Source of the DNA: Parvularculaceae bacterium
Lineage (GTDB): Bacteria > Pseudomonadota > Alphaproteobacteria > Caulobacterales > Parvularculaceae
DNA: 57,408 nt
NCBI GenBank assembly: GCA_021776435.1
Contig: JAJFFW010000040.1
Location: forward strand, 1 to 57,408
Reading direction: 5' to 3'
Part shown: positions 1 to 57,408 of the stretch, piece by piece
Position numbering within the stretch: the stretch's first letter is position 1
Layout of the letters: the number at the start of each line of letters is the position of its first letter
Position numbers and translations under genes: made by a program
Notes under the pieces: model-generated
Seen by the model: the letters and a program-made list of their open reading frames with translations, nothing else
What the model was told of the DNA's origin: nothing
The model's database searches: none

Positions 1-569
1 ACCTTGCCGCCGAGATGGCCGCATTTTTTTTCTGACGCCAACTGATCTTCGAAGTGCACGCCTGCTGCACCCGCTTCGATATAGGCTTTCATGATCTCAA
101 AACAATTCAAAGGACCGCCAAAGCCCGCTTCCGCATCAGCAATGATTGGCAGAAAGTAATCTCGCTTAACATCGCCCTCTGCGTATTCGATTTGATCGGC
201 GCGCATCAACGCATTGTTAATGCGCCGCGCCAGCTCAGGCCCGGAATTCGCAGGATAAAGTGATTGATCAGGATACGTCTGGGAAGCGACATTTGAATCG
301 CCTGCAACCTGCCAACCGGAAAGATAGATCGCCTTTAGCCCGGCTTTCGCCATCTGCACCGCTTGATTACCCGACAAAGCGCCAAGCGCATGGATATAGG
401 GCTCTGATTTCAACAGCTCCCAAAGTGAATTGGCGCCGCGTTCCGCGAGAGTATACGTGACGTCAACTGAGCCTTTCAGACGCGCAACGGCTTCTGGTTC
501 ATAGTTTCGTTCGATGCCTCGGAAGCGGTCTTCAGGCGCAGAGGGGATAAGCTTTTCGAATGTGGGCAT
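1..569 (-). CDS. aceA: Isocitrate lyase, N-terminal part (cut by window edge)
   Basis: Isocitrate lyase splits isocitrate into glyoxylate and succinate, the first step of the glyoxylate bypass needed for growth on acetate and fatty acids. The minus-strand frame opens with ATG at 569, preceded by GAGGAG 8 bases upstream, and stays open to the window edge (189 codons). The translation contains the family blocks [27 protein letters not shown] and ADAEAGFGG, and ends just after the catalytic signature KKCGHLGGK, whose Cys is the active-site residue. The rest lies outside the window. It is divergent from an ScfR/RamB-type regulator, a known arrangement for control of aceA. Confidence 0.96.
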
Positions 570-801
570 AATCAGGCTCCTCGTGAAATCACTACTCGAC
601 AAGTGAGTTCTCAGATGGCTCGGAGCAGAGCGCTATCTCAATGTCGTGCGCTTGTTTGGTATATTACTAGAAGTTTTGTAATGTTGTAATATTTGTCATA
701 TTTATGTAAAAGAATCCCACCCCCGCTGCCCTTAAGGAACTCGCGAGCCTGGGACCAATAATTGTAATATCAACAAAGGAAACGACGCCGGGACAAAGCA
801 G
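570..801. promoter_or_regulatory. Divergent aceA / regulator promoter region with TTGTAAT repeats
   Basis: This 232-base gap separates divergent aceA and the ScfR-type gene. It is clearly AT-rich around 655-715 and contains TTGTAAT three times on the plus strand, at 676-682, 684-690 and 762-768. The first two are adjacent (8-base period) and the last two extend to TTGTAATAT. RamB/ScfR regulators are reported to bind TTTGCAA-like half-sites, so these are candidate operators for the adjacent regulator acting on aceA and on itself. That assignment is inference. Confidence 0.45.
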
Positions 802-2211
802 ATGTCAAAACAGAATTCAAAATTTTACGCAGGCCCGCGCCTTCGCCGTTTACGCCGAAATTTAGGGCTCACCCAAGCGCAGTTGGCGACAGACCTAGAC
901 ATTTCACCCTCTTACGTAACCCTGATAGAACGCAATCAACGTCCCCTTTCTGCAGATCTGCTGATCCGCCTCGCAGAAATCTATGACCTCGACCTCAAAT
1001 CTTTTTCCGGTGGTGAGGATGAAATCCTCGCACAATTGCAAGATGCGCTTTCAGACCCGCTATTTCAGGAGCAGGGAATTGGACGCGCTGATTTACGCGA
1101 CCTCTTGTCAGCCAGCCCCGCGATGGGTGAGGCAGTGGCGGCGCTTTATCGCGCCTATCGAAATGCACAATCCGGGCTGATGGAGGCGAGAGCCGCAGGG
1201 GACGGTGGCGAAACCGACCCACTGGAAGAAGCCCGCGAGTTCATTGGCGCACATCAGAATTATTTCCCTGTTCTCGACGAAAACGGGGAAGCGCTGGCCC
1301 GCGCACTCAAAACGACTGGCTTAGAAGTGTGCAGCGCGCTCACAAAACGGCTAGAAGATAAACACGGGCTTGTGGTGCGCGTGCTCCCTGTTCAGGTGAT
1401 GTCAGACGCCTATCGCCGCCTTGACCGGCACCGTCGCCAGGTTGCGATATCGGAAGCCCTCGATCAAGCCAGCAGAGCTTTTCAGTTGGCGTTGCAGGTC
1501 GTTCTTCTCGAAAATCGTAGGGAGATTGACGAAACTCTCGCTGACACTGCTTTCAATAGCGAAAGCAGCTCCCAACTCGCGCGCGCGGCTTTAGCCAATT
1601 ACGCCGCCGCCGCCATACTCATGCCGTATCAACAATTCCTGGCCGCCGCAGATGAGTTAAAATACGATGTCGAGACCTTGGCGCGACGCTTCACCATGAG
1701 TTTCGAACAGGTCTGCCATCGGTTGACGACACTTCAAAGGCCGGGGTTTGAAGGCATACCCTTTTTTTTCGTTCGCGTTGATGCAGCAGGAAATGTTTCA
1801 AAGCGGTTTTCCGGCGGTGTTTTTCCTTTCGCCCGTTTTGGTGGGTCGTGCCCGTTGTGGAATGTTCACGAGACATTTCGCACACCCCGTAAAGTTTTAA
1901 CACAGACGATTGAATTGCCTGACGGGGCGGCTTATTTTTCGATCGCAAGAACCGTTCACAGCGGTGTTCGTGGTTTTAGAGCTGCAAGCACAGAGCGCGC
2001 CGTGGCGCTGGGTTGTGAGCTTAAGCACGCCGAAAAACTGATTTACGCCGAGAAAACTGGCGCCGATGCCACGCTGACTCCAATTGGAGTCACATGCCGT
2101 CTGTGCTCTCGGGCGGCGTGTGAAGCACGCGCACACCCCCCCATAGAGAGGCGGATCATTATCGATGAGCACCGTCGGCTCGTTGCTCCGTTTAGCTTCG
2201 CGTTTGACTAG
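802..2211 (+). CDS. ScfR/RamB-type XRE transcriptional regulator (short-chain acyl-CoA regulator family)
   Basis: A cytoplasmic transcription regulator of 469 aa, the usual family length. Residues about 9-65 form an XRE helix-turn-helix (GPRLRRLRRNLGLTQAQLA, SPSYVTLIERNQRPLS). A degenerate ImmA/IrrE-like middle domain follows; where a metallopeptidase would have HExxH this protein reads ALQVV, so no protease activity is expected. It includes the family block NYAAAAILMPY. The C-terminal DUF2083-type region ends in a cysteine cluster (CRLCSRAACEARAHPP) that may bind metal. Relatives (RamB, PccR) sense short-chain acyl-CoAs or acetate metabolism and control aceA or propionyl-CoA carboxylase. The divergent aceA makes that its most likely target. 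An AAGGA lies about 20 bases before the ATG, so the ribosome site is weak. Confidence 0.88.
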   Translation: MSKQNSKFYAGPRLRRLRRNLGLTQAQLATDLDISPSYVTLIERNQRPLSADLLIRLAEIYDLDLKSFSGGEDEILAQLQDALSDPLFQEQGIGRADLRDLLSASPAMGEAVAALYRAYRNAQSGLMEARAAGDGGETDPLEEAREFIGAHQNYFPVLDENGEALARALKTTGLEVCSALTKRLEDKHGLVVRVLPVQVMSDAYRRLDRHRRQVAISEALDQASRAFQLALQVVLLENRREIDETLADTAFNSESSSQLARAALANYAAAAILMPYQQFLAAADELKYDVETLARRFTMSFEQVCHRLTTLQRPGFEGIPFFFVRVDAAGNVSKRFSGGVFPFARFGGSCPLWNVHETFRTPRKVLTQTIELPDGAAYFSIARTVHSGVRGFRAASTERAVALGCELKHAEKLIYAEKTGADATLTPIGVTCRLCSRAACEARAHPPIERRIIIDEHRRLVAPFSFAFD

Positions 2212-2223
2212 TGTCCCGAATCC

Positions 2224-2265
2224 GAAGTTCGTTGTGAGCAAGCTGCGAATTATGTAACGAACTTC
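2224..2265 (+). terminator. Hairpin after the ScfR-type gene
   Basis: A perfect 10-bp inverted repeat, GAAGTTCGTT at 2224-2233 and AACGAACTTC at 2256-2265, with a 22-base spacer, begins 13 bases after the regulator's stop codon. It could end its transcript. There is no T-run and the loop is long, so a regulatory site is also possible. Confidence 0.35.
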
Positions 2266-2320
2266 AAATCCACCACACTAGCCGACATCCAAAATAATAA
2301 TTTCAATATTATCATGCGCC

Positions 2321-2760
2321 TTAGGAGCATTCCAAAAAATTTGCAATCGCCTGGGCGGCTCGCTCGGAAGAGGGCTGATCCGTTAGATCTATCGTGTCAG
2401 AGAAATGCGCCTCTTGGGCAGCTTTATATTTTGCCGGATCTGCCAGCACGGCACGGAGCGCAGGGCCCAGCCCGGCGGCATCTTCGACCACTTCACCCAA
2501 TCACCATGCGGAAAATTCTTCCCCAGAAGAGACAGAGGAGCCTCGAGAAGACGCTCTTTGAATCGATTTTGCTCTGCCTCTGTTTTTCTACCTAGAAACG
2601 ACGATTTCCTGGTTGAGCATCATCATAAAGTCGGACGCCAGATCGCCATTGCTAATGAAACACTCATACCAGCAGCATACAGGTTTTTCATATGCGCCAC
2701 GCAGCTCGAAAGGTTGAGACGTTCCCAGTGGTCGGGAAAAATGCACTGACCGAGGACTGT
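2321..2760 (-). pseudogene. Decayed gene, C-terminal remnant with several frameshifts
   Basis: No intact gene fills 2212-2792, but the minus strand holds four protein-like pieces in successive frames that read as one sequence. They are: a piece around 2655-2750 containing CVAHMKNLYAAGMSV; a piece around 2590-2660 with FISNGDLASDFMMMLNQEIVV; a piece around 2497-2585 with NRFKERLLEAPLSLLGKNFP; and a final piece 2321-2496 with VEDAAGLGPALRAVLADP and a normal TAA stop at 2321. The pieces join end to end, which points to a once-functional protein broken by small insertions or deletions. The last piece looks to me like the C-terminus of CDP-glycerol transferase or capsule-type proteins, but this is weak. 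The 5' part is missing, apparently lost where the glycosyltransferase-like gene now starts. Confidence 0.5.
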
Positions 2761-2792
2761 TCACCCCCGAACGGATTTAGTATCTTCAAGTT

Positions 2793-3524
2793 ATGATAAA
2801 AACCGTTGCCTGCATAAAGTGGGGTTCCCGCTACGGCCCGGAGTTCGCTAACCGACTCTACCGTTCTGTCGTGCGAAATATAACCGGTCATCTGCGCTTC
2901 ATTTGTTTCACTGACAATCCATTGGGCCTCGACCGCGCCATCGAAACACACCCCCTACCGCCTATAAATTTACCTGATCGAGTTGAATGGACGCCTTGGC
3001 GCAAACTTTCATTCTGGCAAGATCCGCTCGCAGAACTTTCCGGGGACGTCCTAGCACTCGATCTCGACCTGATCATAACGGGTTCGTTGGATGATTTTTT
3101 TTCAATTCAACCTGGCGAGTACTGCGTAATCGAAAACTGGACCCAGCGAGGGAAAGGCATCGGCAACACCTCCGTTTATAGGTTTCCGGTCAGTCGGTAC
3201 AAACATATTTTTGACCGATTCAATGCCGAACCAGACAAAGTGTTGAATGAGTTTCGTATTGAACAGCAATATATTTCACACTTTATACCTGAACAAGTTT
3301 TCTGGCCCCACGAGTGGTGCTTAAGCTTCAAACATTCATTGCTGCCGCGTTTTCCCTTAAATTGGTTCAAAATGCCTACGCTCACGCCCGACGCCAGGAT
3401 TGTCGCTTTCACAGGTCACCCAGATCCAGATGAAGCTTTAGAGGGAAAATGGTCCGCCCCATTTCATAAACGTTTTTATAAGCATGTATTGCCAACACCC
3501 TGGATAGCAGAGCATTGGCGATGA
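2793..3524 (+). CDS. Glycosyltransferase-like protein
   Basis: A 243-aa soluble protein with no signal peptide. The N-terminal half looks like a GT-A type nucleotide-sugar fold: an opening beta strand (MIKTVACIKWG), RFICFTDNP, then LALDLDLIITGSLDDFF (about residues 88-104), which supplies a D-x-D metal/nucleotide-binding motif. A later GIGNTSVYRF segment resembles the acceptor-site strand in GT8-like proteins. Substrate unknown. The stop overlaps the start of the next gene (ATGA at 3521-3524), so it is probably translationally coupled to the FkbM methyltransferase. The ribosome site is weak. It sits next to a decayed polysaccharide-type gene, so the locus may be the remains of a surface-glycan cluster. 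Confidence 0.7.
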   Translation: MIKTVACIKWGSRYGPEFANRLYRSVVRNITGHLRFICFTDNPLGLDRAIETHPLPPINLPDRVEWTPWRKLSFWQDPLAELSGDVLALDLDLIITGSLDDFFSIQPGEYCVIENWTQRGKGIGNTSVYRFPVSRYKHIFDRFNAEPDKVLNEFRIEQQYISHFIPEQVFWPHEWCLSFKHSLLPRFPLNWFKMPTLTPDARIVAFTGHPDPDEALEGKWSAPFHKRFYKHVLPTPWIAEHWR

Positions 3525-4369
3525 GTGACCCAGCACATTTCGGCGCTTATTGTCCAACAGGTTTGACAGCCTTCGCACGCAATTGCGCGCAAAGGCTGGG
3601 CATAACGACACCAGAAAAATGGTTGCGTTCTCTTCTTTTTAGGCTGGCGGGAGGCAAAAAGCGCAAACCGCGTGACGTCACCGTGTTTGAAAGCCAGCGC
3701 GCACGACTACACCCCTATGACAATATTTGCGAAAAACGTGTTTACGCAGGATCAACCCATTGGGACACGAAAGAGCGCGCTCGCCTTGCCGAAGCGATCG
3801 CTGAACACGAAGAAGATTTATTTTATTTTCTCGATATCGGCGCAAATGCAGGTCTTTACTCTCTCTTCGCTCGCGCCACCGCATTGAAATCACAAAAATC
3901 TATCTTAATCGCCTGCGTCGAGCCCGACGTCAGCATGCGTGCGCGTTTGCAATTCAACATTGCCTCATCAGATGCTGAGAGGGACATCCTTATCTTTCCT
4001 TACGCCGCTATGAATGCGCGGGGCCCCGTTCGTTTTTCAGCAAACACCAAAAACCGGGGAACGAGTTGTATCGATGAGAATGGCTCAACAACCGTTGAAG
4101 GTGTGCCTCTTGCGGAAATTATCAAAGAGGCAAATTTCCCGCGCGTTGACGCCATGAAAATAGATATAGAGGGCGCAGAGTTTCCTGTGCTCAAAACATT
4201 TTTTCATGAAACATCACAAACACTTTGGCCAAAACTCGCCATTCTTGAGGTCGCTCATGATCGTGAGGACCACCCAACGCTTCGGCTCTTTCTCGAACGC
4301 GGTTATTCGATCACGGAAAAAAGTAAGCTCAACGTGGTTCTCGTATTAAACTCCGCTCACCCTGGATAA
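3521..4369 (+). CDS. FkbM family SAM-dependent methyltransferase
   Basis: A 282-aa methyltransferase. Motif I is DIGANAGLYSLFA (SAM binding), followed by the acidic ribose-binding ACVEPD and the FkbM signature MKIDIEGAE near residue 210. FkbM proteins usually O-methylate sugars or polysaccharides, which fits the adjacent glycosyltransferase-like gene. I chose ATG 3521 because it forms an ATGA overlap with the preceding stop; a TTG at 3515 is also in frame. The 3' end overlaps the convergent ppk2 by 13 bases (4357-4369), so there is no room for a terminator between them. Confidence 0.85.
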   Translation: MSDPAHFGAYCPTGLTAFARNCAQRLGITTPEKWLRSLLFRLAGGKKRKPRDVTVFESQRARLHPYDNICEKRVYAGSTHWDTKERARLAEAIAEHEEDLFYFLDIGANAGLYSLFARATALKSQKSILIACVEPDVSMRARLQFNIASSDAERDILIFPYAAMNARGPVRFSANTKNRGTSCIDENGSTTVEGVPLAEIIKEANFPRVDAMKIDIEGAEFPVLKTFFHETSQTLWPKLAILEVAHDREDHPTLRLFLERGYSITEKSKLNVVLVLNSAHPG

Positions 4370-5145
4370 TAATCCTTAATGTGGTTTAGCGTCTTAAACG
4401 GCGTTTCCACATAACCTGCCTGTTCGGCAGTCTGGCGCGCCGGTAATTCAATCGGATCAAACGCCTTTTCGTTAAATTCATAAGGAATAAGGTCAAGAAT
4501 TGAACGAATGCAATTGAGGCGCGCTTTGCGTTTGTCGTCACCGTCGATTATGCGCCAGGGCGCGTGCTCGGTACTCGTCATAGCGAACATCTTATCGCGC
4601 GCTTTTGAAAACTCCGCCCAGCGTCGGCGACCTTCGAGGTCGATCGGGCTGAGTTTCCAGCGTTTTCGCACATCGATCGCTCGTTCTTGAAAGCGATCTT
4701 CCTGAGTGTCCGCAGATACATGAACCCAATATTTAATCAGCAAAATACCGGAATCGACGAGCATTTTCTCGAACGGCGGTGCGTCTCGCATAAAAGTATC
4801 ATGTTGATCTTGTGAGCAGAACCCCATGACTGGCTCAATCACGGCGCGATTATACCAGGACCGATCAAACAAAACGATTTCACCGCCAGCAGGAAGATGG
4901 GCAGCATACCGTTGAAAATACCATTGAGTGCGTTCACGGTCTGACGGTTTGGAAAGCGCAGCAATACGCCAAATCCGCGGGTTCATCCGGTGCATGATCG
5001 TCTTGATCACGCCGCCTTTACCAGCGGCGTCGCGTCCTTCGAAAACAATCGCGATCTTCATGCCCTTACGGACAACCGTTTCCTGAAGTTTCGCTAGCTC
5101 CAGTTCAAGTTCTTCCAGCTCTTTCTCAAATTGCTTTGCCTTCAT
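4357..5145 (-). CDS. ppk2: Polyphosphate kinase 2 (PPK2)
   Basis: PPK2 transfers phosphate between polyphosphate and nucleoside diphosphates. The 262-aa single-domain protein has Walker A FEGRDAAGKGG (residues 35-45), Walker B FDRSWYNR (93-100) and the lid segment RKRWKLSPIDLEGR. It resembles class I, the type that mainly phosphorylates diphosphates. Start ATG 5145 lies inside the 3' end of hslO (20-base overlap); an in-frame TTG at 5154 would add three residues. The overlap implies translational coupling with Hsp33. Both polyphosphate and Hsp33 are known protectors against oxidative protein damage. Confidence 0.95.
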   Translation of the reverse strand: MKAKQFEKELEELELELAKLQETVVRKGMKIAIVFEGRDAAGKGGVIKTIMHRMNPRIWRIAALSKPSDRERTQWYFQRYAAHLPAGGEIVLFDRSWYNRAVIEPVMGFCSQDQHDTFMRDAPPFEKMLVDSGILLIKYWVHVSADTQEDRFQERAIDVRKRWKLSPIDLEGRRRWAEFSKARDKMFAMTSTEHAPWRIIDGDDKRKARLNCIRSILDLIPYEFNEKAFDPIELPARQTAEQAGYVETPFKTLNHIKDYYPG

Positions 5146-6079
5146 CGGTCTCAACTGCCTTTCCCGAGGACGTAAATGCGTATTCCGTTCGGCAGAACTC
5201 GCAGGTAACTTTGATCATACCCTCTTCGACCATCGCTGAGAGTTCTGATTTTTCATAACGAGTGAGCACAGCGCTTATTTTTCCGGGATTGCAACTACAC
5301 TCCGCCCGCACAGATATGGGTTCAAACACTCTGACCCCGTCCTCATGATAGAGCCGATAGAGTAACTCCTCCGCGCTGAGATAAGGATCAAGTAATTCAT
5401 CAGCTTTCGTCGTATCAAGAAGCGTCGCTGCACGATTCCAGATTTCCCGGTCTTCCGATTCACGCAACATCTCGTCGCCGCATGCGCGGCCCCCACCCTC
5501 ACCAGGCATAAACTGAGCGATGATACCGCCAGCACGCCAGACTTCTCCCTCGCCCGGCCGCTCGACTCGCCCCACCGCCAGCTTGATCGCCGTCGGTATT
5601 TGTTCCGATTGTGCAAAATAGGCGATAGCAGCGTCGCCCAGTGTTTCACCTTCAATGGGCGTTACACCCTGATAGCGATCCATATCTGGCCCTTGATCAA
5701 TGGTCAGCGCCAAGTGCCCATTACCAAGCAGTGCGCGCGCCCCCTCTCCCGCCACCGATCCTTGCGGATCTCTTAGAGATGCTGTCGCACGTAATGCTCC
5801 ATCCACCGTATAGTCTGCGGCGATCATAGAAACCGGTCCGTCACCCTGAGCTTGCAAAATGAGCTTGCCGTCAAATTTTAACGCGGCCCCCATCATTGCG
5901 ACAAAAGCTGACGCCTCTCCTACAAGGTTTGAGACAGGTGGTGAAAAATTATGGCTGTGCAGAATTTTATCGATGGGTCCGCCAATGCGAACGACACGCC
6001 CTCGTACAGCGGAGTCACCGACCTGGAACGGCAGAACAACATCGTCTTTCTTATGATGAATGAGATTTGTAATCGTCAT
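5126..6079 (-). CDS. hslO: Redox-regulated chaperone Hsp33
   Basis: Cytoplasmic holdase activated by oxidation and unfolding. The 317-aa protein has the conserved N-terminal domain and the C-terminal zinc redox switch: C261 and C263 in ECSCNPGK, and C293 and C296 in CEFCRTEY. All four cysteines of the CxC...CxxC module are present, so it should be redox-active. The start is ATG 6079, only 10 bases after the stop of the ABC permease gene, and the 3' end overlaps ppk2. The three genes form one minus-strand run. Confidence 0.96.
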   Translation of the reverse strand: MTITNLIHHKKDDVVLPFQVGDSAVRGRVVRIGGPIDKILHSHNFSPPVSNLVGEASAFVAMMGAALKFDGKLILQAQGDGPVSMIAADYTVDGALRATASLRDPQGSVAGEGARALLGNGHLALTIDQGPDMDRYQGVTPIEGETLGDAAIAYFAQSEQIPTAIKLAVGRVERPGEGEVWRAGGIIAQFMPGEGGGRACGDEMLRESEDREIWNRAATLLDTTKADELLDPYLSAEELLYRLYHEDGVRVFEPISVRAECSCNPGKISAVLTRYEKSELSAMVEEGMIKVTCEFCRTEYAFTSSGKAVETDEGKAI

Positions 6080-6089
6080 TGCCCGTCGG

Positions 6090-6947
6090 TCAGCTCTTCA
6101 GGTTATAGCCGGATCGGATCAATCCGTAGCACCCCGCGGCCAACGCGACGTTGATCGCGAGCGTGACAGCCACACCCGTGAGAAGGTTGGACTCAGCGAC
6201 GCCGGTAAAACCAAACCGAAACCCATCGATCAAATAAAACACGGGGTTAAAGTTGCTTAGGGTCAAGAACGGTTCTGGCAAACGACTGATCGCGTAAAAT
6301 GTACCAGAGAGAAAAGTAAGCGGCGTAATGATAAAATTCGCAACTGCAGCAAGTTGGTCGAATTTCTCAGCCCACACTCCACCGATAACCCCCAACATGG
6401 AGAACATCAGCGCTGCTGCAAACGCGAAATATAGCACCGCCCAGGGCACTGCGAGGCTCATCGGATGGGAAAGGGCCATAAATCCTGCACTGGTCAACGC
6501 TGTCACAAACCCGACGAGAAGACCCCGCGTCGCCGCGCCTGCCACAAACGCGACTGCGAGCTCCGAAGGCGACAACGGCGGCATCAAAACATCAACAATC
6601 GAACCTTGCACCTTGGCGATCACCAAAGAAGACGATGCATTGGTGAAAGCATTCGTGAGAATTGCCATCATCACCAGCCCAGGGGCGAGGAAAACGATAT
6701 AGGGAACGCCATTGATCGCCCCGCGCGCCGCGCCAAAGGCCTGTGTAAAGACGACCAAAAACAAAAGTGTGGAAATAACCGGCGCGATGATTGTCTGAAA
6801 TGTAACCTTCAAAAACCGGCGGACTTCCTTCACGTAAAGTGTCCAAAGTCCCAGCCAATTCACTGCACCAAAACGCCGTTCACCAAATCCGTAAGGCGTC
6901 GGAGAGTTCACCCTCGCGACCATTGTCGTGTGTTGATCATTGTTCAT
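6090..6947 (-). CDS. ABC-2 type transporter permease (no ATPase nearby)
   Basis: A 285-aa inner-membrane protein with about six hydrophobic segments and the ABC-2 pattern: WTLYVKEVRRFLKV before TM1, FLAPGLVMMAILTNAF, GVIGGVWAEKFDQ, and the late FLSGTFYAISRLP segment. It resembles the YadH/NodJ/DrrB export-permease group. The matching ATP-binding subunit is not in the surrounding 7 kb, so it must be encoded elsewhere or shared. It is the first gene of the run with hslO and ppk2. Substrate cannot be inferred. It diverges from gcrA across a 234-base gap. Confidence 0.85.
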   Translation of the reverse strand: MNNDQHTTMVARVNSPTPYGFGERRFGAVNWLGLWTLYVKEVRRFLKVTFQTIIAPVISTLLFLVVFTQAFGAARGAINGVPYIVFLAPGLVMMAILTNAFTNASSSLVIAKVQGSIVDVLMPPLSPSELAVAFVAGAATRGLLVGFVTALTSAGFMALSHPMSLAVPWAVLYFAFAAALMFSMLGVIGGVWAEKFDQLAAVANFIITPLTFLSGTFYAISRLPEPFLTLSNFNPVFYLIDGFRFGFTGVAESNLLTGVAVTLAINVALAAGCYGLIRSGYNLKS

Positions 6948-7181
6948 GCATGTAACTCTTTCGCGCCGGTTTCGCCCACGAAAGATGGGACGTCAAGCTG
7001 AGACATTGGCCACAAGATATAGTGTGCAAAAATATATCCAGGCGCCATGTTGTATTTCACCTGTCACGGAGTACTATATTTGGGCGTCCACACAATGATT
7101 GCTGTGGAAAACACTAGATATTGTGGTGCTTGCTGGGATCGACGTGGCGACGGTCTCACTTGAATTGAGGAGCATTTGAAA

Positions 7182-7691
7182 ATGGCCTGGACTGATGAAC
7201 GGGTTGAACTTTTGAAAAAGCTGTGGTCCGACGGACTTTCGGCAAGCCAAATCGCTGGCAAAATGGGTGGCGTCACGAGAAACGCCGTTATTGGAAAAGT
7301 ACACCGGCTTGGACTATCCGGCCGGGCGACTCCGGCAAAACCTTTGCGCGGGCGCACACCCGAACGCAATATCGAGGAAAGCGTGCGCATCACGCCAACG
7401 CCCGGCATAAAAGCAGTTTTTCCCGAACCGGATACTATCGAACCCTTCATTTTCGATACCGGCGATATGACCACCGTCGCAACGTTAAAGAACAATATGT
7501 GTAAATGGCCGATCGGCGACCCTGCGACAGATGATTTCCATTTTTGTGGCCAATCGACTTCAACGGGAAAATCTTATTGCACTTATCATGCGCACATAGC
7601 TTTCCAACCAGCACAGCGCAAACCTGAGCGGCGCCTGGGCCCTCGCCAACTGACGTCATCGGGGAAAACTCATAGGAGAGTAGCGGGTTAA
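7182..7691 (+). CDS. gcrA: Cell-cycle regulator GcrA
   Basis: GcrA is an alphaproteobacterial sigma-70-binding activator that reads GANTC sites methylated by CcrM and drives cell-cycle genes. The 169-aa protein starts with the conserved block AWTDERVELLKKLW and then SASQIAGKMGGVTRNAVIGK, the DNA-binding helix-turn-helix. The C-terminal sigma-factor-binding part contains CKWPIGDP and FCGQSTSTGKSYCTYHA. ATG 7182 fits the family N-terminus and has GAGGAG 9 bases upstream; a TTG at 7176 is less likely. I saw no GANTC site in the 234 bases upstream. Confidence 0.96.
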   Translation: MAWTDERVELLKKLWSDGLSASQIAGKMGGVTRNAVIGKVHRLGLSGRATPAKPLRGRTPERNIEESVRITPTPGIKAVFPEPDTIEPFIFDTGDMTTVATLKNNMCKWPIGDPATDDFHFCGQSTSTGKSYCTYHAHIAFQPAQRKPERRLGPRQLTSSGKTHRRVAG

Positions 7692-7716
7692 AAACCGGCT
7701 CTACACAGAACAATTT

Positions 7717-7742
7717 AAAAACCCCGCTCCGGCGGGGTTTTT
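7717..7742. terminator. Bidirectional rho-independent terminator, gcrA / phoB
   Basis: An 11-bp stem, AAAAACCCCGC (7717-7727) pairing with GCGGGGTTTTT (7732-7742), has a 4-base loop. The A and T tracts flank the GC core on both sides, so it can end both gcrA (plus) and the convergent phoB (minus). Confidence 0.9.
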
Positions 7743-7765
7743 ATTGCGCAGAAAGCTTTAAAATC

Positions 7766-8458
7766 TCACGCATCTATTTCGAGTGAATACCCAGCTGACC
7801 GCACCGTCCGAATTGGATCACCCTTATCATGCTTCGTAAGAGCCTTACGCAATCGGCCGATATGAACATCAACAGTGCGAATTTCGACATACACTTCGGA
7901 GCCCCATACCGCGTTCAAGAGCTGCTCCCTAGAAAACACCCTCTTAGGGTGTTGGATAAGGTGATCCAGAAGTCGAAACTCCGTAGGCCCCAGGTGAATT
8001 TCCTTACCATTTCGTACGACCCGATACGATGAGCGATCAAGATTGATATCGCCATAAGTAACAGTATCCTCAACGAGGCCCGGCCGAATTCGACGCAACA
8101 CGGCGCGCACACGTGCAATCAACTCATTTGTAGAAAACGGCTTGGTCAGATAGTCGTCTGCACCCGTCTCGAGGCCGCGTATACGGTCCGCCTCTTCAGC
8201 ACGCGCAGTCAACATTATGATTGGCAGATTGCGGGTCTCTGGCATTGCCCTAAGCCTACGGCAAACTTCTATGCCTGAAACCTTAGGCAGCATCCAATCC
8301 AAAATAACCAGCCCGGGTTGCTCTTCGTCTATCTTTAATAATGCTTCTTCTCCATCGCGAGCCAAAGACACAGAGAAGCCCTCTTTACGAAGATTATACT
8401 CCAGTAACGTCACCAAGGCTTCTTCATCCTCAACAACTAAGATTTTTTTGTTTGTCAT
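7766..8458 (-). CDS. phoB: Phosphate regulon response regulator PhoB
   Basis: An OmpR/PhoB-family response regulator, 230 aa. The receiver domain (1-120) has the acidic pair ED (10-11), phospho-acceptor Asp54 in VILDWMLPKVSG, and the LTKPFS lysine. The winged-helix DNA-binding domain has [41 protein letters not shown] and TVRSAGYSLE. It is phosphorylated by PhoR at low phosphate and binds PHO boxes. It lies 28 bases downstream of phoU, in the same transcript. Confidence 0.95.
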   Translation of the reverse strand: MTNKKILVVEDEEALVTLLEYNLRKEGFSVSLARDGEEALLKIDEEQPGLVILDWMLPKVSGIEVCRRLRAMPETRNLPIIMLTARAEEADRIRGLETGADDYLTKPFSTNELIARVRAVLRRIRPGLVEDTVTYGDINLDRSSYRVVRNGKEIHLGPTEFRLLDHLIQHPKRVFSREQLLNAVWGSEVYVEIRTVDVHIGRLRKALTKHDKGDPIRTVRSAGYSLEIDA

Positions 8459-8486
8459 GCTTGACTCCGCATTTATCTACGCAAGG

Positions 8487-9206
8487 TCAGTTCATGTCTA
8501 TGTGCGGCCGGACGACCGTCATCGAGGTTTCATCTCCCTTAGGGCGCTCTTGATCAATTATCGCGCCGGTTAGAAGGAAATGGACAGCCTCAGCAATGTT
8601 CGTTGCATGATCCCCAACGCGTTCAAAGTTCTTGGCTATAAAAACCAGGTGCGTGCAGGCGTTCACCTGTGTGGAATCCTCCATCATCGTGCGCAAAGTT
8701 TCACGAAATACAGAATTATAGAGTTCGTCGAGTTCATCATCACCGTTCCAGACAGCTTTGGCTGCGGTGAGATTTCTTGCGGCATAGGAATTAAGGATAT
8801 CCGAAATCTGGCGCAGACTCGCCCGACCCATACGCGCTACGCCTGCATTCAAGCGTGTTGATTTTTCGCGACTAATGACAAGCGTGCGTTTAGCAACATT
8901 CTTTGCCAGGTCACCCACTCGTTCCAGATCACCTGATATTTTCATGACCGTCATTGCCTCACGCAACTCTGTCATTGGGATTGGCCCGCCCGCCAATATC
9001 GACATGACACGCGAGTCAATGGCTCGGTAGAGCGCGTCAACTCGCGCATCAACAACAATGATATTTTCTGCCGCCGCCATATCGCGTCGCTCAAAAGCCG
9101 TAATGGACTCAGAAAGCTGAGCCTCGACCAGACCCGCCATCTGAGCCAAATCAGCTTCGAGGCAACGAAGCTCAGACACGAGTGCAGAGTGTGTGGCAGT
9201 CACCAT
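8487..9206 (-). CDS. phoU: Phosphate signalling protein PhoU
   Basis: PhoU couples Pst transporter state to PhoR, keeping PhoR off when phosphate is plentiful. The 239-aa all-helical protein has two PhoU repeats, with the metal-contact helix motifs ISGDLERVGDLAKNVAKR (first repeat) and IAKNFERVGDHATNIAEA (second). It sits between phoR and phoB; the pst transporter genes that usually lie here are absent. A candidate PHO box lies about 50 bases upstream of its ATG. Confidence 0.95.
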   Translation of the reverse strand: MVTATHSALVSELRCLEADLAQMAGLVEAQLSESITAFERRDMAAAENIIVVDARVDALYRAIDSRVMSILAGGPIPMTELREAMTVMKISGDLERVGDLAKNVAKRTLVISREKSTRLNAGVARMGRASLRQISDILNSYAARNLTAAKAVWNGDDELDELYNSVFRETLRTMMEDSTQVNACTHLVFIAKNFERVGDHATNIAEAVHFLLTGAIIDQERPKGDETSMTVVRPHIDMN

Positions 9207-9257
9207 AACAGGGCCTAAGTCTCACGTGAAAACGGATGAATAGACTACATGCCCGTT

Positions 9258-9279
9258 TTTTATGACACATTCTTGTCGT
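9258..9279 (-). promoter_or_regulatory. Candidate PHO box upstream of phoU-phoB
   Basis: On the minus strand this 22-base site consists of two 11-mers: ACGACAAGAAT then GTGTCATAAAA. The second matches the PhoB half-site CTGTCATAAAT at 9 of 11 positions and the first at 6 of 11. The 11-base spacing fits PhoB binding, and it lies 52 bases before phoU. Assigned by eye only. Confidence 0.3.
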
Positions 9280-9313
9280 TAAGGCGATTTGGCGCACAAA
9301 TAATGCGCCTGCG

Positions 9314-10732
9314 TTAAAACACGCCTGAGTTATTCGAGTTGGGGGCAACCCCGGTTAAACCCTCAAAATAACAAGTAAAGGCCGTGCCGCCGGCAAGGCG
9401 ACTTTCGACCTGCAAGCCGCCTTTATGTCTATTCGTAATATGCTTGACGATGGCCAACCCCAAACCGGTGCCGCCGCTTTTTCTGCTGCGTTCAACATTC
9501 ACGCGGTAAAACCGTTCGGTGAGGCGGGGAATATCCGCTCTTTGGATACCGGGTCCGAAATCACGCACCTGAACGTAAACCAAGTCCGATATCTCAGCGC
9601 CGAGCCGGGCTGCAACTTGCGCAGCAGAATCTCCGGCGCGGTGAGCCGGTTCGCCGTCACCAGCAAGAGATGGCGCCGCCCCATGCCCGACATGAACCTT
9701 TACCATCGGTGGATCCCCACCATATTTCACCGCATTGTCGAGGAGGTTTTGAATCGTCTGAACAATCTCGTCACGATCACCTCTGATTCTTGCCTCCGAA
9801 TCATCCGTATTCGAAAATTCAATAATCGCACCCGATTGCTCAAACAGCGGCGCCAATCCTTCAATGACATCTTGCGCGGTCTCGCCAAGGTTTATGATTT
9901 CTCGTGGCGGAACATGCTCGTTGAGTTCTATGCGCGAAAGCGACATGAGATCCGCGACGAGACGCTGCATACGCTCCGCCTGAGACTGCATAATCGCCAG
10001 AAAACGCTCGCGCGCTTCCTCATCGTCTTTTGCCGGGCCTCGTAATGTCTCAATAAAACCAACCAATGACGCAAGGGGCGTTCGTAATTCATGACTAGCG
10101 CTAGCGATAAAATCGGCGCGCATTTGGTCTAAACGGTGTTCACTGGTGAGATCCCGGATAAAAACCAGAACGCGGCGTTGGCCAACCCCCTCATCAAGAG
10201 GAGCGACAAAAGCGCGACAATGACGCTCCACTGCGCCGGTAGTCGAAAAATCAACGCTGCATGCCTCACCTTTATGCATAACGGATTCAGCCGTTTCAAA
10301 GACAGAGGGCGCCCGCAGAGCGCCTGCAAAATGGCGCCCCTCAATCCCATCATGACCCAAAAATTCTGCCGCAGCCGGATTCGCCAACTCGATAATGCCT
10401 TCCTCATTTAAGATTATCAGCGGCTCCGGTAACGCCTGCGCGACCCCTCGCGCCATTCGCAAAGTGGCGAGTTCAGATTCCTGTGCGATAAGTTCTGCTT
10501 CAACGACCCGTTGAACCGGCTGTGCCCAGGCTTTGCCCACAGACAAGCGAAAGCGCATTGCGAGCGCCGCAAGAAAAGCGAGCCACCCAAGAGCAGGCAG
10601 CCACCATGGCGCAAGCCCACTCAACGACATCACAAGCATCACGCCCGCAGAAATCGCGGCCGCCCACAGAAAATCACGCGAGCGCACTTGAACTGCTGTA
10701 GCGCGGATAATCGAGACGAGTTTTTCGTGCAT
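9314..10732 (-). CDS. phoR: Phosphate regulon sensor histidine kinase PhoR
   Basis: Membrane sensor kinase that phosphorylates PhoB. With ATG 10732 it has 472 aa: two close membrane segments (about 20-55), a PAS domain (PEPLIILNEEGIIELANPAA), the HisKA box SASHELRTPLASLVGF, and the HATPase domain with N box NLLDNAVKYGGDPP, G1 DFGPGI and G2 GGTGLGLAIVKHI. The open frame extends to 10834, but that would add 34 unlike residues (WRCVSDRD...), so I prefer 10732. An insert in the ATPase domain, about residues 360-390, carries many Ala and Gly. It is 64 bases after the upstream membrane-protein gene. Confidence 0.93.
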   Translation of the reverse strand: MHEKLVSIIRATAVQVRSRDFLWAAAISAGVMLVMSLSGLAPWWLPALGWLAFLAALAMRFRLSVGKAWAQPVQRVVEAELIAQESELATLRMARGVAQALPEPLIILNEEGIIELANPAAAEFLGHDGIEGRHFAGALRAPSVFETAESVMHKGEACSVDFSTTGAVERHCRAFVAPLDEGVGQRRVLVFIRDLTSEHRLDQMRADFIASASHELRTPLASLVGFIETLRGPAKDDEEARERFLAIMQSQAERMQRLVADLMSLSRIELNEHVPPREIINLGETAQDVIEGLAPLFEQSGAIIEFSNTDDSEARIRGDRDEIVQTIQNLLDNAVKYGGDPPMVKVHVGHGAAPSLAGDGEPAHRAGDSAAQVAARLGAEISDLVYVQVRDFGPGIQRADIPRLTERFYRVNVERSRKSGGTGLGLAIVKHITNRHKGGLQVESRLAGGTAFTCYFEGLTGVAPNSNNSGVF

Positions 10733-10796
10733 GTGTAGCCTTATCAACAACGAGCGAGAATGGAGAGAAAGCCAGAGAGAAAGACGCCCGCAATCT

Positions 10797-11261
10797 CTAT
10801 CGCTTACGCAGCGCCAATATAAAACTAAAAACAAGCCCGCCTAGCGCCCCTGCAACACTTTGCAGAGAAAAGCCCAGAGCGCCCCGCGCGCCAGCGATTG
10901 GTGTCGCACCGTTATAAAGATAATGCATAGCCAAAAGCGCCACCGCAACTCCGGCGCCACCCGCCATAGGGTACGCGAAAGGCGCTATAAACCCCGCCCT
11001 GGGCTTTAAGATGGCGGCAACCAAAAAGCTGACAGCCAGTGCAATGGCGATAATGACGCTATAGGTCGGTGCAAGACCGATCAGATCTTGCTCCATGACA
11101 CGAAGGCGGTCCCCAAAAGGGATGCTGACACCGAGTGCGGTCAACCGGCCCAAAACAGAATAGGTGTGAAAACTTACTCCGGTGACGGTTGCGGCCACAA
11201 TCGCCAGAATAAATCCAGTAACCGTCGTGAATATCAAACCTAAGCTTGAAGAAAACTTCAC
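10797..11261 (-). CDS. Small membrane protein, unknown
   Basis: I do not recognise this 154-aa protein. It has four clear hydrophobic segments: about 7-29, 65-84, 92-113 and 130-150. It ends in a basic tail, ALRKR. There are no catalytic motifs. The stop is 64 bases before phoR, so it may be co-transcribed with phoR and could be part of the phosphate response, but nothing in the protein shows this. It diverges from the sugar dehydrogenase gene. Confidence 0.65.
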   Translation of the reverse strand: MKFSSSLGLIFTTVTGFILAIVAATVTGVSFHTYSVLGRLTALGVSIPFGDRLRVMEQDLIGLAPTYSVIIAIALAVSFLVAAILKPRAGFIAPFAYPMAGGAGVAVALLAMHYLYNGATPIAGARGALGFSLQSVAGALGGLVFSFILALRKR

Positions 11262-11460
11262 TTCACCCCTCCATCAAGCGCGGCGAGCGAAAAGTGTACA
11301 ACGGTTTTCGCATTAAACGGGGTGATTATTATAAACTAAAGCAAACTGCGGGAATCGCATTTTGCTAACGCCTATATTCGGACGTTAATCTGCAATTCAT
11401 GCTAACATCCAGAGTGTCGGAGACCGGTTTCACTCACCTCAAGTGGGATACAATAGCTTC

Positions 11461-12582
11461 ATGTCAAAACTTTTCAGCACCATACTTTTTATTCCGGCCT
11501 TGATGATCAGCACTGCCGCAGCAAATGATCGAGATCAGATCGAAAGCAGTCCCTTTGTTATTGAAACACTCGCCGCTGGGCTCGCTTTTCCCTGGAGCCT
11601 CGCTTTCTTGCCCGATGGATCAATGCTCGTCACCGAGCGCGAGGGCCGGATTCGGATAATCAAGGACGGCGCCCTACAGCCGGAACCCGTTAGGGGAACG
11701 CCGGAAGCCTATGTCAAAAGTCAGGGCGGTTATTTCGATATCGTGCTTCATCCTGATTATTCACAAAACAAAATCGTTTATCTGTCCTATGCGCACGGGA
11801 AGTCGAACGCCAATGCGACTCGCGTCGTGCGAGCAATATTTGACGGCGAAGCTCTGGAAAACCTCGAAGTGTTATATGAAGTTCGCCCCACGAAAGACAC
11901 GCCCGCTCACTATGGTGGGCGAATGGCATTTCTGCCAGATGGCACTCTATTACTGACAACCGGTGATGGCTTCGAGTACCGGGAAAAAGCACAATTGCTC
12001 AACAGCGCGCTAGGAAAAATCATTCGCATTAATGAAGATGGCTCCATACCGGATAATAATCCCTTCACGAACAAAAAGGGTGCGCTCCCAGAAATTTGGA
12101 CCTATGGCCACAGAAATCCGCAAGGACTTATTTTCGACAGCCAGACGGGCACGACCTACATGCATGAGCACGGCCCCAAAGGGGGTGATGAAATCAATAT
12201 TGTTGAGCCCGGTTCGAATTATGGATGGCCGATCGCCACCTATGGTATTGATTATTCCGGCGCCCAAATATCTCCCTTTACTGAATATGAAGGCACCGTC
12301 CAGCCGATAAAGTATTGGGTTCCCTCAATCGCGCCTTCCGGGTTTGCGATTTATCGCGGCGAGATGTTTTCCGAGTGGGATGGCGACCTGCTTGTCGGCG
12401 CTCTCGCGGGCCGCGCGCTTCATCGGGTCGATATGGAAAACGGAACCGTGGTTGGCGAGGAAATCTTATTGAAAGACCTGGGGGAACGTATTCGCGATGT
12501 TCGCATCGGGCCTGACGGTGCGATCTATGTGACGACCGACTCAGAAAACGGAAGAGTGTTGCGTTTGACCTCTCAAAAATAA
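11461..12582 (+). CDS. PQQ-dependent sugar dehydrogenase (Asd/YliI type), periplasmic
   Basis: A 373-aa secreted six-bladed beta-propeller. An N-terminal signal peptide (MSKLFSTILFIPALMISTAAA) is followed by the family blocks GLAFPWSLAFLPDGSMLVTE, GGYFDIVLHPDY, HYGGRMAFLPDGTLLLTTGD, YGHRNPQGL, HEHGPKGGDEIN and PSIAPSGFAIY. Relatives oxidise aldose sugars at the C1 position with PQQ and pass electrons to the respiratory chain. No PQQ biosynthesis gene is in the window. I chose ATG 11461, which gives a normal signal peptide; an in-frame GTG at 11443 would add six residues. Confidence 0.9.
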   Translation: MSKLFSTILFIPALMISTAAANDRDQIESSPFVIETLAAGLAFPWSLAFLPDGSMLVTEREGRIRIIKDGALQPEPVRGTPEAYVKSQGGYFDIVLHPDYSQNKIVYLSYAHGKSNANATRVVRAIFDGEALENLEVLYEVRPTKDTPAHYGGRMAFLPDGTLLLTTGDGFEYREKAQLLNSALGKIIRINEDGSIPDNNPFTNKKGALPEIWTYGHRNPQGLIFDSQTGTTYMHEHGPKGGDEINIVEPGSNYGWPIATYGIDYSGAQISPFTEYEGTVQPIKYWVPSIAPSGFAIYRGEMFSEWDGDLLVGALAGRALHRVDMENGTVVGEEILLKDLGERIRDVRIGPDGAIYVTTDSENGRVLRLTSQK

Positions 12583-12584
12583 TT

Positions 12585-12612
12585 GGCCGAAAAGACCGGC
12601 CTCCTTTCTGAG
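12585..12612 (+). terminator. Weak terminator after the sugar dehydrogenase gene
   Basis: GGCCG (12585-12589) pairs with CGGCC (12597-12601) around a 7-base loop and is followed by a pyrimidine-rich TCCTTTCT. It lies 2 bases after the stop codon. The stem is short and the T-run is interrupted. Confidence 0.35.
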
Positions 12613-12671
12613 ACGATCAATCCAATCGGCCGACAGGGTTGATGAGTGGCCTTTTTCCCAATACCTGATCG

Positions 12672-12698
12672 TTAGATGCGCACACAGTGCGCATCTAA
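12672..12698. repeat. Perfect 12-bp inverted repeat
   Basis: TTAGATGCGCAC, a 3-base spacer ACA, then GTGCGCATCTAA form a perfect palindrome about 180 bases upstream of the MotA/ExbB-like gene. As RNA it would be a very stable hairpin. There is no T-run, so it is either an operator or an RNA structure. A smaller hairpin, AAGCGA/TCGCTT at 12815-12829, lies closer to the gene. Confidence 0.6.
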
Positions 12699-12875
12699 TA
12701 GCATTTTCACTGACTCACCTCTATTCACAGCACCAACGTCCATTGATCCACTTTGGAAATTCCGACCGCCATGTTGGAAAGCCCTTTGCATAGCGATGGT
12801 ATGCATTCACCCCGAAGCGATTTTCGCTTATGGTGAAACTCGATACAGCGGGAAATAGAATTTTGTGGGGTAGTC

Positions 12876-13814
12876 ATGGCGCGTTCGCTTGAAAGATCGG
12901 TAAAATTCATCAGACCCGGCCGCTATATCCTGAACATTCTTTTGTTCCTGATGGCGGTTGGCGCAATGGTTTATTATCTATCGCCATTAAGCCCACAGCC
13001 GAACTCGCTGCTGGTTGATGCATTCAACGCCAACCGAGCCCTTAATGGCCTTATTCTTGGCGTTCTGGTCATCGGGATCATTTACAATCTCCGTCAGGCC
13101 GGTGTGATAGATCCGGCGGTACGGTGGGTTGAAGCGTTCCGCGAAACTGTCGACCCATCGCGCACCCGGATGCCGCGCGCACCAAATCTCATCAGCGCAA
13201 TGACCAAACTGCTTCTCGATGCCGATGACCGCAGCGGAAGGCTAACACCAGAATCTACGCGAGCCATTCTCGACTCTATCGGTACACGAATGGATGAAGG
13301 TCGTGAGATGGGGCGATATATCGGAAATCTCTTGGTGTTTTTGGGACTGCTCGGCACGTTCTGGGGACTCTTGGGGACTGTGAACGCCGTCGCCGAAACC
13401 ATCAACGGCTTGACCGCGTCAAGTGCTGAGGACGCCGTCGCCCAACTCATCACCAATCTCAAGCAACCTCTGTCCGGCATGGGGACAGCATTTTCATCAT
13501 CCCTTTTTGGTCTTGGCGGCAGCCTGATCATCGGGTTCCTGGATCTGCAATCCGGGCAGGCCCAAAATCGGTTTTACTCGGACCTGGAAGACTGGCTATC
13601 CGGTATGACAGAAACCGTTCGCAGCAATGGAGACAAAGACAGCGCCCGATACAGCGACGGCGCCGATTTGTTGAGCGCCCTTCAAAACATTGAGACTGCA
13701 CTCGCCTCCAACACAGAGGCTCAGATCAAAGCTCAGGCGGGACAAACGTCAGAACTTAAAGACGAAGTTCGCGCGCTCAACCGCACACTCATTCGCGGCG
13801 GCGGCGGGGAATAA
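12876..13814 (+). CDS. MotA/TolQ/ExbB-like membrane protein
   Basis: A 312-aa inner-membrane protein. Hydrophobic segments lie at about 17-36, 51-70, 146-168 and 205-226, a MotA-type arrangement with the soluble part between the second and third. The third segment holds LGLLGTFWGLLGTVNAV, the typical MotA/ExbB proton-channel helix, and the fourth follows PLSGMGTAFSSSLFGLGGSL. The last 60 residues look like a helical tail. The partner MotB/OmpA-like gene follows after 3 bases. The pair should form an ion-driven motor reaching into the cell wall. It is not a flagellar motor by context, since no flagellar genes are near. Function unknown. Confidence 0.82.
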   Translation: MARSLERSVKFIRPGRYILNILLFLMAVGAMVYYLSPLSPQPNSLLVDAFNANRALNGLILGVLVIGIIYNLRQAGVIDPAVRWVEAFRETVDPSRTRMPRAPNLISAMTKLLLDADDRSGRLTPESTRAILDSIGTRMDEGREMGRYIGNLLVFLGLLGTFWGLLGTVNAVAETINGLTASSAEDAVAQLITNLKQPLSGMGTAFSSSLFGLGGSLIIGFLDLQSGQAQNRFYSDLEDWLSGMTETVRSNGDKDSARYSDGADLLSALQNIETALASNTEAQIKAQAGQTSELKDEVRALNRTLIRGGGGE

Positions 13815-13817
13815 GCC

Positions 13818-14846
13818 ATGGCCAGGCGCAAAAGTCGAAGCGAAGCCAATATTTGGCCAGGGTTTGTCGATGGTTTATCGACATTACTCCTTGTGCTGAT
13901 GTTTGTTTTGTCGATTTTCGTCGTTGCGCAATTTTATCTTGGCGAGAAATTAACGTCCGTCAAAGATGAATTAGCATCAAAAGACTCAGAACTTGCCCGC
14001 CTTATCGCGCAGGTGAATGCATTAAACGAACAACTCGGCTTAGCGGCAGAGGAAAAGCAAAGTCTCGAATCTCGTATACTCGCGCTGCAAGACACCATCG
14101 ATTCCAAAGACCGTGAACTGGCCACAATCAGCGCCGCACTCGCCGCAAGCGAATCTGCGGTAGCAGCGTCCGCCGAAGAACTTCAAGCGGAAAAGGCGTT
14201 GTCTGATGATCAGAAAAGTCAGATCGCCACATTGAACGCTCAAGTCGCAGCGTTGCGCCGTCAGCTGGCGAGCATTCAAGAGGCTTTAGAGGCGGCTGAA
14301 GCAAAAGACATCGAACAGAAGGCGCAGATCGAAAACCTTTCTTCACGCCTGAACGCCGCTCTTGCTCAAAAAGTACAAGAGCTTCAGGAAGTGCGTTCAC
14401 GCTTTTTCGAAGCATTGCGCAAAGCCCTGGGCGACCGAACCGATGTTAAAGTTGTCGGAGATCGTTTCATCTTTGAAAGCGACATTCTTTTTGGGTCTTG
14501 TTCAGCAACATTAGGAGAAGCTGGTAAAATTGAACTCAACAAGCTCGCGACGGCTCTCCTCGACATACAAGGCGATATCCCAAGCGAATTGAACTGGGTG
14601 TTGCGTGTTGACGGACATGCGGACCCGTCGCCGCTTGGTCCCTCTTGTCGGACATTGTATGATTCAAATCTCGACCTATCAGCACAACGCGCAATTTCCG
14701 TTGTGGAATATCTGACCAGCCGCGGCGTTGCCGGGCGGCGGCTTTTAGCGACAGGCTCAGGCTCAGCATCGCCGCTGGTCTCCGGCTTTTCGACAGCTGC
14801 ACTCGCCCAGAACCGGCGGATCGAGTTCAAGCTGACTGAACGATAG
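13818..14846 (+). CDS. MotB-like protein with coiled coil and OmpA peptidoglycan-binding domain
   Basis: A 342-aa protein with a MotB-type N-terminus: WPGFVDGLSTLLLVLMFVLS (residues 13-32), where Asp18 is the likely proton-carrying residue. A long coiled coil covers about 45-205 (repeated ELA, LNEQL, LQDTI, LNAQVAALRRQL). The C-terminal OmpA domain has VLRVDGHADPSP, LDLSAQRAISVVEYL and QNRRIEF. It should anchor the MotA-like channel to peptidoglycan. The coiled coil is much longer than in flagellar MotB, so the wall anchor may sit far from the membrane. Same operon as the preceding gene. Confidence 0.85.
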   Translation: MARRKSRSEANIWPGFVDGLSTLLLVLMFVLSIFVVAQFYLGEKLTSVKDELASKDSELARLIAQVNALNEQLGLAAEEKQSLESRILALQDTIDSKDRELATISAALAASESAVAASAEELQAEKALSDDQKSQIATLNAQVAALRRQLASIQEALEAAEAKDIEQKAQIENLSSRLNAALAQKVQELQEVRSRFFEALRKALGDRTDVKVVGDRFIFESDILFGSCSATLGEAGKIELNKLATALLDIQGDIPSELNWVLRVDGHADPSPLGPSCRTLYDSNLDLSAQRAISVVEYLTSRGVAGRRLLATGSGSASPLVSGFSTAALAQNRRIEFKLTER

Positions 14847-14981
14847 ATACGAACGCAGCAAATCGCTAGGGCGCCCCTCTACCCGAGGAAGTATAGAAAA
14901 AAGGGATAAAGGCATTTTGCTATCGTTTATGCTGGTCGCACCGATTAACGTGAAAACCGTTGCACGCTTTTCGCTTTGACG

Positions 14982-15698
14982 TCAGAGACGCCGGATGGAA
15001 AAAACAAGCCATACACCCAGAAGCGCCACAGCGAGGCCGAACCAGGTCAGAGCGTATTCTAGATGTCGATTGCTAAAATCGAGCCGGGTTGTGCCACCTT
15101 TCGGCCACCCGCTTGCGGTATTGTCGGCGAAGCTATCGATATAACCATAGACAATATCGATCCCTGAACCCTCCGCCATAGGCCGAGGGTCACGAATGAA
15201 CCAGAGCCCTTGCTCAACGTCACCTGAAGGCGCGAAGTAGCGCGCGATGCCTGTGGGCGTCTCTGGACTTCGGAATAACCCTTCGGCGGTTATCTGACCT
15301 TTCGGCCGCTCGATAATGGTCGGTTCCCTCTCCCAAACCGCTTGCGCTACGAAGCCGCGATTGATGTAGATGTAAACCGGTGTCTCGCTGACAATTTCTA
15401 GTGGTGTGAAAAGATAATAGCCTGGCGCCCCGTCAAGCGTACCAAACACCCTTTGCTCAAGCTCATAACGATATTCACCGATTATACGCACCGGCATGTA
15501 TTCAGGGTCTTCGCCACCCTCTAATAACGCAGCGGCTTTTCCTAAAGGCGCCGGCGTCAATCCGAGACGCGCCTGCGATTGCTCGATGAGGTCTACCTTC
15601 CAGGAGAGACGATGAAGTTGCCAGAAGCCAAGCGATATCAAAAGCGCTATGCCCGCTGCCGCAAACACAGCCAGCCAGGGCCTGAATTGAAATGTCAT
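14982..15698 (-). CDS. surf1: SURF1 family cytochrome oxidase biogenesis protein
   Basis: SURF1 (Shy1) helps insert heme a into oxidase subunit I. The 238-aa protein has an N-terminal membrane helix (about 7-27, followed by LGFWQLHRLSWK), a periplasmic domain with YINRGFVA and a C-terminal helix (about 214-234). It is the last gene of the cta operon, coupled to DUF983 by an ATGA overlap at 15695-15698. Confidence 0.93.
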   Translation of the reverse strand: MTFQFRPWLAVFAAAGIALLISLGFWQLHRLSWKVDLIEQSQARLGLTPAPLGKAAALLEGGEDPEYMPVRIIGEYRYELEQRVFGTLDGAPGYYLFTPLEIVSETPVYIYINRGFVAQAVWEREPTIIERPKGQITAEGLFRSPETPTGIARYFAPSGDVEQGLWFIRDPRPMAEGSGIDIVYGYIDSFADNTASGWPKGGTTRLDFSNRHLEYALTWFGLAVALLGVWLVFSIRRL

Positions 15699-16063
15699 TC
15701 CTCGAGACGCCCCTCCGCCGCTTTGTTGGCGTACTGAACAGCGATGAGCGTCGCCTTTAGAGGTTGGAGGAGAAGGAGAATGAGCGCAACGGCCACGCCA
15801 GCGCTAACAAGAAAAGCGAGCCATAACGGCGCATAAAAGACGAACCGCACGATAAAAGCGATCGCCACCGCCAGAAACCCTACAATAAAAATAACAAAGA
15901 CAGCGGGTCCGTCACCCGAATCCGCTCTCGCATAGTCAAGACCGCAAGCCTCGCACTCTGATCGTAATTTTAAATAACCGCTATAAAGCGCGCCTTGTCC
16001 GCATCGCGGACATTTACACGCTAGCCCTGCCGCATATGGCGAAATGTGGGACGTGTCAGTCAT
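15695..16063 (-). CDS. DUF983 membrane protein with zinc-ribbon
   Basis: A 122-aa protein. The N-terminus has two CxxC pairs, CKCPRCGQGALYSGYLKL and CEACGLDY, forming a zinc-ribbon-like unit. Two hydrophobic helices follow (about 52-74 and 78-100). DUF983 genes are routinely found beside ctaE/surf1 in alphaproteobacteria; the role is not established but is presumed to be in oxidase assembly. It overlaps both neighbours by ATGA junctions (16060-16063 and 15695-15698). Confidence 0.9.
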   Translation of the reverse strand: MTDTSHISPYAAGLACKCPRCGQGALYSGYLKLRSECEACGLDYARADSGDGPAVFVIFIVGFLAVAIAFIVRFVFYAPLWLAFLVSAGVAVALILLLLQPLKATLIAVQYANKAAEGRLEE

Positions 16064-16698
16064 TCCGGAGTCTGCGTAACCGGAGAAAATTCCAACCCAA
16101 TACGGTTAGAGGGCGCATCATCACCGAGATAAATCTTGGCGGCGGCCAAAGCTGCATCGAGAGTCTTTACAGAACAAACCTCGCCGCCGCTTTCAATTTC
16201 CATTTGTCCGTCCGCAACCAATTTGGTTTTTAACGCCTCCGGCAGCGCCTCACAAACTATCATAGTCATGTGTAGATTATCGTGATCCGGCTCCGCCATG
16301 AAATACATGTACCCGTCTTCATCCCCTTCACCGACCGTTTGAGCTAGATAGGCACGACGAGCCACCTTACGAAAACGGACCAACAAAGCTTCGCCGTTGT
16401 CATCGACGATACGGTAACCGCTTGATTTCTCGTAAGTAACACGCACCGCAGTACACTCGCCATCCATCTCCCCATCTTTATACGGACATGACTGATACTC
16501 CCCGGTGCGCAAAGGCGTTGCCCGACCATTCGACGCATCAAGAAGTGCAATTTCAGAAACGAGACAACCCGTCAAGAAGAAGACGGCTCCAACCGTCGTC
16601 ATACGAAATATTGGTTTCCCGAAATTCAGAGCTTTACCACGCCAAGACCGCGCCAGTACCGGTTCGCACTTAGAATATAACGAAAACTGCACTCGCAT
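16060..16698 (-). CDS. Unknown lipoprotein encoded inside the cta operon
   Basis: I do not recognise this protein. From ATG 16698 it has 212 aa. The start is set by a strong GGAGGA about 7 bases upstream; the open frame extends to 16821, but that part overlaps ctaE. A hydrophobic stretch ending FFLTGC (Cys45) is a lipobox, after an unusually long N-region of about 30 residues. A shorter start at 16602 would leave no basic N-region. The mature part of about 168 residues has cysteines in YQSCPYKDGEMDGEC, MIVCEALPE and GGEVCSVK, so disulfides are possible. It lies between ctaE and DUF983 with an ATGA overlap to the latter, so it is made with the oxidase. Confidence 0.72.
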   Translation of the reverse strand: MRVQFSLYSKCEPVLARSWRGKALNFGKPIFRMTTVGAVFFLTGCLVSEIALLDASNGRATPLRTGEYQSCPYKDGEMDGECTAVRVTYEKSSGYRIVDDNGEALLVRFRKVARRAYLAQTVGEGDEDGYMYFMAEPDHDNLHMTMIVCEALPEALKTKLVADGQMEIESGGEVCSVKTLDAALAAAKIYLGDDAPSNRIGLEFSPVTQTPE

Positions 16699-16753
16699 AA
16701 GGTCTTCCTCCGCATGAGGCGGAAAATCCGAACCGCCATGCATCGCGACCAGC

Positions 16754-17731
16754 CTACGACAGCAAGCCCTGATTTCCGAGGACATAGATAGAGGCAAAAA
16801 GAAATAGCCACACGACGTCAACGAAATGCCAATACCAGGCCGCTGCTTCCAAACCGAAATGACGGTCGGCCGTGAACTGACCTCTTATTGCACGCAAAAG
16901 GCATACGCTCAAAAAGATGGTCCCAATAATGACATGCAGCCCATGAAAGCCGGTCGCCATGAAAAACGAAGCGCCATAAATTCCACCGCCCGAGAACTTG
17001 AACATCCCGCTGGTCAACGCTTCTGTGTATTCACTCGCTTGAAGAAACGTAAAAAAGGCCCCGAGAGCGATCGTGACGGCAAGCCCCTGAACCAAACCCT
17101 TGCGGTCACCATGTTGGATGGCATGGTGCGCCCAAGTCACAGTTGTTCCTGATAAGAGCAAGACGAGCGTATTAATGAGGGGCAAGTGCCAGGCGTTCAG
17201 CGGTTCGATGCCAACGGGAGGCCACACACCTCCCGTAGCGTGAAGGCGGCCCTCGTTGCCGGTGAACGCCAAATCGCCGCTGGCGTTCAGCATCTGTGAT
17301 CCATCAGCGAGAATGACTGGATCAAAGGCGCCCGGAAACAATGCTGCCCCAAAAAATGCCCAAAACCACGCGACAAAGAACATCACCTCTGATGCAATAA
17401 ACAAAACCATGCCGTAACGCAGGCCAAGGCGCACGACGAAGGCGGTGTTCTCCCCTGTGAGGCTCTCCTTGATCACGTCACGCCACCAACCGAGCATGGT
17501 GATAAGGATGGAGCCGAGCCCGATTAGAAACAGCCAGTTCCCACCAGGGAGAGCAAAATTAGGATTGTTTTGAGCGTCGAAACCGCCAAGCATCAATCCG
17601 ACGCCGCTCTCACCTGTTTGCATCCAATTGATGGCGCCAATCGCCATCATGGCGGCGGAAATCGCTCCCACTAGAGGCCAGGGACTTGGATTGACCAAGT
17701 GGTAGTTATGTTTGACGTCGGCGCCTGCCAT
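16754..17731 (-). CDS. ctaE: Cytochrome c oxidase subunit III, with extra loops
   Basis: Subunit III of the aa3 oxidase, 325 aa with seven membrane helices, longer than the usual 260-295. Conserved blocks include GWWRDVIKES, RYGMVLFIASEVMFFVAWFW, GGVWPPVGIEPLNAWHLPL, LLSGTTVTWAHHAIQHGDR, FFMATGFHGLHVIIGTIFL and AWYWHFVDVVWLFLF. Two insertions are visible against the family: about residues 38-63 between helices 1 and 2, and about 134-166 between FGAALFP and GGVWPP. Both loops should face the periplasm. The gene follows ctaG after 99 bases. Confidence 0.96.
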   Translation of the reverse strand: MAGADVKHNYHLVNPSPWPLVGAISAAMMAIGAINWMQTGESGVGLMLGGFDAQNNPNFALPGGNWLFLIGLGSILITMLGWWRDVIKESLTGENTAFVVRLGLRYGMVLFIASEVMFFVAWFWAFFGAALFPGAFDPVILADGSQMLNASGDLAFTGNEGRLHATGGVWPPVGIEPLNAWHLPLINTLVLLLSGTTVTWAHHAIQHGDRKGLVQGLAVTIALGAFFTFLQASEYTEALTSGMFKFSGGGIYGASFFMATGFHGLHVIIGTIFLSVCLLRAIRGQFTADRHFGLEAAAWYWHFVDVVWLFLFASIYVLGNQGLLS

Positions 17732-17830
17732 CGATCACCCTTTCTTATTCAAATTCAAAATCACGAATCCGCACTGTCTATACCTGCGCGGGCTTAAATT
17801 CAAAGTCTCACGCGGCTTTTTCGCCCCGCG

Positions 17831-18397
17831 CTATTCAGCAGCACTTGCCATTTCGCTCGGCAGGTCATCATACGGGAAAAAAGTATACGCCAAGGTGATG
17901 GTCTGCACCTCGTCGAGATTGAGGTCCTTATCGAGATCAGGGTCAATGAAGTAAGCGACGGGCATTGAAACGCGCTCACCGGGTTGAAGCACCTGCTCGG
18001 TAAAACAAAAACACTCGATCTTTTTAAAATAAACCCCGGCTTTAGCGGGCGTCACATTAAACGTCGCGCGCCCAGTCGCCACCCGGTCAGTGAGATTTTC
18101 TGCTTCGAAAAATGCAAGCCCAGATTCACCGATATGTAAGGTCTGTGAAATTTGTTCTGGCTTGAATCTCCAATTGAGACCTCGAGCTATGGAAGTGTCA
18201 AACCGCACGGTAATCTTACGTGCGAGCACTTTGTCCGCTCCTGATTCTGCGCGCTGCGTAACACCGCCCCATCCAGTAACCTGGCAAAACGCCCGATAAG
18301 CCGGGACAGCGGCGAAAGATAGCCCGACCATCACAACAGCGACTGCAGCGACGATCAAGCCCGTCTTTTGATTGTTCTTTTTTGAAGCGTTATCCAT
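17831..18397 (-). CDS. ctaG: Cytochrome oxidase copper chaperone CtaG (Cox11)
   Basis: CtaG/Cox11 delivers copper to the CuB site of subunit I. The 188-aa protein has one N-terminal membrane helix (about 13-31) followed by AVPAYRAFCQVTGWGGVTQ, then a periplasmic immunoglobulin-like domain with the copper motif IECFCFTEQ and the family block LNWRFKP. Length and order are normal. It is 24 bases downstream of the CoxF-type gene. Confidence 0.96.
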   Translation of the reverse strand: MDNASKKNNQKTGLIVAAVAVVMVGLSFAAVPAYRAFCQVTGWGGVTQRAESGADKVLARKITVRFDTSIARGLNWRFKPEQISQTLHIGESGLAFFEAENLTDRVATGRATFNVTPAKAGVYFKKIECFCFTEQVLQPGERVSMPVAYFIDPDLDKDLNLDEVQTITLAYTFFPYDDLPSEMASAAE

Positions 18398-18421
18398 GCT
18401 CAGGCTTCACTTTCACAACCT

Positions 18422-18592
18422 TCAACTGACAGAGCCGCCGAGCCGCAGAATTGTCACAGTGAAAATCAATACCACGAAAATCACTATCATTGCAGCAATC
18501 GCAAGATTGCGTTGCCCTCTGCGTTTTTTTTCTTCGGAGGACATAACATAACCGCCCTCACCCCGACTGGAGACCACGTCGTCTTCACCCAT
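18422..18592 (-). CDS. CoxF-type small membrane protein of the oxidase cluster
   Basis: A 56-aa gene. ATG 18592 overlaps the end of ctaB by 8 bases; the stop is at 18422. The peptide has a charged N-terminal half including [12 protein letters not shown] and a single hydrophobic helix ([18 protein letters not shown]). A gene of this size and layout between ctaB and ctaG is standard in alphaproteobacteria (CoxF). It is probably an assembly or accessory peptide of the aa3 oxidase. Confidence 0.85.
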
Positions 18593-19496
18593 AATGACCC
18601 ACCGCAGTTTCTACCAGGAGCGCCGCAAACAGCGAAAACAAATAGATGATTGAAAACCCGAACAGTTTTTTCGCTTCCCGAAACGCGCCCCCACTTTCGC
18701 ACAGAACGCAAAACCCTCTCCAGACAAACGTCGCTCCCAACACAGCCGCCACAGCCAGATAAATCCACCCCGCCATGCCAATAACAAAGGGCGCCAGGCC
18801 AGCTGCCGCCAGCAAAACGGAGTAACCGAAAATCTGCCTGCGCGTCGAACGTTCGCCTTTTACGACAGGCATCATCGGAACGCCGGCGCGGGTATAATCG
18901 TCCTGCTTATAGAGCGCCAGCGCCCAAAAGTGCGGAGGTGTCCAGAGGAAAATGATCAAAAACAGAAGCCACGCTTCCAGGGGAGCCGAACCGGTCGCAG
19001 CCGCCCATCCAACCACTGGCGGCAATGCCCCTGCCGCCCCACCAATGACAATATTTTGCGGAGTGGAGCGCTTCAGAAACATCGAATAAATGACGACATA
19101 AAAAAAGATTGTGAAGGCCAACAAACCGGCCGCCAGATAATTCGCGGCAAGGCCCAAAAGCACGATGGCCAATACGGAAAGAAACCCACCAAATGCCGCC
19201 GCCTCAGCGCGAGGTATGCGCCCGGCTGGTATAGGGCGCTCACAGGTTCGCGCCATTACTGCGTCGATATCAGCATCCCACCACATATTGAGCGCCCCCG
19301 ACGCGCCCGCGCCAACCGCAATGGCGAGAATAGAAATGGCGCCAAGAAACGGGTCCGCGCCGCTCGGCGCGACCACGAGGCCGACGAAAGCAGTAAAGAT
19401 GACCAGTGACATCACGCGCGGCTTCAGCAGCGAGAAATAATCCCCTGGTGTCGCCAGCGAGAATGCCGCGTCGTTATCAACAGAAATATCGTTCAT
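18585..19496 (-). CDS. ctaB: Protoheme IX farnesyltransferase (heme O synthase)
   Basis: A UbiA-family membrane prenyltransferase that converts heme b to heme o, the precursor of heme a. The 303-aa protein has about eight or nine helices. Family motifs: [15 protein letters not shown], the first Asp-rich motif [20 protein letters not shown], and [20 protein letters not shown] with [11 protein letters not shown]. Length is normal. About 470 bases without a gene separate it from the upstream membrane-protein gene. Confidence 0.97.
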
Positions 19497-19752
19497 CGAA
19501 CCGGCTTATGCCCGAAACAGTTACGTAGGGAAATAGGCTCACAAGAAAAGCTGCGCTTCTTGGTATCGAATAATCCAACCAACCTCAGGGAGCGATCCAT
19601 TCAGAGCGCCAAGAACGCCCTAAAACAGTCGTAACGCCATACAAAACAAGGATGATCGCTAAAAACTAGCCAACCGAAATCCGGCTTGCGGGGCCGTAAA
19701 ACCATTCCTACTCGATCTAAGCGATCCAACCAGGCGATCACTGGTGGCAATC

Positions 19753-19796
19753 CTGCTTCAGGAACTGGCCTGCTTCAGGAACTGGCCTGCTTCAGG
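19753..19796. repeat. 17-bp tandem repeat, 2.6 copies
   Basis: The unit CTGCTTCAGGAACTGGC occurs exactly at 19753-19769 and 19770-19786, then its first 10 bases at 19787-19796. The copies are identical. The period is not a multiple of three in effect for coding, and no gene covers it. Confidence 0.9.
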
Positions 19797-19878
19797 TGCT
19801 GAGCTCGAAAAAACACCGTGCTATGAACCTCAGCTCACAAAAAACCACAGCGAAATGTTCAGCACAATATATCAACGA

Positions 19879-19913
19879 GCTCTGTTCAGCAGGGAAAACC
19901 TGCCGTACAGAGC
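19879..19913. other. Nested RNA-like hairpin upstream of ctaB
   Basis: The outer stem is GCTCTGT (19879-19885) with ACAGAGC (19907-19913). The inner stem is GCAGG (19889-19893) with CCTGC (19899-19903), and the loop is GAAAA. Three-base internal loops on each side separate the stems symmetrically. It lies between a membrane-protein gene and ctaB, and could be a terminator, leader structure or small RNA. Confidence 0.45.
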
Positions 19914-19970
19914 CCGTTAACATCTCAGGCGCCGCACAAGGCGACACCAATTTTTCATCAAATTCGTTGT

Positions 19971-20330
19971 CTAATCGCGGAATATCAGCGACTTACCGCC
20001 GAATAAAACCGACACGGCCACCGCAAATACGACAAAATAACCAACGAATGTGAGACCTGACGTTGCCATCATCGTAGCCCAGCCTGTTTCCAGTTGGCCG
20101 AGCCAGATTTGTGGATCGGTCGGAGCCGCACTCGTAGCGCCGCCATATACGATCTGCACTAATGCAAAAATCAACATTGCTACAACGCTGACGCCAAACA
20201 GTTGGCCGAGATTGCGCATCATAAATGCACCAATAACGGCCACACCGACGACCATGGCCAGGTTAATCCAATCGCCACCGAGAAATACTCCCCGCGCGAA
20301 ACCTAAAAGATCAGATACTATCACTTCCAT
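19971..20330 (-). CDS. Membrane protein of unknown function in the cta cluster
   Basis: I do not recognise this protein. From ATG 20330, chosen because AGAGGGG lies about 8 bases upstream, it has 119 aa (the open frame reaches 20384). Three hydrophobic segments are visible: about 22-38 (WINLAMVVGVAVIGAFMM), 46-60 and 93-110 (GYFVVFAVAVSVLFGG). No cysteines or obvious ligands. It lies between ctaD and ctaB on the same strand, separated from ctaD by a terminator, so it is probably transcribed separately. Confidence 0.65.
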   Translation of the reverse strand: MEVIVSDLLGFARGVFLGGDWINLAMVVGVAVIGAFMMRNLGQLFGVSVVAMLIFALVQIVYGGATSAAPTDPQIWLGQLETGWATMMATSGLTFVGYFVVFAVAVSVLFGGKSLIFRD

Positions 20331-20430
20331 CGAAACCGCCCCTCTTTCATTCATTGGTTCCCCTATGACAAAAGTTAACGACATTTAACGCTTTTCGTCA
20401 CGCTGCAATGCAGCATTTCTATGCGTTTTT

Positions 20431-20467
20431 CTAAAATAAACCCCGCAAGATTTAACTTGCGGGGTTT
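20431..20467 (-). terminator. Rho-independent terminator after ctaD
   Basis: AAACCCCGCAAG (20438-20449) pairs with CTTGCGGGGTTT (20456-20467) over a 6-base loop. On the minus strand the stem is followed by a TTTATTTTAG tract. It lies 24 bases beyond the ctaD stop, ending the ctaCD transcript. Confidence 0.88.
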
Positions 20468-20491
20468 GAACCGTCGAAAAGAGATTCGGAA

Positions 20492-22165
20492 TTAAAATGC
20501 CTTGGCGTCGTCCGTATCAAAGCGCGGCAATTCATTGAATTGGTGGAAAGGCGGTGGAGAGGGAAGTGTCCATTCAAGCGTTGTTGCGCCGACACCCCAG
20601 GGATTCGCATCAGCCTTGCGACGATAAAAGAAAAATGCATCGATCATGCACACAACGAAAACGACGACACCAAATGCTGTAACGAGATAGCCGATTGTCG
20701 AGAGCTGATTCCAATACGTATAAGCTTCTGGATAATCGACAATTCGACGGGGCATCCCCTGAAGGCCGAGGAAATGCTGTGGGAAAAAGACGAGATTAAC
20801 GCCCACAAACATAAAAACGAAATGCAGATTTCCCAACCATTCACGATAGAGCTTTCCGGTCATTTTGGGGAACCAATAATACCATCCCGCAAATATGGCG
20901 AAGACAGCGCCCAAGGACATCGTGTAATGGAAGTGTGCGACAACATAATAGGTATCGTGCATGTAGTGATCGACACCTGCATTGGCGAGCACAACCCCCG
21001 TCACTCCACCGAGGGTAAACACGAAAATAAACCCGATCGCCCAGATCATCGGTGTTCTGAATTCAATCGAGCCGCCCCACATTGTGGCAATCCATGAGAA
21101 GATCTTAATGCCGGTTGGCACTGCGATGACCATCGTCGCGGCGACAAAATAGGCCTTCATGTTCACTGAAAGACCCACCGTATACATATGGTGCGCCCAG
21201 ACAATAAACCCTACAAAGCCAATCGCAACCATCGCATAGGCCATGCCGAGATAGCCAAAGATCGGTTTTTTGGAAAATGTCGAAACAATGTGCGAGATGA
21301 GACCGAAACCGGGTAAGATAAGAATATAAACTTCGGGATGACCGAAGAACCAGAACAAATGCTGAAAGAGCAACGGATCTCCGCCCTGGGCTGAATCAAA
21401 AAACGCGGTGCCAAAATTTCGATCAGTAAGCAACATTGTGATCGCGCCCGCCAACACGGGCAATGACAGGACGAGAAGAAACGCCGTCACCAACACCGAC
21501 CAGACAAAAAGCGGCATCTTGTGCAGCGTCATACCAGGGGCGCGCATGTTGAAGATGGTCGTGATAAAATTGATGGCGCCAAGAATAGAAGACGCGCCGG
21601 CCAGATGAATCGCCAGAATCAAAAAGTCCATTGCCGGCCCGGGGCTGCCCACGGTTGACGACAGCGGCGGATAAAGAACCCAACCACCGGCAAATCCTAA
21701 TTGCTGGGCATATCCTGGCGATAAAAGCGACAGTGTTACGAGCACACCAGACGCAACGTAAAGCCAAAATGATATATTATTCATCCGTGGAAACGCCATG
21801 TCCGGCGCACCAATCATGATGGGCACAAACCAATTCCCGAAACCACCAATCAACGCTGGCATGACCATAAAGAAGATCATCATCAGGCCATGATAGGTAA
21901 TGAGGACATTATAAAAATTGGAAGCAGCAACAATCTGCGCTTCTGGCGGTAAGTTTTGATCCGTAAACGCAGTGAGAAAAGTGATACCAGGTTCAGCGAG
22001 TTCCATCCGAATCAGACCTGACATCGCACCGCCAGCAATACCGGCAATGATTGCGAGAATCAGATAAAGCGTCCCAATGTCCTTGTGGTTCGTCGAGTAA
22101 AACCAGCGCACAAAAAAGGGCGGCTGATGATCGTGATCTGCGTGAGCAGCGTGAGCGTCTGACAT
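20492..22165 (-). CDS. ctaD: Cytochrome c oxidase subunit I
   Basis: Catalytic subunit of the aa3 oxidase, 557 aa with twelve helices; it holds heme a and the heme a3-CuB site. Diagnostic blocks: [20 protein letters not shown], the cross-linked His-Tyr segment [17 protein letters not shown], the CuB histidine pair in WAHHMYTVG, and [15 protein letters not shown] with the heme ligands. The N-terminus has a His-rich stretch (AHAADHDHQ-like) before the first helix. It lies 18 bases after ctaC and is followed by a strong terminator. Confidence 0.98.
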
Positions 22166-22183
22166 TGTCCGTGCCCTTCTTTC

Positions 22184-23356
22184 TTATTTTTTATCAGCGT
22201 CAGCGCGGATCTGCGCAAGTTTGACGTCATCTTGAAACATAGGCTCAAGCCCTGCGAGCGCACGTTGTTTGTTTATCCAGATTTCAAACTCCTGACGTGA
22301 AACAACTTCGACTGCAATAGGCATAAAAGAATGCCGGGTGCCGCAAAGCTCCGAACATTGCCCATAATATATGCCTTCACGCTCAACGTTGAACCAGACC
22401 TCATTAATGCGCCCGGGCACTGCGTCAATCTTGATCGCAAACTGGGGAACCGCCCAAGCATGAATAACGTCCGAGGCGGTCACAGTGACGCGAATTGTTT
22501 CTCCAACTGGCACGACGATGCGATTATCGACTTCGAACATAAAATCCTCAGGTGTCGTTTTCTCTTCAACCTGCATGTTCGAGAAGAAATCAAAATCACC
22601 AAAGTCAGGATAAGCGTAATTCCAATTCCACTGATTTCCAGTCACCTTGAGCGTCATTGAGGGCGCTAGCACAACTTGCTTTTCACAAATGTCGAAATAG
22701 CGCTTAAAAGCTGCGCAATTGGAACCGTTCTGCGTTGCGCGACCACCGCGGATCAACACTTGTTCGCCCATGGCCGGAGCCGACTTCAACGAAACCTTGA
22801 CTTCAGGATCACCGAACCCTTTGACGGAGTAATCCTCTTTATATTTGAGAGACCGCAACCCGGCAGGTGAGGATATCAAAACCTGCAGGTGGCTGGACCG
22901 CTTCACTTGACGGCTCTGGGGGAAATCATTCTCAAAAATGAATTCAGTGGTCGCCCCGTCGGCCTCGGCGACCACCTGTTTACCATCCGGCACAACATCT
23001 TCTTTGTAGAGCAAGTCGAATGACGGGAGCGCAATCACCAGTAGAATCAGGATTGGTATGCCGGTCCAGATTACCTCCAGCAACGTGTTGTGACTGAACT
23101 TTTTTGGAGTCGGATTGGCTTTGGAATTAAAGCGCACCATCACCCAGACGAGCAGCCCCAACACAAACAAACTGATGATCGTGATAATGGGCATCAGCAC
23201 AACATTGTGGAAAAAATGAACCTGCTCAGCCATCGCCGTAGCAGGTGGCAACATGCCAATCCCTCCTACCACAGGCTTAGCCAATGATGATCCCACTGTG
23301 GCGCCCACAATTGAGAGCGTAGCGAATAAGTTTTTTGCCGTGGATAACCGCGTCAT
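22184..23356 (-). CDS. ctaC: Cytochrome c oxidase subunit II, with a large insertion
   Basis: Subunit II accepts electrons from cytochrome c at the CuA centre. I chose ATG 23356 (390 aa), which gives a signal peptide (MTRLSTAKNLFATLSIVGA) with GGGGA 5 bases upstream; the open frame runs on to 23578 without family resemblance. Two membrane helices follow (about 50-75 and 92-115). The CuA domain has QWNWNYAYPD, DVIHAWAVP and CSELCGTRHSFMP with all ligands. Between YKEDVVPDGKQ and MTLKVTGNQW there are about 100 extra residues (134-233), including a cysteine pair (C214, C224). Normal relatives have only a short link here. Confidence 0.96.
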   Translation of the reverse strand: MTRLSTAKNLFATLSIVGATVGSSLAKPVVGGIGMLPPATAMAEQVHFFHNVVLMPIITIISLFVLGLLVWVMVRFNSKANPTPKKFSHNTLLEVIWTGIPILILLVIALPSFDLLYKEDVVPDGKQVVAEADGATTEFIFENDFPQSRQVKRSSHLQVLISSPAGLRSLKYKEDYSVKGFGDPEVKVSLKSAPAMGEQVLIRGGRATQNGSNCAAFKRYFDICEKQVVLAPSMTLKVTGNQWNWNYAYPDFGDFDFFSNMQVEEKTTPEDFMFEVDNRIVVPVGETIRVTVTASDVIHAWAVPQFAIKIDAVPGRINEVWFNVEREGIYYGQCSELCGTRHSFMPIAVEVVSRQEFEIWINKQRALAGLEPMFQDDVKLAQIRADADKK

Positions 23357-23592
23357 GAATCCCCGCATCGTTAAGAGCGCTTGTCGCCAATAGTCCAGCC
23401 TCGCCAGACGCCGCCGTCGATACGCCGTATGGCCCAATGAGGTCAATTTTTTTCGCGCATGCTTATAAAACGGACTGCAATCTTTCGTCATCGGCCAAAT
23501 AAGGGATAAAAGGTCGCAGGCGCAGGAAACTGATGTTTGGGCGTCAAATATCGGCCGGATGCATTCCAATACGGCCATCCGTCTGCTAGCTG

Positions 23593-25020
23593 ATGCCTGT
23601 CATGACCAATCCATTGTTTTTTTCCCGAGCTGGGCTCGACCCGAGTGAAACGCAGTCCATAGTCGATGATGCGCTCAAAGACGCCGACGATGGAGAACTC
23701 TATCTTGAGTATACCCAGTCGGAAGCGTTCGTCTTTGACGATAACCGCCTGAAAACTGCGAGCTATGACGTCACACAAGGCTTTGGCCTGCGCGCGGTCT
23801 GCGACGAATCAACTGGTTACGCCCACTCTTCGGAACTCTCCGCATCGGCGCTCAAGCGCGCCGGCGACGCCGTCCAGGCGGTCAAAACTGGCTATTCTGG
23901 CGCCCTCGCCGAAGGACCGGCGCGCACCAATGTCAAACTCTATCCCGATGAAAACCCGCTCGGCGGGATGTCCTTCACGGAAAAAACAAAGCTACTAGAA
24001 GATATCAATGAATATGCCCGCCGCCGCGACCCACGCGTACGTCAAGTCTCATGTAGCTTGTCCGGCGAATGGTCGGCAATTGAGATTATGCGTCCAGGCG
24101 GCGAACTGATTCGCGATATACGCCCACTTGTCCGTCTCGGCGTTTCGGTGACCGCTGGCGAGGGTGACCGCCAGGAGAGCGGCAGTCACGGTGTTGGCGG
24201 CCGCGAGGGCTATGCGCAATACATCACCCCTGACGCCTGGCAAGGGCAGGTTGATGAGGCGCTTCGTCAGGCCCTGGTTAATCTTGAAGCGATCCCCGCC
24301 CCAGCCGGAGAAATGGAAGTGGTGTTAGGCCCTGGTTGGACTGGCGTCCTCTTACACGAGGCCGTCGGCCATGGGCTCGAAGGTGATTTCAATCGCAAGC
24401 AGACATCCGCCTTTGCAGGCCGTCTCGGAGAACGCGTGGCGGCGCCGGGCGTAACTGTAGTGGATGACGGGACGCTCATTGGGCGTCGCGGGTCGTTGTC
24501 AGTCGATGATGAAGGCGTTGCGACTGCGCGCACCGTCTTGATCGAGGACGGCATTCTTAAAGGATATATGCAGGACCGGATGAACGCCCGCCTGATGGGT
24601 ACAGACCCAACCGGAAATGGACGGCGCGAGAGCTTTGCCTCGCAGCCTATGCCGCGCATGACCAACACCTTCATGCTGGCCGGAGATCGCGCTCCCGAGG
24701 ACATTTTGAAAACCGTCAAAGACGGCGTTTACGCCGTGAATTTCTCCGGCGGGCAGGTCGATATTACCTCAGGAAAGTTCGTGTTCAACTGCACAGAAGC
24801 CTATCGGGTGAAGAACGGCAAAGTTGGCGCTCCATTGAAAAACGTTGCTCTGATCGGTGATGGGCCGTCCGTCCTTACCCGGGTTTCAATGATCGGCGAC
24901 GACTTCGCTCTCGACACCGGCGTCGGGGTTTGCGGCAAAGCTGGCCAGAGCGTTCCGGTCGGCGTTGGTCAACCAACGATAAAAATCGACGCCCTCACCG
25001 TCGGCGGCGCAGCCGCCTGA
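23593..25020 (+). CDS. tldD: Metalloprotease TldD
   Basis: TldD works with TldE (PmbA) as a cytoplasmic metallopeptidase that cleaves unstructured peptides and matures some modified peptides. The 475-aa protein has the zinc motif HEAVGHGLEGDF at about residue 253, the family blocks GFGLRAVCDESTGYAHSSEL and GRRESFASQPMPRMTNTFM, and a C-terminal cysteine (CGKAGQSVPVGVGQP). ATG 23593 is used; ATG 23602 is also possible, and neither has a clear ribosome site. TldE is not in the window. It diverges from ctaC. Confidence 0.95.
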   Translation: MPVMTNPLFFSRAGLDPSETQSIVDDALKDADDGELYLEYTQSEAFVFDDNRLKTASYDVTQGFGLRAVCDESTGYAHSSELSASALKRAGDAVQAVKTGYSGALAEGPARTNVKLYPDENPLGGMSFTEKTKLLEDINEYARRRDPRVRQVSCSLSGEWSAIEIMRPGGELIRDIRPLVRLGVSVTAGEGDRQESGSHGVGGREGYAQYITPDAWQGQVDEALRQALVNLEAIPAPAGEMEVVLGPGWTGVLLHEAVGHGLEGDFNRKQTSAFAGRLGERVAAPGVTVVDDGTLIGRRGSLSVDDEGVATARTVLIEDGILKGYMQDRMNARLMGTDPTGNGRRESFASQPMPRMTNTFMLAGDRAPEDILKTVKDGVYAVNFSGGQVDITSGKFVFNCTEAYRVKNGKVGAPLKNVALIGDGPSVLTRVSMIGDDFALDTGVGVCGKAGQSVPVGVGQPTIKIDALTVGGAAA

Positions 25021-25447
25021 TCCAGGTTCCCTTCAGAAGATGCTGTCGAATTAAAATTATCAAAGAAGTTGGCCGAGCATTACATGCTTCGCGCTGCTCG
25101 ACGCCAGATATTCTTATTTTGGCAAAACCGTTTCAGCCGTTAGTCGGCGCGCGGATTTATATAAACAACATTACCGCCTGGAATTCCGTTAAGGTTGATA
25201 GCGCCCCTTTGAATGAGCCTTTCTGTGACGGCGCTGTAAAACGCCCTTCTCTCTCTTCGGCGTTTTTCGCACTGTCGAGCGGCGACTGCGTTCTCTCAAG
25301 CGTCACCGCCGGTTTCGCTGTCATCATTAATAAGTACTACCACCGCCATAGCGGACCCCATCCCATGGCAATCTTCGTAAGGGTTGTGTATTTGCGCGAG
25401 GCATATACGATTTTGCACTGCACGACGGTGACGTTTATGACAACAAC
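25021..25447. other. Gene-free stretch between tldD and gluQ
   Basis: I see no supported gene here. A 56-codon minus-strand frame (25157-25327) has no good ribosome site and no recognisable sequence. There is no strong hairpin. The part nearest 25447 should carry the gluQ promoter. Confidence 0.5.
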
Positions 25448-26317
25448 ATGATCAATTTCGTTACGCGTTTTGCGCCATCTCCCACTGGGTATCTGCATCT
25501 TGGTCATGCATTTTCAGCGCTCACTGCTTATCATGCTGCGCGAGCGGTAGGGGGACGTTTTCTGCTCCGTATTGAAGACATCGATGAAGGACGTTGTCGG
25601 CCCGAATTTGAAGATGCAATCTATGAAGACCTTGAGTGGTTAGGGCTTCAGTGGGAAACGCCCACAAGACTTCAATCCACTCATTTCAACGATTACGCGG
25701 CCGCCCTCGAACAGCTTCGGGAAAAGAACGTGGTCTATCGATGCTTCAAAACGCGTAAAGAAACCGCCGATGAAATTGCCCGCGCGCCTCATCTGCCCCC
25801 TGATGGACCGGAGGGCCCGCAATATTTTGGCGCGCCGTTGACCCCAATGGAGGAGCGCTCTCGCCTCACCCGTGGAGACGCCTATGCATGGCGATTATCG
25901 ATAGCCGCTGCACGAGATTTTTTGGGTCCTGCATTCGAACGGTTATCCTTCATCGAAGAAGGGTTAGGCCCCAATGGCGAAATTGGGTTCGTGAAAGCCA
26001 AGCCAGAGATCTTTGGTGACCCGGTCATTGCGCGAAAGGATTTAGGAACGAGTTATCATCTCGCCTCGGTATTTGATGACGCAGTACAGGGCATCACCCA
26101 TGTGATACGCGGCCAGGATCTGTTTTACGCCGCGCATCTGCACCGGTTATTGCAAACACTGCTAGATTTACCAGAACCGATCTATCGCCATCACCGGCTG
26201 ATGAAAGACAAAAACGGCAGGCGGTTTTCCAAACGCGACCAATCCATAACCCTGAGAGCGCAACGAGAAGCGGGTGTAAAACCGAGCGACATACGTCACT
26301 CATTCGATTTTCGGTAA
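25448..26317 (+). CDS. gluQ: Glutamyl-Q tRNA(Asp) synthetase
   Basis: GluQ-RS is a shortened glutamyl-tRNA synthetase that attaches Glu to queuosine in tRNA-Asp. The 289-aa protein has the catalytic core only, with no anticodon-binding domain: HIGH-type motif RFAPSPTGYLHLGHAFSAL, LRIEDIDEGRCRPEF, and the KMSKS-like RRFSKRDQSITL. The zinc-site cysteines normally present after the HIGH region are mostly missing here (VYRCFKTRKE keeps one), so it is probably a zinc-free variant. Its 3' end overlaps the convergent DUF2125 gene by 18 bases. Confidence 0.93.
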   Translation: MINFVTRFAPSPTGYLHLGHAFSALTAYHAARAVGGRFLLRIEDIDEGRCRPEFEDAIYEDLEWLGLQWETPTRLQSTHFNDYAAALEQLREKNVVYRCFKTRKETADEIARAPHLPPDGPEGPQYFGAPLTPMEERSRLTRGDAYAWRLSIAAARDFLGPAFERLSFIEEGLGPNGEIGFVKAKPEIFGDPVIARKDLGTSYHLASVFDDAVQGITHVIRGQDLFYAAHLHRLLQTLLDLPEPIYRHHRLMKDKNGRRFSKRDQSITLRAQREAGVKPSDIRHSFDFR

Positions 26318-27298
26318 ATCGGCAATTTTTATTTTTCCGATTTTCGCCATCCCATCATGGAATTTGATCGGAACCGCCAGCGTGCCGCCAGTCGCCAGCG
26401 CCATAAACCCAAGTCCGGTCGCCATTGCTTCGGACTCATATTTATTCAAAATACCAGCGCCCGCCAATATGGTCGCAACGCTGGCGGGATTTTCTATCTT
26501 CGCTTCAATCACACCGGCCGGATACCCGTTAACATCGAGACCGAGCGTTCCTGCAGCCGTAAGACGAGCGCCTTCCGCTTCCATCCCCAGATGATGAACA
26601 ACAAGCGCGCCGTTCGCTCTTGTCCAATTTTCTGCGGGGTCGCCCGCATCGGTGAACACAGCCGCCTTCTCCAGACCAAAAGTTGCGTCCAAAAGAGAAA
26701 CAAAACCAGAATGCCTCCCGTCCTCCAGTAAAATATCGACAGCATGCACGCTGCTTTCAATAAGCGCGGGGTCCTCAACATTCGGAGCAATATTCACCAA
26801 CAGTCTTGACACGGTAGCTTTAGAAGATTTCCCCTCAGCGCGCGCCGCGCCATTCGTAACCTCCAGCATGAACAACCACTCCCGCTCTGGGTCGCGGGTA
26901 ATGCTGGCGCGAATGTTTTCCGCTTGCGCAAACCACACTCCAGCATCGTAGTGATCAAACCGCTGCTCACCCAGGGGAGAAAAAATTAGGCGATTGAGGT
27001 CATAGGGAAGCGCATCAATAGCCAGGCGGTCAACTTGCCATCGCCAACGGTCGGGGTCGCCAATTTCAACACCGTCGATTTTCGCCCTTAAAAAAAACGG
27101 GAACCCCCCCGTCGATATTTTTTGATATGAAACATCAAGACCGTTTTCTCTCTGATCATCAGCCCACGAAACGACGGCTCGACGCATCTCCGTGGCGCCA
27201 TGTCGCCAGAGAAGCCCATAACCGGCAACGATCACGCCAGCAATCGCGAAAGGTAAATACAAGAGACGTCGCGAAGGGCGACGGTGAGAAGCAGCCAT
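26300..27298 (-). CDS. DUF2125 domain protein
   Basis: A 332-aa protein with an N-terminal membrane anchor (about 10-29, LLYLPFAIAGVIVAGYGLLW) after an Arg-rich start, and a large periplasmic domain. The segments GGFPFFLRAKIDGVEIGDP and LNRLIFSPLGEQRF match the alphaproteobacterial DUF2125 family, whose function is not known. It is the last gene of the ftsE-ftsX-ydcF-plsC run and lies 36 bases after plsC, suggesting an envelope role. Confidence 0.85.
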   Translation of the reverse strand: MAASHRRPSRRLLYLPFAIAGVIVAGYGLLWRHGATEMRRAVVSWADDQRENGLDVSYQKISTGGFPFFLRAKIDGVEIGDPDRWRWQVDRLAIDALPYDLNRLIFSPLGEQRFDHYDAGVWFAQAENIRASITRDPEREWLFMLEVTNGAARAEGKSSKATVSRLLVNIAPNVEDPALIESSVHAVDILLEDGRHSGFVSLLDATFGLEKAAVFTDAGDPAENWTRANGALVVHHLGMEAEGARLTAAGTLGLDVNGYPAGVIEAKIENPASVATILAGAGILNKYESEAMATGLGFMALATGGTLAVPIKFHDGMAKIGKIKIADLPKIE

Positions 27299-27334
27299 CT
27301 AGGGGCTCCTATTGCACGACGACTTCGAACCGCA

Positions 27335-28087
27335 TCAAGGGGCGCACATCAGTGCATCTTGCGGTGAAGGGTTTTCCACTGGGTGATCCGAAAGATCCGG
27401 ACGAGCGGATTCTATTTGTGCTTTGAGCAGCGGCATAAATTTCTTTCGGTGAAGACCCGAGGCAATCGGTGGTAATATTCGAATCGTAATCTCTCCAGGA
27501 ATTTTCAAAATTCCGGGATAGCGCCAATGTCGGCCAGAATCATGCGCCACTGGCACACATATGCAATCGGAGGCTTTATAAACTCCCGCTATGCCTGGTT
27601 GATAGTCAAGCCGCTCGCCGGGTGTGGAGCGCGTGCCTTCAGGAAACAAGATCACCTGGCAGCCATCGGCAATCTTCGCCGCCGCAGTTTTTGCCAGCAG
27701 CCGCATTGCTTTCGCACCTGCTGCACGATCAACAACAATGTTGCCAGAACTACCCACCCACCAGCCGTAAACGGGGACTCTGACCAATTCTTTCTTGAGC
27801 ACCATGGCAGGTTTTGGAAATAATGCGAAAAGGACAATGGTCTCCCACATCGACTGATGATTTGACGCAACAATCGCGCCGTCCTTGCAGATGTTTTCCG
27901 CACCTTCAACGCGATAACTCACACCGCAGATGAGCTTCAACGCCGCGAGCACTCTCCGACACCAAAATTTGTTTGCCGCCCGCACACAATCTTCTCCGAA
28001 AGCAAGGGCAGGAAAAACCAGAATCACAAAAAGAACGGTGAAAACAGCAAGGAAAAGGGTGAAAATGCTGGAGCGGATAAAAGTCAT
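27335..28087 (-). CDS. plsC: 1-acyl-glycerol-3-phosphate acyltransferase
   Basis: PlsC adds the second acyl chain in phospholipid synthesis, giving phosphatidic acid. The 250-aa protein has an N-terminal membrane segment (about 5-28), the catalytic motif NHQSMWE (His with Glu in place of the common Asp, a frequent alphaproteobacterial variant) and the substrate motif FPEGTRS. It follows ydcF by 12 bases. Confidence 0.93.
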   Translation of the reverse strand: MTFIRSSIFTLFLAVFTVLFVILVFPALAFGEDCVRAANKFWCRRVLAALKLICGVSYRVEGAENICKDGAIVASNHQSMWETIVLFALFPKPAMVLKKELVRVPVYGWWVGSSGNIVVDRAAGAKAMRLLAKTAAAKIADGCQVILFPEGTRSTPGERLDYQPGIAGVYKASDCICVPVAHDSGRHWRYPGILKIPGEITIRILPPIASGLHRKKFMPLLKAQIESARPDLSDHPVENPSPQDALMCAP

Positions 28088-28099
28088 GACGTCTGCATC

Positions 28100-28681
28100 T
28101 CAGTCTCTATTAGGCGCAACAAAAGTCTTTACGCAGACGGCAACGTATTTTGAATATTCCACTGCAAGTTTTCGCAAGGCAGAAATTGAAGTCGGTTGAC
28201 GGTTTGCGTTGAGCAGCCCAGAGGGGACGGGGTAGGCTGCAATCTCTATGTCCGCAAGGTTTGTTCTCGTTTCAAGCAATGCTCGGGGCATATGGTAGTC
28301 CGACGTCACGAGAATAAGCCGTGTAAATCCATGAGTATTCGCCCAATCGCGCACTTCCGCGGCATTGCCTTCGGTCGAACGCGCCTCAAGTCCGAGATCA
28401 ACACAACATTCAAAGAGATCCGTCTCACCCGTCCACATCGCTTGAATGCTCGAGCGCGTTATTTCCGGATTCACTCCTGAAATGAGCAAGCGTGATCCAG
28501 CGCCTTTGTTTAAGAGATCCATCCCCGCGGTTATCCGCGCTCCAGCGCCGGTAAAGACAACAACGCCGTCTGCTGGAACAGCAACACCACTTGAAGGCTG
28601 AGGCAGGACAAGGATAAAAACGACCAGACCCGACGCCCATAAGAGCCCTACTCCCGCAAGGACCATGATTACCAGTCGCAC
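28100..28681 (-). CDS. YdcF/DUF218 family membrane-anchored protein
   Basis: A 193-aa protein with one N-terminal membrane helix (about 3-27) and a DUF218 domain: VVVFTGAGARITAGMDLL, SRLLISGVNP, CVDLGLEARSTEGNAAEV and ILVTSDYHMPRALLE. Relatives (SanA, ElyC, YdcF) are linked to envelope integrity. Its place between ftsEX and plsC agrees with that. Molecular activity is not established. Confidence 0.9.
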   Translation of the reverse strand: MRLVIMVLAGVGLLWASGLVVFILVLPQPSSGVAVPADGVVVFTGAGARITAGMDLLNKGAGSRLLISGVNPEITRSSIQAMWTGETDLFECCVDLGLEARSTEGNAAEVRDWANTHGFTRLILVTSDYHMPRALLETRTNLADIEIAAYPVPSGLLNANRQPTSISALRKLAVEYSKYVAVCVKTFVAPNRD

Positions 28682-28754
28682 GCTAACTCCTCATTTACTT
28701 TCTTTTGGAGGATAACCGGTTTTCTAGCGGGCGCCTAGAATTCGTAAAGCGTCC

Positions 28755-29714
28755 TCAATACTGACGCCGAAGCGTCTTCAGTACGGTCATTCGAGCGGTT
28801 GCGGCGGTCACCAGACACGTGATGATGGGAACGACCAACAACCAAAAAACGACACCTCCGGTGAGGTTAACATTCGGAAGAAAAAAACTTTCGGTTGCGC
28901 CGGTGCGGGTGATGAGCAAGGCCGCCCCGAGGGCGATGAGCGCGGCAAATAACCCGGCCATTGACCCCCTCAGACCGAGAATAAAAAACCGCCTCTGGAC
29001 CTCATTAGCGATAAAATCATCCGTGGCGCCGACCAGATGCAACAGGGAAACGATCTCGTGATTGGCGGCAAGTCCCGCGCGCGCGGCAAAAACAGAAATT
29101 GCGCACGCAGCGCCCATAACCAATAGAAATACAGCAAATGCGAGGGCCTGGCCCGAACGCGCAGCCGCCGACAGTCTTGAATGCCATGCCCCGTGATCAT
29201 CGACTGTAGCCCCCGGCGCAGCGGCTGCCAGGCGCGTGCGCAATAGCCCAAGATCACGGCGCAGGGCTGGCGTCGCTTTCACCTCAATTATGGCCGGGAT
29301 ACTCAGGTAATCACTGATATTGCCGCGGCCAAGCCAGGGCTCGAGCAATCTAGCGGTCTCTTCTGACGTCATGGCATTTGCGGTTATTACCCCCTCAGTT
29401 GAATTTAGAATCCGCAATGCTTCCTGTGTGTCTTCCTCGATCGCCTGAGCAGATGAGCCTTTCACCTGAATGGTGAGAGCTGTTTTGAGTTCCGACGTCC
29501 ACTCGCCAGCGGCTAGAGAAATCAAGATAAATCCCGCGAGCGCGATGGCGGCAAGAAAGGAAATGGCCCCGATCACCGCGGTTAACGGCGCCCCACCGGC
29601 GCCAGCTTCCGGCATAAGTGGCTCTGACCTGAATTTTCGGAAAAACCCTCCTGAAGATGCGACTGATTTCTCAGATCCTGTTAAATTATCGGTTTTCATC
29701 ATTCTGTCGCTCAT
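28755..29714 (-). CDS. ftsX: Cell division protein FtsX
   Basis: Permease-like partner of FtsE that relays signals to septal cell-wall hydrolases. The 319-aa protein has four membrane helices: one at about 48-70, then a periplasmic domain (70-195, with VKATPALRRDLGLLR), then helices at about 195-217, 250-275 and 287-308. The segment HEIVSLLHLVGATDDFIANE is the typical FtsX coupling region. An ATGA junction couples it to ftsE. Confidence 0.93.
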   Translation of the reverse strand: MSDRMMKTDNLTGSEKSVASSGGFFRKFRSEPLMPEAGAGGAPLTAVIGAISFLAAIALAGFILISLAAGEWTSELKTALTIQVKGSSAQAIEEDTQEALRILNSTEGVITANAMTSEETARLLEPWLGRGNISDYLSIPAIIEVKATPALRRDLGLLRTRLAAAAPGATVDDHGAWHSRLSAAARSGQALAFAVFLLVMGAACAISVFAARAGLAANHEIVSLLHLVGATDDFIANEVQRRFFILGLRGSMAGLFAALIALGAALLITRTGATESFFLPNVNLTGGVVFWLLVVPIITCLVTAATARMTVLKTLRRQY

Positions 29715-30388
29715 ACGCCCGCCCCGGCCGGTTCTTCACACAGTCGGCCAGCCGTTAATTTCAAGATCGGTTTTCCGAGCGTTTTAACGAGATTATGATC
29801 GTGCGTTGCAACAATCACGGCGGCGCCAAGCTTGTTGAGCTCAATAAAGAGCTTCATGATCCTTTCGCCCATGGCGGGGTCAACATTTCCGGTGGGTTCG
29901 TCTGCGAGAATCAGGTCTGGTTTCGAGACAAGAGCGCGCGCCAAGGCAACGCGTTGCTTTTCACCGCCGGAGAGGGTGGGTGGTTTTGCCTCCAGCCGGT
30001 GACCCAGTCCAACCCAATTTAAGAGTTCTCTTACGTCTTCGCGATATTTGTTTTGGTTAACGCCCGCCACTTTCATGGGTAAAGCCACATTTTCGAACGC
30101 GGTGAGATGATCAAGAAGCCGAAACTCCTGAAAAACAACGCCAATTCTGCGGCGCAGCGCGGGAAGCGCGTCTCGTGGAGCCGTCGTGACGTCACCCCCG
30201 AACAAGGTCATTCGCCCCTCGGTGGGCCGTTGGGCAAGATAGATGAGCTTCAAAAGGGTCGTTTTTCCCGCGCCGGACGGACCTGTAAGAAACCGGAATT
30301 CACCCTCTCTCAACGAAAAATTGACATCATTCAGGGTTTCCGGCTCATCCTCATAGGCGAATGCAACATTTTCAAATCCAACGATCAA
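29711..30388 (-). CDS. ftsE: Cell division ATP-binding protein FtsE
   Basis: ABC ATPase partner of FtsX, 225 aa. Walker [12 protein letters not shown]-loop VVFQEFRLL, signature [15 protein letters not shown], Walker [10 protein letters not shown] and the switch His in VATHDH are all present. No ATG is at the family start; I propose TTG 30388 ([10 protein letters not shown]), which has AAGGGA about 8 bases upstream and gives a normal length. An ATG at 30460 would add 24 unlike residues. Confidence 0.93.
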
Positions 30389-30480
30389 AATCTCAATCCC
30401 TTTACAATTCACCTGAGTCGACCGGTTGCCATTATGAGCCAACAGGCGCTCACACACCAAAAGCGTGATTCTGTGGCCCT

Positions 30481-31935
30481 ATGATAATCACCTGTCCACA
30501 TTGCGCCACGCGCTATGATGTCGATGACGAACGCTTTTCACCGGGCGGACGTTCTGTTCGCTGCGCCGAATGCAGCGACAGTTGGTTTGTACCGCCCCCC
30601 CTTCCAGTAGAAGACCTCTTGATGCCGCGCCGCACGGAAAGTGAAGGCGAGCCCGAAAGACCCATCCGAGATCGAGAGCGGCCCTATGCCCCCCCTGATG
30701 AAGAGGAGGAAGCCGCTCTCTTCAGTGACCATAAGCCAGAAGCTAGGGCTAAACGCACGTCAAATATACATCGTAATGAGAGTGCGCCGCAGCACACTCA
30801 GCGAGCATCACACACTGAAGCGCCGCGCCGCCGTCCGGTATATGATAGAGATCTAGAAAATGACGTTCGGAGCCCCCCCTCTGAGCGGCGCAGCCACGCC
30901 CAGCAAGACGTCGGCCGAACGCGCGGAAGCAAAGATCGCACGCGCCCCAGTGGTCGTCCTGATAGAAGCGGAAACGAAAAAACGTTCAACGAAAATATTG
31001 ATCGCAACCGCCCGCAAACATACGCCAATAAATCCCCTCCACTCCCCGAAGACGACACACATTTGTTCGCCTCCCATGACCGCCCTCAAGACATGCAGGC
31101 AGATATTCGGGAAAGGCGTGAAGAGCTTCGTTTTTCCGATAATCTTGATGTTGAAATAGAAGATAGCGCGCGAAACGAAGCCGAACGGCAAGAAAGAGTC
31201 GTCGATGCGGATTGGGAAGATGTCGAAGACCAGAGGTCTGATACCCAACAAGAACGCACTCGGCATCATGGCGACGCAAAGACTATTCGAACCAAGCGGC
31301 GACGCGAGACGGCGCTCGTTCGGCCAGAAAGCACCGACAATTTCGATGCAAACTACTTCGATGATGAATTCTTTGCTGACTTACGGGTCCAGCCAAAGGC
31401 GTTAGCAAAAGCATTGAAAAAAGCCCGGAGGCGCGCCGAATCACGTGAGAAAAACCGGCTCACGCCCTTACGCCTCCTCGGCTGGTCGTTATGGATAGGC
31501 GCTGTCACAGCGACACTTTTCGCGGTCATTACCTACCGCAACGAAATTGTTCGAATTTGGCCAAGCAGCGCCGGCGCATATGCCGTTATTGGAATTGAGG
31601 CTAATCCATATGGTCTGACGATCGAAAGCGTTCACCACCGGCTCGCCATCTCCACAGCCGGGCCAACGATCGAAATTACCGGCAGCTTGCGTAACGAAAA
31701 AGACACCCCAACGAAGGCTCCGCTCCTGCAGGCGGAAGCGTTAGGACCTCGGGGCGAGTTATTATCGAGGTGGACATTCGAAGCGAACGCCGAAGACGTC
31801 TTGGCAGGCGGCTCCATTGATTTTATAACGCGCGCCCCGGCGCCCGAAGGAATCGCCGAAGTCGCGCTGTCCTTTGCACCTGAAAAAGGCGGCGTTGTTT
31901 CGGTCGATAATTTCCTGACGAGGCGAGACAAGTAA
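30481..31935 (+). CDS. MJ0042-type zinc-ribbon protein with DUF3426-like C-terminus
   Basis: A 484-aa protein. Residues 1-36 are a zinc ribbon: CPHCATRYDVDDE and VRCAECSDSWFV. Residues about 45-300 are a long, highly charged, low-complexity segment rich in Arg, Glu and Asp, probably disordered. One membrane helix follows at about 340-360 (LLGWSLWIGAVTATLFAV) and then a small extracytoplasmic domain (GSLRNEKDTPTKAPLL), the DUF3426 pattern. Alphaproteobacterial members are shorter than this one in the linker. Function is unknown. It diverges from ftsE and precedes hpt by 19 bases. Confidence 0.85.
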   Translation: MIITCPHCATRYDVDDERFSPGGRSVRCAECSDSWFVPPPLPVEDLLMPRRTESEGEPERPIRDRERPYAPPDEEEEAALFSDHKPEARAKRTSNIHRNESAPQHTQRASHTEAPRRRPVYDRDLENDVRSPPSERRSHAQQDVGRTRGSKDRTRPSGRPDRSGNEKTFNENIDRNRPQTYANKSPPLPEDDTHLFASHDRPQDMQADIRERREELRFSDNLDVEIEDSARNEAERQERVVDADWEDVEDQRSDTQQERTRHHGDAKTIRTKRRRETALVRPESTDNFDANYFDDEFFADLRVQPKALAKALKKARRRAESREKNRLTPLRLLGWSLWIGAVTATLFAVITYRNEIVRIWPSSAGAYAVIGIEANPYGLTIESVHHRLAISTAGPTIEITGSLRNEKDTPTKAPLLQAEALGPRGELLSRWTFEANAEDVLAGGSIDFITRAPAPEGIAEVALSFAPEKGGVVSVDNFLTRRDK

Positions 31936-31954
31936 CCTCTGAAGGCCCAAAAGC

Positions 31955-32467
31955 ATGCGCACTCTCTATTCCGAAGCGGAAATAAAAGCCCGCATAGACG
32001 CTATCGCTAACGAGATAATCCACGATCTTCCCAGCAATTTTTTACTCGCGCCCGTACTCACCGGCGCATTTATCTTTGCCGCCGACCTTATTAGAGCGTT
32101 ATCAGAGCGCGGGGCGGATCCTCTCGTCGATTTTGTGCAATTATCAAGCTATGGCGGAGCGCGTGCATCGTCCGGCGTCGTGAGGTTGTTGAAGGATTTC
32201 TCCGTCGACCTCACTGGCCGATCCGTTCTTTTGGTAGATGATGTCCTCGATACTGGACGAAGCCTGCACTTCGCAAAACGCATGGTCGAAGAACGGGGTG
32301 CGGCAGAGGCGAAAATATGTGTTCTGGTTCGCAAAGACACCGGACACAGCGAAGACATCGAGGCTGATTATGTCGGCTTTGAAGCCGGAGCGGACGATTT
32401 TCTCGTCGGCTATGGCATGGACGACGATGGCGGCAAGCGCGGACTCGGATTCATCGGCGCTGTTTAA
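31955..32467 (+). CDS. hpt: Hypoxanthine phosphoribosyltransferase
   Basis: Purine salvage enzyme that joins hypoxanthine or guanine to PRPP. The 170-aa protein has the PRPP motif VLLVDDVLDTGRSL, the flexible-loop region FVQLSSYGGARASSG and the C-terminal base-binding segment DYVGFEAGADDFLVGYGMD. Length is normal. It probably shares a transcript with the zinc-ribbon gene and is convergent with the TIGR02302 gene (12-base gap). Confidence 0.95.
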   Translation: MRTLYSEAEIKARIDAIANEIIHDLPSNFLLAPVLTGAFIFAADLIRALSERGADPLVDFVQLSSYGGARASSGVVRLLKDFSVDLTGRSVLLVDDVLDTGRSLHFAKRMVEERGAAEAKICVLVRKDTGHSEDIEADYVGFEAGADDFLVGYGMDDDGGKRGLGFIGAV

Positions 32468-32479
32468 CACAAAGCCGAC

Positions 32480-34939
32480 TCAAAACCGGTCGAGCAATCG
32501 TTCAAGGTAATCGATTTCTTCCTTGGAGCGACCGGATTCACCCAATCGACGGCGCAGTTCCTCCATGACATCGCGGGCGCGTCCTGCAGCCCCGTCAATC
32601 GGAACATCGGCGCCGTCTCCATAAGCCCCGCCCGCCCCCTCAGGTCCGACAGGTCGGCCGAGCGGATCTCGTCTAGACCCAGCTTCACCCTCTCTTTCTC
32701 CCGCGCCGGCCTCGCCTGCTTGGCGCATCGCTTCCCGCGCGAGATCCCCAGCTCCGGCGCGGAGATTCTCAACCGCCCGCTCCATTGCACTCGCCGCAGC
32801 GCCAAAATCATCCGCATCCAGCGCATCCTCCGCAGTACGCATCTCATCTAATGCATCACGGAGCTCACGAGTCGCTTCACCGCTAGGATCAAATCCCTGC
32901 CCATCACCCCCGAGTTCATCAAGAAGGGACTCAAGATCACCTGCGATGCCTCCCTCTTCAGTACTGAGATCATCACCGGTTGCGCCCAACGTCTGCCCGC
33001 GCTCAAAGGATCGGTTCGCGAGATCACGTTGCCTGCCAATAAGATCTCCCGCATCACCGGCGGCGCCGCCATTACCCGCAGAACCACTCGCTCCCTGACC
33101 GGCCCCCGCACCGCTGCCGCCCTGCGCCAAACGCAGATTATTCAACAGATTTTCAAGATCGCCCAAGAGCTGGCGCGCGGCGTTGTTAGCACCCGATTGG
33201 GAAAGGTTGCGGATGGAATCAAGCATCTGATCGATGTCACTTTGGCCTATCTGTTCCGCCTGACCCTGTTGCTGCGCCATTGCTTGCCCGGATTGTGCAA
33301 GCGCATGGACGTAATTCTGGATGGCGGCGCGTAAATCCTCAACGAGCCGTGCGATCTCCTCATCATCGGCGTCGTTTTCAAGCGCTTGACGAAGCGCCTC
33401 TTCCGCTGCCTCCATACGGCGACGCGCAAGCTCTAAAGCTTCGTCTTCCAGTTGAAGCGCCAATGGCCAAAAATTTTCAACCGCGTCATCAAACCCCTCA
33501 CCGTCTTGGCGCATAACGCGCCAGAATGCCGTCCGTAACAGGAGATATTCGGTCGCATCTTCTGAAAAACTCTCCGGCGCAAGTGTAAGAGCGTCAAATG
33601 ACCGCCCAACACGTTGCCAAGATGGAGCCGCCACCGCCAAAGTTCTGCGTTGTTCAACAACAGCTCTCGCAAGAGGGTTATAGAATGCACGTTGCGGCAG
33701 CTTGAAGGCGATCTCTTCGGTCTCACCAGTTTGCCCGGCTCCATCCTTACCAACTATTTTTACATACACCGCTAACCCTGCCCAGGGATCGGCTTGAAGG
33801 TCGATATCGAACCGGCGCGCTCCAGTAGGACCTGCAGCCCCGTTCAAAACCAGCGTGCGCACCTCTTTGAGAGAAGAGTCCTGCAGTCGCGGAGCATCAA
33901 GGGCAAGGGTCTGTTCGGGATCCAGACGAAATTGAACGGACAATTCATTCAGTCCGTAATCATCCGTAACCGCCACAGAAAAGGCAACAAGCGCATCGTC
34001 CGTTGAAGAAGGCAGGTCGATAAACGCGACCGTCGGCGAGGTATCGCGTATAATTCCAATTGGCCAACGGCCTTCCCGGCCACCATGCCGCAACCTGACG
34101 ACGCCGCTCTGGGAAACCATCATGGTTGAGCGCGTGACGTTTCCGGAGCTGTTCACGTCAGCCGGAACCTCGTCTTTGTCCGTCAGCAGGCTTAATCTTG
34201 TCTGACCTCTGCCATTCACTTGTGCGACAACTGTGGAACCTTCAGGGGTATTTTTTTGTTTGCTCACGCCTGCCAGTTCTTCACCTGCGCGCAATAAATA
34301 GATCGGCGCCATGCCGGTATAAGATGGCGGCTCAATCCACAAATCGACGATACTCATCGAACCGCTTCCAACACTGCCAGGTTCAAGTGTTTTAGAAAGT
34401 CGGGTTCTCCAATCGTCACCCGCAGCCACAAGGGCAACGATCAACACCCACACCGCGGTATAACGGAACCCGTACGGGTCGCGCGCATCAGCAGTGGTCC
34501 GAGGTGGTTTTAACCGCGCCGACGACGCCCGTCGCTGCATATCCTCAATATGCGCCCGCCAGAGCGCTGAGTCCGCTTGTCGACTATCGAATGGCTCATC
34601 TTCGAGCGCTTGAAGTGGAGCATGCGCCACACAGCCATCCGCCTCCAGGCGGGCAAGCCCATCACGGCGGCAGGGCCATCGGATTTCATGGCGATACCGC
34701 CAAAGCGCTGCGAGGCTCATGGCAATCGTCAAAGACAAAGCAATCCAATGGATTGCCGCCGGTAATTTCGCCCAAATGTCAAAAAGGCTTGCAATTATGA
34801 GGAGAAAGCCTGGTGCTAACGTGGGCAAGATCGCTGGCCATGCTCTCTCCCAAAATAGGACAACACGAGCCAGCAAAACTGAAAATTCACCGGGAAGGCG
34901 TTTCAGTTCGGGTCGACTTGTATGCAACTCTTTCGTCAT
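32480..34939 (-). CDS. TIGR02302 family membrane protein
   Basis: An 819-aa protein of the alphaproteobacterial TIGR02302/DUF4175 family. Two or three membrane helices lie near the N-terminus (about 25-60, 68-88 and 160-175), followed by a large extracytoplasmic region with WIEPPSYTGMAP and then a long helical segment. The C-terminal third is rich in Gly, Ala, Gln and acidic residues (about 540-790). Function unknown; members are thought to act at the envelope. It ends in LGESGRSKEEIDYLERLLDRF-like helix. Confidence 0.88.
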   Translation of the reverse strand: MTKELHTSRPELKRLPGEFSVLLARVVLFWERAWPAILPTLAPGFLLIIASLFDIWAKLPAAIHWIALSLTIAMSLAALWRYRHEIRWPCRRDGLARLEADGCVAHAPLQALEDEPFDSRQADSALWRAHIEDMQRRASSARLKPPRTTADARDPYGFRYTAVWVLIVALVAAGDDWRTRLSKTLEPGSVGSGSMSIVDLWIEPPSYTGMAPIYLLRAGEELAGVSKQKNTPEGSTVVAQVNGRGQTRLSLLTDKDEVPADVNSSGNVTRSTMMVSQSGVVRLRHGGREGRWPIGIIRDTSPTVAFIDLPSSTDDALVAFSVAVTDDYGLNELSVQFRLDPEQTLALDAPRLQDSSLKEVRTLVLNGAAGPTGARRFDIDLQADPWAGLAVYVKIVGKDGAGQTGETEEIAFKLPQRAFYNPLARAVVEQRRTLAVAAPSWQRVGRSFDALTLAPESFSEDATEYLLLRTAFWRVMRQDGEGFDDAVENFWPLALQLEDEALELARRRMEAAEEALRQALENDADDEEIARLVEDLRAAIQNYVHALAQSGQAMAQQQGQAEQIGQSDIDQMLDSIRNLSQSGANNAARQLLGDLENLLNNLRLAQGGSGAGAGQGASGSAGNGGAAGDAGDLIGRQRDLANRSFERGQTLGATGDDLSTEEGGIAGDLESLLDELGGDGQGFDPSGEATRELRDALDEMRTAEDALDADDFGAAASAMERAVENLRAGAGDLAREAMRQAGEAGAGEREGEAGSRRDPLGRPVGPEGAGGAYGDGADVPIDGAAGRARDVMEELRRRLGESGRSKEEIDYLERLLDRF

Positions 34940-35056
34940 ACTTCTTGCAGCTTACCCTGCCACTGGCTGTCCGTCGATACGCGTGGGCGGCGTCTTATCT
35001 GGCCTGGACCCCATTTTGTCGAATATCTAAGCGGTCGAGTCTAATGGAGAGTTGTT

Positions 35057-35431
35057 TTGTTCCTGTCTATCACATCTTCTAAACGCCGAAAAAAGCTCGC
35101 AGAGGACGCTTCACGTTCACGGTCGTCGAGCATTGGGATGAACGTCGCGATTATACTGGTCGTAGTTTATAACCTTATTGGTCTCGCTGATATTGTATCC
35201 ACGTCGCTTGCCATTAATTCTGGCGCCGGCGGAGAAGCCAACCCCATTATCGCAGCGGCAATGGAGACTTTCGGTTACGGATGGATCTTCGCTAAACTTT
35301 CCGTTCAGGCCCTGATCAGCTTCATGGTTTTGTGGTACCCACATTGGATTGTGAGTGGTTTTTTCGCCGCCGCGATTATTGGCAACACCTTCATCATATT
35401 TGGTAATTTTCAGATAGCAGGCGTGTTTTAA
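35057..35431 (+). CDS. DUF5658-like small membrane protein
   Basis: A 124-aa membrane protein with helices at about 27-52, 75-96 and 98-120. The pattern of a helix, ADIVSTSLAI, then GGEANPIIAAAME resembles DUF5658 proteins; function unknown. The start is proposed as TTG 35057 with GGAGAG 6 bases upstream; the first ATG is 35138. It is divergent from the TIGR02302 gene and convergent with lysA. Confidence 0.6.
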   Translation: MFLSITSSKRRKKLAEDASRSRSSSIGMNVAIILVVVYNLIGLADIVSTSLAINSGAGGEANPIIAAAMETFGYGWIFAKLSVQALISFMVLWYPHWIVSGFFAAAIIGNTFIIFGNFQIAGVF

Positions 35432-35468
35432 ACTCCCGCCTGGGTCGATGAGTTGATCTTTGTGTCGC

Positions 35469-36773
35469 TCATTCCCGCCCAGGCTGAGGGTCGACGCCTC
35501 GCCCATCGTTTAACCATGAAGGCATTCTCTCTCTCATCAGCATATCATCGATTGTCGGCCGCACCCTGATGATCGCGCGCAGAGCGCCGCTGACTAACAC
35601 TTCCGGGATGAGCGGCCGAGAGTTATATTCCGAGGTCTGAACAGCGCCATAGGCGCCAGTTGACATGATAGCGACAAGATCACCATTGTTCATTTCGGGA
35701 AGAGCGTGAGTCCGAACAAACCGATCGCCTGTTTCACAGATAGGACCAACAACGTCATAGTCCTGACAGGCGCTGCCGACTGTCCTTTCGCTCACCGGCA
35801 GAATATCATGATAGGCGTCATATAATGCAGGGCGCAAAAGATCATTCATGCCGGCGTCTATAATAAGAAACCGTTTCTCATCTCCATCTTTCATATAAAT
35901 AACCCTCGAGATTAAAACCCCGGCATTGCCGACAATCATTCTCCCGGGCTCAAGAATAAGCTGAACATTCAGGGGCGCCGCAATACGCTTTATCATATTT
36001 GCGTATTCATCTGGATGCGGCGGATCTATGGCATTGGGGCCATAAGGAATACCGAGCCCCCCGCCCAGATCGACCCGCTCAATTACGCAACCATCTGCGC
36101 GCAGCGTGGTAACAAGTTCCGCTGTCTTTTTAAAAGCAGCCTCAAATGGCGCCAGCTCCGAGATCTGCGATCCGATGTGGATATCAACGCCTTTGACATC
36201 GATCCCCTTCATGGAGGAGGCGCGGGAATAAAGGTCTCGCGACCGAGTCCAAGGAATGCCGAATTTGTCTTCACGCTTACCGGTTGAAATTTTTTCGTGC
36301 CCTCCAGCCTTCACATCCGGGTTGACGCGAAATGCAATCGGCGCGCGCATCGCTTTAGAGAGTGCGATCTCATTTAACGCGTCAAGCTCTGGTTCGGATT
36401 CAACGTTGAACTGATAAATGCCCTCATCGAGGGCCAGGGCCAATTCTTGATGGGTTTTTCCAACGCCAGAAAAGACGATCTTTGCGGCAGGAATACCTGC
36501 TGCACGCGCGCGCTTTAGCTCGCCGCCAGAAACAACATCAGCGCCGGCGCCTTCTTCGGCTAATATTTTGATAACAGCGACATTGGAGTTCGCCTTTATT
36601 GAATACGCGATCAGCGCATCAACATCATCAAACGCTTTGCGAAAGATCCGCAGGTGCCGACGAAGCGTCGCTTCCGAATAACAATAAAAAGGCGTCCCAA
36701 CCTCGGCCGCCAACACTTCGAGGTTCACCTCCTCGCCGTGAAGGACGCCGTCTTTATAGACGAAGTGGTGCAT
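35469..36773 (-). CDS. lysA: Diaminopimelate decarboxylase
   Basis: PLP enzyme of the last step of lysine synthesis. The 434-aa protein has the PLP lysine in ALIAYSIKANSNVAV, the phosphate-binding DLGGGLGIPYG and EPGRMIVGNAG, and the active-site Cys in VGPICETGDRF. It follows lptM by 3 bases, in the conserved argH-lptM-lysA order. Confidence 0.96.
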   Translation of the reverse strand: MHHFVYKDGVLHGEEVNLEVLAAEVGTPFYCYSEATLRRHLRIFRKAFDDVDALIAYSIKANSNVAVIKILAEEGAGADVVSGGELKRARAAGIPAAKIVFSGVGKTHQELALALDEGIYQFNVESEPELDALNEIALSKAMRAPIAFRVNPDVKAGGHEKISTGKREDKFGIPWTRSRDLYSRASSMKGIDVKGVDIHIGSQISELAPFEAAFKKTAELVTTLRADGCVIERVDLGGGLGIPYGPNAIDPPHPDEYANMIKRIAAPLNVQLILEPGRMIVGNAGVLISRVIYMKDGDEKRFLIIDAGMNDLLRPALYDAYHDILPVSERTVGSACQDYDVVGPICETGDRFVRTHALPEMNNGDLVAIMSTGAYGAVQTSEYNSRPLIPEVLVSGALRAIIRVRPTIDDMLMRERMPSWLNDGRGVDPQPGRE

Positions 36774-36776
36774 GGC

Positions 36777-36887
36777 CTATAACGCGACCACAATGGACAC
36801 ACTTCCCTCAGGTGGTCGCAGTGGCGCTTTCTTGCCACAAGCGGAAACACTGAAAAGCAGTACGGCAACCCATAGTAACAATCTCAT
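36777..36887 (-). CDS. lptM: LptM (YifL-like) small lipoprotein
   Basis: A 36-aa lipoprotein: a short signal ([17 protein letters not shown]) with the lipidated Cys17, then [10 protein letters not shown]. This is the size and pattern of LptM, which helps correct disulfide formation in the LPS transporter LptD. GGAGGAG is 8 bases before ATG 36887. An ATGA overlaps the argH stop (36884-36887), and lysA starts 3 bases after its stop, the usual argH-lptM-lysA order. Confidence 0.9.
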
Positions 36888-38284
36888 TTCAACTCCTCCA
36901 GCCAGCGTTTGGCTTGCTTGCGAACCTCATCAGGCGCTGTCCCACCGTAAGATGTGCGCGATGCGACAGAAGCGTCTATCGACAATACCGAGAATACGTC
37001 ATCTGTTATGCGCGATTCAATCGAGCAAAAATCATCGAGCGATAATGCGTCCAACCGTAAACCTTTTTCATCGGCTAACGATACGATTTTCCCTGTCAAG
37101 TGGTGTGCATCCCGAAATGGGATGTTCAGAGCCCTGACGAGCCAATCGGCCAAATCTGTTGCTGTTGAATGGCCGCGCGCCGCCGCCTCCCGCATCACGG
37201 CCTCATCAACTTCCATGTCTTTGATCATGCCTGTCATGGCCGCGCATGAGAGAACAAAATCATCAAATGCTGCAAACGTTGCGGCCTTATCGTCTTGCAA
37301 GTCCTTCGCATAGGCGAGCGGTAAACCCTTCATGACGAATAATAAATTGACGAAAGCGGCGCCGATACGTCCCACCTTAGCGCGGATAAGTTCTGCGGCA
37401 TCCGGGTTCCGTTTTTGGGGCATAATGGAAGACCCCGTGGAAAATGCATCCGACAACCGCACAAAACCAAACTGCGGGGAGACCCAAAGAACAATTTCCT
37501 CAGCCAATCGAGACAACTGACTGGCGGCGATCGTGGCCGCCGAGAGCATCTCAAGCGCAAAGTCGCGGGAAGAAACCGCATCCAGCGAATTTGCACATGG
37601 CCTTTCGAAAGACAATTCTTTTGCGGTCATCACCCTGTCTATAGGAAATGCCGTCCCGGCAAGTGCGGCCGCGCCTAGCGGGCATTCGTTCAAACGGGTG
37701 CGCGCATCTTCAAATCGTCCGCGATCACGATCGAACATTTCTACATAAGCAAGGCAATGATGACCGAAAGTGATCGGTTGTGCAGTCTGCAAATGTGTAA
37801 ACCCCGGCATGATTGTATCGGCATGGCTGGACGCCTTTGCCGCTAGAGCGCGCTGGAGGTCTTTAAGGGCCTCGCCCGCTTGATCGCAAGCGCGACGCGT
37901 CCACAATCTGAAATCAGTCGCGACCTGATCATTTCTGGACCGCGCCGTATGAAGACGCGCTGCAGGCTCCCCTATCAACTGCTTCAAGCGCGCTTCTATG
38001 TTCATATGAACGTCTTCAAGCGCTGTTGAAAAAACAAAGGCGCCAGATTCAATTTCATCTGCAATCTTGTCGAGACCGCTTGCGATTGCGACAGCATCGG
38101 CCGCAGTGATGATGCCGGCGCTCGACAGCATCGCCGCATGCGCTTTGGATCCTTCAGTGTCTTCACGCCACAATCGCCTATCAACATCAACCGAAGCGTT
38201 AATTTCCTCCATGATCTGCGCGGGGCCACCGGCAAACCGGCCTCCCCACATTTTGTTTTCTGGTCTGTCTCGTTTAACTGTCAT
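36884..38284 (-). CDS. argH: Argininosuccinate lyase
   Basis: Last enzyme of arginine synthesis. The 466-aa protein has [13 protein letters not shown], the fumarase/ASL signature [12 protein letters not shown] with the catalytic Ser loop, and [19 protein letters not shown] 38284 is chosen; the frame extends to 38332 without family similarity, and ATG 38251 (MWGGRFA) is an alternative. It diverges from the TlpA-like gene with little space, so their promoters probably overlap. Confidence 0.96.
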
Positions 38285-38314
38285 CAGGGCATCGGTGAAA
38301 TATAAGGAACAGAC

Positions 38315-38953
38315 ATGGCGTCGATTTTTCAAACCTCGAGATTTTGGCTGGTAACCTGGGGTGGTCTAGGCGCAGCAGTTCTCGTCTACGTCATTATCGC
38401 TTCGAGCGTCCAGCCGGCAAGTCCCGACGCCAAGAGTAAAATCCTGCGTGATCCTACACTGTTGGTCGGAGAAATGGCGAAATTCAATTATGCTTTTCCC
38501 ACGCGCACAGCGCCGCAGATCAGTTTTTCATCCGATAATGGCGCTGTGAGCTTAGCCGATTTCAGAGGTAAAACCGTTCTGGTCAATTTATGGGCGACGT
38601 GGTGCGCCCCATGCTTGCGGGAATTGCCTTCACTTGACGCCTTGGAAACCCATCTGGGCGGAGCGAGGTTTCAGGTTATTGCAATCGCCGCCGATCCGAG
38701 TGGACCGGATGCCGCGCGTCAATATTTGGAAAGACTGAAAATCGAACATCTGAATCTTTATACCGACTCCCGCCTGGCATTTGCGAGCGCTGTTGGCGGC
38801 GCGGGGTTCTTGCCGGTCAGCATTCTTTATGACGCTAAAGGTCGTGAAATCGGTCGCATTGTTGGGGAAACGGACTGGAACAGCAAGGAAGCGCGCCGTC
38901 TCCTTGAGGCGGCCAATAGCCTGACAGAGAAAGATTTTCGTTCAGGGTCTTAG
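38315..38953 (+). CDS. TlpA-like membrane-anchored thiol-disulfide protein
   Basis: A 212-aa thioredoxin-fold protein exposed to the periplasm through an N-terminal anchor (about 10-30). The active site is WATWCAPC at about residues 95-102, with the cis-Pro loop GFLPVS. It resembles TlpA/ResA reductases used in cytochrome and oxidase maturation. AAGGA lies 6 bases before the ATG. It diverges from argH, where lptM, a disulfide-maturation factor, is also encoded. Confidence 0.9.
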
Positions 38954-38994
38954 CGTTCTTCTGAAAAGCAACTCATCCTTGGAGGAAGCCGTAG

Positions 38995-39162
38995 ATGCTT
39001 GGGGTGTCTTTTCCGCAATATCGTTTGCACTTGAAAACCTTTATTCCACAATCAGTTGCGCCAAACCATGGTGAGCCGGTTACCGAACCTTACAGAAATG
39101 TTGACCGGTTTTTTAATTGCGGCCATCAGTGGCCCCGCTATGGTCCACCTGTAACGCTGTAG
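38995..39162 (+). CDS. Possible 55-aa small protein
   Basis: An open frame with a near-perfect GGAGGA site (38981-38986) 8 bases before ATG 38995 and a TAG stop at 39160-39162. The peptide (MLGVSFPQYRLHLKTF...) has no signal, no membrane segment and no recognised motif. It sits between the TlpA-like gene and a lipoprotein gene, both on the plus strand. The ribosome site is the only support. Confidence 0.3.
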   Translation: MLGVSFPQYRLHLKTFIPQSVAPNHGEPVTEPYRNVDRFFNCGHQWPRYGPPVTL

Positions 39163-39210
39163 AAAATCTGCGTAGCCTCAGGCGGCCAGTACTTCTTCAA
39201 GGGACCTAAC

Positions 39211-40878
39211 ATGACTTGCAAACACGTTTTTCTGGCCGCACTCATCACATTCATGTTGGCGTCTTGCGGGAACAACGCGGACAGATCTGAGCCAGAGAAA
39301 ACCTCTTCCAGCGCAAAGGCAAGCGCCGCGAAAACAAAATCTCCGATTGCATTAGAGTTCCGCCTGAAGAACGCCAAACACATTGATGTCGATGCCTTGT
39401 TGGCGCTGATGCCCGAACATTCGCGTCCGACCTATAAGAGCGCCGAATTCGATAGCCAGATCGGCGCGACCGTCGTTAGTGACCTCACCTTTCACGACTC
39501 TGCCGGTGACTTCTTGGCGATTGAACGCGCCGAACTCTACGGTGTCGATCTCGAAGCCATTGATCGCATCAAGACTTCAGAAATCACGGATCATAACGCT
39601 CCATTCGAAACAGTCTTTCAGAAGATCCGCCTGTTTGGCGTCACTCCATTGAATACTGCGAATACCGCAGCTCATCTGTCACTCACGGCCGCAGAAATCG
39701 ATGTTCTACGGATTCGCCAAGGGAGCTTCAAACACGCAAATGATGGCAACGAAGCCGCACAGATATTTAATGCATTCGAACTTGATGGGCTTTACTTCCA
39801 AGACATCAACGTAACGACCGAAGAAGAAGGCGCTCCTGAAATCAGTTTTAAAGCGCCCGATTTGCGTATTGTCGGCCTTGGCGGCGGTAAACTTGAGGCG
39901 CTCATCGCTCATAATCCCGAATATCTGGTCTCTCAAAGCGAAGGCTCAATCGACGCGATGGAAGAAAGGATGGGGCCTCAGGGCGCTATGTTCCTTCAAG
40001 GGCCATTACGCGGGCTGCTAGCGCCTACCCAGCAACGCACGACCTTTGAGCGCCTTGAGTGGCGTAGTATCGATTTTTCCAAACTGCTTTCATTCGCTCT
40101 CAATGGCGAAAATCCTCCCGTTTCAATCAAGAACCTCATCAGCCTTGGCGATCTCAGCGTGCTGGATACGAAAGTGTTTATTGACGACAATATTGCCGTT
40201 CACATAGCCGAATCGACGCTCTCAGCCACAGAGTTCATGGGATTCGCACCGACCAAAATCGAGGCTCTGACCAAAGACGCTATCTATGATTTCACGGCTT
40301 ATGTTCCCGCTACGGAAGAAGATCTTCTCACCGTGTTGCGCAAACATGGCCTTGACAACATAAAGGGCAACGGCAAATTCGAATGGATCTGGGATCCCAA
40401 AAAAGGCGACGCCGCCTTGAGTTATGTCACGGAGGCGAAGGGGCTTGCAGATTTTTCATTAGATTTCGATCTTGTCGGTATAGAAATTGACAAAATCGAA
40501 GCCGCTATCGATGCCGATGATGAAGACGCAATCGCATCGCTGGCGGAACTTGATGGCTTCTCGCTTAAAATTCAAGATGAAAAGCTTCTTGATGCTGTAT
40601 TCGACATTGTCGGCCTCCAAACGGGAATGGGCGGATCAGATTTGCGATTAACGACGCCTGCAATTATTCGACTTTCCGGCTCCAAGATCGCTAAACTCAA
40701 TTCTCGCTTTCCCGGATATATCGATGCCGTCGCAGACTTCATCACGGACGGTGGTTCGCTACAGATTTCGACAAATACGGAGGCGCCCGTGTCGATCCTG
40801 TCCATAACTGTAGCAGGCAACAGCATGCCGCTAACGCTGCCCGATCTGTTAGAGCTCGAGATTACTCATAAGGAATGA
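39211..40878 (+). CDS. Large lipoprotein, unknown function
   Basis: I do not recognise this 555-aa protein. It has a signal ending in the lipobox MLASC (Cys19), then a Ser/Lys/Ala-rich linker and a long mature part with alternating beta-like strands and no cysteines. Segments such as IDFSKLLSFAL and LADFSLDFDLVGIEIDKIEA recur in style, suggesting a repetitive beta/alpha structure like AsmA or DUF945 proteins, but I cannot assign a family. No other gene of the set is nearby. Confidence 0.75.
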   Translation: MTCKHVFLAALITFMLASCGNNADRSEPEKTSSSAKASAAKTKSPIALEFRLKNAKHIDVDALLALMPEHSRPTYKSAEFDSQIGATVVSDLTFHDSAGDFLAIERAELYGVDLEAIDRIKTSEITDHNAPFETVFQKIRLFGVTPLNTANTAAHLSLTAAEIDVLRIRQGSFKHANDGNEAAQIFNAFELDGLYFQDINVTTEEEGAPEISFKAPDLRIVGLGGGKLEALIAHNPEYLVSQSEGSIDAMEERMGPQGAMFLQGPLRGLLAPTQQRTTFERLEWRSIDFSKLLSFALNGENPPVSIKNLISLGDLSVLDTKVFIDDNIAVHIAESTLSATEFMGFAPTKIEALTKDAIYDFTAYVPATEEDLLTVLRKHGLDNIKGNGKFEWIWDPKKGDAALSYVTEAKGLADFSLDFDLVGIEIDKIEAAIDADDEDAIASLAELDGFSLKIQDEKLLDAVFDIVGLQTGMGGSDLRLTTPAIIRLSGSKIAKLNSRFPGYIDAVADFITDGGSLQISTNTEAPVSILSITVAGNSMPLTLPDLLELEITHKE

Positions 40879-40892
40879 CGGGACAGAACAAG

Positions 40893-40916
40893 CAGCCAAA
40901 ATGGGCTGATCTTTTT
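40893..40916 (+). terminator. Terminator after the large lipoprotein gene
   Basis: CAGCC (40893-40897) pairs with GGCTG (40904-40908), followed by ATCTTTTT. It lies 14 bases after the stop codon, in the gap before the convergent hbd gene. The stem is short. Confidence 0.5.
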
Positions 40917-40934
40917 GGCGGCGCTGAAACGCAA

Positions 40935-41813
40935 TTATCGCGTTGGAACTGGCGCGGCGCCGGAATAATCGTAAAAGCCGCGCCCCGTTTTGCGACCGAG
41001 CCAACCAGCTTCAACATACTTTACAAGCAGCGGGCACGGACGATATTTAGAATCCGCCAATCCCTCATAAAGCACCTGCATAATCGCGAGACAGGTATCG
41101 AGCCCGATGAAATCTGCCAGCTCTAACGGCCCCATAGGGTGATTGGCGCCGAGCTTCATACCTGTATCAATCGCTTCAACCGTTCCAACACCTTCATAGA
41201 GCGTGTAAATCGCCTCATTAAGCATCGGCATCAAAACGCGGTTAACGATGAAAGCAGGGAAGTCCTCAGACACCGCCATAGTCTTGTTGAGGCGTTCGAC
41301 AATCGCTTTGGCCGCTTCAAACGTTTCTTTGGAGGTCGCGATACCGCGGATGATCTCCACCAACTGCATCATCGGCACCGGATTCATAAAATGCAGTCCG
41401 ATGAATCGATCTGGCCGGTCGGATGAGGCGGCAAGGCCGGTAATCGAAATCGATGATGTGTTGGTCGCCATCAGAGCTTCTTTTTTAAGGATACCTGAGA
41501 GCTCAGCGAAGATCTTTTTCTTCAAGGCCTGATTTTCGGTCGCAGACTCAATCACAAGATCGCAATCGGCAAACATCGAAAAATTTTCCGCCCGGCTAAT
41601 CCGGGCCAATGCGGTGGTCATCGCAGTTTGGGTGATGATCCCCTTAGCAACTTGCCGGCCCATATTGTTTTCAATACTGGTGACGGCCGCCATCACTCGA
41701 TCAGGATCGATGTCATTGAGCATGACATTATAGCCCGCCAACGCCATGACGTGAGCAATGCCATGGCCCATCTGTCCAGCGCCAACAACACCGATTGTTA
41801 CGATCGCACCCAT
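40935..41813 (-). CDS. hbd: 3-hydroxybutyryl-CoA dehydrogenase
   Basis: NAD-dependent oxidation of 3-hydroxybutyryl-CoA. The 292-aa protein has the Rossmann motif VGVVGAGQMGHGIAHV, the catalytic His in GLHFMNPVPMMQLVEI, NTSSISIT and NRVLMPMLNEAI. It lies downstream of etfBA, a usual alphaproteobacterial order, but a terminator and 237 bases separate it from etfA. Confidence 0.94.
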   Translation of the reverse strand: MGAIVTIGVVGAGQMGHGIAHVMALAGYNVMLNDIDPDRVMAAVTSIENNMGRQVAKGIITQTAMTTALARISRAENFSMFADCDLVIESATENQALKKKIFAELSGILKKEALMATNTSSISITGLAASSDRPDRFIGLHFMNPVPMMQLVEIIRGIATSKETFEAAKAIVERLNKTMAVSEDFPAFIVNRVLMPMLNEAIYTLYEGVGTVEAIDTGMKLGANHPMGPLELADFIGLDTCLAIMQVLYEGLADSKYRPCPLLVKYVEAGWLGRKTGRGFYDYSGAAPVPTR

Positions 41814-41994
41814 GATGCCGCTCCGTACATCGCATTCGTTTAAAGAAGCCTAACCCGACTGTTGCGGTGCAGCAATCAATTTTGTCTACATAACTTTGGG
41901 CCAAGGCAAAGCGTTACGGATTTATGCGCTCCTTGATCGCGAGGGCGACCTTAAGCGCATTATTTTCGGGCATACGATCCGGATTGCAGTTGGA

Positions 41995-42026
41995 GCGAAA
42001 AAACGCTCCACCTGCGTAGAGCGTTT
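41995..42026 (-). terminator. Rho-independent terminator after etfA
   Basis: On the minus strand AAACGCTC (42026-42019) pairs with GAGCGTTT (42008-42001) over a 10-base loop and the stem runs into a T-tract (TTTTTTCG). It lies about 25 bases past the etfA stop. Confidence 0.8.
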
Positions 42027-42050
42027 GATCGGCCTGAACTCATCTGCTGG

Positions 42051-42980
42051 TTAAAGTGCTTCTTCCAACTCCGGCAGCACTTTGAATAAATCGGCAACGA
42101 GACCGTAATCGGCAATCTGAAAGATCGGCGCTTCTTCATCCTTATTAATCGCAACGATGACCTTACTGTCTTTCATGCCCGCAAGATGCTGAATGGCGCC
42201 GGAAATGCCAACGGCAATGTAAAGATCGGGGGCAACTATTTTGCCTGTTTGCCCGACCTGATAATCGTTCGGCACATAGCCTGCATCCACTGCCGCACGC
42301 GATGCGCCAACGGCCGCACCCAGCTTATCGGCGACAGGAAAAATGTATTTCTCAAAGTTCTCGCTCGAGCCAAGCGCCCGTCCGCCGGAGATAACGATCT
42401 TTGCACCAGCGAGTTCCGGGCGGTCAGATTTGGTCAGCTCCTCACCGACGAAGGCCGAAAGGCCCGGGTCGCCAGTCGCGTCGACCTTCTCAACCGGCGC
42501 GGCTCCGTCATTGCCCGCAGCTGAGAACCCTGTCGCGCGCACAGTGATGACCTTCTTCGCGTCGTTCGACTTCACTGTCGCCATGGCGTTGCCCGCATAG
42601 ATCGGCCTGACAAATGTGTCCGGCGCTTCAACAGCCACGATCTCGGAGATCTGCATGACATCCAGGATTGCGGCGACGCGCGGCATCACATTTTTGCCCG
42701 TGGTCGCGGCAGCCTTCAGAATGGCTTCATAATCGCCAGCTTGGCTTACAATCAGATCACAAAGGGGTTCGGCGAGGCGATGAGCATAGACCGCGTCATC
42801 AGCCTGCAGCACTTTCCGGACGCCCGTGATTTTCGCCGCTTTTGCTGCTGCGTCACCCACATCTTCGCCCGCGACCAGTACATCGACATCGCCGTTTATG
42901 GCGAGCGCGGCCGTGACCGTCTTGTTCGTGGACTCATCGAGAGAATTGCCGTGTACGTCGGCTACTACGAGGACAGCCAT
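42051..42980 (-). CDS. etfA: Electron transfer flavoprotein, alpha subunit
   Basis: Large ETF subunit that binds FAD and carries electrons from acyl-CoA dehydrogenases to the quinone pool through ETF-ubiquinone oxidoreductase. The 309-aa protein has the FAD-binding signature: VISGGRALGSSENF, GASRAAVDAGYVPN, QVGQTGKIVAPDLYIAVGIS and VAINKDEEAPIFQIADYGLV. It is one base after etfB. Confidence 0.97.
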   Translation of the reverse strand: MAVLVVADVHGNSLDESTNKTVTAALAINGDVDVLVAGEDVGDAAAKAAKITGVRKVLQADDAVYAHRLAEPLCDLIVSQAGDYEAILKAAATTGKNVMPRVAAILDVMQISEIVAVEAPDTFVRPIYAGNAMATVKSNDAKKVITVRATGFSAAGNDGAAPVEKVDATGDPGLSAFVGEELTKSDRPELAGAKIVISGGRALGSSENFEKYIFPVADKLGAAVGASRAAVDAGYVPNDYQVGQTGKIVAPDLYIAVGISGAIQHLAGMKDSKVIVAINKDEEAPIFQIADYGLVADLFKVLPELEEAL

Positions 42981-42981
42981 C

Positions 42982-43731
42982 TTAAATCACTCCCGCTTCG
43001 TTTTTCAGTTTCTCAACCAGTTGCGCTACGTTCTCGACTTTGACGCCGGCTTCGCGTTTGGGCGGTTCGGTGACTTTAAGGACCTCCAGGCGCGGTGCGA
43101 TATCAACACCGTATTCACTGGCTTCTTTTACATCTAAGGGTTTTTTCTTCGCCTTCATGATGTTTGGAAGCGAGGCGTAACGTGGCTCATTAAGACGAAG
43201 ATCGGTGGTGACAATCGCCGGCAGGTTCAATGTGATTGTCTGCAGCCCTCCATCAATTTCTCGGGTGACACTAAGCTTGTCGCCTTCCTTCGAAACCTTT
43301 GATGCGAATGTGCCCTGCGGCCAACCCAGCATCGCAGCGAGCATCTGGCCCGTCTGATTGCTGTCGTCATCAATCGCCTGCTTGCCCAGAATAACCAGTT
43401 CGCACTGCTCAGCCTCAACAACGGCTTTCAGAAGCTTTGCAACGCCCAGAGGCTCTACTTCAGCATCAGTTTTGATCAGTAATCCGCGATCAGCGCCCAT
43501 GGCGAGCGCTTGGCGAATTTGATCCTGAGCTTTTTCTGGACCTATTGAGACAGCGACAACCTCAGTCGCCGTTCCGGACTCTTTCAGGCGTATGGCCTCC
43601 TCGACGGCAATTTCATCGAAGGGATTCATAGACATTTTGACATTGGCGAGATCGACGCCGGTGTGGTCAGATTTGACCCGGACTTTGACGTTATAATCGA
43701 TCACACGTTTGACCGGCACGAGGACTTTCAT
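42982..43731 (-). CDS. etfB: Electron transfer flavoprotein, beta subunit
   Basis: Small ETF subunit that binds AMP. The 249-aa protein has [53 protein letters not shown] and [10 protein letters not shown]. It is the first gene of etfBA, 127 bases downstream of the HIG1 gene. Confidence 0.97.
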
Positions 43732-43858
43732 CTCTTGCTCCTGTCGGGAGTTGAAACTGGAAGAAAAACGTCAGTGAAAACAGACGCCACAAATTCAGGC
43801 GGACATTAGACGCGGCCGTGAAGGCTTTCAATAACTTCCGGCGCCTTGTGAACAGCCG

Positions 43859-44062
43859 TTACCCGCCTGAGCGCGCCAACCACAAGAAAAGCATCATCAA
43901 GGCAATGGCTACACCCTGGGCCATCACGCGATAGCGCATTAATTTGTTAGAGTTCTTGCGGGCGAAAGCGCCGCCCTTAGCGAGGGAGAATATACCCAGA
44001 CCCAAAATAACCGCCGTCACGGCCAAGGCCATCAGAATGAGAAAAAACACAAAGCCGCTCAT
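43859..44062 (-). CDS. HIG1 domain small membrane protein
   Basis: A 67-aa protein with two helices (about 3-25 and 45-64) joined by KGGAFARKNSNKLMRYRVMAQ, the HIG1 signature. HIG1 proteins (Rcf1/Rcf2 relatives) associate with cytochrome oxidase or bc1-oxidase supercomplexes. It lies away from the cta cluster, between the 581-aa secreted protein gene and etfB, an order seen in other alphaproteobacteria with etfBA. Confidence 0.85.
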   Translation of the reverse strand: MSGFVFFLILMALAVTAVILGLGIFSLAKGGAFARKNSNKLMRYRVMAQGVAIALMMLFLWLARSGG

Positions 44063-44113
44063 GAATAATCTCCCGGATACGAAAATAGCTTGCGCCGCGC
44101 TTCGACTGAGCGG

Positions 44114-45859
44114 TTAAGGCATGTTTAGGGGCTCGGGCGCAAGATCGAACGCCGCATTATATATTGACGGGGGTTTTGACACCGCCACAGCTTGGAAAGA
44201 AATCCGTGCGAGATAGGCCCGCAGATCTGCATCCGCTGGCGCTTCAACGCCTAACCCACCCTCTTCCGGCGGGGCCAGCATCGGCGGTTTTAATTCATCC
44301 GCTGTGAAATCCATTCGCACATCATAACTGCGTTCGGCCTGGTAGCGCAAAAATCGCTGGGCGTTATACCACTTTGTTTTCTCCGCATCATCCGTGCACG
44401 TTGAAGCCTCAACACCAGTCGCGCCCCAACGTCTCTCTGGACAGTGATAAGGATCGAATGACAGATCAAAAAGTCGATCCATTACGTGCCCGAGATTAAG
44501 TCTTACGCGCGTTTCGTCGGTGCGCCGATAAATAATTTCACATGTGTCTTTTTCTTCGTTAAATGTGCGCCATAAATCAAATGCGAGGTTTTCTCCTTCA
44601 TAGCGGACATATGGATCGCCTTCAGCTTCACGCTCCACGAGATTTTGTATTGCGCGACGCAATTCAATAAAACTGACTTTTAGGCGCGCATCCCGCGACG
44701 GCGTTGAGAAATCTTCCCACAAGCCGTACGTGCCGAATATGTTCGTGGGCAAGCGTTTTGGATGCGGTTTTAAATAAAGCCGAGCATCCGCCGCCCGGCT
44801 GACGGCAATTTTGCGATCCTTAACGGCGTTACAAATTACGCTGAGGCCATTTCTCAACTCATCAACCGGATTGTATGCAAAATCCGGCGCCGCCAGTTTA
44901 CGGCGAACATAGTCATAATACGTCAATGTCCGGTTCTGGTATCGAAATTCGCCGTAATGCCATTCGCCTGACGGATGGGGCACATTACCGAAAAACTGTT
45001 CCAGTGAATAATTTTTCAGAGTCTCATTAGAGTGCGCACGCAACCTGCCCCCACGCAACGACCCATCTTCAGCCTCAGTGGCGCCTTCTAAGTAAACCGG
45101 CCTCCATGCCTTCAACCCAGAACCGAGCTCTGGCTTTGAACGCATAAAATTTGGGCCATAGACAGTGCGCGTAACTGTATCATCCGGGTGCGATGCGATT
45201 ACCAGTATTCGGCCATCTTCCAAAATATCGTAAACGATACCCACATGACCATAAATGTCATAGGCGATGATACCCGGCGTTATCGCCTCACGGTTTATTT
45301 TGACCGGAAAAAAATCATCATGTTTTTTCCCACCACCGGTTTCGGGGTGTGTTCTGAACATCGCTGTCGATACTTCACCCCCGATACGGCCAATAAAAGA
45401 CGGCCCATTAATCGGCCGGCGCCCGATTGAATTCCGCTTGGAGAATACAACATTGCCGCCTGTTGAATAACGTAGATCTTCCTGCTTGCCATCGGCTGTC
45501 CGCATAGCGCTCTGATAGGAAAACGGCAGCCCGTTTTTCCAAGCAAAATAGGCGCGCAGAATATACGCCATATCCGCACAATCACCGCGATAGCTTTGCT
45601 GATCAGTGTGGCGATATGGGTTGGCGTCGTCCCCCAGACAATCGCTCAATGATCCACAATTGGATCGCCCGATCGCCTGAACGAACTCCGCATAACTCGA
45701 CTCGTCTTGAGCGTCCCATGCCGGTTTGGCAATGCGCCACTCGGCGCCGGTATTGAACGGGGGCGGGATCTCAGCCTTTGCAGCCGCAAAAAAGACGTTC
45801 AACGCGAGAACGCTTATAGCGCCCCCGCATATTCGCCCGAGCTTCATCGCCGATTTCAT
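44114..45859 (-). CDS. Secreted protein with NlpC/transglutaminase-like Cys-His pattern
   Basis: I do not recognise the family of this 581-aa protein. It has a signal peptide (cleavage after AAAKA near 29). The part at 88-115 reads QSYRGDCADMAYILRAY, a Cys94 at the start of a helix as in NlpC/P60 and transglutaminase-like thiol enzymes. His205 in YDIYGHVGIVYD is followed by a strand (GRILVIASH), again like NlpC/P60 (H-V-G-I). The order Cys then His fits a papain-like fold. Residues 300-520 form a second, unrecognised region. The frame starts at ATG 45859 or 45847. It precedes HIG1 by 51 bases. Confidence 0.75.
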   Translation of the reverse strand: MKSAMKLGRICGGAISVLALNVFFAAAKAEIPPPFNTGAEWRIAKPAWDAQDESSYAEFVQAIGRSNCGSLSDCLGDDANPYRHTDQQSYRGDCADMAYILRAYFAWKNGLPFSYQSAMRTADGKQEDLRYSTGGNVVFSKRNSIGRRPINGPSFIGRIGGEVSTAMFRTHPETGGGKKHDDFFPVKINREAITPGIIAYDIYGHVGIVYDILEDGRILVIASHPDDTVTRTVYGPNFMRSKPELGSGLKAWRPVYLEGATEAEDGSLRGGRLRAHSNETLKNYSLEQFFGNVPHPSGEWHYGEFRYQNRTLTYYDYVRRKLAAPDFAYNPVDELRNGLSVICNAVKDRKIAVSRAADARLYLKPHPKRLPTNIFGTYGLWEDFSTPSRDARLKVSFIELRRAIQNLVEREAEGDPYVRYEGENLAFDLWRTFNEEKDTCEIIYRRTDETRVRLNLGHVMDRLFDLSFDPYHCPERRWGATGVEASTCTDDAEKTKWYNAQRFLRYQAERSYDVRMDFTADELKPPMLAPPEEGGLGVEAPADADLRAYLARISFQAVAVSKPPSIYNAAFDLAPEPLNMP

Positions 45860-46091
45860 TCCCCTAATTTAACCCCCGATTAACCGACTCGATAGGGGGC
45901 TATTCAAATCAGTTGAACGATTCGCGCCCCTGCGTGGCGCATCCGCCGCAAAAGGGGGTTTGGCACAGCAATATTCAAAAAATCGCTGTAATTTCATGAG
46001 GGTAGTTCTAAAAATCGATTTTTCAAGTCTGGCAGACTCGATTTCCAATCACCACATCATCTGCATGAATTGAACGGCAATAGAGGAAAGG

Positions 46092-47045
46092 ATGGATAAT
46101 ATGGGGGCTACACTTTTTGTGGCGGGAACTGTCGTCTTGTCGGTTTTTCTCCTGTTTTCAATCGTCAAGATTGTTCCGCAAGGCTATGAATTCACCGTTG
46201 AGCGCTTTGGACGTTACACCAAAACACTCAAACCCGGGCTCCATCCAATCGCGCCTTTTGTTGACCGGGTTGGTCGGCGCATGAATGTGATGGAGCAGGT
46301 CCTCGAAATTCCCAGCCAGGACGTCATCACCCGCGATAACGTCATGGTGACCACAGACGCGATCGCGTTCATTCAAATCATGGATCCGGCTGCAGCCGCT
46401 TATGAAGTCTCCAACCTTCAGCGCGCAATCGCCAATCTTTCCATGACCAATATTCGTACGGTGATCGGCTCTCTCGATCTCGACGAAACTCTTTCGAAAC
46501 GTGACGATATTAACGAGCGGCTGCTGCGCGTCATTGATGCGGCGACCCAGCCCTGGGGCGTCAAGGTGACTCGCGTCGAGATTAAAGACCTTGAACCACC
46601 CGCAGACATTACCGAAGCCATGGCGCGCCAAATGAAGGCCGAACGATTGAAGCGGGCTGAGATTCTCACTGCGGAAGGTGACAGGCAATCAGCCATTCTA
46701 CGCGCCGAGGGCGCAAAGCAATCCGCCATTCTCGAATCGGAAGGCCGCAAGGAAGCCGCTTTCCGCGACGCCGAGGCGCGCGAACGCGCAGCGCAAGCTG
46801 AAGCGAAAGCCACCGCAATGGTCTCTGAAGCGATTGCGCGTGGCGACGTACAGGCCATCAACTATTTCGTGGCGCAAAATTATGTAAAAGCATTCGAAAA
46901 GCTCGCCATGTCACCGCAGCAAAAGACCGTCATCGTCCCCACCGAGATGACGGCATTGGTCAGTACGATCAGCGGCATCGGCGCGTTGACGCAAGCGGCT
47001 GCGAGAGACAGCGCGAAGCAATCCGGGTCAGTTCCATCTACATAA
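46092..47045 (+). CDS. SPFH/band-7 protein (QmcA type)
   Basis: A membrane-anchored stomatin-like scaffold protein of 317 aa. An N-terminal helix (about 7-28) is followed by VPQGYEFTVERFGRYTKTL, the SPFH domain (RDNVMVTTDAIAFIQIMDP) and a coiled-coil tail rich in Ala and Glu (ILRAEGAKQSAILESEGR). Such proteins organise membrane patches and proteases. A NfeD gene follows, the usual partnership. Confidence 0.94.
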   Translation: MDNMGATLFVAGTVVLSVFLLFSIVKIVPQGYEFTVERFGRYTKTLKPGLHPIAPFVDRVGRRMNVMEQVLEIPSQDVITRDNVMVTTDAIAFIQIMDPAAAAYEVSNLQRAIANLSMTNIRTVIGSLDLDETLSKRDDINERLLRVIDAATQPWGVKVTRVEIKDLEPPADITEAMARQMKAERLKRAEILTAEGDRQSAILRAEGAKQSAILESEGRKEAAFRDAEARERAAQAEAKATAMVSEAIARGDVQAINYFVAQNYVKAFEKLAMSPQQKTVIVPTEMTALVSTISGIGALTQAAARDSAKQSGSVPST

Positions 47046-47107
47046 GAGCTAGGCCGGGCCCAAAAAGGTCCTGCGACGCACGGCGCTGATTATAAGGAAG
47101 GGGTTTC

Positions 47108-47590
47108 ATGATGGACGTTCTTGTTGAATTTATACGCACAATGCCATTCTGGTATTGGTGGGTATTGGCGATCGGACTGCTTGTTATCGAACTTGGCACA
47201 GGGTCGACGTATTTTCTATGGCCCGCGACAGCGGCGGTGATAACAGGGTTTTTTGATATTTGGCCGCTGGACGAAGCCTGGCGACTGCAACTGACGGTGT
47301 TTGCGACCATCACAGTTATTCTCGCCATTGTGGCCCCGCCCTATGTGAAGCCCTGGCTCCATAAAAGTCAGGCTGATCATCACCTGTTGAATGAACGGGG
47401 GGAACAAAAAATTGGCCGCAGGGTTCGCGTTGAAATCGCCTTCAATCAGGGAACAGGGAAAGTGCGCATCGGCGACACGCTTTGGCTCGCAGAAAGTGAA
47501 TCTGGTGAAGATTTCACCGAAGGCATGGAGCTGGAAATCACACGCGCAGAAGGAACGAAACTTTTCGTCAAGTCGACCGAGGAGGCCTGA
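47108..47590 (+). CDS. NfeD family membrane protein
   Basis: A 160-aa partner of SPFH proteins. Membrane helices at about 10-35 and 38-75 (WYWWVLAIGLLVIELGTGS and TVFATITVILAIVAPPYV), then a C-terminal OB-fold domain (IGRRVRVEIAFNQGTGKVRI, GDTLWLAE). ATG 47108 or 47111 is the start, behind GGAAGGGG. Confidence 0.93.
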   Translation: MMDVLVEFIRTMPFWYWWVLAIGLLVIELGTGSTYFLWPATAAVITGFFDIWPLDEAWRLQLTVFATITVILAIVAPPYVKPWLHKSQADHHLLNERGEQKIGRRVRVEIAFNQGTGKVRIGDTLWLAESESGEDFTEGMELEITRAEGTKLFVKSTEEA

Positions 47591-47632
47591 CCTTACGCAT
47601 CAGGATAGGACAACGATGATTTGGGAATTGAG

Positions 47633-48091
47633 TTAGTACTCTTGCTGGCGCAAATCACTGGACACAATCGCCCGGCCGATCGGCCACAAGGCAAATCCAG
47701 CCAGTTTTAGATGCGCCCAAGCGAAAGGTAGGCCAATGATTGTGAGGCCAAGTACGATCGCCGCAACAAAGTGACCAATCGCAAGCCACCACCCGGCCAG
47801 AACCAACCAGATCACATTCCCTAAAACCATCCAGGGCCCCATACCATTGTCATCGCCGTACTGGCGTTCGCTTGACACGGCGCGCGCTCCAAACGGCCAC
47901 AATGTGTAAACCCCATTGTCGAACGCCGCGCGCGCCCATGGGAGTCCGATAATCGTAATGGCGAGAATCAGCGCCGCCACAAACCAACCAAGCGCTGCGA
48001 CCGCACCGCCCAGCAACAGCCATACAATATTCAAGAACAGATCAAGCGGGGTAATTAAACGCTCGTCAGAAAGCGGGTGATCGCGAAACAT
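47633..48091 (-). CDS. YccF family membrane protein
   Basis: A 152-aa membrane protein with two internal repeats of the YccF unit: NIVWLLLGGAVAALGWF then ITIIGLPWARAAF, and NVIWLVLAGWWLAIGHF then LTIIGLPFAWAHLKLAGFAL. Function unknown. Followed on the plus strand side by the end of nfeD. Confidence 0.9.
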   Translation of the reverse strand: MFRDHPLSDERLITPLDLFLNIVWLLLGGAVAALGWFVAALILAITIIGLPWARAAFDNGVYTLWPFGARAVSSERQYGDDNGMGPWMVLGNVIWLVLAGWWLAIGHFVAAIVLGLTIIGLPFAWAHLKLAGFALWPIGRAIVSSDLRQQEY

Positions 48092-48207
48092 AATGAGTCT
48101 CCCTTTGACTCATAGATAGGTTCAGACCGGGTCTATTCAAATGCCATTGGGCGCAGATTAAGCTCAGCTCAACGCTATTGACCACCAGGAATGGGCTAAA
48201 TTACTGG

Positions 48208-48561
48208 CTAGCCGTAAAGAGCGCCAAAAGAAGGTTCCTGGGTCCGTTCCTCAACAAGCCGTGCGAACTGATCCACATAAACCGCGCCATCTGGCGTTCT
48301 CTGTACAATGACGATTCTCTTGTCACGGTCATCCCGGATACGGCGAATAAAGCCAAGAATTGACAACGCGTCGAGCGCCCTGCTGATGGCTGGCTTTGGC
48401 ACATTCAAATCGCGCGCCAGCGCCCGCACAGTATGCGGGCCTGAATTCAAGTACACAGTTAAGAGAATGGCCCACTGACGCATCGACAGATCAGGCCCGT
48501 CGGTGCGCACGGCGTCTGCCATGACCTCGCGCCAGTTCGCCAGAATGTCGATTGCCGCCAT
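48208..48561 (-). CDS. MarR family transcriptional regulator
   Basis: A winged-helix regulator, 117 aa from ATG 48561. The block MRQWAILLTVYLNSGPHT, the recognition region RDLNVPKPAISRALDALSIL and the wing IRDDRDKRIVIVQ match MarR. A GTG at 48594 would add 11 residues; the ribosome site does not decide. The ligand is unknown; the neighbour pepA lies 75 bases away on the same strand. Confidence 0.85.
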   Translation of the reverse strand: MAAIDILANWREVMADAVRTDGPDLSMRQWAILLTVYLNSGPHTVRALARDLNVPKPAISRALDALSILGFIRRIRDDRDKRIVIVQRTPDGAVYVDQFARLVEERTQEPSFGALYG

Positions 48562-48669
48562 GGTTACCGCGCCGCTGCTCGCCCGCGCTAACACCGCAGG
48601 TCCAGCTTAAGACCGTGCAACCGTTCGCCCAAAAAGGGCAAGGCCTCTGACCACTAACTGGATCCAAAA

Positions 48670-50043
48670 TTAAGCCCCGAAGCGCTTCACCAGCACCTCA
48701 AAGAGCGCTCGAATCGCCTGCGCCTCGCCGCCAACCGGGCGACCCGGCTCGGCTTTGGTCCTCCATCCATAGAGATCAAAGTGCATCCACGCTATTTCAT
48801 CTGGAACAAACCGCTTCAGGAATAAGGCCGCTGTGATCGAACCGGCAAAAGCCCCTCCGGAAATATGGCTCACATCGGCGACAGAAGACGACAGCATAGT
48901 GTCGTAGCCCCGCCACAAGGGCATACGCCAGACCGGGTCGCTCAACAGGTCGGCCTTATCCATCAGCGCCGCCGAAAGCGCATCGTCGTCACAATAGAAT
49001 GGCGCCAATTCAGGCCCCAGAGCGATACGGGCCGCGCCTGTTAACGTGGCGAGGCTCACCATCAGATCTGGGCTATCCTCGGCGCCGAAGCTTAAAGCAT
49101 CAGCGAGAATCAAGCGCCCTTCGGCGTCGGTATTGCCGATCTCGACCGTGATGCCCTGGCGGCTTTGGAGAATATCGCCAGGCCGATAAGCGCATCCAGA
49201 AACGGCGTTTTCCACCGCTGGGATCAACACACGCAGCCGGACATCCAGGTTAGCCGACATAATCATCTGAGCTAAAGCCAGCGCATGCGCAGACCCGCCC
49301 ATATCCTTTTTCATCAACGCCATGCCGGCGGCATTTTTAAGATTAAGACCGCCTGAATCGAAACAAACCCCCTTACCGACAATCGTCAGTTTCGGCGCGT
49401 CTTCCCGCCCCCATTTCAAATCGATGAGTCGCGGTAATGCGTCTGCTGCGCGACCCACAGCATGCACCATCGGAAAATTCTTTGTAAGGAGGTCCTCACC
49501 GACAATAGCATCAACCTCTGCGTCAAATCTCCCCGCAAGGGAACGCGTCGCATCCTCAAGAGCACAAGGGAGCATATCGGCGGCAGGCGTATTAATAAGG
49601 TCGCGCGCTAAACCAACACCTGAGGCGGCGCGCTTGGCAGCCACCATATCGGCATTGTCCGGCGCCACCAATCTCGCATTCGATTTTTTTTGAGTCTTAT
49701 AACGGTCAAAACGATAGCCGCCCAGGAGCCAACCCAGACAAGCAAGTGTCGCCTGATTGGCGCCCATTTTATCAGCGAACCTGTAATCGCCTTCTGGCAG
49801 TCGTTCTGAGCAAGCCGCGTACACGAAGGGGTCGGTTCCATCGCCACAACCGAGCAAAACGCCGTCTTCGCCAGCCAGCACAGCGCCAGCTTCTCCAGAA
49901 AAGTTGTTCGCTTTGGCAAGGGTTGCAAGACCTTGAGGGATACCCTCCAGAGCGCCGTTTTTCAGCTCGCGCACGTCATACACGGGGCTTGCGTTCGCGA
50001 AAGCCCCGGGTTCATAATTTTTCAATAGTTCTTCGCGCATCAA
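48670..50043 (-). CDS. Leucyl aminopeptidase (M17 family)
   Basis: Cytoplasmic metal-dependent aminopeptidase that releases N-terminal residues. The 457-aa protein has the M17 motifs GKGVCFDSGGLNLK, MKKDMGGSAHALALA and the signature NTDAEGRLILADAL, with the catalytic Lys and metal-binding Asp/Glu residues. The N-terminal domain is shorter and divergent compared with E. coli PepA. Confidence 0.94.
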   Translation of the reverse strand: MMREELLKNYEPGAFANASPVYDVRELKNGALEGIPQGLATLAKANNFSGEAGAVLAGEDGVLLGCGDGTDPFVYAACSERLPEGDYRFADKMGANQATLACLGWLLGGYRFDRYKTQKKSNARLVAPDNADMVAAKRAASGVGLARDLINTPAADMLPCALEDATRSLAGRFDAEVDAIVGEDLLTKNFPMVHAVGRAADALPRLIDLKWGREDAPKLTIVGKGVCFDSGGLNLKNAAGMALMKKDMGGSAHALALAQMIMSANLDVRLRVLIPAVENAVSGCAYRPGDILQSRQGITVEIGNTDAEGRLILADALSFGAEDSPDLMVSLATLTGAARIALGPELAPFYCDDDALSAALMDKADLLSDPVWRMPLWRGYDTMLSSSVADVSHISGGAFAGSITAALFLKRFVPDEIAWMHFDLYGWRTKAEPGRPVGGEAQAIRALFEVLVKRFGA

Positions 50044-50177
50044 TCTTCCGTTAACTTCCTAATTCTTATTTCTGTTGAACATCGGCATCCTCGTCAACCT
50101 TGATATCAAAGTTAAGCCTTTATTGATCGTATTTCGCAATGATGGGGTTCAAAGCCAACCAATATTGAGGATCGATC

Positions 50178-51200
50178 ATGGCTATTCGCACTTTAGCGTT
50201 TCTCACCTCGGCGGTAAAATTCATTGGGGTTGGGCTCTGCGCCGTTCTTCTTTCGGCCTGCGCCACCATGCAAAAGACAGAGCACGCGGCAGCGGGCGGT
50301 GAAGATTATCGTGAATCCATCGGCGCCTTCGCTAACACTGCCAGCGATGCCGGTCTTGATCCCGTCGCGTCGGCGGCTTTTTGGGGAACACGATATGACC
50401 GTGAACCACAAAATGCTGATGTTGCTGTAAATTTTTCTGCTGCACTGCGAAAAATCGGCTCGAATGACGAAGCCATCACCGTCATGTCGAAGACCGCCGC
50501 ACACGCGCAAAACAATCCTGATGTCAGCTTCGAGTACGGGAAGGCCCTGATCGAGGCCGGACGGTCCTTCGAGGCGGTACGTCACATTGAAAATGCTGCC
50601 GCTACGAAAGCTGGCGATTGGCGTGTGCTTTCCGCTTATGGTGTAGCGCTCGATCAAATTGGTGAGCATGAATTGGCGCGACAGAAATATAACCAAGCCC
50701 TGACCCTTGCGCCTGGCAAAGCAACAGTCCTGAACAACAAGGGTCTATCCTATGCCCTTTCTGGCGATCTTCGCCTTGCCTCACAAACATTAAGCGCCGC
50801 CACGTCCGGACAAGGCGGAGATGCGCGCGTGCGCCAGAATTATGCTCTCGTTTTAGCGATCAAAGGCGACCTGAAAGAAGCTGAGCGTCTCGCTCGTTCG
50901 GATCTGCCGCCACAGCTTGCAGACAATAACATTGCCTTTTTCCGCTCGCTGATGAGCCAACCAGCCTATTGGCAGGATCTCGCCGAGATCGATTTCGATG
51001 CACCCGCGTTTGACCCAACACCAACGGCGGAGACTGCGTTACCCCAACCGATGAAAAGGCAGCCCGAGCAAAAACTGCGTGAAGAACCCAAAAAAGAAGA
51101 AAAGAAAAGCGATGGCGCACCGATAGCGCTAACGGCGCCGGCTCCGATAACGCCCGCTTCACTGCCAGATATCAAATCGAAAAATGACGGATCCCACTAA
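50178..51200 (+). CDS. TadD-like TPR lipoprotein
   Basis: A 340-aa lipoprotein with a signal ending LLSACATMQ (Cys28) and tetratricopeptide repeats across about 75-260: NADVAVNFSAALRKIGSNDE, PDVSFEYGKALIEAGRSFEA and ARQKYNQALTLAPGKATVL. The C-terminus is Pro- and Lys/Glu-rich. It resembles TadD of Flp pilus systems, but no tad genes are near, so a general envelope TPR role is possible. Confidence 0.85.
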   Translation: MAIRTLAFLTSAVKFIGVGLCAVLLSACATMQKTEHAAAGGEDYRESIGAFANTASDAGLDPVASAAFWGTRYDREPQNADVAVNFSAALRKIGSNDEAITVMSKTAAHAQNNPDVSFEYGKALIEAGRSFEAVRHIENAAATKAGDWRVLSAYGVALDQIGEHELARQKYNQALTLAPGKATVLNNKGLSYALSGDLRLASQTLSAATSGQGGDARVRQNYALVLAIKGDLKEAERLARSDLPPQLADNNIAFFRSLMSQPAYWQDLAEIDFDAPAFDPTPTAETALPQPMKRQPEQKLREEPKKEEKKSDGAPIALTAPAPITPASLPDIKSKNDGSH

Positions 51201-51225
51201 CGGATCATCACACTCGGTTTAAAGA

Positions 51226-51257
51226 CGGCCGCCCTTATTCGGGCGGCCGCTTTGTTA
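51226..51257 (+). terminator. Terminator after the TPR lipoprotein gene
   Basis: CGGCCGCCC (51226-51234) pairs with GGGCGGCCG (51241-51249) over a 6-base loop, followed by a short CTTTGTT. A strong GC stem with a modest T-tract, 25 bases after the stop codon. Confidence 0.7.
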
Positions 51258-51322
51258 TGATCGACAACGCTCACACGAATAAAGCCGCCTCGACCTGGCT
51301 GGACGGATCGGGATAAGCTTAT

Positions 51323-52543
51323 TTGATGTGGAAACGTTTAAAAGCGATCGGGCCGGGCGCACTCATCGCTGCCGCCTTTATCGGTCCCGGCACGGTGACA
51401 ACGGCCACTGCAGCGGGGGCTCAATTCGGATATACGCTCGCATGGGCGCTCGTCTTCGCCACAATCGCAGCGATTATTTTACAGGAAATGTCAGTTCGCC
51501 TGGGCGTTGTCGCGAGGTTAGGCCTTGGCGAGGCGGTGTTAAAAACCCTCGGCGCGAATCCGGTTTTACGTTGGCTGCTGATCGGCCTCATAATAGCCGC
51601 ACTTTTTGTGGGCAACGCTGCTTATGAGGGCGGTAACATTGCCGGCGCCGCGCTTGGCTTAGAGACTCTATTTGACGGCGCCGTGCCCCATGACGTGTTG
51701 GCAGGCGCCACTGCGATTATGGCGGCTGGCATGCTCTTCTTGGGCGGTTACCGCGCAATTGAAAAATTTCTCATCGCCATCGTTTTGCTGATGAGCATAA
51801 CCTTCGCTGCAGCGCTCTTCATCATTGGGCCCGATCTTACGTCTCTTGCAAAAGGCGCCCTGCACCCACGCATTCCGGACGGAGCCCTCCCTATTGTCAT
51901 TGGGTTGATCGGAACGACGATCGTTCCCTATAATTTGTTTCTTCATGCAGCCGCAGCGAGGCGGCGGTGGAAAAATGCAACGGACCTTCCCGAAGCGCGT
52001 TTCGATGCAACCATTTCTATAGGCCTTGGCGGCCTCGTTTCGATTCTGATCCTGTCAACCGCAGCAGCGAGCCTGTTTGCGGCAGGGTTGAAAATGGAAA
52101 CTGGCGCCGATATGACGCGACAACTCGAACCCGCCTTTGGTCCGTGGGCGGGATACCTGCTTTCTACAGGACTTTTCGCAGCCGGGCTGAGTTCCGCAAT
52201 AACTGCCCCGCTTGCAACGGGGTTTGCGACTTCAGAATTGTTTGGCTTTAAGAGCGACCCCAAAGCATTCCCCTTTCGCATGATTGCTGGCGCAGTTCTT
52301 GGCATTGGCACGGCATTGGCGATTTTCGGCGTGAAACCCATTCAAGTCATCCTCTTTGCACAAATTGCCAACGGATTCTTATTGCCGATAATCGCCGTCT
52401 TCCTTCTTTATGCCGCGAACCAACACGCGTTGCTTGGAAGCAAAGCAAACGGGTTTTTGGCTAATCTCGCCGGAGGAATGGTGGTAGTGATCACCGCTGG
52501 CCTAGGTGTTCGTGCAATCTTGCGTGTGCTGGGGATTTTGTAG
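51323..52543 (+). CDS. NRAMP-like transporter lacking canonical metal-site residues
   Basis: A 406-aa membrane protein with about eleven helices and NRAMP family pattern. The TM1 motif, DPGN in true metal transporters, is GPGTVTT here; the TM6 motif, MPHN, is VPYNLFLHAA. Both metal-coordinating positions (Asp and Asn, Met) are changed. The gene starts the pxpABC operon, as YcsG, an NRAMP-like protein, does in Bacillus (ycsFGIJK). Its substrate may therefore be 5-oxoproline or another metabolite rather than Mn or Fe, but this is inference. The stop overlaps the pxpA start by one base. Confidence 0.85.
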   Translation: MMWKRLKAIGPGALIAAAFIGPGTVTTATAAGAQFGYTLAWALVFATIAAIILQEMSVRLGVVARLGLGEAVLKTLGANPVLRWLLIGLIIAALFVGNAAYEGGNIAGAALGLETLFDGAVPHDVLAGATAIMAAGMLFLGGYRAIEKFLIAIVLLMSITFAAALFIIGPDLTSLAKGALHPRIPDGALPIVIGLIGTTIVPYNLFLHAAAARRRWKNATDLPEARFDATISIGLGGLVSILILSTAAASLFAAGLKMETGADMTRQLEPAFGPWAGYLLSTGLFAAGLSSAITAPLATGFATSELFGFKSDPKAFPFRMIAGAVLGIGTALAIFGVKPIQVILFAQIANGFLLPIIAVFLLYAANQHALLGSKANGFLANLAGGMVVVITAGLGVRAILRVLGIL

Positions 52544-53319
52544 TGAATAAAAACGTTGTGATAAAAACAGTTATCGACCTCAATGCCGATGTTGGTGAAT
52601 ATGCCGACGAAGACGCCCGCAGGGTGGAAGCGGAACTCCTCACAATTGTATCCTCTTGCAGCATTGCTTGCGGCGGTCATGCTGGTGACGCCGAAACTAT
52701 GCTTGTGACGGCCCGCCTCGCCAACGAAAACGGCGTCGCCATCGGCGCCCACCCATCTTACCCTGACCGAGAAGGCTTCGGTAGACGCGCCCTTAAAATT
52801 TCTGTGCCGACATTAAAGTCATCTCTGGAAAAGCAGATTGAGACTCTTCTTGGCGTTCTTGTAGAAGAGCATATTCCCCTTCGCCACCTAAAACTTCATG
52901 GTGCGCTTTACAACATCGCGGCGCGCCATGAAGACATGGCTAGTGTGGCCGCTGCGCTCGCGAGAACGTATGATCTCGTATTATTTGGCCCCCCTGACTC
53001 TTCATTAGAGCGCGCAGCAAACAGGGTGAACGTTTTGTTCGCCGCAGAGGGCTTTATCGATCGCGGCTACCTTGCCGATGGGTCGCTCATCCCCCGTGAT
53101 GAGCCCGGGGCCATTATCGACACCATTAAAGCCCGCGCCAAACAGGCCGTCGCCATCGCAAAAGGGGAAACAATCACGGTCACAGATGGCGTCATCAAGC
53201 TCACTGCAAACACGCTTTGCATTCACAGTGACTCGCCTGACGCAATCGAAACGGCACGCGCAGCGCGCACCGCACTTGAAGCGTCCGCAATCACCATTCG
53301 TCCATTTTGTAAATCATGA
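52543..53319 (+). CDS. pxpA: 5-oxoprolinase subunit PxpA (LamB/YcsF)
   Basis: PxpA with PxpB and PxpC hydrolyses 5-oxoproline (pyroglutamate) to glutamate with ATP. The 258-aa protein has DLNADVGEYADED, SCSIACGGHAGDAETM, GAHPSYPDREGFGRR and LKLHGALYN. The start is GTG 52543, overlapping the transporter stop by one base, with GGGGA 7 bases upstream. Confidence 0.95.
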   Translation: MNKNVVIKTVIDLNADVGEYADEDARRVEAELLTIVSSCSIACGGHAGDAETMLVTARLANENGVAIGAHPSYPDREGFGRRALKISVPTLKSSLEKQIETLLGVLVEEHIPLRHLKLHGALYNIAARHEDMASVAAALARTYDLVLFGPPDSSLERAANRVNVLFAAEGFIDRGYLADGSLIPRDEPGAIIDTIKARAKQAVAIAKGETITVTDGVIKLTANTLCIHSDSPDAIETARAARTALEASAITIRPFCKS

Positions 53320-53325
53320 ATAACA

Positions 53326-54018
53326 ATGCGCATTGGTGAAATCATCTCCTTTGGCGAATGCGGGTTTCTCGTAAATATCGTTGGCTCACAGGATCCGATT
53401 AAAACCGCCGCGTATGTGAATTCAATTGCTGCAGAGCTGCTCACCGAGGGTTGTTGGCGCGATGTTACCCCCGGACTCGACAGCATTGCTGCACGTTATG
53501 ATCCCGTTTGCTTCGATCACCAGACCGCTCATGCTCTTTTTAAAAAGACCGTCACGGGATTCCGGTTTCGTCCTGTGAAAAGTCCCCCAATCAAACTAGA
53601 ATTGCCAGTTTTATATGGTTCAAAAGTGGGTCCGGATTTTGAATCCGTCTGCAAATTAACCGGCCTTTCCTCGGAAGAGCTCATAGAGCTTCATACCGGG
53701 CAAAGTTATCGCGTGCTTATTATGGGATTCGCCCCCGGGTTCGCTTATATGGGCACACTCGATGAACGCCTTCATACGCGCCGTCTTGATACCCCGCGAC
53801 AATCAGCACCGGCAGGATCGGTTGGCATCGCCGGAGCGTATACAGGCATATATTCCCTAAGGTCGCCCGGGGGGTGGCGGTTGATCGGGCGCACACCCAG
53901 GCGCTTATTTCGCCCAAAAGATCATTCTCCTTTTCTCTTTAGGTCCGATACTGAAGTACGGTTTCGTCCGATTACCGAGAATGAGTATGATGAGATTTCC
54001 CGGGAATCCTTGCCGTGA
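53326..54018 (+). CDS. pxpB: 5-oxoprolinase subunit PxpB
   Basis: A KipI-type subunit, 230 aa, with LPVLYGSKVGPDFESV, LIELHTGQSYRVLIMGFAPG, YMGTLDERL and IYSLRSPGGWRLIGRTP. ATG 53326 is 7 bases after the pxpA stop. It forms a complex with PxpC. Confidence 0.95.
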   Translation: MRIGEIISFGECGFLVNIVGSQDPIKTAAYVNSIAAELLTEGCWRDVTPGLDSIAARYDPVCFDHQTAHALFKKTVTGFRFRPVKSPPIKLELPVLYGSKVGPDFESVCKLTGLSSEELIELHTGQSYRVLIMGFAPGFAYMGTLDERLHTRRLDTPRQSAPAGSVGIAGAYTGIYSLRSPGGWRLIGRTPRRLFRPKDHSPFLFRSDTEVRFRPITENEYDEISRESLP

Positions 54019-54962
54019 CCGACGCAGTACTCACACTCTCCGGTGGCGCGCAGACAACAGTTCAAGATCTTGGCCGGCCTGGCTTACGTCATCTCGGTGC
54101 GCCACAAGGAGGAGCAAGCGACCCGCTTTCATGCGCGCTCGCCAATGTCGCGGTAGGCAACCCCGTCCATGCAGCCGTGCTTGAATGCACCCTTGCTGGT
54201 CCTGTATTGCAATTCAATGAAAAATCCGTCTTCGCGATTGCCGGCGCCGACATGAACGCCCGCCTGAACGATAGACCGATTTCACAATATGAACCGCATA
54301 CGGTGGATCCGGGCGCCATATTAACGTTAGCCGGCGCAAAAACCGGAATGCGTACTTATATCGCATTTCGCGGAGGTATTGTTGCTGATGTTTTTCTTTC
54401 CAGCGCTTCAACCTATCTGCCTGCACAGATTGGCGGATTGAATGGCAGGGCGCTTTTACCGGGGGACACTATTTCATTCATGACCCCGGGAGCCAAACCG
54501 CCAACAACAATTCCGCAGTCATATAGGCCAACCTTTGGACATGATTGGGTTTTGAGAGCATTGCCAGGGCCGGAAATCACTCTGATTACTGAAAGCGAGC
54601 GGCAAACTTTGTTCACAAAACCATTTACCCTGGAAAATCGTTGCGACCGTATGGGATTACGCCTTAATGGATCTCCGCTCACACCGGACCTGACAAGCAT
54701 CATGGCGAGCAGTGCAGTTTATCCTGGCACGTTGCAATGCCCGCCCGACGGGTCGCCCTTTTTATTGCTCAGTGATGGGCAAACAACTGGCGGCTATCCG
54801 CGCCTATTGCAGGTCTGCGCTGTCGATCTTTCCTTGCTGGGACAGCTTCAACCTGGAGACCGCATCTGGTTCCGGGAAATCTCGATCGAAAACGCTCTTG
54901 ATCTTCTCTTACGAAAGACGGCCCTTTATTCGGGGCTGCTCGAAGAGTTTAATTTCGGTTGA
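54015..54962 (+). CDS. pxpC: 5-oxoprolinase subunit PxpC
   Basis: A KipA-type, biotin-dependent-carboxyltransferase-like subunit, 315 aa, with TTVQDLGRPGLRHLGAPQ, GGASDPLSCALANVAVGN, ILTLAGAKTGMRTYIAFRGG and LLLSDGQTTGGYPRLLQV. GTG 54015 overlaps the pxpB stop by 4 bases (GTGA), so the two are coupled. It ends the operon. Confidence 0.95.
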   Translation: MTDAVLTLSGGAQTTVQDLGRPGLRHLGAPQGGASDPLSCALANVAVGNPVHAAVLECTLAGPVLQFNEKSVFAIAGADMNARLNDRPISQYEPHTVDPGAILTLAGAKTGMRTYIAFRGGIVADVFLSSASTYLPAQIGGLNGRALLPGDTISFMTPGAKPPTTIPQSYRPTFGHDWVLRALPGPEITLITESERQTLFTKPFTLENRCDRMGLRLNGSPLTPDLTSIMASSAVYPGTLQCPPDGSPFLLLSDGQTTGGYPRLLQVCAVDLSLLGQLQPGDRIWFREISIENALDLLLRKTALYSGLLEEFNFG

Positions 54963-55213
54963 TCGTCAATCATCAACCCGCGCAACCGAAGAGAGCTGAT
55001 GATCTCATAGACAACGCCAAGTGACCTTGGAGGCGGTGTGAAAAGTGAGTAACGGTTTTTGCATCATGCGGCGCAACCCTTCAAAACAATGGCAAAATGC
55101 GTGAGTCCCATTTATCGCATCTTGCTCTGAAACTTTAATGCGGGCATTAGCCTTGTTTAAGAAAAAGCGTTGCAGTCTAAACTGCCCCAATGCGCGTCAA
55201 CAGGTCATTATGA

Positions 55214-56854
55214 ATGCAGAACACTTCTTTTATGAACAAGTCTCCCGACTACGACGTCATTATCATTGGCGCCGGTCATAACGGTTTGACGTGCGCCGCC
55301 TATCTCGCCGGCGCGGGCCTGAAAGTGAAAATCGTTGAGAAGAGATCGGTTGTTGGCGGCGCCGCAGTAACGGAAGAATTCCACCCCGGCTTTCGAAATT
55401 CTGCCGCCGCATATACAGTCAGCCTTCTAAACCCCAAGGTCATCGCGGACCTTGAATTGGCGCGATACGGGCTAAAAGTCGTAGAACGTTCCGTTTCGAA
55501 TTTTTGGCCGTTTGAAGATGGGCGATCCCTCACACTTCACTCTGAATCCGGAGCAATGAAACGGGAGTTTGAAAAATTCTCTGACCGCGATGCGCGCGCG
55601 GTCATCGAATATTATGGCGCTCTGGAACGCACCGCCGCCGTTTTTCGCCGCGTTGTCCTTGAACCCCCGCCAAATGCCGGCGGTGGGATTCTGGACCTGC
55701 TCCGTGCAGGCAAGCTCGGCCGCGACGTTATCAACTTGCCAATTGAAGACCAACGCCTCCTGCTCGACATTTTTACAAAGAGCGTACACGAATTCGTCTC
55801 CGGTTATTTCGAAACCCCCGAGATTCAAGCCGCTTGCTGTTTTGATGGGTTGATCGGCGCCTATGTAGGGCCACATACGCCGGGCACGGCCTATATTCTT
55901 CTCCATCACGCCTTCGGAGAAGTGAATGGCAAAAAAGGCATGTGGGGACATGCTATAGGCGGGATGGGCGCCATCACACAGGCCATGGCGAAATCTGCGG
56001 AAGCGCGCGGCGTTGATATTGAAACAAATACGGGCGTTCGTGAAGTGATTGTTGAGAATGGCGCAGCCCATGGCGTTGTTCTTGAAAACGGAGAAGCCAT
56101 TCGCGCCAAAGCGGTCGCAGCCAACGCCAATCTGAAATCGCTCTATACCAAGATGATCGATAGCAGCGTACTTGATACAGACTTCCTCCGCCGCATGACC
56201 AACTGGAAATGCGGGTCAGGCGTCTTGCGGATGAATGTCGCCCTTTCGGAACTCCCTGATTTTACATGCAAACCCGGGACATCTCAACAAGATCACCATA
56301 CCGCCGGCATCGTCATTGGTCCGAGCATTGACTATTTAGAACGCGCTTATCTCGATGCTCGAGAATTCGGATCAGCCCGAAAACCGATCGTCGAGATTAT
56401 GATCTCCAGTACGCTGGACGATAGCCTGGCGCCGTCAGGTCAGCATGTGGCAAGCTTGTTTTGCCAATCCTTCGCACCCGAACTGCCTGAGGGACGAAGC
56501 TGGGATGACGAACGCGAAGCCGCGGCTGACGCCGCAATCGACGCAGTGACAACATTCGCTCCGAATTTCCGTTCCTCGATCATCGGCAAAAAGACGTTGA
56601 CGCCACTCGATCTGGAACGTGATTTCGGTCTTGTTGGTGGCGACATCTTCCACGGCGCGCTTAGCCTGGATCAGCTTTATTCAGCCCGCCCTATGCTTGG
56701 TTACGCCGATTATCGCGGACCTCTGAAAGGGCTTTATCACTGCGGTTCCGGCGCCCATCCCGGCGGCGGTGTCACTGGTGCGCCTGGCCATAATGCGGCG
56801 CGCGAAATGATCCGCGATCTAAAGGGTTGGCGCCCATTTCGTCGTTTCGAGTAA
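55214..56854 (+). CDS. FAD-dependent oxidoreductase (PYROXD2/phytoene-dehydrogenase-like)
   Basis: A 546-aa flavoprotein. The Rossmann motif DVIIIGAGHNGLTCAAYLAG binds FAD at residues about 14-33, followed by EKRSVVGGAAVTEEF. The C-terminal FAD region has LYHCGSGAHPGGGVTGAPG. It resembles PYROXD2 and CrtI-like oxidoreductases; no carotenoid genes are adjacent, so the substrate is unknown. Start ATG 55214 or 55232; an AGG lies 9 bases before the first. Confidence 0.9.
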   Translation: MQNTSFMNKSPDYDVIIIGAGHNGLTCAAYLAGAGLKVKIVEKRSVVGGAAVTEEFHPGFRNSAAAYTVSLLNPKVIADLELARYGLKVVERSVSNFWPFEDGRSLTLHSESGAMKREFEKFSDRDARAVIEYYGALERTAAVFRRVVLEPPPNAGGGILDLLRAGKLGRDVINLPIEDQRLLLDIFTKSVHEFVSGYFETPEIQAACCFDGLIGAYVGPHTPGTAYILLHHAFGEVNGKKGMWGHAIGGMGAITQAMAKSAEARGVDIETNTGVREVIVENGAAHGVVLENGEAIRAKAVAANANLKSLYTKMIDSSVLDTDFLRRMTNWKCGSGVLRMNVALSELPDFTCKPGTSQQDHHTAGIVIGPSIDYLERAYLDAREFGSARKPIVEIMISSTLDDSLAPSGQHVASLFCQSFAPELPEGRSWDDEREAAADAAIDAVTTFAPNFRSSIIGKKTLTPLDLERDFGLVGGDIFHGALSLDQLYSARPMLGYADYRGPLKGLYHCGSGAHPGGGVTGAPGHNAAREMIRDLKGWRPFRRFE

Positions 56855-56900
56855 GGTTCTCCACTAAGACAACAAAGACCGAAAATAGAAAGTTTATTCG

Positions 56901-57242
56901 ATGTCAAATTCTCCGCCGAAACGCTTACTTCAAACCGCACAACAGGTGCATAACGCCATTAAAAAGATAATCTCAATACGGAGCGTAAAAGCCGCAGAAA
57001 GTCAATATGATCGAAGCGTATGCATCAGTGCTGTCGGCGCTGCAGGGAATGTATTCAATAGCATTCCGGTTGAAGGCGACCCCATTACCTATGGGAAAGC
57101 CGTGGTCGAAGCATTGGATAAGCTTCACAACAATTATCACGACTCTGACGGAGAATATACTTCAGGCGTCGCCCCGATCGGCGATGTTTATTATGACGTT
57201 TCGAGCCTTGTGGACTCACAGATAAAACTCAGAGCGGATTGA
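56901..57242 (+). CDS. Small protein, unknown
   Basis: I do not recognise this 113-aa protein. It has no signal or membrane segment and one Cys (VCISAVGAAGNVF). It lies 46 bases after the FAD enzyme on the same strand and may share its transcript. The sequence beyond 57242 shows no gene. Confidence 0.5.
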   Translation: MSNSPPKRLLQTAQQVHNAIKKIISIRSVKAAESQYDRSVCISAVGAAGNVFNSIPVEGDPITYGKAVVEALDKLHNNYHDSDGEYTSGVAPIGDVYYDVSSLVDSQIKLRAD

Positions 57243-57408
57243 CGGCTCAACCTTGAAAATGAACCTGCCCTCCAAAAACCGGAACCACCCCGAGTGGGAA
57301 AGTTTGCACACACGCCATAACGCCAGACCGGGCGGCAACAGAACAGAACAGACCATCGGAGGCATGAGCGAAGCGAATTGCCGCGAGATATGTAAAATGT
57401 CGCCGCAT

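Follow-up and report, generated by a model that had tools for sequence, protein, structure and literature searches.

An insertion found throughout the Parvularculaceae in cytochrome c oxidase subunit II, probably related to the domain by which phage tail fibres attach to the virion

Few proteins of aerobic organisms are as conserved as subunit II of cytochrome c oxidase (COX2), yet insertions or splits at the junction of its membrane part and its CuA domain are recurrent, with an origin and a role that are unexplained. The ctaC gene of a Parvularculaceae bacterium, present in the window analysed in this study (the whole stretch of 57,408 nucleotides of contig JAJFFW010000040.1), encodes a subunit with approximately 110 extra residues at this junction, between the second membrane helix and the CuA domain. 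The locus raises the question of how widely this segment is shared, where it came from and what it might do in the oxidase. The features of the gene are as follows:

22187..23356, minus strand: ctaC, cytochrome c oxidase subunit II, 390 aa, with its ATG at 23356
23012..23266, minus strand: COX2_TM, the two membrane helices, residues 31-115 (Pfam PF02790, E 6.9e-21, above cut-off)
22661..22990, minus strand: family-specific insertion, approximately residues 123-232, from comparison with insert-free subunits
22736..22993, minus strand: predicted beta-sandwich like the N-terminal domains of phage tail fibres, approximately residues 122-207, with seven strands in the model
22658..22735, minus strand: variable linker from the beta-sandwich to the CuA domain, holding C214 and C224
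22301..22657, minus strand: CuA domain, residues 234-352, with complete ligands (Pfam PF00116, E 8.1e-47)

CtaC was identified as CoxB by NCBIfam TIGR02866, with 189.6 bits against a cut-off of 147.7. An alternative in-frame start is present upstream at 23578, from which a protein of 464 aa would be made. The CuA motif is complete (C334-SEL-C338-GTR-H342-SF-M345), and the upstream histidine (H299) and the tryptophan of the GNQW sequence (W243) are both present, the latter at the start of the CuA domain and about 11 residues past the end of the insert. With these ligands intact, and with both helices covered by the Pfam COX2_TM match, the suggestion of an earlier note that the segment was added to a working subunit was borne out. 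That note had placed the segment at 22658-22957 (minus strand), which does correspond to CtaC residues 134-233; alignment to insert-free subunits from four other families of the order set the edges at about 123-232. A sequencing artefact or frameshift was rejected as the origin of the insert, as the reading frame was open in all family sequences examined.

A search profile was made from an alignment of 26 inserts (alignment A1). With this profile the insert was detected in 57 of 62 Parvularculaceae genomes, including all 42 near-complete ones and all nine genera, which is far beyond chance and confirms that the insertion, extra relative to insert-free subunits, is real. In the order-wide scan, the 47 insert-positive genomes were all Parvularculaceae, and none was found among approximately 199 genomes of other families. 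The insert-free subunits of sister families suggest that the junction can function in its absence. Neither did the profile search recover a COX2 with the insert outside the Parvularculaceae in 289 genomes of the class or 398 genomes of the phylum. When full-length CtaC was used as the query, all of the family relatives that were matched covered the insert, whereas matches from outside the family broke at that point; a protein search of the genome contigs with CtaC returned one relative, which was insert-free. The insert is thus not peculiar to this genome. As the whole family carries it, it is an old trait of the Parvularculaceae instead of a local oddity, and on this point the earlier note was wrong or went too far.

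The insert is under purifying selection. Across ten pairs of close relatives its dN/dS ranged from 0.02 to 0.28, which is comparable with the CuA domain or somewhat higher, and a set of residues is near-invariant (P123, D124, N143, F145, R149, H156, G205, R206 and P232), with the N-D-F motif lost in one family member, L037. The tree of the insert and the tree of the remaining protein contained largely the same well-supported groups, although support deep in the insert tree was poor. This is what is expected from one old insertion followed by vertical descent. On the basis of distribution, dN/dS and the structural models described below, the segment is a folded and selected domain and not a disordered loop.

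The two cysteines to which attention had been drawn are numbered correctly as C214 and C224 (codons starting at 22717 and 22687), but they turned out not to be a hallmark of the insert. Of 45 distinct family sequences, 13 had the pair, always as both residues and with fixed spacing, and approximately six changes on the tree are required to account for the trait. As the pair lies past the GGR motif, within the variable linker that follows the domain, and occurs in those 13 sequences only, the cysteines do not define the domain, and the idea of a cysteine-defined domain was rejected. In the members that have them, the cysteines may staple the linker; what was observed in relation to the periplasmic disulfide proposed in the earlier note is their constant spacing and the fact that they are gained or missing together.

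The relationship of the insert to phage proteins, which the earlier note had missed, emerged solely with profiles. The insert of the window alone had no match in Pfam, PHROGs or NCBIfam, a tblastn search of phage genomes with the insert found nothing, and no Pfam family scored above its cut-off on any insert scanned. One relative's insert matched PF03906 (Phage_T7_tail) at E 0.24, with 11.5 bits against a cut-off of 25.2, and so fell short of the Pfam threshold. When the insert profile was searched against PDB sequences, the best match was the Carin-1 tailspike Dpo31, albeit at E 0.14. A six-frame search of the 289 class genomes with the same profile gave five weak matches outside the family; the protein was recovered for four of these, and all four were N-termini of tail fibres or tailspikes, aligned in register. 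The scan of the 398 phylum genomes added one match, again to an N-terminus of the tail-fibre type.

Profile-profile comparison by hhalign was performed between the insert and 14 tail-fibre N-termini drawn from annotated phage genome records, the phage sequences for comparison having been reached via queries that the insert profile itself had found. The probability was 96% with a score of 53; the highest score reached by 150 column shuffles was 17, and the reversed profile scored 15. With a second set of phage sequences, taken from viral contigs, the probability was 97%, and the CuA domain, used as a negative control, gave 2%. In the reciprocal direction, an HMM made solely from the second phage set detected the insert of the window (E 1.2e-6 for a proteome of 4000), and E was below 1 for 40 of the 45 inserts, with zero matches among 900 shuffled and 45 reversed insert sequences. 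Inserts and phage sequences share a linear motif of about 72 columns (DGxTTxFxF ... HLxVxxxxxG ... DYxVxGxG ... VxLxxAPAxGExVxIR), with approximately 13-31% identity. The phage domains concerned belong to phrog_1640 and its relatives and are close to the family that Pfam defines for the N-terminus of the T7 tail fibre.

Two structure predictions bear on the fold. From the window sequence alone, AlphaFold2 produced a low-confidence beta-sandwich (pLDDT 55), for which the best matches among viral structures were largely phage tail proteins, including tail fibres and tailspikes. Against the PDB, generic Ig-like folds dominated for this alignment-free model, and the phage fibre 8ck1_B ranked 11th with Z 5.1. 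The generic Ig-like and unrelated PDB folds that Foldseek and VIA returned, such as the archaellum protein FlaG in the top VIA rows (Z 7.0), were not counted in favour of any of those families. With 31 phage homologues from viral contigs in the alignment, a confident core was obtained, in which 49 residues had a pLDDT of at least 90. In the VIA-align ranking of this model, the first ten PDB entries were all podovirus tail-fibre or tail-complex chains (8ck1, LME-1, T7 gp17 and others). The match to 8ck1_B, from Carin-1, had Z 11.0 and an rmsd of 1.8 Å over 78 residues with 26% identity, that to T7 gp17 had Z 8.7 and an rmsd of 2.2 Å over 70, and Foldseek likewise placed 8ck1_B first. Because phage sequences went into the alignment behind this second model, its agreement with phage structures carries no independent weight and serves as a consistency check instead of proof.

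The conserved part of the insert is thus very probably an approximately 80-residue beta-sandwich homologous to the N-terminal domain of phage tail fibres. The closest known counterpart is the domain that attaches the tail fibres and tailspikes of podoviruses to the virion (PF03906; phrog_1640 and relatives; domain D1 of Carin-1 Dpo31, 8ck1; the N-terminus of T7 gp17, 7boz), with which the insert shares the linear motif and, in the models, a beta-sandwich of this length. In Carin-1, domain D1 (residues 8-87) is a beta-sandwich that joins the tailspike to the phage tail (PMC13317679). In phage fibres the domain is N-terminal in a virion protein, whereas the insert is internal to a membrane-anchored respiratory subunit. 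The helical stalk that follows the domain in phage fibres (TQxTDY...HExALDKLTML) is missing from the insert, which has the variable linker instead. Two further features set the insert apart from the phage domain: additional residues around N-D-F-x-x-S-R, and a G-R-S motif at its end.

The operon was also inspected for other parts specific to the family. Its order is ctaC, ctaD, a gene for a 137-aa protein, ctaB, ctaG, ctaE, a gene for a 253-aa protein, one for a DUF983-like small protein (assigned by eye) and SURF1, and the genes considered here are:

20492..22165, minus strand: ctaD, oxidase subunit I (COX1, 534.8 bits)
19971..20384, minus strand: 137-aa membrane-type protein with no Pfam match, between ctaD and ctaB
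16754..17731, minus strand: ctaE, oxidase subunit III, with a longer family-specific loop between helices 3 and 4
16060-16821, minus strand: 253-aa protein with no Pfam match, downstream of ctaE in the oxidase operon

The two helices and the CuA ligands of subunit II, and an operon with ctaD, ctaB, ctaG, ctaE and SURF1, are shared with the canonical alphaproteobacterial aa3 oxidase (CoxB/CtaC), from which this one differs by the approximately 110 extra CtaC residues, the longer subunit III loop and the extra gene for a small membrane protein. The loop between helices 3 and 4 is conserved in the family (ALFPGAxDPVxLADGTQMLNANGxPAFLGNDxRxHATG) and longer than in other families; we take it, from the established topology, to lie on the periplasmic face. 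Relatives of the 137-aa protein were found in 25 of 31 Parvularculaceae genomes and in none of 20 others, and in all 13 cases from genera g1, g2, g4 and g6 in which the two genes shared a contig, it lay 2.2-3.1 kb from ctaC. Some genomes had two nearby copies of this gene. The protein is possibly an extra oxidase subunit or a partner of the insert. The co-occurrence of the insert, the subunit III loop and the 137-aa protein suggests a remodelled complex, although any old branch collects such traits.

The explanation that we favour, with moderate confidence when taken as a whole, is that a phage adaptor domain was captured in a single ancestral insertion and descended vertically as a periplasmic docking or bracing module. 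The virion-attachment domain of a podovirus tail fibre or tailspike would have been placed once in subunit II, in the ancestor of the Parvularculaceae, at the junction of the membrane part and the CuA domain, and would have been inherited vertically ever since. The beta-sandwich alone would have been kept and the helical stalk of the phage protein lost. The phage domain is a passive connector that seats the fibre in its socket; in the oxidase it would most likely serve, next to the CuA domain, as a fixed module for docking or bracing, with the redox chemistry untouched. The putative partner held by the insert might be the enlarged subunit III loop, the small membrane protein specific to the family or a different complex of the respiratory chain. 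Docking or bracing is the most economical reading because the connector was kept, the stalk is missing, both ends are anchored, and there is neither a recognised catalytic motif nor a constant charge. The earlier proposal of a binding domain is also plausible, the more so since the domain matches the attachment domain of tail fibres. The direction of transfer, the docking role and the partner, proposed jointly, are tentative. That the captured adaptor became a docking platform which, with the subunit III loop and the small membrane subunit, makes up a remodelled aa3 oxidase is possible but somewhat doubtful.

Two other accounts of the origin were weighed. Short beta-sandwiches might have converged on the phage likeness with no common descent, and the low identity, the abundance of beta-sandwiches in general and the generic Ig-like matches of the alignment-free model would all agree with this. 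It is nevertheless very unlikely, given the shared linear motif over about 72 columns, the profile probability of 96% with its shuffle controls, the reciprocal HMM detection, and the lead of tail-fibre N-termini over other beta-sandwich families in the matches of the phage-homologue model. The donor might instead have been the gene transfer agent (GTA) of the host, through the C-terminal part of its DUF2460 distal-tail protein (PF09343), to which the insert has a similarity that is weak but above shuffles, in a different protein context. Four of the inserts matched DUF2460 without reaching its Pfam cut-off (E 4.6e-4 at best), the DUF2460 gene is present in 26 of 31 family genomes, and profile comparison gave a probability of 56% against 5% or less in shuffles. 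The match to tail-fibre N-termini was clearly stronger (96%, with a score of 53 against 32), and tail-fibre N-termini are also related to the GTA domain (81%), so that the match between the insert and DUF2460 may be indirect; a GTA donor has a slim chance of being correct.

The role of the insert could also be read differently. Cytochrome c binds the periplasmic face of COX2, and the insert, which ends about 11 residues before the entry tryptophan W243, might be an electron-donor docking element that helps to bind or select the cytochrome c of the family. The net charge of the insert varies from approximately +3 to -10 within the family, which disfavours a conserved electrostatic docking surface and rules out a conserved acidic cytochrome c patch, and the most conserved positions (N143, F145, R149, H156, G205 and R206) form no acidic patch; this role is unlikely. 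A more neutral possibility is that the insert is a spacer tolerated at a hot spot, with no role beyond folding well and not interfering. In the text available from two reports (PMC5695614, PMC5374615), in-frame insertions or gene splits at the junction of the COX2 membrane part and CuA domain are described in brown algae, ciliates and an insect (Hymenoptera), where they arose independently, and insertions at this junction in bacteria are mentioned in the second of these, so that the junction is, as far as these sources go, a known insertion hot spot. The different insert at the same junction in another family of the order (see below) agrees with a spacer as well. Against this stand the absence of any loss in 42 near-complete family genomes, the low dN/dS and the invariant residues, and a mere spacer is rather improbable.

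In the available text of the same reports, the mitochondrial cox2 inserts resemble the CtaC insert in their position, their conservation, their restriction to particular lineages and the retention of the CuA domain (PMC5695614, PMC5374615). Those of algae and ciliates are larger (cox2 genes of approximately 1.7-3.9 kb) and no recognised fold is stated for them there, whereas the CtaC insert is compact and has a phage relative. A search of the literature on Parvularculaceae and cytochrome c oxidase yielded nothing related, and, as far as the searches went, the phage-domain identity of a COX2 junction insert appears to be new. What is new here, within the same searches, is both the recognisable phage-adaptor identity and the conservation across an entire bacterial family. 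The favoured capture of a phage adaptor suggests that a viral connector has been reused inside the respiratory chain, and would make the insert a concrete example of how structural parts of viruses can be put to new use in core energy metabolism. A junction insert can here be traced to a structurally solved domain type and is kept by selection across a whole family, and the role of a junction insert becomes testable by deletion.

Two further observations were made during the searches. Sequences L049-L051, from another family of the same order (f2), carry a different and shorter insert of approximately 25-30 residues at the same COX2 junction. In one genome (G029), a gene at L115:400-2994 (minus strand) encodes an 865-aa protein with no Pfam match and with a weak second copy of the beta domain, and the domain may therefore occur in another protein of the family too.

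Follow-up and report, generated by a model that had tools for sequence, protein, structure and literature searches.

An NRAMP-related transporter without the metal-binding residues adjoins 5-oxoprolinase genes and is a proposed importer of 5-oxoproline

The transporter encoded directly before pxpABC in a Parvularculaceae bacterium is probably a LeuT-fold member of the NRAMP superfamily and an importer of 5-oxo-L-proline (pyroglutamate). Since the metal-binding residues are lost, and since the gene adjoins either of two unrelated pyroglutamate-degrading enzymes across many unrelated microbes, the imported solute is most likely pyroglutamate and not manganese. The link to 5-oxoproline is supported by the gene linkage, the residue loss, and the mutant phenotype of a relative; we infer the substrate, the direction of import, and the coupling ion. 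The window, that is the whole stretch of DNA analysed, comprises 57,408 nucleotides (contig JAJFFW010000040.1), and contains the following features.

51226..51249, + strand: hairpin resembling a terminator, located after the TPR gene and before the transporter (9 G-C pairs followed by a T-rich tail)
51326..52543, + strand: NRAMP-related transporter, 405 aa, member of clade G1 (GPGT/VPYN) and proposed importer of 5-oxoproline (Pfam Nramp)
51383..51394, + strand: TM1 unwound segment, residues 20-23, GPGT for DPGN (from the sequence; G20 aligns with D56 of DraNramp)
51635..51637, + strand: TM3 Asn104, where a Glu is otherwise conserved (E134 of DraNramp; from the alignment)
51923..51934, + strand: TM6 unwound segment, residues 200-203, VPYN for MPHN (from the sequence)
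52370..52372, + strand: TM10 Asn349, candidate pocket residue common to both 5-oxoprolinase-linked clades (from the alignment)
52543..53319, + strand: pxpA, 5-oxoprolinase subunit A (LamB/YcsF; PF03746, NF003814 above cut-off)
53326..54018, + strand: pxpB, 5-oxoprolinase subunit B (CT_C_D; PF02682, TIGR00370 at 155.9 bits, cut-off 145.55)
54015..54962, + strand: pxpC, 5-oxoprolinase subunit C (CT_A_B; PF02626, TIGR00724 above and NF045499 below cut-off)

The original prediction placed the transporter before pxpABC with a one-base overlap, and this is what the reading frames show: the stop codon TAG occupies 52541-52543, its last base is the first of the pxpA GTG start (52543), and pxpB and pxpC follow, with the start of pxpC overlapping pxpB by 4 bases. 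For the transporter itself, ATG at 51326 is the likelier start and TTG at 51323 the alternative. The LamB_YcsF, CT_C_D, and CT_A_B subunits of PxpABC are all present in one operon. The window PxpB exceeds the cut-off of TIGR00370, the PxpB equivalog, and PxpC is under the strict PxpC equivalog cut-off (217 vs 500 bits), yet over that of TIGR00724. The hairpin separates the TPR gene from the transporter, so that the transporter probably heads the pxp operon, in a region where terminator-like sites are more frequent than expected (13 vs 5.9).

The window protein matches the Pfam Nramp model with 279 bits (cut-off 29.8). In its AlphaFold2 model (pLDDT 90.2) the predicted fold is the LeuT-type fold of NRAMPs, which are also the best matches among solved structures (VIA Z 34-49). 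The amino-acid carriers AdiC, ApcT, and LAT1 are matched with Z of 25 to 30, a similarity of shared fold only. Canonical NRAMP/MntH proteins (SLC11) share fold and topology with the model (Z up to 49), but they belong to a different clade, and their DPGN/MPHN site and TM3 Glu are absent in the window protein.

Quick IQ-TREE analyses place the window transporter outside the canonical NRAMP clade (SH-aLRT 100) and within G1, a separate clade with SH-aLRT of 97, or 87 after long branches were removed and rows changed. The first tree contained a chosen part of the 40 G1 rows, window included (L086, L090, L095, L109, and other near-copies were omitted); for the second, 15 rows were removed and 5 added. 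A second 5-oxoprolinase-linked clade, G2 (SH-aLRT 100), does not contain the window transporter, while G1 and G2 as one joint clade are not rejected by the AU test (p 0.17). The Pfam and NCBIfam models do not separate G1 from G2. Both clades lie apart from the canonical one, and both are found beside 5-oxoprolinase genes.

The motifs GPGT and VPYN, predicted for TM1 and TM6, are read at residues 20-23 and 200-203 of the ORF. G20, P21, G22, and T23, as well as V200, P201, Y202, and N203, are invariant in the window protein and 31 homologues (32/32), so the motifs do not result from chance decay. In a comparison of 110 sequences (L234, with a gap in TM3, was left out), the position of D56 in TM1 is Gly in 76/76 G1 and G2 proteins and Asp in 30/30 D-type NRAMPs, a sample of canonical, NRMT-like, and DPSG-type sequences. 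At the position of E134 in TM3, Asn is found in the same 76/76 (N104 in 40/40 of G1), and Glu or Asp in the 30/30. The TM10 position of N349 is Asn in 76/76, and Leu in 20/21 canonical proteins with a gap in the remaining one. The canonical TM6 Met and His (MPH) are replaced by V200 and Y202.

It had been claimed that metal transport needs these residues, which holds strictly for the Asp only. According to the available text of PMC8806188, the binding-site Asp of SLC11 is 'universally conserved' and its mutation strongly compromises transport; in the case of Met and Asn the requirement is not upheld, as binding-site mutants of EcoDMT still carried Mn2+. The best Foldseek match of the window model is EleNRMT, an NRAMP-related Mg2+ transporter (27% identity), which likewise is without the canonical Met and His. 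EleNRMT, however, is described in the same text as keeping Asp55 and Glu133, neither of which the window protein has. The NRMT site given there (DxxG-TxxA/T with Asp, and a TM3 Glu) is not found in the window protein, with its GPGT and N104.

Both G1 and G2 adjoin either pxpABC or an unrelated fused 5-oxoprolinase/hydantoinase. G1 genes lie beside pxpABC in the window, L053, and L064-L066, beside a fused hydantoinase A-B of ~1,200 aa in L052 and L054-L056, and beside haloarchaeal hydantoinase A and B genes in L069-L071. The window, L076, L077, and L054 share the MarR, M17, and TPR genes along with the transporter. L054 is nested among the other three and carries the fused enzyme instead of pxpABC: in the family of the window, the enzyme is exchanged in place while the transporter and the genes upstream stayed. 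For a PxpT-like function, the operon offers the one-base overlap with pxpA and this exchange with the fused enzyme. PxpA is found in 11 and the fused enzyme in 5 of 16 G1 genomes searched, and both in none (PxpA background in the class, 61/289). No published report of a linkage of G1 to 5-oxoprolinase genes was found.

Among the best 80 of 586 matches to the window PxpA, which over-represent its kin, G1 lies beside pxpABC in 33 loci. NRAMPs in these loci number 40, and the sole canonical one is ~7 kb off on the other strand. An adjacent NRAMP is lacking in 41 loci (L137, and 40 that have no NRAMP at all), in most of which a crude hydropathy count shows no membrane protein. In three of the NRAMP-less loci the neighbour is of DUF979 type (L101 by Pfam scan, L123 and L135 by similarity to L101), an unrelated family adjoining pxpA as the window transporter does, and presumably a 5-oxoproline permease. 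L100, also NRAMP-less, has a POT protein as neighbour, and L105 gave no match in the Pfam scan. When G1 loci were found by the transporter, 8 of 15 had an adjacent 5-oxoprolinase gene vs 0 of 30 canonical NRAMPs at the same distance (Fisher p 3e-5, kinship ignored). The other 7/15, including all six of the gammaproteobacterial type (family f178), have no such neighbour. The 15 omit the window, L165, and L168 (the latter two found through pxpA), and identical rows are counted once. Set A2 does not include L099 and L102, which are broken or masked. In the case of G2, a 5-oxoprolinase gene is close by at 22 of 22 actinobacterial loci, at one of them in the fused form.

These observations bear on the possibility that the protein imports a divalent metal (Mn2+) through a rebuilt site, to supply the cell or the 5-oxoprolinase, which we regard as unlikely. 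Both enzyme types may bind metal: PxpA is probably metal-dependent, and the B part of oxoprolinase has a conserved metal site (PMC8453981). Mn2+ import has been claimed for two G2 proteins, since overexpression of YcsG (MntG) raised cell Mn (PMC10448178) and loss of MumT, described as a Mn2+ importer connected with urea use, lowered it (PMC5050338); yet these data come from the cell content and the growth of mutants. A genome search returned the window transporter as the single Nramp of its genome. In this genome and in those of three relatives, neither a further Nramp nor a ZnuA-type binding protein is present, which counts against the 5-oxoproline reading as it leaves the Mn route unexplained; the genome of the window does have a ZIP protein. 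On the other hand, the Asp reported as universally conserved and needed (PMC8806188, available text) is Gly in 76/76 and the TM3 Glu is Asn, and metal supply would sometimes recruit canonical NRAMPs, which were adjacent in none of the 30 loci and lay at a distance in the one pxpA locus noted above.

The G2 proteins PxpT (C. glutamicum) and YcsG (B. subtilis) resemble the window protein as NRAMP-related members of a pxpABC operon, and the two clades have in common the TM1 Gly, TM3 Asn, TM6 Tyr, and TM10 Asn. They differ in clade and in motifs (TM1 GPGF and TM6 GGTVGGY vs GPGT and VPYN). Identity of the window model to B. subtilis YcsG, compared through the structure match 9a52_A, is 19%, as against 59% for the model of a G2 member; the PDB sequence set gave no match to YcsG with a G2 query. 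Given this identity and the separate clade, we reject direct orthology to YcsG/PxpT. The Bacillus operon had been cited as having an NRAMP-like gene, and ycsG is indeed there, but as a G2 gene it represents a parallel case instead of an orthologue. PxpT was placed in G2 by its published 50% identity to YcsG; two published primer sites of the C. glutamicum gene were absent from the loci searched.

In the available text of PMC13274462 (2026), PxpT is required for growth of C. glutamicum on 5-oxoproline and is named a 5-oxoproline importer, with the reservation that metal transport could not be excluded. The pxpT deletion abolishes growth on external 5-oxoproline and pxpT rescues it, which makes an exporter of 5-oxoproline or glutamate, or a sensor, very improbable, even though 5-oxoproline arises spontaneously in cells and B. 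subtilis pxp mutants build it up both in the cell and in the medium (PMC13274462).

MumT, like PxpT, is separated from the window protein by its place in G2. In A. baumannii X4-300 the genes after the NRAMP-like one are, in order, pxpA, D-Glu_cyclase, fused pxpBC, and biotin carboxylase, with the 5-oxoprolinase subunits recognised by Pfam and NCBIfam; from the gene order we infer that this is the published mum operon. The Pfam D-Glu_cyclase gene points to what we take to be 5-oxo-D-proline chemistry. Together with the three partner enzyme architectures, two of them in the broad hydantoinase family, this could speak for another small solute from which 5-oxoproline or glutamate is formed, be it D-5-oxoproline, glutamine, proline, a hydantoin, or another lactam; 5-oxo-L-proline would then be no more than a minor substrate. 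In particular, the haloarchaeal partners could act on another substrate, as other lactams and hydantoins are also substrates of the hydantoinase family. For PxpT, the evidence in PMC13274462 (available text) is growth and not uptake. Even so, such a solute is distinctly improbable, because ring opening of 5-oxoproline is the sole reaction common to PxpABC and the fused eukaryotic-type enzyme, and because PxpR of the PxpT operon is reported to bind 5-oxoproline (KD 726 nM) and not Pro, Glu, Gln, or Asp (PMC13274462). The proposal of 5-oxoproline or amino acid import fits the clade-wide loss of metal ligands and the linkage to two non-homologous 5-oxoprolinase types.

In the preferred reading, 5-oxoproline would enter, probably as the carboxylate, driven by H+ or Na+, and PxpABC would open the lactam with ATP to give glutamate. 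Replacement of the two pocket acids by Gly and Asn would remove the charge that attracts a divalent cation. In amino-acid carriers of the APC superfamily a G-x-G turn presents backbone amides to the carboxylate, and the G-P-G turn of TM1 may do the same. N104, Y202, and N349 are candidate contacts of the lactam.

NF037982, which bears a divalent metal transporter name, matches the window protein (105 bits, cut-off 50), and haloarchaeal G1 and plasmid G2 genes carry product names of this kind; the name is probably wrong for two whole clades. The 'G-motif' groups of Nramp-related proteins (Ray, Berry and Gaudet 2026, PMC12873925) are very likely the same broad assemblage as G1 and G2. In the available part of that source, MntG belongs to 'G-motif 3', Nramp-related groups other than NRMT-like are called entirely uncharacterized, and neither gene context nor an organic substrate is given for the G-motif groups. 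Nramp-related proteins are reported there as paraphyletic to canonical NRAMPs, so that metal transport may have arisen from an organic-solute carrier, with the changes of TM1 Gly to Asp and TM3 Asn to Glu giving metal transport. We offer as a tentative view, which may well not hold, that the superfamily has a non-metal branch in which at least two deeply split clades (G1 and G2) carry 5-oxoproline, MntG (YcsG) and MumT included, their Mn effects being indirect.

The finding bears on an open conflict, in which PxpT is named a 5-oxoproline importer and its relatives YcsG and MumT are named Mn2+ importers. The transporter slot stays the same where two unrelated enzymes for one reaction replace each other, which provides a natural test. 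Uncharacterized G-motif NRAMPs gain a testable substrate, and the residue pair TM1 D/G and TM3 E/N is proposed as the switch between cation and organic acid.

The transporter of the window probably heads the 5-oxoprolinase operon, and its GPGT and VPYN motifs and its one-base overlap ahead of pxpABC, as claimed in the original prediction, are read directly in the sequence:

51226-51249, hairpin with a T-rich tail, at the end of the upstream TPR gene
51326 (ATG) to 52543 (TAG), plus strand, NRAMP-family protein of 405 aa (sequence, Pfam), with GPGT of TM1 at residues 20-23 and VPYN of TM6 at residues 200-203
52543 (GTG start), plus strand, pxpA, overlapping the transporter stop by one base
53326-54018, plus strand, pxpB
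54015-54962, plus strand, pxpC

The genome (142 contigs, 98.6% complete) encodes no Pfam Nramp protein besides this transporter. The window also encodes an FAD-dependent protein (55214-56854) with CrtO beta-carotene ketolase as its top NCBIfam match; the score (256 bits) is far under the cut-off of 1000, and the protein is probably not a ketolase.

The window transporter was modeled with AlphaFold2 from an input of its sequence and 31 homologues. The model (pLDDT 90.2) shows helix breaks at residues 19-20 of TM1 and 199-200 of TM6. The closest solved structures are EleNRMT and NRAMPs (Foldseek), with Z up to 49.1 and an rmsd of 2.4 over 388 residues for NRAMP matches in the VIA structure comparison. 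LeuT-fold amino-acid carriers rank next (Z 25-30), a likeness of the fold alone.

Two trees (89 and 79 proteins) set apart the window-type clade G1 (GPGT/VPYN), the PxpT/YcsG clade G2 (GPGF/GGTVGGY), and the canonical DPGN, NRMT-like NDAG and DPSG types. The branch support is 97 and 87, respectively, for G1, 100 in both trees for G2, and 100 for the canonical clade (89-protein tree). A sister relation of G1 and G2 was not rejected (AU p 0.17). Identity to B. subtilis YcsG (9a52_A) is 59% for a model from G2 and 19% for the G1 model of the window; thus the NRAMP-like gene in the equivalent Bacillus operon stands as a parallel case, but not as an orthologue. YcsG, under its later name MntG, is assigned to 'G-motif 3' in Fig. 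1 of PMC12873925.

The loss of metal ligands extends throughout both clades in a pocket alignment of 110 sequences (40 G1, 36 G2, 21 canonical, 3 NRMT, 6 DPSG, 4 other). The position of DraNramp D56 is G in 76/76 G1 and G2 proteins and D in all 30 proteins of the types keeping the TM1 Asp; that of E134 (N104, equated by sequence alignment and not by superposed coordinates) is N in 76/76 and E or D in 30/30. According to PMC8806188, the TM1 Asp is universally conserved in SLC11 proteins and required for transport, and both acids are retained in EleNRMT. The H232 position is Y, and that of window N349 is N, in 76/76 G1 and G2 proteins; both residues also occur in the DPSG types and so are not unique to these clades. 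Gly also occupies the D56 position in the four rows of the 'other' group, and 0/12 such non-Asp types have a 5-oxoprolinase neighbor, so TM1 Gly by itself does not imply a 5-oxoproline substrate. Loci L067/L068, L201, L203-L206, L208, L210 and L212 encode more members of the Nramp family in which the TM1 Asp is missing (GPGS, GPGA, GTGS, GGSH, GTSH), again with no 5-oxoprolinase neighbor.

Among the best 80 of 586 pxpA loci, a sample biased toward the kin of the window, 40 carry an NRAMP-family ORF: 33 are G1 (31 intact), each lying ahead of pxpA in the same orientation, six are G2, all downstream, and one (L137) is canonical, ~7 kb off on the opposite strand. At L101, L123 and L135, loci with no NRAMP-like gene, a DUF979-type protein lies directly downstream of pxpA. 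With equal 1.5-kb flanks for every group, pxpA or the fused hydantoinase A-B enzyme, which is unrelated to pxpABC and predicted to catalyze the same reaction, adjoins 0/30 canonical genes, 0/10 other Asp types, 0/12 other non-Asp types, and 8/15 G1 genes exclusive of the window (Fisher p 3e-5 versus canonical, kinship ignored). A G2 member is present in 22/296 actinobacterial genomes; 19 adjoin pxpA, one (L221/L235) adjoins the fused enzyme, and for the last two, pxpA and pxpBC lie no more than ~6 kb away.

Among loci found via the transporter, 9/9 G1 loci in the class of the window, other than G612, adjoin a 5-oxoprolinase: pxpABC in the window, G183, G653, G637 and G608, and the fused enzyme (~1,200 aa; hydantoinase-type partners were assigned by Pfam, two of these four being Pfam-checked) in G633, G573, G585 and G145. 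The order MarR, M17 aminopeptidase, TPR, transporter is kept in the window, L076, L077 and L054, a locus of the same family with 69% transporter identity. The enzyme slot holds pxpABC in the first three and the fused enzyme, joined to the transporter gene by an ATGA overlap, in L054. Since the L054 transporter groups with that of L077 (SH-aLRT 88) behind the same upstream genes, the transporter was retained and the enzyme next to it exchanged for an unrelated one with the same reaction. Given this exchange and L221/L235, G1 and G2 each occur with both enzyme types. At the whole-genome level, PxpA is found in 11/16 G1 genomes, the fused enzyme in 5/16 and both in 0/16; across the class, PxpA is present in 61/289 genomes. 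On haloarchaeal plasmids, hydantoinase A and B genes directly follow G1 in 3/4 inspected, L074 having no such pair. On the megaplasmids L069, L070 and L071, the transporter and hydantoinase genes come after a gene for a CopG-type regulator, and L069 has two glutamate dehydrogenase-type genes nearby.

Counting against the linkage, 7/15 G1 loci have no adjacent enzyme. No 5-oxoprolinase adjoins G1 in G612, Pseudoalteromonas L072, Qipengyuania L073 or the six loci of family f178, which we read as gammaproteobacterial by gene content. In the latter (L057-L062), pxpA lies elsewhere in the genome, and five of the six share a neighborhood with a conserved ~220-aa ORF and a ClcA-like ORF.

According to PMC13274462, growth of C. 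glutamicum on 5-oxoproline needs pxpT and is rescued by plasmid pxpT, and metal transport by PxpT could not be excluded by its authors. The name MntG was given to YcsG for a proposed role in Mn2+ import, on the grounds of cell Mn content on overexpression and a triple mutant that could not be built (PMC10448178). PMC5050338 reports less cell Mn upon mumT deletion, and PMC11796373 also treats MumT as a Mn2+ carrier. In A. baumannii X4-300 (L180:5712-13172), LysR and the mumT-like NRAMP gene are followed by PxpA, D-Glu_cyclase, fused PxpBC and a biotin carboxylase with a carrier domain, so that by family names the mum operon resembles one for 5-oxoproline, whereas its published role is that of a manganese and urea system. 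Plasmid-borne G2 transporters also occur in Klebsiella (93 records), Enterobacter and Citrobacter; the single Klebsiella plasmid inspected (L161) carries a complete GntR-NRAMP-PxpA-hydrolyase-urea amidolyase family-biotin carboxylase cluster. The measured Mn changes stand despite the linkage data, and may be an indirect effect or the sign of a second substrate.

Import of Mn2+ instead of 5-oxoproline by the window transporter would fit the lack of a ZnuA-type binding protein (0/4) and of a second Nramp in its genome and three relatives, as well as the possible metal dependence of both 5-oxoprolinase types (PMC8453981); a ZIP protein is present in the genome of the window (6/9 genomes searched). 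We regard Mn2+ import as improbable, given the loss of both acids throughout G1 and G2 and the absence of canonical NRAMPs beside these enzymes (0/30), and favor an organic substrate over metal for these transporters.

In the open-licence literature, the pxpT and ycsG papers are the relevant ones for 5-oxoprolinase with Nramp, and no listed paper was recognized as describing G1 or as linking it with the fused enzyme, nor was any paper found with Nramp and hydantoinase together. Import of 5-oxoproline by an NRAMP-related protein is thus already in print for G2; what is added here is a second clade, G1, the exchange of its partner enzyme, the residue pair common to both clades, and a new reading of the mum operon.
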